Shown: one piece after another, positions 1 to 39,085 of the stretch
Layout: every line of letters starts with the position of its first letter
Position numbering within the stretch: the stretch's first letter is position 1
Virus record (IMG/VR): IMGVR_UViG_3300045541_000080
Coordinates: 1-39,085 of that record
Strand: one strand, 5' to 3'
Length of the DNA stretch: 39,085 nucleotides
Source: a virus
Program-made: the position numbers and the translations under genes
Notes under the pieces: model-generated
Databases searched by the model: none
Told to the model about the DNA's origin: nothing
The model's input: the letters and a program-made list of their open reading frames with translations, nothing else

Positions 1-20
1 CACTTAACGTTTCCGTTAAC
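1..20. repeat. 12-bp tandem repeat, left part (possible iterons / replication origin)
   Basis: The left edge reads CAC, then TTAACGTTTCCG, then TTAAC. The right edge ends in TTAACGTTT. Joined end to start this gives TTAACGTTTCAC, TTAACGTTTCCG, TTAACCCCCC: two full 12-bp units and a partial third in perfect register. The repeat lies inside the 3' part of the winged-helix initiator gene, where iterons would be expected in a lambda-O-like origin. The unbroken period across the join is also the best evidence that the window is a circular or circularly permuted genome. The copy number may be under-counted, because assemblies often break in short repeats. Confidence 0.6.
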
Positions 21-343
21 CCCCCTCCCTGTTTTCGTTGACCCAGTTGATCCTTTACAGGATCGCTCAATGTCAATCTTCTTTGGGTAGTTTGATTGTC
101 CAAAATTTCATCATAACGTAGCAAATAACCACTTGCAATCAATTCATGGATATGCTTAGATATGGTGTTTTCATGTAGATTTAACATATTGCCTATATAC
201 AAGTTTGTAGCAAAGCAGTATCCTTTTTGATTGCTAAGATTGCTAATAACTCCAAAGGTCAATTTAGCTGGGGCACTAACTTTCATATCTGTCAATAGAC
301 TAGACGGAATTACCACAAATGCACCAAACACTTTTTCTTCCAT
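1..343 (-). CDS. Winged-helix replication initiator-like protein (C-terminus crosses the window edge)
   Basis: The readable part is 114 residues and runs off the left edge. Residues about 20-85 look like the winged-helix DNA-binding domain of phage replication initiators (HTH_36 or replisome-organizer N-terminal type): AKLTFGVISNL, then NMLNLHENTISKHIHELIASGYL as the recognition helix and wing. The ATG lies in a TAATG overlap with the stop of the upstream membrane-protein gene. The tail is a 4-residue tandem repeat, LTET-LSET-LT, coded by the 12-bp repeat at the window edge. If position 1 is joined to 39085 the frame ends at a TAA at 39063-39065, giving about 121 residues. Iterons inside the initiator gene would parallel lambda O. 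Next downstream through the join are two small genes and then a helicase, which fits origin recognition and helicase recruitment. The domain call is by eye; the origin role is inference. Confidence 0.72.
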   Translation of the reverse strand, partial: MEEKVFGAFVVIPSSLLTDMKVSAPAKLTFGVISNLSNQKGYCFATNLYIGNMLNLHENTISKHIHELIASGYLLRYDEILDNQTTQRRLTLSDPVKDQLGQRKQGGGLTETLS

Positions 344-537
344 TAGTCGTTTAATTTTATAAGCAAAGCTGTTAACATCATATTACTTAATAACAACATA
401 ACGTAGAATCTCCAAGTAGCCATTCCAATTATGTAAATATTAATTAGGTCTGCCGATAAGCAGCACAAAATAAATGTAACGGTAGAACTAATAATGCCCC
501 AAATTAAAATCCCAATAACGTATTGTTTTGCTTTCAT
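343..537 (-). CDS. Small two-helix membrane protein
   Basis: A 64-residue protein with two hydrophobic segments: about residues 7-27 (VIGILIWGIISSTVTFILCC) and about 43-60 (FYVMLLLSNMMLTALLI). Both should span the inner membrane, with a basic N-terminus (MKAK) and a short charged C-terminus (KLND). There is no signal-peptidase site. The gene ends in a TAATG overlap with the winged-helix initiator gene and follows the 90-residue gene after 2 nt, so it is part of the coupled leftward operon. I do not recognise a family. A membrane protein among replication genes could anchor replication, act in superinfection exclusion or alter the host envelope; nothing in the sequence decides. Confidence 0.7.
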   Translation of the reverse strand: MKAKQYVIGILIWGIISSTVTFILCCLSADLINIYIIGMATWRFYVMLLLSNMMLTALLIKLND

Positions 538-539
538 AA

Positions 540-812
540 TTAATTGGTAAAAATTTCTTTGTAATCAACTTTATGTCTTGTCATCCAAGTCTTACCTCTT
601 AAACCTGGAAACTCTTGCTGAAGCTTTTGACGGCATCTGCGTATACTTTCAGCAGATGTATACATTCCTTTAGAATAATTCATCAGAAATCCAAAGGCTG
701 TCATTTCCTTATCACATTCTTGCCACCATATTGTAGCAATAAGTAATTCATCATCATCTCTGAATCTTGGTTCTTCGTTGAGTAGTTTCAATACTCTGTC
801 TATCGTTTTCAT
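540..812 (-). CDS. Conserved phage hypothetical protein (IRRCRQKLQQEFPGLRG type)
   Basis: A 90-residue, mostly helical, charged protein. The middle is an acidic/aromatic patch (FRDDDELLIATIWWQECD) and the C-terminal half reads SAESIRRCRQKLQQEFPGLRGKTW. From memory, the second stretch resembles a short module seen in many small phage and prophage proteins of unknown function; its arginine-rich helix could contact nucleic acid. No catalytic motif is visible. The ATG at 812 directly follows a TAA that sits in another frame (813-815), and the upstream coiled-coil gene overlaps its first 59 nt. It lies between the coiled-coil gene and the membrane-protein gene in the leftward operon. Confidence 0.75.
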   Translation of the reverse strand: MKTIDRVLKLLNEEPRFRDDDELLIATIWWQECDKEMTAFGFLMNYSKGMYTSAESIRRCRQKLQQEFPGLRGKTWMTRHKVDYKEIFTN

Positions 813-951
813 TTAGTTTTTCTTGTAAATAATCAATTATTTCTTCACGCATTAATGCACTAAGCCGAAGATTAGCCATTACAGCACGCAAGCGTTGATT
901 CTCTTTTTGCAATTCAAGAATCCGATCCAGCATTCGATCTATATGATCCAT
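754..951 (-). CDS. Small coiled-coil protein
   Basis: About 65 residues from the ATG at 951 (a TTG at 960 is possible). Residues 1-50 are a strong amphipathic helix, HIDRMLDRILELQKENQRLR followed by VMANLRLSALMREEIIDYLQ, with regular leucine spacing: a likely coiled-coil oligomer. The overlaps are large: 38 nt with the upstream gene and 59 nt with the downstream one. The last 18 or so residues (NDRQSIETTQRRTKIQR) do not look like the rest. A one-base shift in the five-T run at 817-821 would instead end the protein at the TAA at 813-815, directly before the next ATG. The C-terminus is therefore doubtful. No family recognised. Confidence 0.5.
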   Translation of the reverse strand: MDHIDRMLDRILELQKENQRLRAVMANLRLSALMREEIIDYLQEKLNENDRQSIETTQRRTKIQR

Positions 952-1111
952 TTTTTCCAAGCATTTTTTTCAATCTTAATTCTAATTTAGCTTTTTCTTT
1001 TGGCGAATATAGATCACTATTTCTCCAATAACAAAGTTCACCGCTTGCCCAACGATCGTCTTTTAGATAATGCAACTCTTGCAAATAATCGTAATTCCTT
1101 ATTTTAGCCAT
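914..1111 (-). CDS. Small hypothetical protein
   Basis: A 65-residue protein with a central conserved-looking stretch (YLKDDRWASGELCYWRNSDL) and a basic amphipathic helix (SPKEKAKLELRLKKMLGK). It overlaps the end of the upstream helix-turn-helix gene by 13 nt and the next gene by 38 nt, as usual in this operon. The last dozen residues (NGSYRSNAGSDS) lie in the overlap and look unconstrained. A one-base change in the A-run before the overlap could join this frame to the following coiled-coil gene, so the two may once have been one protein. I recognise no family. Confidence 0.6.
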   Translation of the reverse strand: MAKIRNYDYLQELHYLKDDRWASGELCYWRNSDLYSPKEKAKLELRLKKMLGKNGSYRSNAGSDS

Positions 1112-1320
1112 ATCTGTTCAGGTTTTACAATGCCATTTTTTAATGCATATAAAACTAATCCCCAACGACCATTGACACCAAGCTGCCTAGAATGCTGATA
1201 AATATAACTATGCAAGGTAGATTCATTACAATTATAGTATGCAGCCAATTCTTTAAGGGTAAGATTTGAGCAGACCATCTTGCACACATCTTCAAATTTT
1301 TCATTATCAAAGTAACTCAT
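1099..1320 (-). CDS. Small helix-turn-helix DNA-binding protein
   Basis: 73 residues. Residues about 19-48 have the shape of a helix-turn-helix: LTLKELAAYYNCNESTLHSY, then IYQHSRQLG, as in MarR-, sigma- or transposase-like HTHs (LxxLAxxxNcsxxTLxxxI). The C-terminal half (WGLVLYALKNGIVKPEQIW) is a second helical pair. It probably binds DNA as a small regulator of the early operon. It overlaps the exonuclease gene by 14 nt upstream and the next gene downstream, so it is co-transcribed with recombination genes. The target is unknown; the CTAAC-N4-GTTAG dyads near 9.2 and 10.9 kb are possible sites, by inference only. Confidence 0.68.
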   Translation of the reverse strand: MSYFDNEKFEDVCKMVCSNLTLKELAAYYNCNESTLHSYIYQHSRQLGVNGRWGLVLYALKNGIVKPEQIWLK

Positions 1321-1996
1321 TTTTTAACATGGATATAATTTCCTGACATCTTGCCTCTGCCTTATGTATTTTCTTTCTCATCTCATCTTGCACAGCCTGA
1401 TCAGCATCAACTTGTCTAAAAAAAATCCTTTGTTCTAACGGGAGATCAAACCTATGCTCAACTTCTCCTGTAAATGTATTAGCAAATTCTTTGGCTAAAT
1501 AATATACAAGAAATCCTTTAGGAGCCTTACAAGACATCATCTGCATTTGCAATTGATAAAAGTATTGCCTTTCAATAGGTTCATCTTCAATCATTGCTTT
1601 ACGCTGAGTAAAAAATGTCATAAACTGAGGGCATTTGACATCGCAAACTGCGACCACATCTATACCATCATATAGTACAGCATCAGGACTAGCACCGGAA
1701 ATATCATCAATAGCAAAAAACTGACGATTAGTGTAAGTCCAATTTTGCTTTGTTACCTCACTCCAATATTGCAAAGCATCGGTTTCGTTCATTATTCCAT
1801 GCACCATGGCCTTATTGGTATATTGCTGTCTTTCACCAGTCAATCGTTCAACAGCTTTCTCTGTTATATACGCATCAGCAGTTTCACTCCATTTACCGGC
1901 ATCTTTGTCTGCCTTATTCCTAGGCTCAACAAATAGTTTCCATATTTCACTTGCCGTCCATTTTCCGGCACGATCTTGTTTCCAGGTATCACTCAT
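1307..1996 (-). CDS. YqaJ-like viral recombinase / lambda-Exo-type 5'-3' exonuclease
   Basis: 229 residues, the usual size for the YqaJ family (PD-(D/E)XK fold). Motifs in order: an N-terminal ASEIWKLF-type helix, GIMNETDALQYW (the family's acidic helix), GASPDAVLYDG (catalytic Asp), AVCDVKCPQ (D-V-K in place of the usual E-x-K) and YFYQLQMQMM (the Y-x-x-Q-x-Q signature after the active site). Such exonucleases resect double-stranded DNA ends and hand single strands to an annealing protein. That partner, an ERF protein, lies two genes upstream, separated only by a small membrane-protein gene. The start overlaps the preceding stop by 8 nt. Together they form a Red-like recombination module for phage DNA repair and concatemer formation. 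The D in the E-x-K position is conservative. Confidence 0.9.
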   Translation of the reverse strand: MSDTWKQDRAGKWTASEIWKLFVEPRNKADKDAGKWSETADAYITEKAVERLTGERQQYTNKAMVHGIMNETDALQYWSEVTKQNWTYTNRQFFAIDDISGASPDAVLYDGIDVVAVCDVKCPQFMTFFTQRKAMIEDEPIERQYFYQLQMQMMSCKAPKGFLVYYLAKEFANTFTGEVEHRFDLPLEQRIFFRQVDADQAVQDEMRKKIHKAEARCQEIISMLKNELL

Positions 1997-2180
1997 CGTT
2001 TAAGGATTTAATGGTTTGAATTATTACATAATACGTTATAAACAAAAAGTTAATGACCAATAAAATTGTCAATCCAATCGTATGCTTATCAGTTAAAAAA
2101 TCTCTATAAATTTCTGATGCAACGATAATGATTACAAATAAGGCCACAGCAATTGCTAATGATTTATATACATTTTTCAT
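1989..2180 (-). CDS. Small two-helix membrane protein between the recombination genes
   Basis: 63 residues with two membrane-spanning segments: about residues 8-24 (AIAVALFVIIIVASEI) and 37-56 (IGLTILLVINFLFITYYVII). They are joined by a short charged loop (YRDFLTDKHT) and flanked by MKNVYK and TIKSLNDE. It overlaps the ERF gene by 4 nt (ATGA) and the exonuclease gene by 8 nt, so it is translated with them. I recognise no family. Its place inside a recombination pair is unusual; it may link DNA processing to the membrane or simply share the transcript. Confidence 0.7.
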   Translation of the reverse strand: MKNVYKSLAIAVALFVIIIVASEIYRDFLTDKHTIGLTILLVINFLFITYYVIIQTIKSLNDE

Positions 2181-2719
2181 TTGAAACTAAGCTTTTGTTG
2201 AGTAAATAATTTTCTGAGATCAGTAGATTCTTCCACAGCTTTTTTGTTTGCGGAATACAATGCATATAATTTTTCCTCCGTATCACAGGCTTTGATGGCT
2301 GACACAAGCACATCGTTATTAGGTTTTTCGGTTACCCCGTGATCGTTTGTTCCATCCGGATCAAGGCCACCATCATCAAGTGCTAAAAGATTTTGTAAGG
2401 CCATTTTCCCAGCATAGGATGATGCACTTCCTGTAATCTGTGAATCATCCATTCCTTTTTTTACCTCTGCCTCCCTTGCCCATCCACAAGCGGTATATGT
2501 TTCTTTGCCATTACTTAAAGTAGCGGTTGATTTAATGTAGTAGCGGTTACCAATCATTACCAAATCGTCATCTACTTTAATAAACCATCCGTGTGGATTT
2601 ACTAATGGCTTAACTACCTCAAGAACAGACTCTTTATTGCGATAATGATATTTGCCAAATGAGTTATAGTTGGACTTTTTGGCTTTGACTGCTGACTGAA
2701 TTTCTGCTAGGTTCTTCAT
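2177..2719 (-). CDS. erf: ERF-family single-strand annealing protein (recombinase)
   Basis: 180 residues, matching the ERF superfamily (P22 Erf-like annealing proteins). Visible family features: the N-terminal YNSFGKYHYRNKESVLEVVKP helix, a central sheet (GWFIKVDDDLVMIGNRYYIK followed by ATLSNGKE), and the signature DDSQITGSASSYAGKMALQNL-LALDD followed by an acidic linker (GGLDPDGTNDH). ERF proteins form rings on single-stranded DNA and anneal complementary strands. The partner exonuclease (YqaJ type) is two genes downstream in the same operon. The ATG lies in an ATGA overlap with the upstream 70-residue gene. The C-terminal 50 residues are a helical domain, probably for interaction with single-strand-binding protein. 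Confidence 0.9.
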   Translation of the reverse strand: MKNLAEIQSAVKAKKSNYNSFGKYHYRNKESVLEVVKPLVNPHGWFIKVDDDLVMIGNRYYIKSTATLSNGKETYTACGWAREAEVKKGMDDSQITGSASSYAGKMALQNLLALDDGGLDPDGTNDHGVTEKPNNDVLVSAIKACDTEEKLYALYSANKKAVEESTDLRKLFTQQKLSFK

Positions 2720-2928
2720 ATTTGATCTAATTGTGTTTCGTTTACAAAAGTTTCTACTTCTAATTGAATCTTGTTTTTAGCTTTTTCAATGACTTCTTTT
2801 AATGACTTAAATTTGTCTTCCTGATTTACAAAAGCCCTGCAAGCTACAATTTTACCATCAATGTAAGCATCCCATATTCCACCTTGTGGACAGGATTCAA
2901 CTTTGTGTTCTACAATTTTAATTTTCAT
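2716..2928 (-). CDS. Small hypothetical protein
   Basis: 70 residues: an N-terminal beta region (MKIKIVEHKVESCPQGGIWDAYIDGKIVAC) and a C-terminal charged helix (KFKSLKEVIEKAKNKIQLEV). It overlaps the ERF gene by 4 nt (ATGA) and is itself overlapped by the preceding 55-residue gene. The small alpha/beta layout is common among early phage proteins; no motif points to a function. Confidence 0.7.
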   Translation of the reverse strand: MKIKIVEHKVESCPQGGIWDAYIDGKIVACRAFVNQEDKFKSLKEVIEKAKNKIQLEVETFVNETQLDQI

Positions 2929-3085
2929 ATCTTATTTGTTTATCGGTTTCAATTTTTTCGTAAAGTAATATAGCTGATTGTAATCCTATTACATTACTCC
3001 ATTTTTGTATAATTATGTATTTTTGGAATTGTCGTTTGCCGAGCAAATACACGATCCAAGGTGCGTATTTATAAATGTATATCAT
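2918..3085 (-). CDS. Very small protein, 55 residues
   Basis: A short gene whose start (ATG 3085-3083) forms an ATGA overlap with the preceding stop and whose end overlaps the next start by 11 nt. Such junctions are the rule in this operon and are the main support for its being real. The protein starts MIYIYKYAPWIVYLLGKRQF and continues as a basic, moderately hydrophobic sequence ending YEKIETDKQIRYEN. It is too short for a family call; residues 1-16 could associate with a membrane. Confidence 0.6.
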   Translation of the reverse strand: MIYIYKYAPWIVYLLGKRQFQKYIIIQKWSNVIGLQSAILLYEKIETDKQIRYEN

Positions 3086-3321
3086 CCTACATTAATTAGT
3101 TGTTGTTGAGATAACTTAACACAAAATTCATCATCCTGGCCAATGGCAATTTGCAGATGTCCATCTTCACGAATCATAAGGTTATGCCATTTAAGATGAA
3201 AACGTTTGCAGATATGCAAGAAACTATAATATGCCTCTGCATTGTCAAAATACGATTCCGTGGTTGTTTCGTCTGTGGCTAAATCTGTAATTGAGATTGT
3301 CCACATAATGTAATTGTCCAT
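3082..3321 (-). CDS. First gene of the leftward early operon, unknown function
   Basis: 79 residues from the ATG at 3321 (MDNYIMWTIS). An upstream in-frame ATG at 3357 would add 12 residues, but the inner ATG is preferred. It follows the leader ACAAACCCAACT, which closely matches the AAACCCAA leaders before the ATGs of the three island genes near 9.6-10.7 kb. The protein has a central stretch SYFDNAEAYYSFLHICKRFH and a C-terminal KLSQQQLINVG. No catalytic motif seen. It ends in an ATGA overlap with the 55-residue gene. The upstream 90 bp hold no gene and must contain the promoter for the operon; I see only partial -7 matches there (TATGTTTA on the minus strand). Confidence 0.65.
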   Translation of the reverse strand: MDNYIMWTISITDLATDETTTESYFDNAEAYYSFLHICKRFHLKWHNLMIREDGHLQIAIGQDDEFCVKLSQQQLINVG

Positions 3322-3409
3322 AGTTGGGTTTGTTTTAAATATGTATGCAATAAACATAGATAAAACATATAAGTCAATATTTATCTAATATTTTTTTTAT
3401 GGTATTTTA

Positions 3410-3440
3410 TTTGCAGAATAACATAGATTTAATACTTTTG
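3410..3440 (+). promoter_or_regulatory. Rightward promoter, Bacteroidota type
   Basis: TTTG at 3410-3413, a spacer of exactly 19 bp, then TACTTTTG at 3433-3440. This fits the Bacteroidota primary-sigma consensus (TTTG at -33, TAnnTTTG at -7) at every defined base. Transcription should start near 3446 and run right, into a terminator-like hairpin and then the lysis/sugar-enzyme block. The leftward operon starts about 90 bp away on the other strand, so this is a divergent control region. Confidence 0.8.
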
Positions 3441-3459
3441 TCACGGGTTTAGTTAACTG

Positions 3460-3517
3460 AACAGGGCCAGCTACCTGATTTTCATGGGTTAGGTATTTTT
3501 TGCTGGCTCTGTTTTTT
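3460..3517 (+). terminator. Promoter-proximal terminator-like hairpin (attenuator or end of a small RNA)
   Basis: AACAGGGCCAGC (3460-3471) pairs with GCTGGCTCTGTT (3502-3513) over 12 bp with a single G-U pair. TACCT (3472-3476) pairs with AGGTA (3491-3495) above a six-T bulge. The outer stem runs straight into T6 (3512-3517). This is a textbook intrinsic terminator, yet it begins only about 15 nt after the predicted start site and before the first gene at 3531. It would either produce a small RNA of about 70 nt or act as an attenuator that must be read through. Confidence 0.75.
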
Positions 3518-3530
3518 AAAAAATTAATAT

Positions 3531-3692
3531 ATGCCAAAAGGAAAAGGTGGGGGCAGAAAGCCTTATAAAGACAGGGATAATTTAAAGATTCAAGTGCCTT
3601 TATATTTAAAGGTTAGCACTATTAAAGAACATGGTGGTATAGATGCCATCAGATCAAAAGTTAAAATATTTTTGAATGAACCCGAAGGATAA
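3531..3692 (+). CDS. Small basic protein, possible ribbon-helix-helix regulator
   Basis: 53 residues. The glycine/lysine-rich arm MPKGKGGGRKPYKDRDNLK is followed by a short strand (IQVPLYLK) and helices (VSTIKEHGGIDAIRSKVKIF). A basic arm, a strand, then two helices is the layout of small ribbon-helix-helix DNA-binding proteins, but the match is only structural by eye. It is the first gene after the promoter and hairpin, and its last 17 nt overlap the endolysin gene. Being first behind an attenuator-like structure, it might control that structure or the divergent early promoter; that is inference. Confidence 0.6.
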   Translation: MPKGKGGGRKPYKDRDNLKIQVPLYLKVSTIKEHGGIDAIRSKVKIFLNEPEG

Positions 3693-4170
3693 AATATCCA
3701 AGTATTTTACAATACAGGAATTGATTGCCACTAGCCCTGAAAATCAGGCTAAATTAAGAGCATTAGGATTACACAATGTTCCTAATTTGGCTGTTCTTAC
3801 TAATTTGACATCATTAGCTAAATTTGTGCTTGATCCGGTGAGAGAATTTATTGGTGGGCCATTAGCAGTAACATCAGGATACAGATCACCAAAACTGAAT
3901 GAATTTGTAGGAGGTTCACCATCATCGCAGCACATGGTCGGTTGTGCTTGTGATCTTGATGCTCACGTTTACGGAGTTGGAACCAATGCACAGATTTTTT
4001 GGTGCATTGTAAATACATTAGATTTTGATCAGGTGATTTGGGAGTTTGGAACAGATCAAGAACCCGATTGGGTTCATGTTTCTTATGTATCACCATTTGA
4101 AAATAGAAAGAAGGTTACAAAAGCAATTAGACAAAATGGTCAAGTAAAATATTTTCCTTATGAACATTAA
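3676..4170 (+). CDS. Endolysin: M15-family zinc D-Ala-D-Ala / L-Ala-D-Glu peptidase
   Basis: 164 residues, typical of single-domain M15A phage peptidases. Zinc-site motifs: VTSGYRSPKLNEFVGG, then SSQHMVGCACDLD (the S-x-H-x(6)-D ligand pair at about residues 86-93) and DWVHVSY with the third ligand His at about 134. The N-terminal FTIQELIATSPENQAKL is the usual start of these lysins. It cuts peptide cross-links in peptidoglycan at the end of infection. There is no signal peptide, so a holin must let it reach the wall; the clear holin candidate lies far away at 25433-25876. The stop is overlapped by a small coiled-coil gene. Confidence 0.92.
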   Translation: MNPKDKISKYFTIQELIATSPENQAKLRALGLHNVPNLAVLTNLTSLAKFVLDPVREFIGGPLAVTSGYRSPKLNEFVGGSPSSQHMVGCACDLDAHVYGVGTNAQIFWCIVNTLDFDQVIWEFGTDQEPDWVHVSYVSPFENRKKVTKAIRQNGQVKYFPYEH

Positions 4171-4333
4171 TGAAGAAATAGCTAAATTAAAAACAGAATT
4201 AGAAAGCCATAATAAGTTGGCTGCTGAACACGCTTTTCAAGCGAAAGCTAAAGAGGCTAAATTACGCAAACTGCAAAAGCAATTGGATAAAATTAATGAG
4301 ATAATCAATGAGCAATTACCGCCAGCTATATAG
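4160..4333 (+). CDS. Small coiled-coil protein next to the endolysin
   Basis: 57 residues, almost entirely one charged amphipathic helix (EEIAKLKTELESHNKLAAEH and KEAKLRKLQKQLDKINEIIN), ending PPAI. It starts in an 11-nt overlap with the endolysin and overlaps the LpxD-like gene by 26 nt, so coupling supports it. There is no membrane segment or lipobox, so it is not an obvious spanin. A coiled-coil partner of the lysin or a small regulator are both possible. Confidence 0.6.
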   Translation: MNINEEIAKLKTELESHNKLAAEHAFQAKAKEAKLRKLQKQLDKINEIINEQLPPAI

Positions 4334-4949
4334 TGGCCTTAAACCGAAAGAAATATCGTACTCTAAGGAGGATAATGTTCTCATTGTTCGCTCCAATAAT
4401 TTTCCTGTATCTGATCCTAAAAAAGCATTTGTCGAAGCCCTAGAAGAATTTCCTGTGACCAATACATTTCATACATACAATACCGGAACTAAAGTTCATA
4501 TAGATTGCATAATTGGAGATGAGGTATCCTTTGGGTGTAATTGCACCATAGGTGGTGCTGGATTTGGATATGATAAGGATGAGAATGGTCATAACAAACG
4601 CATTCCTCATTTAGGGGATGTTGTGGTTCAGGATTATGTGACAATTCACAATTCTGTCAATATTGATCGTGGTACTACCGGATCAACAATAATTGGTAAG
4701 TATACAGCCATTGATAGTTTAGTTCACATTGGACATAATGCACAAATAGGTTCCAATTGCCTTATATCTGCTGGAGCCGTTATTGGAGGATCAGCAGAAG
4801 TTGGCAATAATACATTTATTGGATGCAATGCATTTGTGAAACAGAAAGTAAAGATTGGTAATAATTGCACGATAGGAGCCGGAGCGGTAGTAACTAAAGA
4901 TGTGCCGGATGACGAGACTTGGGTAGGCATACCAGCTAAAAAAATATGA
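4308..4949 (+). CDS. LpxD-like left-handed beta-helix N-acyltransferase
   Basis: 213 residues. From about residue 65 the sequence is hexapeptide repeats (VSFGCN-CTIGGA ... VGNNTF-IGCNAF ... IGNNCT-IGAGAV), ending VPDDETWVGIPAKKI as in bacterial sugar acyltransferases. The middle has LpxD signatures: GAGFGYDKDENG, RIPHLGDVVV, SVNIDRGTTGSTIIG and VHIGHNAQIG, whose second His (about residue 143) corresponds to the LpxD catalytic base. LpxD adds a fatty acyl chain to the 2-amino group of UDP-glucosamine in lipid A synthesis. Here the N-terminal uridine-binding domain is cut down to about 60 residues and the C-terminal helical tail is missing, so the substrate may be another amino sugar and the donor acetyl-CoA or acyl-ACP. 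A deacetylase, a glycosyltransferase and an amidotransferase follow in the same transcript. Confidence 0.85.
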   Translation: MSNYRQLYSGLKPKEISYSKEDNVLIVRSNNFPVSDPKKAFVEALEEFPVTNTFHTYNTGTKVHIDCIIGDEVSFGCNCTIGGAGFGYDKDENGHNKRIPHLGDVVVQDYVTIHNSVNIDRGTTGSTIIGKYTAIDSLVHIGHNAQIGSNCLISAGAVIGGSAEVGNNTFIGCNAFVKQKVKIGNNCTIGAGAVVTKDVPDDETWVGIPAKKI

Positions 4950-5008
4950 CATTAATCTATTTAGCACTTATAGTATTGTTATTTTATAAAATCAACAGAT
5001 ATGTCTAG
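4946..5008 (+). CDS. Micro membrane peptide, 20 residues
   Basis: MTLIYLALIVLLFYKINRYV: one membrane helix with a basic end. The ATG forms an ATGA overlap with the LpxD-like gene, and its stop overlaps the next micro-gene start by 8 nt. The junctions argue for translation; the length is too small for other evidence. Possible roles are a lysis or signal-anchor peptide. Confidence 0.4.
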   Translation: MTLIYLALIVLLFYKINRYV

Positions 5009-5087
5009 TCTTGAAATTATTGCATTAGTTTACATTGTATTTTTAGTAGTTGGAACAATTTATTTAGCATATAAAAAACACGATTAA
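5001..5087 (+). CDS. Micro membrane peptide, 28 residues
   Basis: A single predicted membrane helix (about residues 5-24, IIALVYIVFLVVGTIYLAYK) with an acidic N-terminus (MSSLE) and a basic C-terminal tail (KKHD). It starts inside the end of the 20-residue gene. Two adjacent single-helix peptides downstream of an endolysin could be lysis accessories, but composition is all that supports this. Confidence 0.42.
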   Translation: MSSLEIIALVYIVFLVVGTIYLAYKKHD

Positions 5088-5100
5088 CAAACAAACGATT

Positions 5101-5313
5101 ATGGATTACATCAATGGAGTTTACATCAAGCGTAAAGAAGGTAAGTATGGTGAATATTTTGTCATCAGCTTTAAAGAAGAAGGTCTTGCATCATTGAAAG
5201 CATTACCTAACAATCAGGATGGATTTAGAGTGGTAATTGCTAGTCCACAAAAGGCTGATCCTAATAAATTCAGCGTTAAGCCATTCATTAAAAAGGATGA
5301 TGCTCCTTTCTGA
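5101..5313 (+). CDS. Small SSB-like protein with acidic DDAPF tip
   Basis: 70 residues. The body (YINGVYIKRKEGKYGEYFVI, ISFKEEGLASLKAL, FRVVIASPQK, KFSVKPF) alternates strands like a minimal OB-fold and resembles small phage single-strand-binding-like proteins. The C-terminus KKDDAPF imitates the acidic tip of bacterial SSB (DDIPF in E. coli), which docks replication and repair partners. The phage helicase (37555-38496) ends in KDDAPF too. The likely role is binding single-stranded DNA in replication or recombination, with the tip recruiting helicase-loader or repair proteins. The OB-fold call is by eye only. The gene overlaps the PIG-L start by 17 nt and is separated from the micro-genes by 13 nt. 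Confidence 0.6.
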   Translation: MDYINGVYIKRKEGKYGEYFVISFKEEGLASLKALPNNQDGFRVVIASPQKADPNKFSVKPFIKKDDAPF

Positions 5314-5908
5314 TAAGAAAAAGATTTTATTTATAGGTGCCCACACGGACGATGTTGAGTTGTCCTGTGGTGGCACTATTCATAAATTAATTCAAGCAGG
5401 GCATGATGTTCGTGTTTATGTATTTAGTTATGTAAATGATATGACCTTATTGCTAGAACATCAGCGTTCTATGCTAGAATTAGGGGTTGACAATTACATT
5501 CTAAATACATACGACACTAGAACAATGTCGTATTATAGACAATCATTGCTTTCTGATTTATGTGTTTATAGGTCATCATTTCAACCTGATATTATTTTTA
5601 CACACGATCCGGCAGACATTCATCAGGATCATTCAGTAGTTGGTCAAGAAACGTTAAGGGCTTTTAAATACACTAACATATTGAGTTATATGCATCCTTG
5701 GAATGGATCGTTTAATCCTAATTATTTTGTTAGTTTAAGCAAAGGCAATGTGGATGCTAAAATAAATGCGTGTAAGCAATATGATAGTCAATCACACAGG
5801 GCTTATATGTCAGAGGATATGATCAAGGTTAATAGTACCTACTATACAAATCAGGCACCTTATGACCATTATTGTGAAGCTTTCAAAGTCTATTCCATCT
5901 ATGACTGA
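5297..5908 (+). CDS. PIG-L / LmbE-family zinc deacetylase
   Basis: 203 residues from the ATG at 5297 (5300 also possible), preceded by AAAAGG. A longer frame back to 5237 would run far into the SSB-like gene and is rejected. Family motifs: ILFIGAHTDDVELSCGGTIH (A-H-x-D-D zinc and catalytic site, about residues 15-19) and FTHDPADIHQDHSVVGQETL (H-x-D-H with the second metal ligand). Members remove the N-acetyl group from GlcNAc-type sugars, for example in GPI, mycothiol and bacillithiol synthesis. Next to an LpxD-like N-acyltransferase, the pair repeats the logic of lipid A synthesis: remove acetyl, add another acyl. The stop overlaps the next start. Confidence 0.88.
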   Translation: MMLLSDKKKILFIGAHTDDVELSCGGTIHKLIQAGHDVRVYVFSYVNDMTLLLEHQRSMLELGVDNYILNTYDTRTMSYYRQSLLSDLCVYRSSFQPDIIFTHDPADIHQDHSVVGQETLRAFKYTNILSYMHPWNGSFNPNYFVSLSKGNVDAKINACKQYDSQSHRAYMSEDMIKVNSTYYTNQAPYDHYCEAFKVYSIYD

Positions 5909-6416
5909 GACTAATGTAATTACAAATAATATCATCAAGTATTTAGAATACAAAGGTCATTTTGCATCTAGGATACAATCACAAGGTCAATACATTGCTA
6001 AACTTGGGAGATGGGTTAAAAGTAAAGTTAGAAGAGGGATAGGTGATATAATAGCGTGTATTGATGGTAAATTTGTAATGATAGAAGTAAAATATGGTCA
6101 AGATCGTCAAAGTATATATCAGAAGGATGTTGAAAAAGATGTCAAAAAAGCTGGTGGTGATTACTGGATTATTAAGACATTTGGAGAATTTTTAGGTAAA
6201 TATGAATCCAACCATAGTAATAGCAACACACAGAAGAGTAGAACTGACAACTGGTTTGATCAACAACATATTCCAAAATCAACCACTAACAAACGTAGTG
6301 TTAGTCGTAAGCGACCACAGGGAAGTGGTTCACTTTCAAAAAATAGAAAACAAACTGCTGCATATCGTAAAAGCAGAAAACAATCCTTTAGGTCTAAAAT
6401 GGCAAAAGGGAGTTGA
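5901..6416 (+). CDS. VRR-NUC-type nuclease (C-terminus doubtful)
   Basis: From the ATG at 5901 (8-nt overlap with the deacetylase; an earlier ATG at 5862 is less likely) the first 100 residues form a VRR-NUC / PD-(D/E)XK nuclease: TNNIIKYLEYKGHFASRIQS, RRGIGDIIACIDG with the catalytic Asp, FVMIEVKYGQDRQS with E-x-K, then QKDVEKDVKKAGGDYWIIKT. Such stand-alone domains nick or resolve branched DNA and are common in phages. After about residue 100 the frame continues for 70 residues of Ser/Lys/Arg-rich sequence that overlaps the glycosyltransferase gene by 215 nt and looks like shadow translation. One extra T in the T5 run at 6189-6193 would end the protein at TAA 6197-6199, 2 nt before the next ATG. 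The natural end is probably near 6199. Confidence 0.75.
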   Translation: MTETNVITNNIIKYLEYKGHFASRIQSQGQYIAKLGRWVKSKVRRGIGDIIACIDGKFVMIEVKYGQDRQSIYQKDVEKDVKKAGGDYWIIKTFGEFLGKYESNHSNSNTQKSRTDNWFDQQHIPKSTTNKRSVSRKRPQGSGSLSKNRKQTAAYRKSRKQSFRSKMAKGS

Positions 6417-6849
6417 TCAGGCAAGACGAATAAAAGCTAATCCTGTTATAATACTTGGTTCAGATGATGAATTAGGTAAGGATTTTGTTGTTAATGCTTG
6501 CAATAAAATAAGAGAAGGTTATCATTTTATAGGTTTAAGAAGGTTTAAAGTTAAGAGTAACAGAAAGCTTTATACCATAGATTATAAGCCTGCAATGCCC
6601 ATTGGTGGTGGAAGAATTTATAGTGCTGAATTATTAGATGACATTAATTGGAAATTATTTGCACCAACTAAGAATAGAAAGTTAGATGATGATGGTTGGA
6701 ATTACACCTTAAAAACAGGCCGAAAGATTCTGCTAGTTAGTGATATAGAAGGTAATGGTTTAGTCGTTACTGCTAATAAAGGATCATGGCCTATGATGAA
6801 TCCCTTTAATCCGTATCATCCAAATATTAGTGTAGTATGTGTGGAATAG
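6202..6849 (+). CDS. Glycosyltransferase, GT-A (GT2-like), first copy
   Basis: 215 residues. N-terminal nucleotide-sugar-binding start TIVIATHRRVELTTGLINNI, then ENNPLGLKWQKGVDQA, the metal-binding region VIILGSDDELGKDF (D-D acting as DxD), GGGRIYSAELLDDINW and LDDDGWNYTLKTGRK. The layout is a compact GT-A fold and matches the second glycosyltransferase at 17726-18442 motif for motif (NxPLGxK, GSDD, G(G/A)GRxxSxxxLD). It should transfer a sugar from a nucleotide donor; acceptor unknown. No membrane helices or signal peptide, so it acts in the cytoplasm on a nucleotide- or lipid-linked sugar, a phage protein, or DNA. It overlaps the amidotransferase gene by 13 nt. Confidence 0.85.
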   Translation: MNPTIVIATHRRVELTTGLINNIFQNQPLTNVVLVVSDHREVVHFQKIENKLLHIVKAENNPLGLKWQKGVDQARRIKANPVIILGSDDELGKDFVVNACNKIREGYHFIGLRRFKVKSNRKLYTIDYKPAMPIGGGRIYSAELLDDINWKLFAPTKNRKLDDDGWNYTLKTGRKILLVSDIEGNGLVVTANKGSWPMMNPFNPYHPNISVVCVE

Positions 6850-8429
6850 CTGGATATGCCGGAAACGGAAAAGAATGGTTGCCAACAGCCGTTGAAAAAT
6901 TAAAGCACCGTGGCCCTGATGATCAGGCAATGCTTTTTGTGGATAGTGTAGGATTTGCACATACCAGGCTATCAATTATTGATCTTACCAAGAACGGTAG
7001 ACAGCCTATTCAATCTTGGAATTATGTTCTTACCTATAATGGAGAAATATACAATTACAACGAGTTAAGAGGATATATCAATGCCTATGACGATTTAGGC
7101 AATATAACCGGAGGTAACGATGCCCATACATTCCTTGCATTTGCAGAGAAATATGGTCTTGATACTGCATTAAATCGTAGTAATGGAATGTTTGCTTTTG
7201 GTTTATACGATAAGAACAAGAAAACAATTACTTGTGTTGTAGACCGTTTTGGTCAAAAGCCATTGTACTATTACCAAACAGAAGATTCATTCTATTTTGC
7301 CTCCACTCCCGCAGCACTTTATAATTTAAAACAAAGGTGGAGTATTGATCATCAGGCTTTGGATCGTTATTTCATGCTAGGTGCTTTGATGGGTGCTGAT
7401 CATCTTTTGCAAGGCATAAAGAAACTATGTGCCGGTGAAATGCTTACCTACAATGTAGAGTCAAAAAAGTTAAAGGTTGAAAAGTGGTATGACATAGATA
7501 CAATAGCTGAAGTAAAAGATATAGAACCATTTGTTAATGATGCCATTGACGCAGTTAAGGTATCGGATGTTCCAATCAATATATTTCTATCGGGAGGAAT
7601 TGATTCTACATTAGTTGCAAGTAGATTTAAAAATACTCAAGCTGTTCATTTGCGTAGTCCTGAAGAAGGTTATGCCAATGCAGTTGCTAGTAAATACAAT
7701 ATCAATCTTCGTATTGTTGATCCACAAGAATATCACATTTGGCAAATCCTTACTGATTACTCAGAAAAGTCAGGTGAACCTACAATGGCTGGTGCCATAC
7801 CCTGGATCACAGCTAAACACGCAAGGCAATATGGAAAGGTAGCTGTTATTGCCAATGGAGCAGATGAGTTGTTTTTTGGATACGATAGAATACAAGGGGA
7901 TAATGATCAAGAATCTATCAAGCAAAATCATCATTTGTTCCGTGGATCAATTTATCCAAAAGGATTAATGAATGCTTACAGGCTTAAACATAATGGTAAG
8001 CCAAGCAGCAGAGTAACAGAATTATTGACCTTTGTTCAGTTTGACATTAACCGAACATTAGACTTTGCATCCATGTGCCATGGATTAGAGGTAAGAAGCC
8101 CATTCCTAGACCATAGATTAGTTGAGGCAGCATTAAGTATACCTGAAAAGAAACATCGTTATAAGGGCAATAAAACGCTTTTAAAGGCCATACTGCATAA
8201 ACTAGGATTTGAGATGTCATTTACTGAAAGGCCCAAACAAGGCTTTAGTATGCATTATAAACCTTTAGGCTTTGAAGAAAGCAAAAAGGTATGTTATGAT
8301 TGGGCACAATACAAAGGATATTTAGATGTTAAAGATAAAGTATTGAGTGGTAGGGATTTGTCATACATTCAATCTGCTTGTGTAGGATTAAATGTTTGGT
8401 ATGATGTGCATAAAAATATGCTCAGATGA
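6837..8429 (+). CDS. AsnB-like glutamine-dependent amidotransferase
   Basis: 530 residues with both domains complete. The N-terminal class II glutaminase starts MCGIAGYAG with Cys2 as nucleophile and continues KHRGPDDQ, AHTRLSIIDL, TYNGEIYNYNELR and GMFAFGLYD. The C-terminal synthetase has the ATP PP-loop LSGGIDSTL (about residue 250), GADELFFGYDR (about 340) and GLEVRSPFLDHRLVEAAL. Relatives make asparagine, but members in glycan loci (WbpS-like) amidate sugar carboxylates, and others amidate peptidoglycan. In this setting, directly after a glycosyltransferase and near a deacetylase and an acyltransferase, amidation of a sugar acid is the more interesting reading; plain asparagine synthesis cannot be excluded. 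The stop forms an ATGA overlap with the HNH gene. Confidence 0.9.
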   Translation: MCGIAGYAGNGKEWLPTAVEKLKHRGPDDQAMLFVDSVGFAHTRLSIIDLTKNGRQPIQSWNYVLTYNGEIYNYNELRGYINAYDDLGNITGGNDAHTFLAFAEKYGLDTALNRSNGMFAFGLYDKNKKTITCVVDRFGQKPLYYYQTEDSFYFASTPAALYNLKQRWSIDHQALDRYFMLGALMGADHLLQGIKKLCAGEMLTYNVESKKLKVEKWYDIDTIAEVKDIEPFVNDAIDAVKVSDVPINIFLSGGIDSTLVASRFKNTQAVHLRSPEEGYANAVASKYNINLRIVDPQEYHIWQILTDYSEKSGEPTMAGAIPWITAKHARQYGKVAVIANGADELFFGYDRIQGDNDQESIKQNHHLFRGSIYPKGLMNAYRLKHNGKPSSRVTELLTFVQFDINRTLDFASMCHGLEVRSPFLDHRLVEAALSIPEKKHRYKGNKTLLKAILHKLGFEMSFTERPKQGFSMHYKPLGFEESKKVCYDWAQYKGYLDVKDKVLSGRDLSYIQSACVGLNVWYDVHKNMLR

Positions 8430-8767
8430 AAGTAAGTAAGATTAAAAGACCTTGGGTTCAGGAATACAAACAGCGTAAGTATGAACCCTTTTACCACTCC
8501 CAGCAATGGAGAAGTATAAGAAAGTCATTTATCCTAGGCTATACTACATTAGAAGATGGTAAACTAGTTCCTAATAACATTTGCATTATGTGTTATAAGG
8601 AGGGCAAAACGGTAGCAGCCAATACCATTGACCATAAGCATCGAATTAAGGATGGGGGTGATGCCCTAGACCCTAATAACCTACAAGCTTTGTGCCGATA
8701 CCATCACGATCGCAAATCTTCAAGTGAAGGGCATGAAATGAAAGATAAAATGAAAAAATCAAACTGA
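8426..8767 (+). CDS. HNH endonuclease
   Basis: 113 residues: FYHSQQWRSIRKSFI, a CIMC knuckle, NTIDHKHRIKDGG with the first HNH His, PNNLQALCRYHHDRKSS with Asn and the last His pair, and a second Cys ligand in ALC. This is the common phage HNH next to the terminase genes, where it takes part in DNA cleavage during packaging (as known for HK97-like phages). Here the leftward island (9.4-10.8 kb) separates it from the terminase, as if the island had been inserted between them. It starts in an ATGA overlap with the amidotransferase. Confidence 0.9.
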   Translation: MKVSKIKRPWVQEYKQRKYEPFYHSQQWRSIRKSFILGYTTLEDGKLVPNNICIMCYKEGKTVAANTIDHKHRIKDGGDALDPNNLQALCRYHHDRKSSSEGHEMKDKMKKSN

Positions 8768-8776
8768 TTTCCAAAA

Positions 8777-9001
8777 ATGCTAGAAAAGAGAAAGGGCACT
8801 TTTGAAAAAGTCAAAATTGAAAATGATGACAAATCTTCGGTAGAATTGTCTGAAAAATTCTCGGTATACATTGACCCAAATGATGGGTATTATGTCCTGT
8901 TTGAATACCCTGATATTCCGGTAAATTCAGCAGAAAATGCGGAGAAAAATGCGGAGAATATTGCTCAAAAAAAGCCTAGGAAAAAGTCTAGAAAATCTTA
9001 G
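8777..9001 (+). CDS. Small hypothetical protein with basic tail
   Basis: 74 residues: a beta-rich middle (SEKFSVYIDPNDGYYVLFEY) and a repetitive tail NSAENAEKNAENIAQ ending KKPRKKSRKS. The tail is strongly basic and could bind nucleic acid. It is the last gene of the rightward block before the island, 9 nt after the HNH gene. No family recognised. Confidence 0.6.
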   Translation: MLEKRKGTFEKVKIENDDKSSVELSEKFSVYIDPNDGYYVLFEYPDIPVNSAENAEKNAENIAQKKPRKKSRKS

Positions 9002-9442
9002 CAAAATTATCCATAATATTTCTAGTAAATTTTAGGGTACTTTCTGCTAATATTTTGGAAAAACGCTGACTGATTTTCTAATTAATATTTTTCTAAGATT
9101 TATAAATAATTTTAAAACCTTGATCTAATGTTATTTTTTTTAAAAAAATACATTTTTCAATTTATGATTTCAAAATTTCGCCAGGTTTTTGTCTCCAATG
9201 TCGGCAATGTTTTAGTATGCTACTTTTGAAGCCCTAACGACCGTTCGTAAGCTACCTAACGTTTGTTAGGCTAACAAGTGTTAGTTAGGCTAACTAGTGT
9301 TAGTTAGTATATGCGTGCTGTATTGTGCTACTTTTTGCGGATTGCAAAAAGTGCAGCCTAGGCAGTCACTAGCTAGCCAATTCGGGCAATATGGTTGCAG
9401 TCGTTTACATGGGTTTAAATTGATTTAGGATTAAACAGGGAA
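9002..9442. other. Intergenic region before the island
   Basis: I see no gene. Positions 9002-9180 are AT-rich without a clear terminator. A plus-strand -7 box, TACTTTTG at 9221-9228, lacks a good -33 match. Four 14-bp dyads of the form CTAAC-N4-GTTAG follow at 9234-9303. The remainder (9304-9420) is mixed sequence with short inverted repeats (CACTAGCTAG near 9366). Confidence 0.6.
9234..9303. repeat. Four 14-bp dyads, CTAAC-N4-GTTAG, left of the island
   Basis: Copies at 9234-9247 (CTAAC-gacc-GTTCG, one mismatch), 9256-9269 (gttt), 9271-9284 (aagt) and 9290-9303 (tagt). The arms are perfect in the last three while the central four bases vary. Two more copies lie on the far side of the island. 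Constant half-sites with a free centre look like operators for a dimeric protein, or recombination half-sites. Confidence 0.7.
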
Positions 9443-9464
9443 CAAAAAAAGGGCCGAAGCCCTT
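9443..9464 (-). terminator. Intrinsic terminator of the leftward island
   Basis: On the minus strand: AAGGGC, loop TTCG, GCCCTT, then a run of T. The stem closes on a UUCG-type tetraloop and the T-run follows directly. It begins 3 nt after the stop of the last island gene, so it ends that transcript. Confidence 0.88.
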
Positions 9465-9467
9465 AAA

Positions 9468-9653
9468 CTATTGAACAAAAACAAGATCCAAAGCTTTGCG
9501 GAATTCGTTTACATCAATAAGCACAGCAGAATAAAGCCGGTTAAGCTTTTTTATCTGTTCAATTTTGGCCCGCTGTTTTTGATCTTGTGGCAGTTGTCCG
9601 ATTGCCCTAATTTTTAGGCAAAGGATCGCAAAAAATTTGTCGTTGTCGTTCAT
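9468..9653 (-). CDS. Small hypothetical protein, last gene of the island
   Basis: 61 residues from the ATG at 9653 (MNDNDKFFAILCLKIRAIGQ), a small helical protein with a basic middle (QKQRAKIEQIKKLNRLYS). An upstream in-frame start exists at 9692, but the chosen ATG directly follows AACCAAACCCAAAAC, the leader shared with the other two island genes. The terminator lies just behind the stop. No function can be named. Confidence 0.62.
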   Translation of the reverse strand: MNDNDKFFAILCLKIRAIGQLPQDQKQRAKIEQIKKLNRLYSAVLIDVNEFRKALDLVFVQ

Positions 9654-9672
9654 TGTTTTGGGTTTGGTTAAG

Positions 9673-9694
9673 ACGTGGCACAATTGCACCACGT
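9673..9694. repeat. Imperfect palindrome between island genes
   Basis: ACGTGG and CCACGT are the outer arms of a 22-bp near-palindrome centred on CAATTG. It lies in the 69-bp gap between two island genes, just upstream of the last gene's leader. It could be an operator or an RNA hairpin that sets the level of the last gene. Confidence 0.5.
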
Positions 9695-9722
9695 TTCGCC
9701 CATTCAGGGCTCATCAGTTAAC

Positions 9723-9965
9723 CTATGGCAAACGATCAAATATTTCTAGTTCGATTTGTTCCCAATTTTCCTCATAAAATAGCCTGCTGTTTTTATCACT
9801 AAATTCTAGTGGTTCAAAATATGGACTTTGATTTCTTCCATCATTATAAAATTTCACCTCGCCACTAAATTCTATTTCATTAAATGAATAATAAACGGAA
9901 TAAGTCGATAGACCTTGCAAATCGTTTTCTAATTCGACTAAAATAGTTTTTTTAGTTTCTATCAT
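9723..9965 (-). CDS. Small acidic hypothetical protein of the island
   Basis: 80 residues, acidic and beta-rich: ILVELENDLQGLSTYSVYYS, NEIEFSGEVKFYND and a C-terminal helix EENWEQIELEIFDRLP. The ATG at 9965 follows AATTAAACCCAAAACC, the island leader. The fold looks like a small two-layer alpha/beta protein; no catalytic residues stand out. It lies 18 nt after the GP88-like gene. Confidence 0.65.
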   Translation of the reverse strand: MIETKKTILVELENDLQGLSTYSVYYSFNEIEFSGEVKFYNDGRNQSPYFEPLEFSDKNSRLFYEENWEQIELEIFDRLP

Positions 9966-9983
9966 GGTTTTGGGTTTAATTGT

Positions 9984-10733
9984 TTAAAAATCAGAAATAA
10001 CAAAATTTGAATCGATCGCTGATTGGTTTGCTACCTTTCCGCCCTTGATACGTTTAAATCGCAGGCCAACGATAACGCCGGAAGGATCGGCAGGCCGATA
10101 GTCTGTTGTGTCCCCGTCAATGACTGCAAAACCTTTGTAAAATGCCGGCAATGGCTTGCCCTTTTTAACGTTAAAAACTACAGCAACACGCAAGCCCATA
10201 TTTAAAGCTAATTCGCATTCGTTCCAATTTTCGCCGGAATAGCTGAAAGTCAAATCGTAGTTTTTAAACTGATTTGCAATCCGTGAACGGTTTAATACTT
10301 TGGTATAATCGTAGAACGTCACATTAGGGAATATCTCAAAAAGGGTCTTCCCTTCGTGCTTCCATACTATAGGGCTAATATCTGAAGTGCCATTTAAACG
10401 AACTGCAAATTTGTTTCCTTTTGCTATGGCTTTGCGTTCTGCGTTTGCGATCTCACGGACTAGCAATCGCATAAACTCAGGCCTATTTTCATAAAAAAAG
10501 CGGGTCTTATTTATTCGGGCTGTCTCAATTACGTTAGCTGTATCCATTATGACCCTGCCTGATTTGTTAAGGCATGAATTAGTGCAAGCAATTGAGCGAA
10601 GGGGACAAGTCTCATAACCTGACAGGTTAGCCGGAGCTAAATAGACTATGAAAGTATCAAGGCGGATTTTGGCCCCCTTCTCAATTTTGGCAGAACTATT
10701 GACCGATCCGATGTAAGAAAATGGTTGTTTCAT
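9984..10733 (-). CDS. GP88-like cysteine protein of the island
   Basis: 249 residues from the ATG at 10733 (MKQPFSYIGS), which follows the leader TCAAACCCAAACACA; an earlier start at 10793 lies across the promoter and is rejected. The middle has a cysteine cluster, LAPANLSGYETCPLRSIACT followed by NSCLNKSGRV. Further on come FAVRLNGTSDISP, FYDYTKVLNR, DLTFSYSGEN and VIDGDTTDYRP, features I associate with the mycobacteriophage gp88-type family found in many phages and plasmids. Its biochemical role is not established; the Cys cluster suggests a metal or iron-sulfur site. It is the first gene of the leftward island and has its own promoter. Confidence 0.72.
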   Translation of the reverse strand: MKQPFSYIGSVNSSAKIEKGAKIRLDTFIVYLAPANLSGYETCPLRSIACTNSCLNKSGRVIMDTANVIETARINKTRFFYENRPEFMRLLVREIANAERKAIAKGNKFAVRLNGTSDISPIVWKHEGKTLFEIFPNVTFYDYTKVLNRSRIANQFKNYDLTFSYSGENWNECELALNMGLRVAVVFNVKKGKPLPAFYKGFAVIDGDTTDYRPADPSGVIVGLRFKRIKGGKVANQSAIDSNFVISDF

Positions 10734-10761
10734 TGTGTTTGGGTTTGAGTTAAACATAGGC

Positions 10762-10793
10762 CAAATATAATATGTAAAACATACGCAAAACAA
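10762..10793 (-). promoter_or_regulatory. Leftward island promoter, Bacteroidota type
   Basis: On the minus strand TATATTTG (10769-10762) fits TAnnTTTG exactly. Upstream TTTTG (10790-10786) is 16 bp away and a TTG (10793-10791) 21 bp away, so the -33 element is weaker or off-spaced. Transcription would start near 10757, about 24 nt before the GP88-like ATG. Confidence 0.65.
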
Positions 10794-11137
10794 TAGCGGG
10801 TAAAATATTTTGCCTGATCCTGATTTGTGTCAATTGCAAACAATCGGCAAAGCATTGCCTGGCATTAACTAACGAACGTTAATTGGTAAACTATTATATC
10901 AGTCCCAAACCTGGAATTTTCCCGAATTGGAGCAATACATTGGCCTGAAAAACTCACATAGACAAACGTCAACTGCGAATTTAGGCCAATTTCGCACTTT
11001 TTAATACTAACGAACGCTAGTTAATTATTGTAACTCATTGATTATCAGGGGGTTAGGTCAAAATTTATCGTCCTGGACGGAGACCAGCCGCAAAGCGACT
11101 TTTTCTTCTTAATCTTTCCTATGAGGGGGGTTCAAAC
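10794..11137. other. Intergenic region between island and terminase
   Basis: No gene seen. It holds two dyads of the island-flanking family and a GC-richer stretch at about 11070-11108 (CTGG and CCAG arms, then CGCAAAGCG and five T) that could fold as a weak rightward terminator. The terminase promoter follows. Confidence 0.5.
10869..11020. repeat. Two 14-bp dyads right of the island
   Basis: CTAAC-gaac-GTTAA at 10869-10882 and CTAAC-gaac-GCTAG at 11007-11020, each one base from the CTAAC-N4-GTTAG form found four times at 9234-9303. They flank the island promoter side and lie upstream of the terminase promoter, so a protein bound here could control both. Confidence 0.6.
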
Positions 11138-11168
11138 ATTGGAAATTTGATCAAATTCAATACTTTTG
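11138..11168 (+). promoter_or_regulatory. Late promoter upstream of the terminase genes
   Basis: ATTG at 11138-11141, 19 bp, TACTTTTG at 11161-11168. The -7 box is the same octamer, with the same spacing, as the promoter at 3410-3440. The start site near 11174 leaves a 33-nt leader to the ATG at 11207. It also shows that a TTG start at 11147 for the terminase gene is wrong. Confidence 0.75.
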
Positions 11169-11206
11169 CAGAGATAAAATCAATTTTTAACATTGTTCCA
11201 ACATAT

Positions 11207-11572
11207 ATGTCTGCACAATTAGATTTCCCAAATTGGCTTTCGCAAAATGGAAGGCAGTATTTTGAGTTAATAAAAGCCCATGTTTCCCAAATAGGGATAC
11301 TAGAAATAGATGAAATAGAGATTGCTATGCTGGCTAATGAGTATGATTTGTATTTCAGTAATTTGGAATTTTGCCAGCGTGAAGGATACTCATTTCAGAC
11401 CGGATCAAACAATGGGTATAGTCAGATCAGGCCGGAGTTTACCGTGATGAAAAATGCCTATCAGAATATATTAAAACATTCAGGTAAATTTGGTATGAAT
11501 CCGGCAGACAGAGCAAAGATGTTTGGTGGTAAATTAGGTGTATCCAAAAAGCCAAAAACATTTGATATTTAA
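11207..11572 (+). CDS. terS: Terminase small subunit, P27 family
   Basis: 121 residues from ATG 11207. MSAQLDFPNWLSQNGRQYFE, then EIDEIEIAMLANEYDLYFSN and RPEFTVMKNAYQNILKHSGK, ending GMNPADRAKMFGG: the P27-type small-terminase pattern, with a helical DNA-recognition part and a C-terminal tail that meets the large subunit. It recognises the packaging site on phage DNA. A TTG-started longer frame overlaps the promoter and is rejected. The stop and the next start share TAATG. Confidence 0.88.
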   Translation: MSAQLDFPNWLSQNGRQYFELIKAHVSQIGILEIDEIEIAMLANEYDLYFSNLEFCQREGYSFQTGSNNGYSQIRPEFTVMKNAYQNILKHSGKFGMNPADRAKMFGGKLGVSKKPKTFDI

Positions 11573-13278
11573 TGAGTAGGGCAGAGACCTATGCACGATG
11601 GGTTCTTGATCCCAAAAACGAAAACGCAACAGGGTATTTAATCAAGTTAGCAGCCAAAAGATTTCTTTCTGATTTGGATCGGAAAGACATTTATTTTGAT
11701 GAAGTAGAAGCTAATAAGATTGTAAACTTTGCGGAAAAATATTGCTGTTTGTGGGAAGACAAATGGAGAGGCTTACCCGTGTCTATTGAGCCTTGGATGG
11801 CATTTATTTTCCAGCAGATATTCGGTTGGTATTATACGGAAACCAAGTTAAGAAGGGTAAGAAAAGTATATGTCCAGGTAGCAAAGAAAAATGGCAAAAC
11901 GACAATTGGTGGGGTATTAGCTAATTACCATTTATTTGCAGATAACAGGATACAAACACCAAAGATATTTGTTGGGGCAAATAATGAGGATCAGGCAAAA
12001 ATATGCGTAAACATATCAGGAAAGCTTATTGAGCAGAGTCCGGCATTATATGAGTTTATTGAGGATGGAGAGGTGAACCTCTTTAAATACAAGGAAAATA
12101 TTGTGAATATTGTTCATAAAACTAGAGATGGTTTTATTAAACCTTTATCAAAAGAAGCTACAAATAACACCTCCGCATCAGCCGGAACAAAACATGGATA
12201 CAACCCGTCACTAGGCTTAATTGATGAATATGCGATGGCTGATACAGATGGCCTATTAAATGCATTAGAATCTGCTCAAGCTGCACGAGCGGAGCCTTTA
12301 ATATTCTGCATTACAACTGCCGGATTTAAAAAGAATGGCCCTTGTTTTCAGCAGTTAAGAAAGTCAGGAATTGAGATACTTGAAGGTGTTGTTACAGATG
12401 ATAATTATCTCCCATTTATCTTTGAATTGGATAAAAATGATGATATATCAAATGAGGAGGTTTGGCAAAAATGCAATCCTAATATTGGTATAAGTGTTTT
12501 TCCTGAATTTTTAAGAAGTCGATTGGCTGCTGCTAAAAACGAAGGTGGTAGCAAAATGGTTGATGTAAAAACATTAAACTTTAACGAATGGTGTGAAACA
12601 CCGGAAGTATGGATCGCAAATGAAATTTGGAAGGCTAATCATCATGGATTTAATTTAAAAGACCTACAGGGATTAGAATGTTATGGTGGATTGGATATTG
12701 TATCAGGTCTTTCAATGAACGCTTTTGTGTTGTTTTTCCCTCATTTTAGGGGTGAAATACACGCAGTTCTACCGCTGTTTTGGATGCCAAATGATGCAAT
12801 CCGTAGCAGTAATATCCGTGTAGACTTTGAATCATGGGCTAATCAGGGCTTGATTGCAATATGTGAAGGTAACGTGGTTGAAAATGACTTTGCATACAAC
12901 CAAATAATGAAAATGCTTGAGTTGTATAATGTTCATTCAATAGCCTTTAATTTGACTCTACTGAACCATGATATTGTGCAATCATTAATCAAGGCTGGAA
13001 TCAAATGTAATCCTATAAGTCAAGGATATAGGTCTCAAAGCACTCCAACCCGTGCATGGGAAGAAATGCTTATGTCAAATCAGATAGAACATTTTAATAA
13101 TCCCGTGTTGGCTTGGCAAAATATGAATACCCAATTGGGCAGAAATAAGGAAGGGGATATTAGAGTGCAGAAATTAGGGGGTATAAACGCTGGTATTACA
13201 GCAAGTATACAGGCATTAGCACAATTTAAATCCGTATCAGCCAATGAGATGGATGATCAGACTTTAGATACTTGGTAA
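11572..13278 (+). CDS. terL: Terminase large subunit
   Basis: 568 residues. ATPase: VQVAKKNGKTT (Walker A-like, about 102-111), the Walker B GLIDEYAMAD (acidic pair at about 218-219) and the coupling motif FCITTAGFKKNG (about 245-256). C-terminal nuclease: YGGLDIVSGLSMNAF with the first metal-binding Asp at about 374 and further acidic residues downstream. It pumps DNA into the prohead and cuts it. It belongs with the P27-type small subunit just upstream, an arrangement common in HK97-like siphophages. The end abuts an antisense gene. Confidence 0.95.
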   Translation: MSRAETYARWVLDPKNENATGYLIKLAAKRFLSDLDRKDIYFDEVEANKIVNFAEKYCCLWEDKWRGLPVSIEPWMAFIFQQIFGWYYTETKLRRVRKVYVQVAKKNGKTTIGGVLANYHLFADNRIQTPKIFVGANNEDQAKICVNISGKLIEQSPALYEFIEDGEVNLFKYKENIVNIVHKTRDGFIKPLSKEATNNTSASAGTKHGYNPSLGLIDEYAMADTDGLLNALESAQAARAEPLIFCITTAGFKKNGPCFQQLRKSGIEILEGVVTDDNYLPFIFELDKNDDISNEEVWQKCNPNIGISVFPEFLRSRLAAAKNEGGSKMVDVKTLNFNEWCETPEVWIANEIWKANHHGFNLKDLQGLECYGGLDIVSGLSMNAFVLFFPHFRGEIHAVLPLFWMPNDAIRSSNIRVDFESWANQGLIAICEGNVVENDFAYNQIMKMLELYNVHSIAFNLTLLNHDIVQSLIKAGIKCNPISQGYRSQSTPTRAWEEMLMSNQIEHFNNPVLAWQNMNTQLGRNKEGDIRVQKLGGINAGITASIQALAQFKSVSANEMDDQTLDTW

Positions 13279-13461
13279 TTATTTTTTAGGTTTTCTTTTT
13301 CTGTATTTCCGTGATCGTGCAGCATTAAAACTATTGTATGAATTGTAAGGCTCAAAGCCTATTTTATCAATAGTCTTATAGAAAGCATCAACTCTAGTAT
13401 CAGATGCCTTTAATTGGTCTTGGAACTTTTCCTCAAACCATGTCAGCAAATCTTTGCCCAT
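13279..13461 (-). CDS. Small basic antisense protein between terminase and portal
   Basis: 60 residues on the opposite strand, exactly filling the gap after the terminase stop. An amphipathic helix (DLLTWFEEKFQDQLKASDTR) is followed by IDKIGFEPYNSYNSFNAARS and a strongly basic end KYRKRKPKK. A minus-strand -7 box (TAACTTTG, 13494-13487) lies about 25 bp upstream of the ATG. The coding-like composition, own promoter and tight fit in the gap suggest a real gene; a basic tail suggests nucleic-acid or capsid binding. It could also dampen late transcription by antisense reading. Confidence 0.58.
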   Translation of the reverse strand: MGKDLLTWFEEKFQDQLKASDTRVDAFYKTIDKIGFEPYNSYNSFNAARSRKYRKRKPKK

Positions 13462-13486
13462 TTGTAACTTGGTTAATTTATTACTA

Positions 13487-13494
13487 CAAAGTTA
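13487..13494 (-). promoter_or_regulatory. Possible promoter of the antisense gene
   Basis: TAACTTTG on the minus strand fits TAnnTTTG; no clear TTTG at the right distance. The ATG at 13461 is about 25 bp downstream. It faces away from the portal promoter box at 13510. Confidence 0.4.
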
Positions 13495-13509
13495 CTAATA
13501 CTTTTACGA

Positions 13510-13517
13510 TAAATTTG
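13510..13517 (+). promoter_or_regulatory. Possible promoter at the portal start
   Basis: TAAATTTG followed by CAA. The expected start site falls on or next to the TTG start codon at 13523, so the portal message might be leaderless. The same TAAATTTGCAA stands before 35132. A -33 element is not evident. Confidence 0.35.
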
Positions 13518-13522
13518 CAAAT

Positions 13523-14866
13523 TTGAGTAAGCCTTTTTTTCAAAATATTTGGGAAAAATACGTTTGGAACACATCCCAAAAGTCAATTTCAGGTAAATTT
13601 GATCTGAAGGGGACAGAAGCGTGGGCTAGACTGATTGGTTACACCGATAATTTTGCTGATGAACCAGTAAGTGAGCAGAGGGCTCACGGCCTTGCTACCG
13701 TATATACTTGCATTAACGTAAGAAGCCAGACCATTGCCTCTTTACCTATAAACGTATACAGGGAAGATGGTGATAGTAAAATAAATCTATCAGAGCATCC
13801 TGTATATTATCCGCTGGCCCACCAGCCCAACAGCTATATGTCTTCTGCCAATATGTTTATGACGGCAATGATTCATGCTGATTCATGGGGTAATTCGTAT
13901 ATAGGGATAAATAGGAATGGTCGTGGCGAGGTTAGAAGTCTTGATCTATTGCAGCCTTGGCAATGCGAATCTATTAACGTAGTTGATGGAAACGCTTATT
14001 ACAATATCAATGGCATGGTTTATCCAAGCCGTGATGTATTGCATTTCCGTTGGTTTTCAACTGATGGATTAAATGGAATTAGTCCTATCCGGCAGAATGC
14101 CATAGTGATGGGAAAAGCTATAAAAGCAGAAAAATATTCGTCAATGGCCCTAGGTCAGAAGCCTCCTGGTATTCTTTCCTATGAGGGTAACATGACACCG
14201 GAACAACGTGCAGAAAATCAAAAGGTGTGGAAGGAAGACCTAATGGCTGGCAGAACCCCAATTCTGTCAGGCCGTTGGTCTTTTGAGCCTATTATGCTTT
14301 CACCTGGAGATGCACAATTTATTGAGCAAGAAAAATTAACAGACAGGAAGATTTACGGTATCTATCGTATACCTCCTGTCTTCGCTCAAGATTTTGAACG
14401 TGCTACATTTACAAATGCAGAGCAATCTGATTTGATTTTTGCTAAACATACGATCCTACCATTGATCAGAGTTATTGAGCAAGAATGTAATATGAAGCTG
14501 TTTAGTGAGCGTGAAAAACGTAATACCTATGTTAAATTTAACATGAATGGTTTATTGCGTGGTGACACCCAATCTAGGGCTGCTTTCTACACAGCAATGA
14601 GAAATATTGGTGGAATGAACGGAAATGAGATCAGGGAGCGTGAGGATATGAATCCATACGATGGTGGAGAAATCTACACCGTACAAGGTGCAAACGTTCC
14701 GGTGGATCAATTGCGTGAGTTCTATCAATCTAAAGTAACACCTCAAGAGAATTATGAGGAGGAACCAATGGAAGAAGAAGTAGGCGAAGAAAATGGAGAA
14801 GAAACTGAAAAAGCCTACAGAAAGTTTACAAGTAAAACAAACGCTAAATACCACTATACAAAATGA
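13523..14866 (+). CDS. Portal protein, HK97 family
   Basis: 447 residues. The portal core is clear: EQRAHGLATVYTCINVRSQT, IASLPINVYR, HPVYYPLAHQPN, NMFMTAMIHADSWGNSYIGI, DVLHFRWFSTDGLNGISPI, RIPPVFAQDF and GEIYTVQGANVPVDQ. The C-terminus is acidic (EEEPMEEEVGEENGEE), usual for portals that contact terminase or scaffold. Twelve copies form the DNA entry ring at one capsid vertex. The only start that gives a normal N-terminus is a TTG (13523); the first in-frame ATG is deep inside the domain. The stop shares ATGA with the protease gene. Confidence 0.94.
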   Translation: MSKPFFQNIWEKYVWNTSQKSISGKFDLKGTEAWARLIGYTDNFADEPVSEQRAHGLATVYTCINVRSQTIASLPINVYREDGDSKINLSEHPVYYPLAHQPNSYMSSANMFMTAMIHADSWGNSYIGINRNGRGEVRSLDLLQPWQCESINVVDGNAYYNINGMVYPSRDVLHFRWFSTDGLNGISPIRQNAIVMGKAIKAEKYSSMALGQKPPGILSYEGNMTPEQRAENQKVWKEDLMAGRTPILSGRWSFEPIMLSPGDAQFIEQEKLTDRKIYGIYRIPPVFAQDFERATFTNAEQSDLIFAKHTILPLIRVIEQECNMKLFSEREKRNTYVKFNMNGLLRGDTQSRAAFYTAMRNIGGMNGNEIREREDMNPYDGGEIYTVQGANVPVDQLREFYQSKVTPQENYEEEPMEEEVGEENGEETEKAYRKFTSKTNAKYHYTK

Positions 14867-15582
14867 TTAAAAAGGATATACAAGCATCTATCCTTTCCAA
14901 ATCTTTTGATCCAAATACGGTTCTTGAGAGCCGTAAGATGAAATTCATCATCTCTACAGGGGCAAAAGATAGAGGCAAGGAAGTGATCAATATGGAAAAT
15001 TGGTCATTTGAAAACTATAAAATGAACCCTATTGTTGGCTATCAGCACGCAGTACATGGTTCATATTTCACCGATCCTAATCCGGATATGGTGATTGGAA
15101 AAAGTGAAGTAAGTGTTGATTCATTCAACGGCAAAAAGGTTATTGTAGCAGAAGCTGAATTTGAGCCTGCTGAAATTAACCCAATTGCTGACAAGATTTT
15201 AAAGAAACTTGTCTTTGGTTCACTCAATGCTGCCAGCGTTGGTATTTTACCTACTGGCAATGGAAAAACGGAGAAAGGTACTTATTACTATGATGGTCAA
15301 GAATTACTTGAATGGTCAGTAGTAAATATTCCTATGAACCAGGAGGCAATTAAGCTTTCTATTGATAGGGCTAATGATGCCATTCGTGCCGTTTCAATGA
15401 TGCTGCCTGATGTTCCGTTCAATCAACTGAAGGCAATGAAAGTACAGGAAATTCTTGATCTTATTGAAGGCAAAGACCTTGCTGTTGATGTAGAAAAGAT
15501 TGAGAAAGACCTGAATCAACCAGACCCTAATGCTCAATTATATTTAAATCGTTTAAACCAAATTAAAAACAAAAATGGATAA
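14863..15582 (+). CDS. HK97-type prohead protease (S78)
   Basis: 239 residues. After FIISTGAKDRGKEVINMENW come NPIVGYQHAVHG (catalytic His), VIGKSEVSVDSFNG, the Ser motif GSLNAASVGILP and LLEWSVVNIPMNQEA, the usual Glu-containing end of the protease core. It cleaves the scaffold part of the capsid protein during maturation. It lies between portal and capsid genes with overlaps on both sides, as in HK97. The C-terminal 60 residues are a helical tail. Confidence 0.9.
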   Translation: MIKKDIQASILSKSFDPNTVLESRKMKFIISTGAKDRGKEVINMENWSFENYKMNPIVGYQHAVHGSYFTDPNPDMVIGKSEVSVDSFNGKKVIVAEAEFEPAEINPIADKILKKLVFGSLNAASVGILPTGNGKTEKGTYYYDGQELLEWSVVNIPMNQEAIKLSIDRANDAIRAVSMMLPDVPFNQLKAMKVQEILDLIEGKDLAVDVEKIEKDLNQPDPNAQLYLNRLNQIKNKNG

Positions 15583-16930
15583 TCTGAAAGCAAAGCGTGA
15601 GGAGCGTGTGGCATTGGAAGATGCATACGCTGCAATCGCAAATAAGGCTAAAGAAAAAAGCCTGTCAGCCGAAGAGGTAAAAACTCTTGAAGGTCTTGAC
15701 AAACAAATTACTAGACTTGATTCTGAAATCGAAGTTCTTGAGCGTGCTGAAAAGCGTGCTGCTGAAATTGTTAAAAGACAAGCATCATCTGTTTCTGCTG
15801 TTGGAGCAGTTCAGGACAATGCATCTGAAGTTCGTGAATTGAATAAGATTGCTAAATCTTACTCATTAGCAAAACAAATTCAGGGAATTGCTGAAAAGAA
15901 AGATCGTTTCCATAACGAAGGTATGGAAGCTGAAATGTATCAGGAAGCAGTTCGTGAAGCAAAGGAAAGTGGAGTTAGCGTATCAGGCAACATTGCTATC
16001 CCATCTAAATTTATCAAGATTGGTAAGCAGAAAGCTGCTCTTAATGTTGGTACTGAAGGTGGTGATGTTGTAGCAACTGATCTGATGGGACTTATTCCTG
16101 TATTGAATCCTAATCCAATTGTGTCACAGCTTGGAATCACCGTAATGACTGGTCTGCGTGGTGATGTACAATGGCCACGCCACACTACAGATGTAGGTTT
16201 CTCTTGGGAAACTGAAACATCTAACGTTGATGAGTCTGTACCAGCTTACGACAACATCAAAATGCAACCAAAGCGTACTGGTATGTATGTAGATGTTACC
16301 TCACAAATGATGCTTCAGTCATCTTTTGTTCTTGAGCAACATCTTCGCAATATCATCACACGCCGTTATGAGTTGACCGTTGATGATGCGGTTCTTGTTG
16401 GTGGTGGTTCTAATGAGCCTGTTGGTATTCTTAACTATTCAGGTGTAAACGTACTTTCACTTGGATCAGGATCACAAAATAACATGACTTATGCTGCTCT
16501 TATCAGCATGATCCGTGATGTTAAAACTGCTAACAGCCGTATTGGTGCTGCTGGTTTCGTTACTAACGCATCAGGTGAATTTGCTCTTGCAAATACTCCT
16601 AAACAAACTAACGGTGTAGAAGGTAATTTCATTTATGATTTTGGTGGTCGTTTGATTGGCCGTCCTTTGTTCACATCTGAAGTTGTTCCTTCTGATTTCA
16701 GCGAAGGTGGTCAAACTGATCTTTGCGGAATCATCTATTCTGACTACTGGCAGGGTGCTGTTCTTGGAACTTGGGGTGGTTTGGACATTCTGTTCGATCC
16801 TTATACTCAAGCTCTTGCCGGAACCAAGCGTTTTGTTGTAAACGCATTCATGGATGTAGAGATTGAGCAGCCTAAAGAGTTCTCTATCTGCAAAGATTGG
16901 GACGCTACTGATCTGCCTGCTCTTACCTAA
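15575..16930 (+). CDS. Major capsid protein, HK97 fold with N-terminal scaffold (delta) domain
   Basis: 451 residues. Residues 1-120 form a charged coiled coil (KAKREERVALEDAYAAIANK, LEGLDKQITRLDSEIEVLER), the scaffold domain removed by the protease. From about 140 the HK97 fold follows: EGGDVVATDLMGLIPVLNPN, ITVMTGLRGDVQWPRHTTD, FSWETETSNVDESVPAYDN, RRYELTVDDAVLVGGGSNEP and SDYWQGAVLGTWGGLDILFD. It forms the icosahedral shell. Codon use is more uniform (GTT, GCT, CGT rich) than in neighbours, as expected for the most abundant product. A stable hairpin follows the stop. Confidence 0.94.
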   Translation: MDNLKAKREERVALEDAYAAIANKAKEKSLSAEEVKTLEGLDKQITRLDSEIEVLERAEKRAAEIVKRQASSVSAVGAVQDNASEVRELNKIAKSYSLAKQIQGIAEKKDRFHNEGMEAEMYQEAVREAKESGVSVSGNIAIPSKFIKIGKQKAALNVGTEGGDVVATDLMGLIPVLNPNPIVSQLGITVMTGLRGDVQWPRHTTDVGFSWETETSNVDESVPAYDNIKMQPKRTGMYVDVTSQMMLQSSFVLEQHLRNIITRRYELTVDDAVLVGGGSNEPVGILNYSGVNVLSLGSGSQNNMTYAALISMIRDVKTANSRIGAAGFVTNASGEFALANTPKQTNGVEGNFIYDFGGRLIGRPLFTSEVVPSDFSEGGQTDLCGIIYSDYWQGAVLGTWGGLDILFDPYTQALAGTKRFVVNAFMDVEIEQPKEFSICKDWDATDLPALT

Positions 16931-16942
16931 TTAATTAACCAT

Positions 16943-16968
16943 AGAGGGCTGGAGAAATCTAGCCCTCT
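16943..16968 (+). terminator. Hairpin after the capsid gene
   Basis: AGAGGGCT (16943-16950) pairs with AGCCCTCT (16961-16968) around a 10-nt loop, flanked on both sides by TTAATTAA. No T-run follows, so it is more likely a 3'-end stabiliser or partial terminator that raises capsid mRNA over downstream genes than a full stop. Confidence 0.6.
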
Positions 16969-16981
16969 TAATTAACCCTAT

Positions 16982-17113
16982 ATGCCAAAAGCAATTCCTA
17001 AAAGAACCTTTCTATTGAAAAAAGATGTCGTTGCCCATAAGGGTGTGGCACTTGAAGTTACAGCAGAAGAATTGAAAAAATTCAAATCAGATTTGATTCA
17101 GCTTAAAAAATGA
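16982..17113 (+). CDS. Very small protein between capsid and connector genes
   Basis: 43 residues, basic: MPKAIPKRTFLLKKDVVAHK followed by GVALEVTAEELKKFKSDLIQ. Small proteins of this shape lie after the capsid gene in many HK97-like phages. It ends in an ATGA overlap with the connector gene, which supports translation. Its role is unknown; head completion or decoration is possible. Confidence 0.65.
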   Translation: MPKAIPKRTFLLKKDVVAHKGVALEVTAEELKKFKSDLIQLKK

Positions 17114-17745
17114 TTACTTATTCAAGGGTAATAGATCAGCCGGACAAGGAGCCCATTAGTCTTAATGAGGCCAAAATACATATTGAGTATCAGGGTACAG
17201 CTAAAGACGCATACATTACATCTTTGATTAAATCATCAAGGATTATGTGTGAGAAATATGCTGGTCTGTCGTTTATTACACAAGAAAGAAGAATCAAATT
17301 AGATACTTTCCCATTAGATGGAGAGCCGATCAAAGTTCCATACGGGCCTGTTCAAACCATTAATTCATTTACATATTTAAATGATGATGGAACAACTACT
17401 ACGTTGGTTGAAGGAACAGATTTTGCGGTTGATTCCCATAGTGGAATTTGCCGTCTTTTTGCTTTGGGCTTGGATGGTGAAGTTGATACATGGCCTACTG
17501 ATGTAAGAAAGTATCCACAAGCAATCAATATTGAATATACTGCTGGTTATGATGCTAATGTGAATGAGCCTTTACCTGAACAAATCAAACAAGCAATGTT
17601 GCTACAAGTAGCATCTATGTTTGAAAATAGACAGGATGAAGTTGCTGGTAGCATTAATATGATGAATTGGAATACTATCTCTTGGAATAGTCAGGCATTA
17701 CTTGATACCATAAAGGTTAGTTGGAATGCTGGATACCCCGATTAA
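17110..17745 (+). CDS. Head-tail connector protein, gp6-like (phiE125 gp8 family)
   Basis: 211 residues. PDKEPISLNEAKIHIEYQGT, DAYITSLIKSSRIMCEKYAG, PIKVPYGPVQTINSFTYLND and INIEYTAGYDANVNEPLPEQ, then IKQAMLLQVASMFENRQDEV: the standard pattern of the adaptor that forms the ring under the portal. It lies between the capsid and connector genes as expected. Its last 20 nt are overlapped by the inserted glycosyltransferase gene. Confidence 0.88.
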   Translation: MITYSRVIDQPDKEPISLNEAKIHIEYQGTAKDAYITSLIKSSRIMCEKYAGLSFITQERRIKLDTFPLDGEPIKVPYGPVQTINSFTYLNDDGTTTTLVEGTDFAVDSHSGICRLFALGLDGEVDTWPTDVRKYPQAINIEYTAGYDANVNEPLPEQIKQAMLLQVASMFENRQDEVAGSINMMNWNTISWNSQALLDTIKVSWNAGYPD

Positions 17746-18442
17746 TCTTCTTATTTATTTAGCCGTTTGGCGTAGACCTGAAATAACAGAGTTATGCTTT
17801 ATGGGTATTGAGCGGTTGCGTAAGCACCCACTTTATAACATACAAGTATTAGCTGTAATATCAGAACCTGAAATGATCCCACTTTGTAACAAATACAATG
17901 TAAAATGGATCGTAGCAGATAACTATCCATTAGGCAAAAAGAAAAATAAAGGGTTAAAAGAGGCTAGCAATTTTGATTTTGACTATTTGATGGAGATTGG
18001 TTCTGATGATCTAATCACCAATGATTTATTAGATTGTTATATTCCGTATTTTCATAAATATGACTTTTTTGGAATTTCAGATGCAGCTTATATTGAAAGC
18101 GAAAATCTTTCTTGCCGTAGATTGACATTTAGCAAAAGCACTTATGGTGCTGGTAGATGTATGAGTAGAAAGATGCTTGATAATGTAGGCTGGAACATTT
18201 GGGATGACAATCTTCAGCGTGGATTAGATAATAATAGCACAATGAGGATTGAAACAAAAGGTTATAAATATCATAAGGTGCCTCCTATGGATGTACCAGG
18301 TTTAATTGATGTTAAAAGCAATGAAAATCTATGGAAGTTTAATTATTTCATTGGTGAGGAATATGAAATCAATTTGTTATTTGCCAAATTAAGTGAGTCT
18401 GAAGTAAATAAGATAATATCATTCGCTTATGTTGGGACATAA
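17726..18442 (+). CDS. Glycosyltransferase, GT-A (GT2-like), second copy in the connector module
   Basis: 238 residues. INLLIYLAVWRRPEITELCF (nucleotide-sugar-binding start), DNYPLGKKKNKGLKEA, LMEIGSDDLITNDLL (D-D metal site), GAGRCMSRKMLDNVGWNIWD and MRIETKGYKYHKVPPMD. The order and core motifs match the first glycosyltransferase at 6202-6849, so the two are paralogues. It overlaps both neighbours (20 and 14 nt), so it is firmly built into the head-tail connector operon, where such a gene is not normally found. Expression at the time of assembly suggests that a virion protein may be the acceptor; host surface glycan is the alternative. Confidence 0.85.
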   Translation: MLDTPINLLIYLAVWRRPEITELCFMGIERLRKHPLYNIQVLAVISEPEMIPLCNKYNVKWIVADNYPLGKKKNKGLKEASNFDFDYLMEIGSDDLITNDLLDCYIPYFHKYDFFGISDAAYIESENLSCRRLTFSKSTYGAGRCMSRKMLDNVGWNIWDDNLQRGLDNNSTMRIETKGYKYHKVPPMDVPGLIDVKSNENLWKFNYFIGEEYEINLLFAKLSESEVNKIISFAYVGT

Positions 18443-18791
18443 AAATCTTATTGGTCATCTTGATCAAGAAATTTATTTCATTAAGCCAACCATTGTAAAT
18501 GGCGAAAGTAATGAAGATAAAATTACTGATTGGGAATTGATTGATGAGTATCCTATGGTTAATGCTAGGAAATTTGATGTTAGCGGTAATACTGCTGTAG
18601 TTGAAGATAGATTAACTTATTTTCAAAATACAGAATGGACTATACGCTATAGATCAGATATAACTAGGACTATGAGAATTGTCCATAATACTCAAGTGTA
18701 TGAAATCTTAAATATTCTGACTACTAATGAAGGCAGAAATAGATGGATGAAGATTACAAGTAACCTTTTAGACGAAATTTATTTCACATGA
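18429..18791 (+). CDS. Head closure / head-tail adaptor (SPP1 gp16-like)
   Basis: 120 residues: HLDQEIYFIKPTIVNGESNE, DWELIDEYPMVNARKFDVSG, DRLTYFQNTEWTIRYRSDIT and MRIVHNTQVYEILNILTTNE, ending NRWMKITSNLLD. This is the small beta-barrel of the head-closure ring (Phage_H_T_join type). It starts 14 nt before the end of the glycosyltransferase gene and overlaps the next gene by 4 nt. Confidence 0.85.
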   Translation: MLGHKNLIGHLDQEIYFIKPTIVNGESNEDKITDWELIDEYPMVNARKFDVSGNTAVVEDRLTYFQNTEWTIRYRSDITRTMRIVHNTQVYEILNILTTNEGRNRWMKITSNLLDEIYFT

Positions 18792-19285
18792 GCGTTAGGT
18801 TATCAGTTACAGGAATAGTAGAAATAGATATTCTTTTAAAGGGTTTACCTAATCAAGTAAATCATAGGGTTATGGGTTCTGCTCATGCTGATGCTGCAAA
18901 ACCTTTGATTAATGTAGCTAAAAACATTGTAGCTAGAAGAGAAAAGGTAACTGGAACAGGAAGACTTGAAAATTCAATTGGGCCAGTTAAATTATCTCAA
19001 AGAAAATCAAAGGAAGTAGGATTGGTTCATGTTGGGCCTGTTAGAAAAAAGGGTAGATATTATGGTTATCATGGACATTTAGTTGAATATGGTCATAGAT
19101 TAGTAAGTTCAAAAAAAACTGGCAAAAGAAATATTGGATTTGTTAGACCATATCCATTTATGAGGCCAGCATTTGAACAGACTAAAAAACAAGTTGAGAC
19201 TAATATAACTGGAAGCGTTGAGCGAAAATTAATGTCATATATGAAAAGAACCATAAAAAATACAGGAGGAACTTGGATTAAATAG
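18788..19285 (+). CDS. HK97 gp10-like tail-completion / neck protein
   Basis: 165 residues. LLKGLPNQVNHRVMGSAHAD, AAKPLINVAKNIVARR, a basic middle TGTGRLENSIGPVKLSQRKS, YGYHGHLVEYGHRLVSSKKT and RPYPFMRPAFEQTKKQV. The VEYG and PFMRPAFE motifs are the hallmark of the gp10-type family, which completes the neck between head and tail. The position between head closure and the DUF3168-type gene is canonical. Confidence 0.9.
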   Translation: MSVRLSVTGIVEIDILLKGLPNQVNHRVMGSAHADAAKPLINVAKNIVARREKVTGTGRLENSIGPVKLSQRKSKEVGLVHVGPVRKKGRYYGYHGHLVEYGHRLVSSKKTGKRNIGFVRPYPFMRPAFEQTKKQVETNITGSVERKLMSYMKRTIKNTGGTWIK

Positions 19286-19286
19286 T

Positions 19287-19679
19287 ATGCTAAAAGCTGT
19301 AACATACATATTAGAAAATGATGCGACTTTGCAGTCAATTATTGGCTCAAATAAAGCTGGGGACAAACACAAGGTCTATCCTGTTGTGGTGCCGGAAACG
19401 GAAAAAGCACCCTATTGCGTTTGTCGCATTGTATCTAAAGAGCGTACTGCAAAGGCTTGCGGTTATATATGGAGTATTGAGGTAACAAGTTATGCAACAA
19501 GTTATGATAAGGTTACCGAAGTAAATGATGCAGTTATAGCTGCATTGGAGGGACAAACAAGCGGAACTATTAATAATGAAAGTTTTGGTTGGGCAAATTT
19601 TTCAGGTGAATCTGATCAATTTGATAAAGACCACGATTTATACGCTAAAATCACAAACTTTGATGTTCATGGCATATAG
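19287..19679 (+). CDS. Tail terminator / completion protein, DUF3168-like
   Basis: 130 residues: AVTYILENDATLQSIIGSNK, KVYPVVVPETEKAPYCVCRI, SIEVTSYATSYDKVTEVNDA and VIAALEGQ, ending FDKDHDLYAKITNFDVHGI. The layout matches the DUF3168 (gp17-like) proteins that cap the tail tube. The gene follows the gp10-like gene and overlaps the next small gene by 11 nt. Confidence 0.85.
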   Translation: MLKAVTYILENDATLQSIIGSNKAGDKHKVYPVVVPETEKAPYCVCRIVSKERTAKACGYIWSIEVTSYATSYDKVTEVNDAVIAALEGQTSGTINNESFGWANFSGESDQFDKDHDLYAKITNFDVHGI

Positions 19680-19860
19680 AGTTAGACTTATAAAAAAATG
19701 GGTAAATACGTTTGGTAGGAGTTATCCTATCGGAACGGTTATTCAATCTGATTCTGAATTAGCTAGTGAACTGATAAGATTGAAATATGGTGTTAAATAC
19801 GATGGAGAATATCCTCCACAAAAACAGAAAATAAATTTGGAACAATTAAACAATAATTAA
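19669..19860 (+). CDS. Small tail-region protein
   Basis: 63 residues from ATG 19669 (MAYRVRLIKKWVNTFGRSYP), in an 11-nt overlap with the previous gene; an earlier in-frame ATG at 19576 is rejected as deep in that gene. GTVIQSDSELASELIRLKYG and VKYDGEYPPQ follow. This short, basic protein type (a strand followed by a helix) is often found before the tail-tube gene. Function unknown. Confidence 0.65.
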   Translation: MAYRVRLIKKWVNTFGRSYPIGTVIQSDSELASELIRLKYGVKYDGEYPPQKQKINLEQLNNN

Positions 19861-19861
19861 A

Positions 19862-20254
19862 ATGCCCGTACTTAATGGTAATAGCATTGGAGTTTATGTT
19901 GGTGGACAACTTATCGGTTGTTTGACCAATGCTACATTTAATAGCACCAACACAACTATTGATGTGACTTGCAAGGACAATAACGGTCAACGTTCTGTTC
20001 TCCCGTCAGGAAATAGTGCAACGGTAGAATTTGAGGGATTGTATAACCCATCATCAACTTATGCTCTTGATGATTTGATTGATATTCACAAAAATAAGAC
20101 TGAAGTTTCTATTGGAATTGGTGATCAAACCAATTTAACAATTTATGCTCAAGCTTATTTGAATACTCTTTCATTTACTGGGCCTTTAAATGCTGCAACT
20201 ACTTTTAGTGGCACATTTGAAATCAGCGGAACATGGGCTAAATACGTTTCTTAA
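19862..20254 (+). CDS. Major tail tube protein
   Basis: 130 residues. NGNSIGVYVGGQLIGCLTNA, FNSTNTTIDVTCKDNNGQRS and GNSATVEFEGLYNPSSTYAL, DDLIDIHKNK and a final strand FSGTFEISGTWAKYV. This is the TP901-1-type tail-tube fold (C-K-D-x-G and an insertion loop, then F-x-x-x-F-x-I-S-G). It polymerises around the tape measure into the non-contractile tail. The stop and the next start overlap (TTAATGG). Confidence 0.88.
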   Translation: MPVLNGNSIGVYVGGQLIGCLTNATFNSTNTTIDVTCKDNNGQRSVLPSGNSATVEFEGLYNPSSTYALDDLIDIHKNKTEVSIGIGDQTNLTIYAQAYLNTLSFTGPLNAATTFSGTFEISGTWAKYVS

Positions 20255-20598
20255 TGGATCAATACAAAGGCATAGTTAAGATAAATGTTTTTGGTGCTGA
20301 ACGTGGGTTTAAGTTTGGCACAATGCAAGCTGCTTTATTTTGTAAAGAAATGAAGTGTAAGTTAAATGACATGGCTACATTACTTGATGGTAATGATATT
20401 GATGCTCAAATAACTTGGTATTGGACTGCATCTGTTGCTTATTCAAGATTGTATAAACAACCTGAATATAGCAAAGATGAAGTCGCTGCATGGATTGATG
20501 ATTTTGGATTTGAATCTATGGAGCAGAAAACAGCTGAAAATATGGAAATCCCAAACGTGGAAACCCCTCTGAATCAAGAGGGGATACAAGCGAAATAA
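20254..20598 (+). CDS. Tail assembly chaperone, upstream frame (G)
   Basis: 114 residues: GIVKINVFGAERGFKFGTMQ, AALFCKEMKCKLNDMATLLD and ITWYWTASVAYSRLYKQPEY, then EVAAWIDDFGFESMEQKTAE. This resembles the gpG part of phage tail chaperones, which hold the tape measure during tail assembly. It follows the tail-tube gene. The TAA at 20596-20598 lies within an open region of the -1 frame, so a fraction of ribosomes should extend into the downstream frame. Confidence 0.85.
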   Translation: MDQYKGIVKINVFGAERGFKFGTMQAALFCKEMKCKLNDMATLLDGNDIDAQITWYWTASVAYSRLYKQPEYSKDEVAAWIDDFGFESMEQKTAENMEIPNVETPLNQEGIQAK

Positions 20599-20933
20599 CC
20601 ATAGAACAATATCTTGACTTTGCCTTTGTATATTTAAAATTAAGTGTAGAAGAATTTTTTGAATTATCCTGGTATGAGTTTGGTCTTTATATAAAAAGAT
20701 TTGAAAAAGAACAAAAGGATAATGATTTAAAAGAAGAATTTGAATGGTTAAGGATTAGAAAAATATGGGTTTTAATAATAAACTATATGAGGGACTCTAA
20801 AACTAAACCTACTCCATTTAAAGAAACGGATTTGATAAAATTAAGCTTTGATAAAGAAGAAGAACAACAAAAACCAATGAGTCCTGAAGAAGTAGAAAAA
20901 TTATTCCCAAAGACAATTAATATAAATAAATAA
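20538..20933 (+). CDS. Tail assembly chaperone, -1 frame extension (GT)
   Basis: Relative to the G frame this one is -1. It opens after a TGA at 20535-20537 and runs to TAA at 20931-20933. It has no ATG, GTG or TTG before 20787, yet encodes a convincing T domain: ITIEQYLDFAFVYLKLSVEE, SWYEFGLYIKRF, EFEWLRIRKIWVLIINYMRD and MSPEEVEKLFP. The SWYEFGLY block is typical of the GT extension. It must therefore be made by -1 frameshifting within 20538-20598. I see no X-XXY-YYZ heptamer; the single-tRNA slip candidates are GGGG (20580-20583) and CCCC (20564-20567). The coordinates mark the open frame, not the exact slip point. Confidence 0.8.
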   Translation, partial: KYGNPKRGNPSESRGDTSEITIEQYLDFAFVYLKLSVEEFFELSWYEFGLYIKRFEKEQKDNDLKEEFEWLRIRKIWVLIINYMRDSKTKPTPFKETDLIKLSFDKEEEQQKPMSPEEVEKLFPKTININK

Positions 20934-21349
20934 TGGCATCTTTTAATAAATTCAATCAGTTTGTAGAAGACCTTGCAAAAGGTGTTCACAACTTTACAAG
21001 TGATAGCACTTGCACGGTTACCGTAGCATTAACTGCATCAGCACCAATATCAACTAATAGCGTATTGGCTGATTTAACACAGATCAGCTATACTAACCTT
21101 TCAAGCCGTGTAATTACCGGAATTACAGCAGAACAAACATCAGGAACCGTATCATTTACTGCAAATGATTTGGTTCTGACTGCATCAGGAACGGTAGCTA
21201 CATTTAGATATGTTGTTTTGTATAATGATGATCCTACTAGCCCTGCCGATCCATTAATTGGATGGTATGATTATGGTGCAAACGTGACTTTACAAAACGG
21301 AGAAACTTTTACCATTGACTTTACAACTGGATTTGCAACTTTAGCTTAA
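20933..21349 (+). CDS. Virion protein of the tail region, beta-rich
   Basis: 138 residues: MASFNKFNQFVEDLAKGVHN, a helix, then beta-strands LADLTQISYTNLSSRVITGI, NDLVLTASGTVATFRYVVLY and PLIGWYDYGANVTLQNGETF. I know this kind of protein from many tailed phages, usually without assigned function, near tail or decoration genes. The YVVLYND and GWYDYG motifs are typical. Start in a TAATG overlap with the chaperone extension. It is probably a structural or decoration protein. Confidence 0.75.
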   Translation: MASFNKFNQFVEDLAKGVHNFTSDSTCTVTVALTASAPISTNSVLADLTQISYTNLSSRVITGITAEQTSGTVSFTANDLVLTASGTVATFRYVVLYNDDPTSPADPLIGWYDYGANVTLQNGETFTIDFTTGFATLA

Positions 21350-21355
21350 TAACAC

Positions 21356-22705
21356 ATGGCAGATAACACAACGCTAAATACAGGTACTGGTGGTGATGTT
21401 ATTGCCACCGATGATATTGCTGGTGTAAAGTACCAACGGGTAAAGATAACTATTGGAGCAGATGGCACAAGTGATGGAGATGTCGCAAGTACAAATCCTC
21501 TGCCAATTGAAGGTTCTGTCGGCATTACTGGAACCGTTGCGGTTACAGATAACTCAGGTAGTCTTACGGTAGATGGTACGGTTACTGCAAATCAGCCATC
21601 ATCTACTGCTTATCGTGTTATTTTATCTGATGGAACATCTGATGTGCCATTGGATGCTGCACACGCTGACGGAGAAGCTAATACTGAAAATCACATTGAT
21701 GTTGGAGCAAAGCTTTTAGTATTCAACGGTACATCTTGGGATAGGCAAAGAGGTAATGCTACTGATGGTATCCTTGTTAATCTTGGAACAAATAACGATG
21801 TGACGGTTACTGGAACGGTTACTGCAAATGCTGGTACTGGTAATTTTACCGTTACTCAGGCAACTGCTGCTAACTTAAATGCAACGGTTACCGGCACGGT
21901 AGCAGCTACACAATCCGGCACATGGAACATAAACAACGTATCAGGAACCGTATCATTACCTACCGGAGCAGCTACATCAGCTAACCAAGCAACTGAAATT
22001 ACATCGTTACAATTACTTGATGATGTTGTAGCAACGGATGGTTCCGCTGCTCTTACTAAGCTTTATCAGGTAGGTGGAACTGATGGAACCAATGCTCAAA
22101 TTCTTTCCACAAATGCAACAGGGCATTTAAATATTGCTGATGGCGGTAACTCTATTACCGTAGATGGAACCGTATCGGTTACAGATGGATTGAATATTGA
22201 AGGTGATGTTGCCCATGACTCTGCTGATTCAGGAAATCCAGTTAAAATAGGATTTCAAGCAGAAAACGCTTTTCCAACTGCGGTAGCAACTGGTGATAGA
22301 GCAAATGGAATATCAGATGTATTTGGTAGACAATTAGTAGCACACATTGACGCAGGTATGCAAGTGTGGAAAGGTGCAAACTATACTACTACACAAACTG
22401 GTACTGATATTTGGACTCCATCATCAACTAAGAAGATATGCATAACATATTTGGCTATATCATCTTATGCAACAACTGGAGCAAGAGTAATATTATGGTT
22501 TGGTGCATCAGGTGATACAACATATACTGCTGGTACAGACCAATTAGTTTGGGCGGGTTCATTTGCACCAAGTGCTAACTCAAGACCAGGTGCAATTATA
22601 TCATTGCCTTATGGCATAACTGCGGTTACTGCTGACCACAGACTTAAAATAACAACGGACGCTGCAATTTCTTTAGACTTAACAATTTATGGTTACGAAT
22701 GTTGA
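21356..22705 (+). CDS. Large beta-repeat virion / fibre protein
   Basis: 449 residues. The N-terminus GDVIATDDIAGVKYQRVKIT, GADGTSDGDVASTNPLPIEG is the common attachment start of such proteins. The middle has many copies of short V-x-G-T-V-T-A/V-T repeats (VGITGTVAVTD, LTVDGTVTANQ, VTVTGTVTANA, VSGTVSLPTG) that suit a beta-helix or fibre shaft. The C-terminal 100 residues form a jelly-roll-like domain ending DLTIYGYEC. It likely lies on the virion surface and may bind the host. It is rich in Thr, Ala and Gly. Confidence 0.75.
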   Translation: MADNTTLNTGTGGDVIATDDIAGVKYQRVKITIGADGTSDGDVASTNPLPIEGSVGITGTVAVTDNSGSLTVDGTVTANQPSSTAYRVILSDGTSDVPLDAAHADGEANTENHIDVGAKLLVFNGTSWDRQRGNATDGILVNLGTNNDVTVTGTVTANAGTGNFTVTQATAANLNATVTGTVAATQSGTWNINNVSGTVSLPTGAATSANQATEITSLQLLDDVVATDGSAALTKLYQVGGTDGTNAQILSTNATGHLNIADGGNSITVDGTVSVTDGLNIEGDVAHDSADSGNPVKIGFQAENAFPTAVATGDRANGISDVFGRQLVAHIDAGMQVWKGANYTTTQTGTDIWTPSSTKKICITYLAISSYATTGARVILWFGASGDTTYTAGTDQLVWAGSFAPSANSRPGAIISLPYGITAVTADHRLKITTDAAISLDLTIYGYEC

Positions 22706-22883
22706 GATAGTTGAAAAGGTAGTTAAAGAAACTACCGTTGAAGTAATGGTTGAGTGCAACCGTTATGTTGATGGAGTTAGAATTGAGCAATGCTCACGAT
22801 CTCCGTTTGTTTTTTCAGCAGAACTAACAGACGAAGAAATTATTCAATTAATATCAGAAAACGAATATAAGAAGTATTTGTAA
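22689..22883 (+). CDS. Small protein between fibre genes
   Basis: 64 residues: VTNVEIVEKVVKETTVEVMV, ECNRYVDGVRIEQCSRSPFV and ELTDEEIIQLISENEYKKYL. It overlaps the fibre gene by 17 nt and the next by 1 nt (TAATG). Two cysteines, an acidic C-terminal helix; no family recognised. It could be an assembly factor for the neighbouring fibre. Confidence 0.65.
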   Translation: MVTNVEIVEKVVKETTVEVMVECNRYVDGVRIEQCSRSPFVFSAELTDEEIIQLISENEYKKYL

Positions 22884-23965
22884 TGCCTACTTTTTTTGGT
22901 GCTACAAGTGTTCCGGTTGATGGTGCTGCTGCAACAAACGCAACCACAACGATAACTTTGACTCCACCAACATCAATGTTGAATGGAGATTTAGTTATTG
23001 TATACTTGACTCAAAGAGGTACTGCCACATTTAGTGTTGGTGTAACTGGTGGACAAACGTGGACATCAATAGGTCAAAATGTAGGTACTACTAACGTAGC
23101 ACTTGAGACATATTGGGCAAGATATAACGGTACTTGGGCAGCAAACCCACGTTTTGACTTTTCAGCCGGCACGAACACAACTGCCGTTATGCTTGTGTTT
23201 CGTCCTGATACAAGCACGAACGTATGGGCAACTGAACAAATTGCAACTACAAACGCAGCAGCAGCAGCTACTATTACCGTGACTGGCATCACTCCGGCAA
23301 ATCCAAATAACGTAACGGTTGCTAACTGGAATACTGCTGACGATAATACTTGGGGTACACTTACAGGAACAAACTGGACTAAAGGTACTTTATCTGCACA
23401 ATACAGAAATACTGCCGGTACTGACGCATCATCGACATTTGCATATCAATTACAATCTACTGCTGCTGCAACTAACAACGTATCACAAACTCAGTTGACA
23501 TTAGGTAACGATGCTACTGCATGGAGGCGAGTTACTTGGTATGAATATCAGCAACAGACGGTTGATAAATTTGAGTTATGGAATGCTACTACAAATGTTT
23601 TTGTAAGAGACTTAATAAATAACGATACTATATCAATTGGAACAGATGTTCCTACTTTATCAGCAGTTGCAATTAGAGCAAGAACTACACCTGATGATAC
23701 GGTTGGCTCAGTTCGTTTAGATTTAAGTGGCTCTTCAACACAAGGTAGAACTGAAAATACTGCTCCATATTTCTTATATGGTGATAATGCCGGAGACCCT
23801 GACCCTTGGCTTGGCAATGCCGGAACTCATTCACTAACTGCTACTGCTTGGAGTGCAAGTGGAGCAAGTGGTATTCAGGGTTCATCATTAACTATTTCAT
23901 TTAATATAGATACTGGATTTACTCCAGTTGACCCATTTGGTATGCAAGGCTTTTTTGGATTATAA
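22883..23965 (+). CDS. Large adhesin-like virion protein
   Basis: 360 residues, Thr/Ala/Asn-rich. N-terminal domain: TTTITLTPPTSMLNGDLVIV, QTWTSIGQNVGTTNVALETY and AVMLVFRPDTSTNVWATEQI; this same layout (P-x-x-x-x-x-G-D-L then a W-T and an R-aromatic strand) recurs in the 31375-32028 protein. The C-terminal half (KFELWNATTNVFVRDLINND, TPDDTVGSVRLDLSG, DPWLGNAGTHSLTATAWS) is an Ig- or carbohydrate-binding-like domain. Likely a surface fibre or decoration. It lies 3 nt from the next gene. Confidence 0.72.
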   Translation: MPTFFGATSVPVDGAAATNATTTITLTPPTSMLNGDLVIVYLTQRGTATFSVGVTGGQTWTSIGQNVGTTNVALETYWARYNGTWAANPRFDFSAGTNTTAVMLVFRPDTSTNVWATEQIATTNAAAAATITVTGITPANPNNVTVANWNTADDNTWGTLTGTNWTKGTLSAQYRNTAGTDASSTFAYQLQSTAAATNNVSQTQLTLGNDATAWRRVTWYEYQQQTVDKFELWNATTNVFVRDLINNDTISIGTDVPTLSAVAIRARTTPDDTVGSVRLDLSGSSTQGRTENTAPYFLYGDNAGDPDPWLGNAGTHSLTATAWSASGASGIQGSSLTISFNIDTGFTPVDPFGMQGFFGL

Positions 23966-23968
23966 GAT

Positions 23969-24916
23969 ATGTTATTACCATTATTATTAAATAATCTACT
24001 TACTGGTGCAGCAGCCGTTTTACCTGCCGATAGTGGATCGTTTAATTTTAATGGTCAGAACGCTAATTTAAAACGTGATTACACCTTACAGGCTGATGCC
24101 GGATCGTTTGCGTTACAAGGTGTAAATAATAATTTAAGTAAGACATTTGTACTTACATCTGATTCAGCCACATACCAACTCAATGGTACTGCTGCTAATG
24201 TTGTAAAACAAAGTGTTTTAATTGCATCTCAGGCTGCTTATTCTTTAAATGGTCAAGATGCAAATCTCTCAAAAGTCGTATTATTAATTGCTTCACAAGG
24301 AAGCTATCAATTAAATGGTTCTGATGCTAATTTAAAAAGGACACATATACTGCCAATAACGCAAGGCAGTTATCTATTTACAGGGTTAGATGCTACCTTA
24401 TCAAAGGCAACTCCTAGCATCACATTAACTGCTGATCAGGCAGTTTATTCATTAACTGGTCAGGTTGTTAATTTTAAAAGAGGATATGTTATATCATCAG
24501 GGCAAGGTAATTATCAATTACTTGGACTAGATGCCAATTTCCCTGCTGGAATCATATTACAATCTTCACAAGGCAATTATTCACTCACAGGCAATGACAG
24601 CAATTTTCTAAGAGGATTAGTAATTGTTGCTGAAACTGGTCAATATAATATAACATCGTTACCAGTAAGTTTTGTCGGTGTACTTAATTTGGCTGCTATT
24701 TCGGGTAACTATACCCTAAATGGGCAGACGGCCTTTTTACTTAAAAACGTACCATCAGAGGATTTTAATAGTCTATTAGGAGGTCTTAATTTGAATAGCT
24801 ATATAAATAGTCATATATTAAAAACTAGCTTATCTAATAGTTCTATTAATCAAAAATCTTTTGCTAGAAATATAGAGTTAGATTCAAACAATACATCGGT
24901 AATTATTGAACCATGA
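23969..24916 (+). CDS. Tandem 22-residue repeat fibre protein
   Basis: 315 residues. Residues about 18-265 consist of eleven copies of a unit of about 22 residues with the pattern L-x-x-x-x-G-x-Y-x-L-x-G-x-x-A-N-L-x-x: for example DSGSFNFNGQNANLKRDYT, SQGSYQLNGSDANLKRTHI, SQGNYSLTGNDSNFLRGLV. The repeats are strand-turn-strand units and should stack as a beta-solenoid or fibre shaft. The C-terminal 50 residues (SEDFNSLLGGLNLNSYINSH) are a separate cap. The hydrophobic start MLLPLLLNNLLTGAAA could be a signal-like or attachment segment. The copy number may vary between relatives. Confidence 0.75.
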   Translation: MLLPLLLNNLLTGAAAVLPADSGSFNFNGQNANLKRDYTLQADAGSFALQGVNNNLSKTFVLTSDSATYQLNGTAANVVKQSVLIASQAAYSLNGQDANLSKVVLLIASQGSYQLNGSDANLKRTHILPITQGSYLFTGLDATLSKATPSITLTADQAVYSLTGQVVNFKRGYVISSGQGNYQLLGLDANFPAGIILQSSQGNYSLTGNDSNFLRGLVIVAETGQYNITSLPVSFVGVLNLAAISGNYTLNGQTAFLLKNVPSEDFNSLLGGLNLNSYINSHILKTSLSNSSINQKSFARNIELDSNNTSVIIEP

Positions 24917-25194
24917 TATTTAATACACAAGGATACTTATCCATAAAACTAGACACAGGGGTTAATTTGTCCTCAATAGGAGCCACAAATACATCTATTA
25001 AGTATAAGAAACCATCCGGTGCTACCGGAACGTGGACAGCAACAATAACAGAAACAACAAAATTAATTTACACATTTAGTAATACTGATCTTGATGAAAC
25101 TGGCTTATGGCAGGCACAGGCATTCTTCCAGGTATCAGGTAAAAACGCTTTTTGTGATATTGTAACATTTGATGTAACTGAGAAATTAGTATGA
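24913..25194 (+). CDS. Small beta-sandwich virion protein
   Basis: 93 residues: LSIKLDTGVNLSSIGATNTS, IKYKKPSGATGTWTATITET and DLDETGLWQAQAFFQVSGKN. The pattern (IKYKKPSG...W...DLDETGLWQ) belongs to small Ig-like phage proteins often found beside fibre and holin genes. It overlaps both neighbours by 4 nt. A baseplate or fibre accessory is likely. Confidence 0.7.
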   Translation: MIFNTQGYLSIKLDTGVNLSSIGATNTSIKYKKPSGATGTWTATITETTKLIYTFSNTDLDETGLWQAQAFFQVSGKNAFCDIVTFDVTEKLV

Positions 25195-25436
25195 CCCCTG
25201 AACAGCAAAGCAATTTACTATCCATATTGGAAGAGCGTATTCGTCACATTGACGAAAAGATAGATGCTATCCTAGAGCAAACTACAAAGACTAATGGCAG
25301 GCTTTTAAAAGCTGAACATGAGATTGATGATATTCAATTGTGGAAAGCGGAAATAAAAGGATCATTTAAAACTTTAATTATTGTATTTACGGTTATCGGG
25401 GCAATAATTGGTTGGTTTATATATGAGATAAAATGA
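25191..25436 (+). CDS. XhlA-like coiled-coil membrane protein
   Basis: 81 residues: a charged coiled coil (LLSILEERIRHIDEKIDAIL, NGRLLKAEHEIDDIQLWKAE) and a C-terminal membrane helix (FKTLIIVFTVIGAIIGWFIY). This is the layout of XhlA-type hemolysin/holin accessories. It lies immediately upstream of the holin-like gene with a 4-nt overlap, which supports a lysis role. Confidence 0.72.
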   Translation: MTPEQQSNLLSILEERIRHIDEKIDAILEQTTKTNGRLLKAEHEIDDIQLWKAEIKGSFKTLIIVFTVIGAIIGWFIYEIK

Positions 25437-25876
25437 GTTTTATAAAAAAAATATTGTCTTCAGGTGGTAGTGATATTATCAATTCCGTAGGTAAGGTACT
25501 TGATAATGTTATTACTAATAAAGAAGAATTGGCTCAGGCAAAGATAGAAGCTGAGAAAGAAGTTAATAGGCATTTAGAAGTATTGCAAAATAATCTTCTT
25601 AAAGAAAAAGAATTAGAAATTCAGGATAGATCATCTGCAAGAATCAGAGAGCAAGAATTTTTAAAAGCAACAGGCCATATAGATTGGCTTATGTGGTTTT
25701 TATGTGTAGCTGGATTAGGCATTCTTACCTATTGCCTTGTTATGTTGACAAATAATGAATTACAGAATAAAGAATTATTTATACACTTTTTGGGTATTAT
25801 AGAGGGTGTAGTGGTTTCTATTTATGGGTATTTTTTTGGAAGTTCCGCATCTTCAAAAATTAAAGATTTAAAATAA
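25433..25876 (+). CDS. Holin-like protein, GTA holin (3TM) type
   Basis: 147 residues. N-terminal amphipathic region GGSDIINSVGKVLDNVITNK, a charged helix (AQAKIEAEKEVNRHLEVLQN), SSARIREQEF, then hydrophobic segments WLMWFLCVAGLGILTYCLVM and FIHFLGIIEGVVVSIYGYFF, ending GSSASSKIKDLK. The order matches the Holin_3TM family that opens the membrane for release. The endolysin is about 21 kb away, so the lysis genes are split. It overlaps the tape-measure start by 1 nt. Confidence 0.75.
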   Translation: MSFIKKILSSGGSDIINSVGKVLDNVITNKEELAQAKIEAEKEVNRHLEVLQNNLLKEKELEIQDRSSARIREQEFLKATGHIDWLMWFLCVAGLGILTYCLVMLTNNELQNKELFIHFLGIIEGVVVSIYGYFFGSSASSKIKDLK

Positions 25877-27918
25877 TGGCAAAAGTAACACCAACCGTAG
25901 CGGTACAGATTGTAGCTAATATTGCTCAATTTGGAGGAGCATTAGCTAAAGCAAGTAAAGATTTAAATGCATTTCAAAAGCAATTAAGCAATATTCAAAA
26001 TGCTGTTGTTGGTGTATTTGCTGCACAAAATATTGGTCAATTTGGTGTTGAGTTAGCAAAATTAGGTGGAGAGGCTCAAGCTGTTGGTGCTGCATTCAAA
26101 ACATTAGAAGGCAGCACAGAATTAATGAGGCAATTAAAAGAAGTTACTGGAGGAACGGTTTCAGAACTTGAATTAATGAAACGATCTGTTCAAGCAGCAA
26201 ACTTTGGTATTAATCTTAAACAATTACCTGAACTTTTCAAATTTGCCACATTAAGAGCACAGCAAACTGGTCAATCAGTTGATTATTTAGTTGAATCAAT
26301 TATTATGGGTATTGGTCGTAAATCACCAATGATCCTAGATAACTTGGGTATTTCATTAGTAAGGCTTCGTGAAAAACTTGGTGATGTTGGTTCTGAATCA
26401 GCATCAGTTGCTCAATTTACAAAAATAGTAGGAGATATTGCCAAAGAAGAACTTGGTAAAATGCCTGGCTTTGCAGAAACTGCTGCTACAAGTATAGCAC
26501 GAATTAATGCTGCATGGGATAATATAAAAGTAAATATTGGCGATAGTGCTGTATTTAAAAATACAATGTCAATAATTTCTGAAATGATTATTGGTATTGA
26601 AAGATTTACAAAAAAATTAGAAAGTCAAAAATTAACTGATGAAATTTCAGATATAAATCTATTAGTTAACGCAATAGCAAATTCAAATATTCATTCTAAA
26701 ACTAGATTAGAGTTATTAAAAGAACTAGATTCCAAATATCCTAATTTTTTAAAAAAATTAGATTTAGAAAAAGTAACTAATGAACAATTAGTTAAAAGGC
26801 TTGAAGATGTAAATGGTCAGTACGCACGAAAAATTCAAATGGTTGCTGCTGAAGAAAGTATGGCAGAAGCTAGTAAAAAAGTTCTTGATCTTTTAAGGGC
26901 TCAGGCAGTTTCTCAAAAAGAACTTGATAGGCTAGAAAGTATGCGTGGCAAAGAATCTGTTACTGGTTATGGTGGATTACCAAGATTAAAGGCTGATGAA
27001 ACATTAGAATCTGATATAAAAAGAAAGGAGAAAGCGATAGATATGTTCAATAATAAAATTGAAGATGCTATTCGTGAAGAAATGGTTCTAATGGATAATT
27101 TTAAAAAAGTACTTGAAAAATTTACAACTGGAACAAAAGATGTTTTTGCTGCAACAAATACGGGCATTGCACAAGTTGCGGATCAAACAAAAATTAGATT
27201 AGCTGAATTAGAGAAAAGATTAGGATCTATTAATAATTTAAAAATAGATTTAAAATCATTATTTCCTAAAACGGTATTTGAAGAGGCAAGAGAAAAATTG
27301 GCTGAAGAAGGTAGAAAGGCTAATTTAGCTTTTGTTATGTCTTTTTTAGATGGCAAGGTAGAGTTACCTAAATGGATGCAAGAAATAATTGATAAAATTA
27401 TAGGTGCTCAAAAAACAATTGCAGATCAAACTAAACAATTTAATGAAGCGTTAGGTCAACAATTAACACAATTAAGACAAAATGAAATAGAACAATTATC
27501 AGCTTCTCTTGGTGAATTAGTAGCTGGTGGAATTGAATTTAAAGATTTTGGAAGAAATATAATTAATTCTATTGCTAATTTTATGGAGTTATTTGGTAAA
27601 CAATTAATTCAAATTGGTCTTGGTAAAGATGCATTAGATAATTTATTTAAGGGATTGGGTAAGGGGGGAATAGCAATTGCTGCTGGTATTGCTTTGATTG
27701 GTGCTGCTGCTTATACTAAAAGTAGAATTTCTCAAGCTTATGAACGTGAGCAAGAAAGAGAAAAAATAGCTGAAAGAACGTCCAATAGAAATACAAGATC
27801 AATTAATTCAAGTAGTTCAAGAATAGAAGTTACAGGAACCTTAGTAGGTTCAGGAAGAGATTTAATTGCTGTTATAAATCAAACTAATTACGATAATAAC
27901 ATAAGAAAAGGTGGCTGA
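25876..27918 (+). CDS. Tape measure protein
   Basis: 680 residues, long helices with few aromatics. The N-terminal block (ANIAQFGGALAKASKDLNAF, ESIIMGIGRKSPMILDNLGI) is a phage tail-length domain; a long coiled coil follows (ELLKELDSKYPNFLKKLDLE, KRKEKAIDMFNNKIEDAIRE); near the C-terminus a hydrophobic stretch (GGIAIAAGIALIGAAAYTKS) is typical of tape measures that enter the membrane. By the usual rule of about 0.15 nm per residue, the tail would be roughly 100 nm. Unlike in most siphophages it does not directly follow the chaperone genes; six genes lie between. Confidence 0.92.
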   Translation: MAKVTPTVAVQIVANIAQFGGALAKASKDLNAFQKQLSNIQNAVVGVFAAQNIGQFGVELAKLGGEAQAVGAAFKTLEGSTELMRQLKEVTGGTVSELELMKRSVQAANFGINLKQLPELFKFATLRAQQTGQSVDYLVESIIMGIGRKSPMILDNLGISLVRLREKLGDVGSESASVAQFTKIVGDIAKEELGKMPGFAETAATSIARINAAWDNIKVNIGDSAVFKNTMSIISEMIIGIERFTKKLESQKLTDEISDINLLVNAIANSNIHSKTRLELLKELDSKYPNFLKKLDLEKVTNEQLVKRLEDVNGQYARKIQMVAAEESMAEASKKVLDLLRAQAVSQKELDRLESMRGKESVTGYGGLPRLKADETLESDIKRKEKAIDMFNNKIEDAIREEMVLMDNFKKVLEKFTTGTKDVFAATNTGIAQVADQTKIRLAELEKRLGSINNLKIDLKSLFPKTVFEEAREKLAEEGRKANLAFVMSFLDGKVELPKWMQEIIDKIIGAQKTIADQTKQFNEALGQQLTQLRQNEIEQLSASLGELVAGGIEFKDFGRNIINSIANFMELFGKQLIQIGLGKDALDNLFKGLGKGGIAIAAGIALIGAAAYTKSRISQAYEREQEREKIAERTSNRNTRSINSSSSRIEVTGTLVGSGRDLIAVINQTNYDNNIRKGG

Positions 27919-30856
27919 ATATAAATTAGCATCAATACTTTGGAAGCAAGCTAGTCCCTATGGAAGTTATAATTTAGGGGATGTAGTTGAAGTATTCTGG
28001 TCAGATGTAAATAATAGATTTATTGTTTATAAAAACGGAGGCTCAATTACATCAGGTAATAATATTCCTGTAACATTCTTATATAATAATAAGTATAGTG
28101 ATTATTATAAATCAGAAAGTTTAGAGCAAGTAAGTTTATGTGTAGGTAGTTCAAAAGTAAAGTATGAAAGACAGCCATCTTTTCCGTATTTTAAATATAC
28201 ATTATTAGAAAATCATCCTAGCTGTAATATTCCAGTTGTTTGTGATTTACAATTCACAAATCTTCCTGTTGTTACAAATGCATCTAGTGCAACTACTGCA
28301 AATGGTTCTGTAACTATTTCAGCAACAACAAGTAATGGAAGTATTCAATATTTGTTGAATCGTGATTTCGCATTTGGGTATGGTCAAAATTCAGCCACAT
28401 TTAGTAATTTATTACCAGGAACCTATACAGTTTATGCTAGAGATGAAGTTAATTGTAGGGCAACAATAACATTCAATATTGGTATAGCTGCAACCTATGG
28501 AACAAAATATAGATGTGAGTATAAAACTCCTTTAGGAATATTTCATAAAACTGAAATTAAAGAAAAAGGATATACGGGTAGTATAACTGATGTTGATGGA
28601 ACTACTGATCCAACTATTTATCGTTTGAGAGGTGAAAGTGAACGTGATAAATTCATGCCAATACTTTCTAGCGAAATTGAGGCAACATTAATATCTAAAA
28701 CAAGTAATTTTTTTGACACTATATATACTAACGATCCTGAAAAATATAGGATAGTACATTCAATTAATGGTACTGATGTTTGGACTGGGAAGGTATTAAC
28801 CAATCAATTTGAAGAAGCATTTATTAATCCTCCTTATCCTGTAACTATAATTGCATCAGATACATTGCCACAATTAAAGAATATACCTTTTCTTGATGAT
28901 TTCGGCAATAGGTTAGATGGTGATATTAAACAAATTGTTTTAATAGCTTTTATTCTTAAAAAACTAAATTTAGGTTTAAGTATAAGATCAGCATTAAATA
29001 TTTATGCTGATACAATGAATAAAACAAATGCCGATGATCCACTAGATCAAGCTTATGTTGATGTATCAAGATATTATCAATTAGAAGATAATCCAACTTG
29101 TGCTGATGTATTAAAATGGATTTTAGAACCATATAATGCACAGATATTGCAATGGAATAACATTTGGCACATTATTCGTGTTGAGGAAAGAATTACTCAA
29201 TTTAAATATCGTCAATATGATTCTAATGGTTTGTATGTAAGTAACTCAACATATAATCCTGTAAAAGAATTAAAGAATAGTTTTAATACTAATAGAATGG
29301 TATGGGCTAACCAAAATCAAAGGTTACGCATTATGCCAGGTTATGGATCAATTAGAGTTCTTTACAATCTAGGTAATAGGAAAAATATATTTGAAAACGG
29401 TGATTTTAAATTAACAAGCAGATTAAAGTGGGATGCTTATATAGCAGATGAATCAATACAGCTTGTTCCTGATTTAAACGGATTTCAAATTATTAATGAT
29501 CCATCAAAAGGTGTTGTATTAAATTATGAAGATTTAGGTAATAATAATATTGCTGTAACATTTACAAGTATATCCAATAGCGGATTAGATTATTTGCTTT
29601 CAGATAGCATTAATCTAAAAATGGGAACTATGGATAAACTTAGAATTAACATAAGATTTAAAGTATCAAGAAGCAAATTAGATGATCCTAATATACTTTT
29701 TGATTTCAGGTATCTTCGTGTAAGATTTAAAATACAATACGGAGATTATTTTTTAAATAATGAAGGATTTTGGACAACACTTGACCAACCAATTATTTAT
29801 TATTTAGATCGTGATAAAGCTAATGAGTTTGTTGAATACGAAACCGTATGCAGTGCTCCGGTTGATCCTATTACAATAACACCTAGTTTAGATTATCTAA
29901 ATGGTAAGCCATTTCAAATAAAAGTATATTTTCCTAATGCTAATGAAGTTGAATTTAAAGAGGCAACTACTGCTGCTGCTATTGATCGGTTAAAAGCAAG
30001 GGCAACTGCTAATCTACCAATTGGTATAAGAACAGAATTATATGATAATAGCGGTACATATACACCTGCTGGATTTATAGGAACTTATATTCATTATTAT
30101 GAATTAAAAGAAGATAAAAATGCACAAAGTTTACCGGACATTGTAAGACCCGTTGATTATAATAGCACTACGAATGCTGTTCAATGGATTTTACAAGGAA
30201 TACAGAAATATGATGAAAGCATAAAAGTTAATTTAGCAATTGATAAAATTACTGCTGAAATATTAGGTGAAGGTAAGCCATTGCCTGACTATGAGACATT
30301 GGAACAGGATATGGAAAATGAAAATCCTACTCCAATACAAAAAGAAATAGTCCATGGTTCTTTAACTAATTTAGGTCAAACATTACCATCATTTGGAATT
30401 ACATTAGATTTTGGAGATACATTTTTTAATACAAATGGAATAAATATTTATTCAACTAATGTATGGCAATTTAAATATAATTATGTAGCCAATTCTTCAG
30501 ACTTATCTTTTAACGGTTACTTGAGAAATAGTTCAGGTATAGGTTATGATAAATGGGCTAGAACAGCATTTGGTGAATCCAAAACATTGCAAGAAATTTT
30601 TATGGATTCATATTCAAGTCAATATAATAGACCTTGGAGAATGTTGATTGGTGATATGTATTCTAATGATACATTTTTTTCACCAATAGATACATTACAG
30701 GAAACAATAGATAATAATCGTAAATATTTGCCAATAAGTTTATCTATAAATTTTTATGCTAATACTTATCAATGTGAGTTTTTAGAATTATTTGATATTA
30801 CAGATAATGCAGCTGTCGGTTTTACAAAAGGATTTTCAATAGGATTAAATTCATAA
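27911..30856 (+). CDS. Large tail tip / baseplate hub protein with SprB-like module
   Basis: 981 residues from a GTG start overlapping the tape-measure stop. Residues about 105-200 form a SprB-repeat-like Ig module (TANGSVTISATTSNGSIQYL, FSNLLPGTYTVYARDEVNC) known from Bacteroidota adhesins. From about 205 the protein reads like a tail-tip or hub protein: YRCEYKTPLGIFHKTEIKEK, LRGESERDKFMPILSSEIEA, DVWTGKVLTNQFEEAF and ILEPYNAQILQWNNIWHIIR. The position directly after the tape measure is that of the distal-tail or hub protein. The C-terminal third may be a fibre base. It should initiate the tail and contact the cell. Confidence 0.78.
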   Translation: MAEYKLASILWKQASPYGSYNLGDVVEVFWSDVNNRFIVYKNGGSITSGNNIPVTFLYNNKYSDYYKSESLEQVSLCVGSSKVKYERQPSFPYFKYTLLENHPSCNIPVVCDLQFTNLPVVTNASSATTANGSVTISATTSNGSIQYLLNRDFAFGYGQNSATFSNLLPGTYTVYARDEVNCRATITFNIGIAATYGTKYRCEYKTPLGIFHKTEIKEKGYTGSITDVDGTTDPTIYRLRGESERDKFMPILSSEIEATLISKTSNFFDTIYTNDPEKYRIVHSINGTDVWTGKVLTNQFEEAFINPPYPVTIIASDTLPQLKNIPFLDDFGNRLDGDIKQIVLIAFILKKLNLGLSIRSALNIYADTMNKTNADDPLDQAYVDVSRYYQLEDNPTCADVLKWILEPYNAQILQWNNIWHIIRVEERITQFKYRQYDSNGLYVSNSTYNPVKELKNSFNTNRMVWANQNQRLRIMPGYGSIRVLYNLGNRKNIFENGDFKLTSRLKWDAYIADESIQLVPDLNGFQIINDPSKGVVLNYEDLGNNNIAVTFTSISNSGLDYLLSDSINLKMGTMDKLRINIRFKVSRSKLDDPNILFDFRYLRVRFKIQYGDYFLNNEGFWTTLDQPIIYYLDRDKANEFVEYETVCSAPVDPITITPSLDYLNGKPFQIKVYFPNANEVEFKEATTAAAIDRLKARATANLPIGIRTELYDNSGTYTPAGFIGTYIHYYELKEDKNAQSLPDIVRPVDYNSTTNAVQWILQGIQKYDESIKVNLAIDKITAEILGEGKPLPDYETLEQDMENENPTPIQKEIVHGSLTNLGQTLPSFGITLDFGDTFFNTNGINIYSTNVWQFKYNYVANSSDLSFNGYLRNSSGIGYDKWARTAFGESKTLQEIFMDSYSSQYNRPWRMLIGDMYSNDTFFSPIDTLQETIDNNRKYLPISLSINFYANTYQCEFLELFDITDNAAVGFTKGFSIGLNS

Positions 30857-30860
30857 AATA

Positions 30861-31373
30861 ATGAGTCAATTATCTAAAGCTGGTTTTGAAACAACATATT
30901 TTGATACTGCCGGAACATTTGCCGATAATACAACCAGGCAAATAACCGAAGGTGATATGCGACAATTTGCTGATGACATAGCAGATTCAACTCTATTTCT
31001 TGATGATGCTTATGACAATCTCCAAATTGTTATTGATGGTGGAGGATCAACTATAACTACTGGAGTGAAAGCTGATTTAGTTGTCCCATATAACTGCACG
31101 GTATTGGGATGGGATATTTTAGCTAACGCATCAGGAAGTATTGTAGTTGATGTGTGGAAAGATACTTATGCTAATTTTCCACCAACGGTTGCAGATACAA
31201 TAACTGGTACTGAAAAACCAACATTATCATCAGCACAAAAAAATCAAGATACAGCATTGACATCTTGGACTACTACATTGACAAGAAATGATATTTTAAG
31301 ATTTAATGTAGATTCAGCAACTACGGTTACAAGAGTTACTTTATCTATTAGAATTAGAAGAAACGCAGCTTAA
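30861..31373 (+). CDS. Tail fibre-type virion protein
   Basis: 170 residues. N-terminus FETTYFDTAGTFADNTTRQI, EGDMRQFADDIADSTLFLDD is the common attachment motif of phage tail and fibre proteins. The C-terminal domain (VKADLVVPYNCTVLGWDILA, SIVVDVWKDTYANFPPTVAD, FNVDSATTVTRVTLSIRIRR) is a widespread virion beta-sandwich. Likely a baseplate appendage. Confidence 0.72.
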   Translation: MSQLSKAGFETTYFDTAGTFADNTTRQITEGDMRQFADDIADSTLFLDDAYDNLQIVIDGGGSTITTGVKADLVVPYNCTVLGWDILANASGSIVVDVWKDTYANFPPTVADTITGTEKPTLSSAQKNQDTALTSWTTTLTRNDILRFNVDSATTVTRVTLSIRIRRNAA

Positions 31374-31374
31374 T

Positions 31375-32028
31375 ATGCCAGCACCAGTATATCAAGCCAA
31401 AGGAACATTAGGACAAGATACTGACCTTAATTTCAGTTTTACTTACCCAACTTTAGCAGCAAGGGATTTATTGTATTTACTAGTTTGGAATGGAGGAAAT
31501 GGATCAATTGTTACGGTTAATAGTTCGTGGACATTACAAAATCTTATTAAGACAAATAATAACTATGGATTTATCCATTTGTATACCAAATTAGCAACTG
31601 GATCAGAAAGTGGAAGTGAGGTAGTATCAAGAACAACACCAAGTAATACAGGAAGTACATTTGCTGGTCAAATATATTCATTTAGGGGTGATGCATTTAT
31701 AACCGTAGAATCTAAATCAACTAATAAAGGTGCTAATGATACAATTACTTGGAATGCAATAGATGTATCAGGAACTGAAAGAATTTTAGCTGCTTTTGTA
31801 GTAAATATTAATGGTGGCAATCCAGGTACTCCAACTGGATATACAAATAGAACATCAGAAACATTAACTGATGGAACTTATTTTGAATTGCACACAAAAG
31901 ACAATACATCTTCCGATGGATCAGTTACAACAACTGGTGGTTCATTAGATGAATGGGGAACATTTCATCATTCTATTTATAATGCTACTCCAACAATTCA
32001 GACACCAAGAACATTTATTATCAATTAA
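31375..32028 (+). CDS. Adhesin-like virion protein, paralogue of the 22883 gene product
   Basis: 217 residues: FTYPTLAARDLLYLLVWNGG, SWTLQNLIKTNNNYGFIHLY, KLATGSESGSEVVSRTTPSN and AGQIYSFRGDAFITVES. It shares the strand order and spacing of the N-terminal domain of the 22883-23965 protein. Probably a surface lectin- or decoration-like domain. It lies 1 nt before the S74 fibre gene. Confidence 0.68.
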   Translation: MPAPVYQAKGTLGQDTDLNFSFTYPTLAARDLLYLLVWNGGNGSIVTVNSSWTLQNLIKTNNNYGFIHLYTKLATGSESGSEVVSRTTPSNTGSTFAGQIYSFRGDAFITVESKSTNKGANDTITWNAIDVSGTERILAAFVVNINGGNPGTPTGYTNRTSETLTDGTYFELHTKDNTSSDGSVTTTGGSLDEWGTFHHSIYNATPTIQTPRTFIIN

Positions 32029-34548
32029 ATGGCAATAAAAAATACCAACACAAGCCCATTATTACAGGAAGGTGCTAATGTTACACTAACTGAAAGTGGT
32101 CAGGTCATCACTATTAGTTCAGCATCAGCAAGCCCTGCCGGAACAGATACTCAAGTTCAGTTCAACGATGGCGGTGCATTTGGTGGAGATGCCGGACTTA
32201 CATATAATAAGACTGATAATATACTATCAGTAGAATCTATTGACTTTGCACAAACTCCGGTAGCAGCGGATGCCGAACGTAGATTAAAGTGGGATAATGA
32301 TGAGGGTAGTTTAGTATTGACATTAAAAGGTGGCAATGTTACTATTCCACTTGGTGGAGAGGTTGTGGCATTGGTGCATAATGCTGAAAGCTTTACGCTA
32401 ACCAAAGGAACGGTAGTATATGCTTTTGGTGCAAGTGGTCAGCGAGTTAGTGTTAAAAGAGCAGTAAATACGAGTGATGCTACATCAGCACAAGTATTGG
32501 GTGTTGTAGCAGAACCTATTGCTACTGGTGCTGAAGGATGGGTAATGGTTCAGGGTTTTGTTCGTGGATTAGACACATCAACCTATACACAAGGTGATGC
32601 ATTGTATCTTTCTTCTACTGCAGGTCAATTTACCAAGACCAAACAATACGCACCGAACCATCTTGTTTATGTTGGCTTTGCAGTTAAAATAAGTGCATCT
32701 GCCGGAGAGATATTTGTTAAGTGTCAGAATGGTTATGAGATGGATGAGTTGCACAATGTGTCTGCTCAAAGTCCATCTAACAACGATATATTAGCTTATA
32801 ACACAAGCACTAACCTTTGGGAAAAAAAGCAGTTAAGTGCTATTAATGGAATTACTGGTACTGGTTCAAATACTCAAATAGCTTATTTTACTGGCACTAA
32901 TGCAATTGCATCTGAAAGTACACTTACTTGGGATGCAGCAAATGATAAACTTACGGTTGGAACTAATTTAACAATCAATGGTACTGCCGTTGAGCAAAGT
33001 GATGCGAATGGATTAACTTTAAATAGTTCTAATGCAAGTGGCAGTATTTATTTTAGAGTTGCCGGAGCAGAAAGAATGAATTTAAGTAATACCGGAGTAT
33101 TAAAATTTATATCCGGTAATCTTGATGTTTTAAATTTTAAATTTTCTTCTTCATACGGAAATACAAATATTGGAGTAACATTTGATTCGGGAAGTAATGC
33201 CGGTAATTATTTAAATTTAAAAGTAAATACTGCCTCTGGAACTGCAACAGAAAGATTAAAATTAGGTGGAGATGGTAAATTATATTTAAACGCTTATACA
33301 TCAGCAAGTTCATTTACGGGCTCTGCTCAGGGTATATTAGGATTTGCCAATGACGGAAGTATTATAACATTAGACGATAGAGTATCAGGTAGCGGTTCAA
33401 CTAATCAGGTTGCTTTCTTTGATGGTACAAAAACTATCAAATCAGAAGCAGCTTTATTTTGGGACCAAACTAATGACAGACTTACCGTAGGTAACACAGA
33501 AAGTGGTGTTGGTAAAATTGGTGCTAATTCAGCTACTGGTCAGGTAGGATTTAATGTAGGGACATCATCATCACCTGAACGTGGAAATATTTATTTTACA
33601 ACAGATGGCACGGGTTGGAAGATGAACATTGGTAAATACCAAAGTTCAACATTCAGTTCAATAATGACTATTCACGATTCAGAAAGGGTTAGTATTGGTA
33701 GTACATCTGATTCAGGTGAAAAATTTCAAGTAAATGGTAGTGAAAAGATAAATGGAAATTCAAGAATTATAGGTGTAATAACATCAGGAGCAGACTCATC
33801 AACAAATGGAACGGTACTTATAAAGGGTTATTATACCAATGGTGAAATTACAACTTTAGGAACTGAATATTCAAATGGAGGCCCAGTTTTAGGTTATGCA
33901 GTCACTCCATCTACATCTGCCGCTGAAGCATTTTTAAGTTCTACTGGAATTAATATTGGAAGAGGAGCTTATACTATAAACGGAGGGCAACATAAGTGGT
34001 TTGCAGGTTCTGCTCAAACGGTTACGGTTGGTAATTCTGTTACTATGTCTACTTTGATGACTTTAACATCAGGTGGAAATCTTGGTATTGGTAATACTCC
34101 GTCATATAAATTAGAGGTAACGGGTGATGCAAAGGTTACAACGGGAGCATTAGGAGTGAACGTAAACCCTAACGCTACCGATGGTAGGATAGATGCAAGT
34201 AATGACATCGTTGCCTATTCATCAGACAGAAGACTAAAAGAAAACATCAAAGACATTGAGAGTCCTATTGAGAAAGTGCAGAAACTTAAAGGCTTTACTT
34301 ATAATTGGAATGACCTTGCCAATCAATTAGCAGGGTATAACACAAATGAAAGTTTAGTAGGTGTATTTGCTCAAGATGTACAAGAGGTGTTGCCTGAAGC
34401 GGTTAAGTTGGCTCCATTTGATAACAACGGATATAACAAGTCAATAAGCGGTGAAGATTACCTAACCGTGCAATATGAAAAACTTGTTCCGTTACTGATT
34501 GAAGCTATTAAGGATTTACAAAATCAAATTAACGAATTGAAGAAATGA
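32029..34548 (+). CDS. Tail fibre / receptor-binding protein with S74 chaperone
   Basis: 839 residues. The N-terminal half has structural repeats: GTDTQVQFNDGGAFGGDAGL, TGSNTQIAYFTGTNAIASES and SGSTNQVAFFDGTKTIKSEA, each followed by TW/FWD-x-x-NDK/RLTVG. The C-terminal 110 residues are an intramolecular chaperone of endosialidase (peptidase S74): SSDRRLKENIKDIESPIEKV (catalytic Ser and Lys), FTYNWND, VGVFAQDVQEVLPEAV and EKLVPLLIEAIKDLQNQINE coiled coil. S74 folds the trimeric fibre and then cuts itself off. This is the best candidate for the receptor-binding protein. Confidence 0.9.
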   Translation: MAIKNTNTSPLLQEGANVTLTESGQVITISSASASPAGTDTQVQFNDGGAFGGDAGLTYNKTDNILSVESIDFAQTPVAADAERRLKWDNDEGSLVLTLKGGNVTIPLGGEVVALVHNAESFTLTKGTVVYAFGASGQRVSVKRAVNTSDATSAQVLGVVAEPIATGAEGWVMVQGFVRGLDTSTYTQGDALYLSSTAGQFTKTKQYAPNHLVYVGFAVKISASAGEIFVKCQNGYEMDELHNVSAQSPSNNDILAYNTSTNLWEKKQLSAINGITGTGSNTQIAYFTGTNAIASESTLTWDAANDKLTVGTNLTINGTAVEQSDANGLTLNSSNASGSIYFRVAGAERMNLSNTGVLKFISGNLDVLNFKFSSSYGNTNIGVTFDSGSNAGNYLNLKVNTASGTATERLKLGGDGKLYLNAYTSASSFTGSAQGILGFANDGSIITLDDRVSGSGSTNQVAFFDGTKTIKSEAALFWDQTNDRLTVGNTESGVGKIGANSATGQVGFNVGTSSSPERGNIYFTTDGTGWKMNIGKYQSSTFSSIMTIHDSERVSIGSTSDSGEKFQVNGSEKINGNSRIIGVITSGADSSTNGTVLIKGYYTNGEITTLGTEYSNGGPVLGYAVTPSTSAAEAFLSSTGINIGRGAYTINGGQHKWFAGSAQTVTVGNSVTMSTLMTLTSGGNLGIGNTPSYKLEVTGDAKVTTGALGVNVNPNATDGRIDASNDIVAYSSDRRLKENIKDIESPIEKVQKLKGFTYNWNDLANQLAGYNTNESLVGVFAQDVQEVLPEAVKLAPFDNNGYNKSISGEDYLTVQYEKLVPLLIEAIKDLQNQINELKK

Positions 34549-35117
34549 CATTACCATTATCAGGGCCATTGTCGTTGAATGACATTAATTTAGAACTTGG
34601 TAGAACATCAGGTACATCAATAGCACTAAATGAGGCAGAAGATGGAACCTATGCCACTATAAATGTTTACTCATGCAAAAAGCCGGACTCTGCAAATCCG
34701 GCAAGGGTTAGTGAATGGTATGGTTATGACCATAATGCTTTGCAGGCAAAAAATAGAAACATTTTTGCAAGGTTAGAAGCTAATCTTTCTACACAAAACT
34801 GGTCTCTATACTACAATATCAATAGCGGAGGATGGACTGCATTAGCCACAAGCATAGGAGCCACGGCAACCACTTGTGCCCAACGTGGTACTGCCATTAC
34901 GGTGAATGATGGAGATACCGTAGAATTTAGCGTAAGAAATGCATCTAGTGGTGTGGCATCATCTTTTTATGGTTCTTCAGGAACAACATCATCATGTCCT
35001 ACATCAGGAACTGCCTATGAAGAAGGAGTTACTGCTTTTGAGGTAACATTTGATGCTTGCACATTATTTGTAGGAATAACCGCACGGGTTAGTGCTGGTG
35101 CTTTAGTCGTAATTTAA
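34545..35117 (+). CDS. Small tail fibre tip-like protein
   Basis: 190 residues: LPLSGPLSLNDINLELGRTS is a common N-terminus of phage appendage proteins, with SEWYGYDHNA as a joining motif. The C-terminal 120 residues (NWSLYYNINSGGWTALATSI, TVEFSVRNASSGVASSFYGS, FDACTLFVGITARVS) form a beta-sandwich. It overlaps the S74 fibre gene by 4 nt, so it could be a fibre cap or accessory adhesin. Confidence 0.7.
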   Translation: MTLPLSGPLSLNDINLELGRTSGTSIALNEAEDGTYATINVYSCKKPDSANPARVSEWYGYDHNALQAKNRNIFARLEANLSTQNWSLYYNINSGGWTALATSIGATATTCAQRGTAITVNDGDTVEFSVRNASSGVASSFYGSSGTTSSCPTSGTAYEEGVTAFEVTFDACTLFVGITARVSAGALVVI

Positions 35118-35119
35118 AC

Positions 35120-35127
35120 TAAATTTG
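35120..35127 (+). promoter_or_regulatory. Possible promoter for the last rightward genes
   Basis: TAAATTTG, then CAA and an ATG at 35132. It matches the -7 consensus and the site at the portal start, with a start site on the ATG (leaderless). No clear TTTG at -33. Confidence 0.35.
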
Positions 35128-35131
35128 CAAT

Positions 35132-35422
35132 ATGAAAACAATTCAACCTATCTCTATTTGGAAGCCTGGTGGCACAAAAGATGCTACCATTTTAAATGCA
35201 TTTGTGATTGCAGACAACATTAAAGATGCAGCACAATTTTATTTCACACTTATGACAAATAACAAAGAGGCTATTGCTGAAGGTAATTTGACAATGACTG
35301 GTGATGATTATCAAAATTGGACACAGAATGAACAAGCTTGGGATTTTGTGGCACAAAAGCTTGGGGTAACAATTACTGGTGATTATGTTTCTGTAATAAC
35401 TGAAGCTGTCGTTCAGGAATGA
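35132..35422 (+). CDS. Conserved hypothetical protein after the fibre genes
   Basis: 96 residues: IQPISIWKPGGTKDATILNA, DNIKDAAQFYFTLMTNNKEA and EGNLTMTGDDYQNWTQNEQA. This type recurs, in my recollection, after fibre genes in Bacteroidota phages and prophages. It has a beta-sheet front and a helix with ITGDYVSVITEAVVQE at the end. A virion or assembly role is plausible. Confidence 0.65.
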   Translation: MKTIQPISIWKPGGTKDATILNAFVIADNIKDAAQFYFTLMTNNKEAIAEGNLTMTGDDYQNWTQNEQAWDFVAQKLGVTITGDYVSVITEAVVQE

Positions 35423-36408
35423 ATAAAACCCAATTAATCAGGGATTTTATTACTAAAAGTAAGCTTAAATCCAAAATAGCCATAGCAAAGGCAGTATTTG
35501 AGAAATATCCTGATAAATTTAAATCTGTTGAAGATGCAAGGACTTTAGTAAGGTATGTGACAGGATCACTAGGAAACAATCTCAGAAATGATATTAGTAA
35601 TCCTGAATTAACAAAGTTCTTTTACAATGGTTTTGAAAGTTGGGCTAAAGAAAATTTAAATACAGAGTTAAGACCTTGGGATGATCCTTTTGTAATTCCT
35701 GATTCTATAAAGGTTTTGAATGTTATTGCCGATTTACATTCTATACATTTAGATGTAAATACTTACAAGGCTTTTCTAAACAATACGAAGGATAAAACTG
35801 CCTTATTAATCAATGGTGATTTATTAGATTCTGAACAACTTACAAGACATCTTAAAAGTCATAATGCTGTTGAGTATGAAAAGGAATTAGAGATATGTCA
35901 CACAATACTGAAGGCACTTAAATCAGAATTTAATCACGTTTATTTTAAGGCTGGGAACCATGACTACTGGCTCGAAAGGTACTTGTTAAATAATGCTAGG
36001 GAAATATTTCGTTTGCGTGGAATACAGGTTCAGGAATTACTACGTTGTGGTGAACTTGGTGTTCATTTTATACATAATCTCAAATACATTCAATACGGTG
36101 ATTTAGATATTGTTCATGGTCACGAATTTGGTGGTTTTGGTGGTGGTAAATTTCCATCAGTAAGCTTATTAGATAAATGGCAAACTTTTAAGGGCCGTTA
36201 TGATGTAAAAATTTTAGCATCTCACAGCCACCGGAACGATCATTCAATCAGCCGTAAGAGTAAAGATGGTAAATTTGGCGAATCTTGGGTTACTCCGGCA
36301 ATGTGTCGCAAAGGTGCTGGATATGCTCCTTATAGTGGATGGGATAATGGTTGGTGTGTATTACAAAACAATAATGGCAAGGTAGATGTGCAAATGATTG
36401 TAATATGA
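35419..36408 (+). CDS. Calcineurin-like metallophosphoesterase
   Basis: 329 residues. The metal-site motifs are all there: NVIADLHSIHLD (D-x-H), LLINGDLLDSE (G-D), YFKAGNHDYWLERY (G-N-H-D), DIVHGHEFGGF and ILASHSHRNDHS (H-x-H). The N-terminal 95 residues (LIRDFITKSKLKSKIAIAKA, RTLVRYVTGSLGNNLRNDIS) are a helical, HTH-like domain that could bind nucleic acid. Relatives act on DNA, nucleotides or phosphoproteins. It is followed by the HExxH gene with 4 nt overlap, at the end of the rightward operon. Confidence 0.9.
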   Translation: MNKTQLIRDFITKSKLKSKIAIAKAVFEKYPDKFKSVEDARTLVRYVTGSLGNNLRNDISNPELTKFFYNGFESWAKENLNTELRPWDDPFVIPDSIKVLNVIADLHSIHLDVNTYKAFLNNTKDKTALLINGDLLDSEQLTRHLKSHNAVEYEKELEICHTILKALKSEFNHVYFKAGNHDYWLERYLLNNAREIFRLRGIQVQELLRCGELGVHFIHNLKYIQYGDLDIVHGHEFGGFGGGKFPSVSLLDKWQTFKGRYDVKILASHSHRNDHSISRKSKDGKFGESWVTPAMCRKGAGYAPYSGWDNGWCVLQNNNGKVDVQMIVI

Positions 36409-36650
36409 AAAAAACAAAGGTGGAATATCGTAAGCTACGCACCGTATGGGGTTATGCTTACGTTCATCAGAATAAGATTCACCTTTGGGAAAAATTAAGA
36501 CAACCTAAATATGCCAAAAAGCATTTAGAGGTATTAATTCACGAAAAATTACACATCATGTTTCCTGATCTTGACGAAACTGCTGTTCTACGACACGGTA
36601 AAGATTTATCTCAATTTCTTTGGGATAATGGATATAAGAAAAAGCAGTAG
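36405..36650 (+). CDS. Minimal zinc metallopeptidase-like protein (HEKLH)
   Basis: 81 residues. The middle reads VLIHEKLHIMFPDLDETAVL: H-E-x-x-H plus a downstream acidic residue, as in zincins, on a helix with hydrophobic flanks. Front part WGYAYVHQNKIHLWE gives edge strands of a mini-zincin fold. It is much smaller than SprT or ImmA proteases but keeps the core. It is the last gene of the rightward operon, and its stop directly abuts the stop of the leftward methyltransferase gene. The target is unknown. Confidence 0.65.
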   Translation: MKKTKVEYRKLRTVWGYAYVHQNKIHLWEKLRQPKYAKKHLEVLIHEKLHIMFPDLDETAVLRHGKDLSQFLWDNGYKKKQ

Positions 36651-37553
36651 TTATTGATTTGATTCTATTTGTTCAATTACTTTAAAAATCTGTAATGCCA
36701 CTTGTGGCACTATTGCATTTCCTCCTCCTTTAATTGATTCTTTTCTCCATTTAGAAAAGGTAATTCCGTCCAATTTGGAGGAAAGCCCATCATCTCCATG
36801 ACAAATTGGGGAGACAATTGGGAAGCTTTCCCATTTTCTTGGGCCATTAAATGATTCAATTCGCTTCTTCTGGTTGGTTGATTCTCCGGTCTTTCTTTCT
36901 CTGTGCCCGTGTTCCAACATCTGGCTGTTGGTGTTGGTAATAGATTGTTTTCTACTACATCCCTCAATTTTACTCCCCATCTTATCCCATTTTTGTTTTG
37001 CCTGAAATAACTGCCGTCCTTGTATTGTGTATTGTTCGCTTTTCCACCCTCCACATCTGTTGTTTTTGGAGTAGGCAACAAACCAAATTCTGTCCCTTTT
37101 GTGCGGAGCGTTGACGCTTGCAGCTGGAAGTAATAACGGGACAATTTCATAACCTTGAGATTCCAGGTCAGAACACACCGTGTCGAATACCATCCCTTCA
37201 TTCCAATTAACAAGCCCACGAACGTTTTCGCCAACGATCCACCGAGGTTCGATTTCTCGAATAACTCTAAGCATTTCCGGCCAGAGATAGCGATCATCGT
37301 CTGTTCCTTGTCGTTTTCCGGCATTTGAAAAAGGTTGACATGGGAATCCTCCTGTAAGGATGTCAATTTCTCCTCGAAATTCAATGAAAGTTGATTTGGT
37401 AATATCATCATAAGATTTTGCTTTAGGCCAATAGTATTTAAGTATTTTCTGTCCAAATTCATTCAACTCACAATGAAACACATTTTTCCATCCCATCCAT
37501 TCTGAAGCTAAATCAAAGCCTCCTATTCCACTAAATAATGATCCGTGATTCAT
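36651..37553 (-). CDS. Cytosine-5 DNA methyltransferase
   Basis: 300 residues from the ATG at 37553 (MNHGSLFSGIGG), 1 nt after the helicase stop; an earlier ATG at 37595 is rejected. Motifs: SLFSGIGGFDLA (I, AdoMet), GGFPCQPFSNAG with the catalytic Cys at about 72 (IV), VGENVRGLVNW (VI), VNAPHKRDRIWFVAY (VIII), a short variable target-recognition region, and GGGNAIVPQVALQIFK (X). It should methylate C5 of cytosine in a short target, likely to protect phage DNA from host restriction. No partner restriction enzyme is seen. Most of the gene also carries a 250-codon open frame in the +1 frame. Confidence 0.93.
   Translation of the reverse strand: MNHGSLFSGIGGFDLASEWMGWKNVFHCELNEFGQKILKYYWPKAKSYDDITKSTFIEFRGEIDILTGGFPCQPFSNAGKRQGTDDDRYLWPEMLRVIREIEPRWIVGENVRGLVNWNEGMVFDTVCSDLESQGYEIVPLLLPAASVNAPHKRDRIWFVAYSKNNRCGGWKSEQYTIQGRQLFQAKQKWDKMGSKIEGCSRKQSITNTNSQMLEHGHRERKTGESTNQKKRIESFNGPRKWESFPIVSPICHGDDGLSSKLDGITFSKWRKESIKGGGNAIVPQVALQIFKVIEQIESNQ
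36710..37462 (-). CDS. Overlapping frame inside the methyltransferase gene (possible overprinted gene)
   Basis: 250 codons without a stop, +1 relative to the methyltransferase on the same strand, lying entirely inside that gene. In low-GC DNA such length is unexpected. The translation does not look random: GGSLAKTFVGLLIGMKGWYS, RYYFQLQASTLRTKGTEFG, the repeated LLPTP boxes (LLPTPKTTD, LLPTPTARC) and the end LSPQFVMEMMGFPPNWTELP. I recall similar LLPTP/MMGFPxxWT proteins in phages and Bacteroidota, often annotated near or as methyltransferases. Either it is a true second gene, or a frame passively shaped by the methyltransferase. The methyltransferase's own middle (SKNNRCGGWKSEQYTIQGRQ) is low in recognisable motifs where the LLPTP boxes lie. 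Confidence 0.45.
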   Translation of the reverse strand: MNLDRKYLNTIGLKQNLMMILPNQLSLNFEEKLTSLQEDSHVNLFQMPENDKEQTMIAISGRKCLELFEKSNLGGSLAKTFVGLLIGMKGWYSTRCVLTWNLKVMKLSRYYFQLQASTLRTKGTEFGLLPTPKTTDVEGGKANNTQYKDGSYFRQNKNGIRWGVKLRDVVENNLLPTPTARCWNTGTEKERPENQPTRRSELNHLMAQENGKASQLSPQFVMEMMGFPPNWTELPFLNGEKNQLKEEEMQ

Positions 37554-37554
37554 G

Positions 37555-38496
37555 TTAAAATGGTGCATCGTCCTTATAAGGCAAAGATTGAACACTTGGA
37601 TAATACTTTTCTATAGTATCTTCCGATGTGTCAAATCCTGTCCAATCCTTGCGAAATGTAAATCTAATAGGTTCTAAATATGGAGTAGGAAAACCACCGC
37701 CCTCTGTATTTCGCACTTTGTCAATGTAGAGATGACTTACAAATCTTTCCTGTGTATCCATGTGGTATAAGTTTCTGTGTATGCACATAACATCATCTGA
37801 TTTATTTATAAACTTACCACCACCCTCTGTATCGGATGCCATTGGCCTTGGAAGCTCTCCCATCTTATCGGGTTTAAGCCTTTGAGTTTCTGTTACCGTA
37901 TGGCAATTAAGGAATATGCTAATGCCTGTGTTCTTACAAAATATTCTAAAATCTTCTATAGCCTCATAATCGTATTCGTGGCTATTCATTTTACGATCCT
38001 TTTTAAGAGAATTATAAGGATCAATAAAAACTATATCAGGATTAAAGCCAAAGTCTTGTGCAATTGCTACTTGTTCAAGTATGTCTTTGTAAGTATACTG
38101 CTTAACGTGTTTTATAAATATGCATTGCTGCCGGATAAAGTCAAAGTGTTTAGCATAATCGTGGCTTTGGAATGTAAACTGAATTAAAAGCCTAGCAAGC
38201 TGGCTTACTTTGTTTTCAGCAGAATAGATTATAATCTTTTTGTCTCTTATTAATCTGCTTAATAGATAAGTTATTAGTGTTGTCTTTCCTACGTTACTAT
38301 TGCCCACTATTGTCGTTAGTTGTCCCTGTTTGTACGGACAATGCTGATCAAGTCTTTTGTGACCATATTTGGTTATTTCCCATTTGACTCCGGTTAATAT
38401 TTCATTTTCGTAATCCTTTGGGTCTTCAAAATAGTCCTTACCAGCCTGAAAATCTTCTATTTTAAGCTGTTTCTTAATCTTTTCGGCAAAATTCAT
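37555..38496 (-). CDS. Replicative helicase-like RecA/DnaB-fold ATPase with DDAPF tip
   Basis: 313 residues. CPYKQGQLTTIVGNSNVGKT (Walker A, about 65-73), IIIYSAENKVSQLARLL (DnaB-like motif 1a with E), NPDIVFIDPYNSL (Walker B, D at about 159) and ISIFLNCHTVTETQR (sensor). It looks like the C-terminal motor of DnaB or a RepA-type hexameric helicase with only a short N-terminus (about 40 residues). The C-terminus YKDDAPF copies the SSB acidic tip, as the 70-residue protein at 5101 does. It lies downstream of the initiator and two small genes in the leftward operon, and immediately upstream of the methyltransferase. It probably unwinds at the replication fork. Confidence 0.85.
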   Translation of the reverse strand: MNFAEKIKKQLKIEDFQAGKDYFEDPKDYENEILTGVKWEITKYGHKRLDQHCPYKQGQLTTIVGNSNVGKTTLITYLLSRLIRDKKIIIYSAENKVSQLARLLIQFTFQSHDYAKHFDFIRQQCIFIKHVKQYTYKDILEQVAIAQDFGFNPDIVFIDPYNSLKKDRKMNSHEYDYEAIEDFRIFCKNTGISIFLNCHTVTETQRLKPDKMGELPRPMASDTEGGGKFINKSDDVMCIHRNLYHMDTQERFVSHLYIDKVRNTEGGGFPTPYLEPIRFTFRKDWTGFDTSEDTIEKYYPSVQSLPYKDDAPF

Positions 38497-38779
38497 TCAT
38501 GTAAAAGGTTAGCATCTCACTTTGTAATTCTAATTTAGCCCTCAATTGACCTTTATCAATAGCCTCATCGTATCTGATTTCAGTAAGGGTATGATGAGTA
38601 AAATCTATTAGGTCATTAGCGACCTCATAAATCTCCGCAGAGGCAATTAAAAGGTAAATGGTATCTTCATTCACCTTTTGATAAGATAATCGTTCTACGA
38701 GCCTCTTTTGGGCCTCTAATAAGCTTTTAAGTTTGCCAGCCTTGTTCGCCCAAGATGGTAGGTCTAAATAATGGTTCAT
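38474..38779 (-). CDS. Small helical protein between initiator and helicase
   Basis: 101 residues, nearly all helix: AGKLKSLLEAQKRLVERLSY, LLIASAEIYEVANDLIDFTH and DEAIDKGQLRAKLELQSEML, ending NEFCRKD. It overlaps the helicase by 23 nt and the previous gene by 4 nt. A helical protein between initiator and helicase genes is where helicase loaders usually lie, but there is no Walker motif; it could be a non-ATPase loader like lambda P or a helicase co-factor. Inference only. Confidence 0.65.
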   Translation of the reverse strand: MNHYLDLPSWANKAGKLKSLLEAQKRLVERLSYQKVNEDTIYLLIASAEIYEVANDLIDFTHHTLTEIRYDEAIDKGQLRAKLELQSEMLTFYMNEFCRKD

Positions 38780-39009
38780 TTGTATTGTTTTGAAACGTAT
38801 AGGTTGTATGCATTGTAGATATGCATAAAATCATTGAATGGCTTGCCTAGATTTTCCAAAAGAAACTTTCTAACAAATTGTGGCCTAGCAATTATTGACT
38901 TATTCATTTGAAATAATTGTTCCAAACCATCTTCACCCTGTATCCGGTATATGGTCTTACCAATAACCTTTGGTTGGATAGTGATAAAAAGATCAGAATT
39001 GTTACCCAA
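38776..39009 (-). CDS. Small protein before the helicase genes (start uncertain)
   Basis: At least 77 residues from a TTG at 39009: DLFITIQPKVIGKTIYRIQG, EDGLEQLFQMNKSIIARPQF and VRKFLLENLGKPFNDFMHIY. The frame is open to the right edge with coding-like sequence (NIYTSEVKEIEILG). Joined to position 1, it is closed by a TGA across the join, with no ATG after it, so the start is TTG or an ATT with GAGG 8 nt upstream (39018-39016), or the join lacks sequence. Function unknown; it is coupled (4-nt overlap) to the helical-protein gene. Confidence 0.6.
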   Translation of the reverse strand: MGNNSDLFITIQPKVIGKTIYRIQGEDGLEQLFQMNKSIIARPQFVRKFLLENLGKPFNDFMHIYNAYNLYVSKQYK

Positions 39010-39076
39010 AATTTCAATTTCTTTTACCTCAGAGGTATATATATTATCTTTTGTTATTAAACTTATATTATTATGG

Positions 39077-39085
39077 TTAACGTTT
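39077..39085. repeat. 12-bp tandem repeat, right part
   Basis: TTAACGTTT at the right edge completes a 12-bp unit with CAC at positions 1-3 and stands in exact register with TTAACGTTTCCG at 4-15. See the entry at 1-20. Confidence 0.6.

Follow-up and report, generated by a model that had tools for sequence, protein, structure and literature searches.

The window analysed here, a viral record taken at its full length of 39,085 bases, carries on its minus strand two long frames that run in the same direction, with frame B at +1 relative to frame A. The features of both are listed in Table 1. Frame A encodes a C5-cytosine DNA methyltransferase and is open back beyond its likely start codon to a GTG at 37595 (ORF 36651-37595, minus strand). 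The initial annotation had described two same-strand frames offset by +1, the methyltransferase motifs FSGIGG, PCQP, ENV, HKRDR and GNAIVPQ in the first, and an opening of 250 codons with repeated LLPTP boxes in the second. All of this held, with two LLPTP boxes found, while the functional extent of the opening was narrowed to a probable 195 aa. The "tidy end" that had been noted for frame B, MMGFPPNWTELPF, is present, but 14 further residues precede the stop. On the other side of the methyltransferase gene end, and directly abutting it, lies a small convergent SprT-like (zinc peptidase-type) ORF (36405-36650, plus strand; Pfam E 2.3e-05, slightly short of its cut-off), which is adjoined by a metallo-phosphoesterase ORF (35419-36408, plus strand; phrog_221, E 2e-11).

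Table 1. Features of frames A and B, in positions of the window
Feature	Position (strand)	Remark
A / alpha, C5-cytosine DNA methyltransferase, motifs I-VIII and X	36651..37553 (-)	300 aa from likely start ATG 37553
A motif I, FSGIGG	37518..37535 (-)	by sequence
A motif IV, PCQP (catalytic Cys)	37332..37343 (-)	by sequence
A motif VI, ENV	37221..37229 (-)	by sequence
A motif VIII, HKRDR	37089..37103 (-)	by sequence
A motif X, GNAIVPQ	36702..36722 (-)	B stop falls within the 5' part of motif X
Frame B, full opening	36710-37462 (-)	+1 relative to A, 250 codons without a stop
B / beta, nested +1 gene, probable functional extent	36710..37297 (-)	195 aa from probable ATG 37297
Shine-Dalgarno-like AAGGA	37305..37309 (-)	7 nt before the probable B start; weak evidence
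B N-terminal conserved block, GSLAKTF...WYSTRCVLTWNLK...YYFQL	37121..37240 (-)	over A motifs VI-VIII
B box LLPTP no. 1	37067..37081 (-)	by sequence
B box LLPTP no. 2	36929..36943 (-)	over A codons 216-221
B motif IX-like block, LSPQFVMEMMGFPPNWT	36767..36817 (-)	profile match, invariance, frozen A-synonymous sites

Frame A matched phrog_363 (3.5e-69), relatives of M.HhaI in the PDB across residues 19-177, and PF00145 with an E value of 3e-47, the latter over profile positions 2-245 of 324 only. When A was examined for the motifs of PF00145, motifs I, IV (PCQ), VI (ENV), VIII (RxR) and X (GN) were all present. Motif IX was not found in the A chain. A lacks the motif IX part of the enzyme, with its Pfam match running only to position 245 of 324; a profile comparison of A with single-chain methyltransferases covered motifs I-VIII and stopped after VIII, and the frame A translation contained no E..R..GFP-type block.

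Frame B gave no match to the Pfam and NCBIfam models or in PADLOC, and a sequence search of the PDB found no relative (best E 0.39). A significant profile match was obtained to phrog_1008 (E 5e-25). This family, named "DNA methyltransferase", contains both frame B and the tandem beta proteins described below; the name is a label only, as B is without the catalytic motifs I-VIII. Using tblastn, B was detected in 69 deposited phages, and more remote B queries matched 215-219, including epsilon15 and BcepC6B, for which nesting was not confirmed individually. A first scan gave 214 relatives in viral contigs, a search of bacterial genomes gave 281, and searching the viral contigs with a B profile recovered at least 388. 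In every one of the first 90 loci (63 once near-identical ones were dropped) an open +1 frame B of 184-379 codons lay inside A. Among 177 further loci, B was nested in full at +1 in 169 and overlapped partly in 5, and no free-standing B gene without a methyltransferase frame was found. When loci were retrieved from the viral contigs by A only, using its own profile and patterns around PCQ and GN..VP (motifs IV and X), the +1 frame B was present in 80 of 80. As nested-type A genes were the source of the query profile, this indicates consistency within the family and not a property of all Dcm enzymes; Streptococcus phage IPP14 has a methyltransferase without B. The overlap is carried by elements of Bacteroidota, Firmicutes and Proteobacteria and by actinophages, and nesting of B was likewise seen in phages Soft, Bas79, Aubs, K1ind3 and N15 and in a Leptospira plasmid. 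Across 55 B sequences the block LSPQFVMEMMGFPPNWT was invariant or nearly so.

The nested frame is usually unannotated, as within gene 58 of phage N15, and where it is annotated this is sporadic and under differing names. Both frames are annotated as methyltransferases in Paenibacillus phages, and in K1ind3 frame B is called "Mte8-like". In Vibrio phage 1.236.O (L262, MG592600.1, 1489-2220) the annotated gene is B, and the overlapping methyltransferase frame A is unannotated. Two gut phage-like records showed peculiarities in A. One of them (L095, MT835926.1, 279-1844) has an intein-like insertion in A just before the Cys of the catalytic motif (NGIVVHN followed by CQPFS), upstream of B. In L093 and L095 alike, the Trp codon of FSKWR, ahead of motif X, is replaced by TGA while B is open; this could reflect decay of A or a TGA read as Trp.

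An open +1 frame might be a mere shadow of A, if the codons and composition of A kept it open and alike among relatives. We recoded A synonymously, preserving its protein and codon usage, 20,000 times for the window. The shuffled sequences had a mean of 8 stops across the extent of B, and none of the 20,000 was stop-free. The amino acids of A are permissive, the shuffles opening the +1 frame for a mean of 89 codons, but no shuffle reached the observed 250 codons, the maximum +1 opening being 240. Of the other frames of A, +2 opens for only 54 codons and the antisense frames for 56-67. In the stretch that begins right behind PCQ and ends at the MGFP box, the +1 frame contained a stop in 1 locus among 211 relatives; 0.45% of the shuffles of this stretch were stop-free, and the +2 frame averaged 14.7 stops. 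The MGFP box was present in 211 of 213 real loci and in 10 of 4,220 shuffled ones, and [LW]PTP occurred 1.83 times per locus in real +1 frames compared to 0.03 in shuffles. The median B profile score was 236 bits for real and 78 bits for shuffled sequences, the latter value gauging the share of the B likeness that is a shadow of A.

Selection on the two frames was evaluated with codon statistics drawn from 213 loci and with dual-frame substitution counts, in which changes in 90 disjoint pairs were classed by what they alter in each of the two frames. Outside the overlap, third positions of A change about 3-8x as often as first positions in the codon alignment. The third/first-position change ratio of A was 0.17 at the second LLPTP box, with a synonymous-change fraction of 0.04, and 0.06-0.24 at the MGFP box. 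A-synonymous changes amounted to 0.00-0.04 in the best-conserved parts of B, and to 0.00-0.02 across most of the LSPQFVMEMMGFPPNWT block. At A codons 256-281 the B dNN/dNS was 0.37 (0.32-0.43) and the A dNN/dSN 0.95 (0.79-1.14), and A-synonymous change was 0.12 compared to 0.62 in motif X. With its ratio near 1, A shows no purifying selection over the B box LSPQFVMEMMGFPPNWT. Over the N-terminal block of B (A codons 120-172), B dNN/dNS was 0.45 (0.40-0.50) and A dNN/dSN 0.20, so that both proteins are constrained there. In motif X and beyond B, A dNN/dSN was 0.10. At the PCQP motif p3/p1 was 25, indicating constraint from A only, despite B being open. The pattern was identical in three groups analysed separately. 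No multiple-hit correction was applied to the pairwise ratios, and outside the functional range B dNN/dNS has a baseline of 0.57-0.85 and not 1; for this reason we place the evidential weight on the freezing of synonymous sites and the A ratio near 1.

Taken against the shadow explanation, these data all but exclude it. In its favour are the 78-bit median of shuffled A and the permissive amino acids of A; against it stand the absence of stop-free shuffles, the distribution of the MGFP box, and the finding that A-synonymous sites are nearly frozen while sites that replace residues in A and are silent in B vary. Codon usage of A is thus ruled out as the source of frame B by the shuffles together with the codon-position tests. 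An RNA or DNA element could by itself produce conservation of synonymous sites, but variation follows the three-base period of frame B, being highest at A first positions, which are B third positions, and the frame stays open across 184-379 codons of variable length; there is hardly room left for this explanation either. Frame B is a conserved protein-coding frame and not a chance ORF, as demonstrated by conservation of the open frame and frame-specific selection, without translation data. Frequent stops in B among homologues, and a substitution pattern explained by A alone, had been named in the initial annotation as observations that would refute its gene-in-gene proposal. The former was looked for and not seen, and the latter is not the case, as frame-B selection was found. 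The proposal is therefore supported over hundreds of loci, with translation remaining an inference. Its statement that the variable target-recognition region of one protein encodes the conserved part of the other nearly held: the LLPTP boxes lie over the variable region of A, with the exceptions that the MGFP box lies over the stretch of A just before motif X and the N-terminal block of B over A motifs VI-VIII.

Selection in the B frame sets in at about A codon 99-120 and lasts to the end of B. This onset was placed there because A codons 78-98 show no B selection (B dNN/dNS 0.85, 0.68-1.06). The possibility that all 250 codons are functional was ruled out, the first ~55 being without B-frame selection. 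An ATG is found at the A codon 99 column in 150 of 213 loci, and its counterpart in the window is the ATG at 37297. Functional B is therefore likely to be the 195-aa product of this ATG, located behind AAGGA, an assignment inferred from sequence. The first B profile was begun one codon further on, at 37294, without consequence for the results. No universal B start codon was found in the 213 loci, as most of those without the codon 99 ATG have another ATG upstream; two loci have no ATG at all from codon 55 onward. A universal Shine-Dalgarno sequence for nested B was not found either, an SD-like word being present at the nearest ATG in 36 of 211 relatives, without enrichment.

The likely function of B was indicated by single-chain relatives of the methyltransferase. 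In the enzyme of Mycobacterium phage Hamulus, the interval from motif VIII to motif X contains several LLPTP repeats and LTAAFPEWMMGWPAGWV, all in one frame. L309, a compact relative that is likewise a single chain, has RLNAAFSEWLMGWPAGWV in frame in this interval and matches PF00145 positions 1-314; its structure model (pTM 0.79) superposes end to end on M.HhaI (Z 21.6 over 1-343, 253 residues, 3.4 A). Using hhalign, SQLSPQFVMEMMGFPPNWTE of B aligned with PRLNAAFSEWLMGWPAGWVT of the single-chain methyltransferases, just before motif X (97.3%, E 2.5e-11), over 21 columns only. Furthermore, one family, phrog_1008, is matched by nested B (1.6e-74), by tandem beta (3e-74) and, at 2.9e-55, by a single chain in its C-terminal part. 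We take the B box to be motif IX and PRECARVMGYPDSY to be the corresponding segment of M.HhaI; the match at the level of residues rests on order and not on an alignment. By its position in the sequence the B box is likely to be the motif IX that A lacks, its function being inferred, and the LLPTP stretch is, by position, the probable target-recognition part, again from sequence alone. The structure prediction of B alone gave a poor fold (pLDDT 54) and was not used as evidence. The role in methylation or target specificity that had been suggested for B was thus strengthened, as its C-terminal box corresponds to the segment, motif IX, that single-chain relatives have in frame, while anti-restriction would be an indirect consequence at most.

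We also considered that B might be translated with a function of its own, as a regulator, anti-restriction protein or DNA mimic, and merely be co-located with the methyltransferase. The lack of a Pfam or NCBIfam match would fit this, as would the retention of the N-terminal block and start signal in actinophages that have motif IX in the methyltransferase frame. However, the best-conserved box of B is homologous to the block preceding motif X in single-chain methyltransferases, the match of A to PF00145 leaves out the motif IX part, no A of the nested family without B was found in the 80 loci retrieved by A, and in tandem splits the B family bears motif X too. We regard this explanation as unlikely.

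Three layouts were observed among the relatives: a single chain, a tandem split (+1), and the fully nested form (+1) of the window. Of 79 actinophage-type loci, 40 were single-chain and 33 split. In all 33 split loci the second ORF is at +1, with an overlap of about 180-370 bases; alpha ends after VIII, and beta bears LLPTP, IX and X. A start signal for beta, SD plus GTG or ATG with proper spacing, lies inside ENVRGLLS of alpha in 26 of 28 distinct sites. At this site Ser is encoded by AGT in 24 of 25 cases compared to 6% elsewhere, and Arg by AGA/AGG in 26 of 28 compared to 14% elsewhere; as the sequences are related, p-values for these codons are merely indicative. The single-chain actinophage loci (L265-L310) also keep the SD plus GTG signal within motif VI (AGT in 21 of 25). 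Behind it lies a +1 ORF that is shorter, at about 96-167 codons; this ORF has the N-terminal block and LLPTP, is devoid of motif IX, and could be a second, truncated beta. Because signal and ORF are kept in single-chain loci, the N-terminal block of beta may serve a role beyond motif IX. It is also conceivable that single-chain forms derive from split ones, a question that remains unresolved.

A programmed +1 frameshift fusing the N-terminal part of A to the tail of B into a single polypeptide was another explanation considered. It would be consistent with the lack of a universal B start codon and with single-chain relatives, in which a single frame unites these parts. However, motif X lies in frame A, overlapping and extending past the B stop, so that the shifted product would be without motif X; B selection begins before A motif VIII, so that a shift early enough to take in the whole selected part of B would lose VIII; and in actinophages beta is equipped with an SD and GTG of its own. 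A frameshift is therefore very unlikely.

We favour the interpretation that the locus encodes a two-subunit C5-methyltransferase, with A as alpha and B as beta. This is likely; translation of B, formation of a complex, the need for both subunits, the methylated sequence and the biological role are all inferred. In this model, alpha would provide AdoMet binding, the catalytic PCQ, ENV and motif X. Beta, probably translated from the internal ATG, would provide motif IX (LSPQFVMEMMGFPPNWT) and probably target recognition through the variable LLPTP-rich stretch. On DNA the two subunits would come together in the manner of the two M.HhaI lobes, with beta completing the DNA-binding lobe, and the phage may mark its own DNA by methylation, for example against host restriction. 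An anti-restriction role suits orphan phage methyltransferases in general (PMC9957025), with no test for the enzyme of the window.

Split C5-methyltransferases are already known. In M.EcoHK31I, a two-polypeptide enzyme recognizing YGGCCR, the large subunit contains motifs I-VIII and X and the small subunit only motif IX (PMC3404938), and this is a naturally split enzyme (PMC3439449). It thereby provides a precedent for a functioning division of this sort. The two M.EcoHK31I genes overlap in different frames. The window resembles it in that motif IX, as judged by sequence position with function inferred, lies on a separate small polypeptide, and in that B is nested at +1 in A, here and in the relatives. 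The target recognition domain of M.EcoHK31I is predicted in the large subunit, whereas the LLPTP part of beta in the window sits where single-chain relatives have theirs. In M.AquI, alpha carries I-VIII and beta IX-X, the natural split lying in the variable region (PMC3404938). This is the layout of the actinophage tandem forms (Blue7 gp92/gp91, Float294 gp62/gp61); unlike M.AquI, the window keeps motif X on alpha and has beta fully nested. Hamulus gp68, a single-chain actinophage methylase, has motifs I-VIII homologous to A. Single chains of this type have in-frame LLPTP repeats and an MMGWPxGWV block homologous to B, in one polypeptide, unlike the window. Methylases of the ShiLan gp65 type (PMC9957025, PMC11855218) appear to be of the same kind as Hamulus gp68; these papers describe inteins and HNH insertions and not the A/B overlap.

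No description of the A/B overlap was found in the literature searched, most subscription journals being outside its reach. What is new is a beta apparently containing a recognition region, nested over ~195 codons, in a family that shifts among three layouts; homology of the M.EcoHK31I small subunit to B, if found, would lessen this novelty. A bolder reading, which we consider no more than possible, is that beta serves phage C5-methyltransferases in general as an overprinted specificity subunit, with the LLPTP boxes as modular DNA-recognition elements. The layouts would then interchange by small indels, the boxes occurring in either frame, and overlap coding would be maintained to diversify specificity.

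Long same-strand overlapping genes have rarely been demonstrated in phages or bacteria, and for the A/B overlap the support comes from hundreds of loci, that of the textbook phage N15 among them. If the two-subunit interpretation is true, many "Dcm" genes of phages and prophages that carry the annotation of a single protein would be two-protein enzymes. Cloned m5C methyltransferases of Paracoccus prophages have shown relaxed specificity (PMC3925955 / PMC6536676). A two-protein enzyme would offer a simple explanation for recombinant enzymes that are inactive or of odd specificity and for the missing motif IX.
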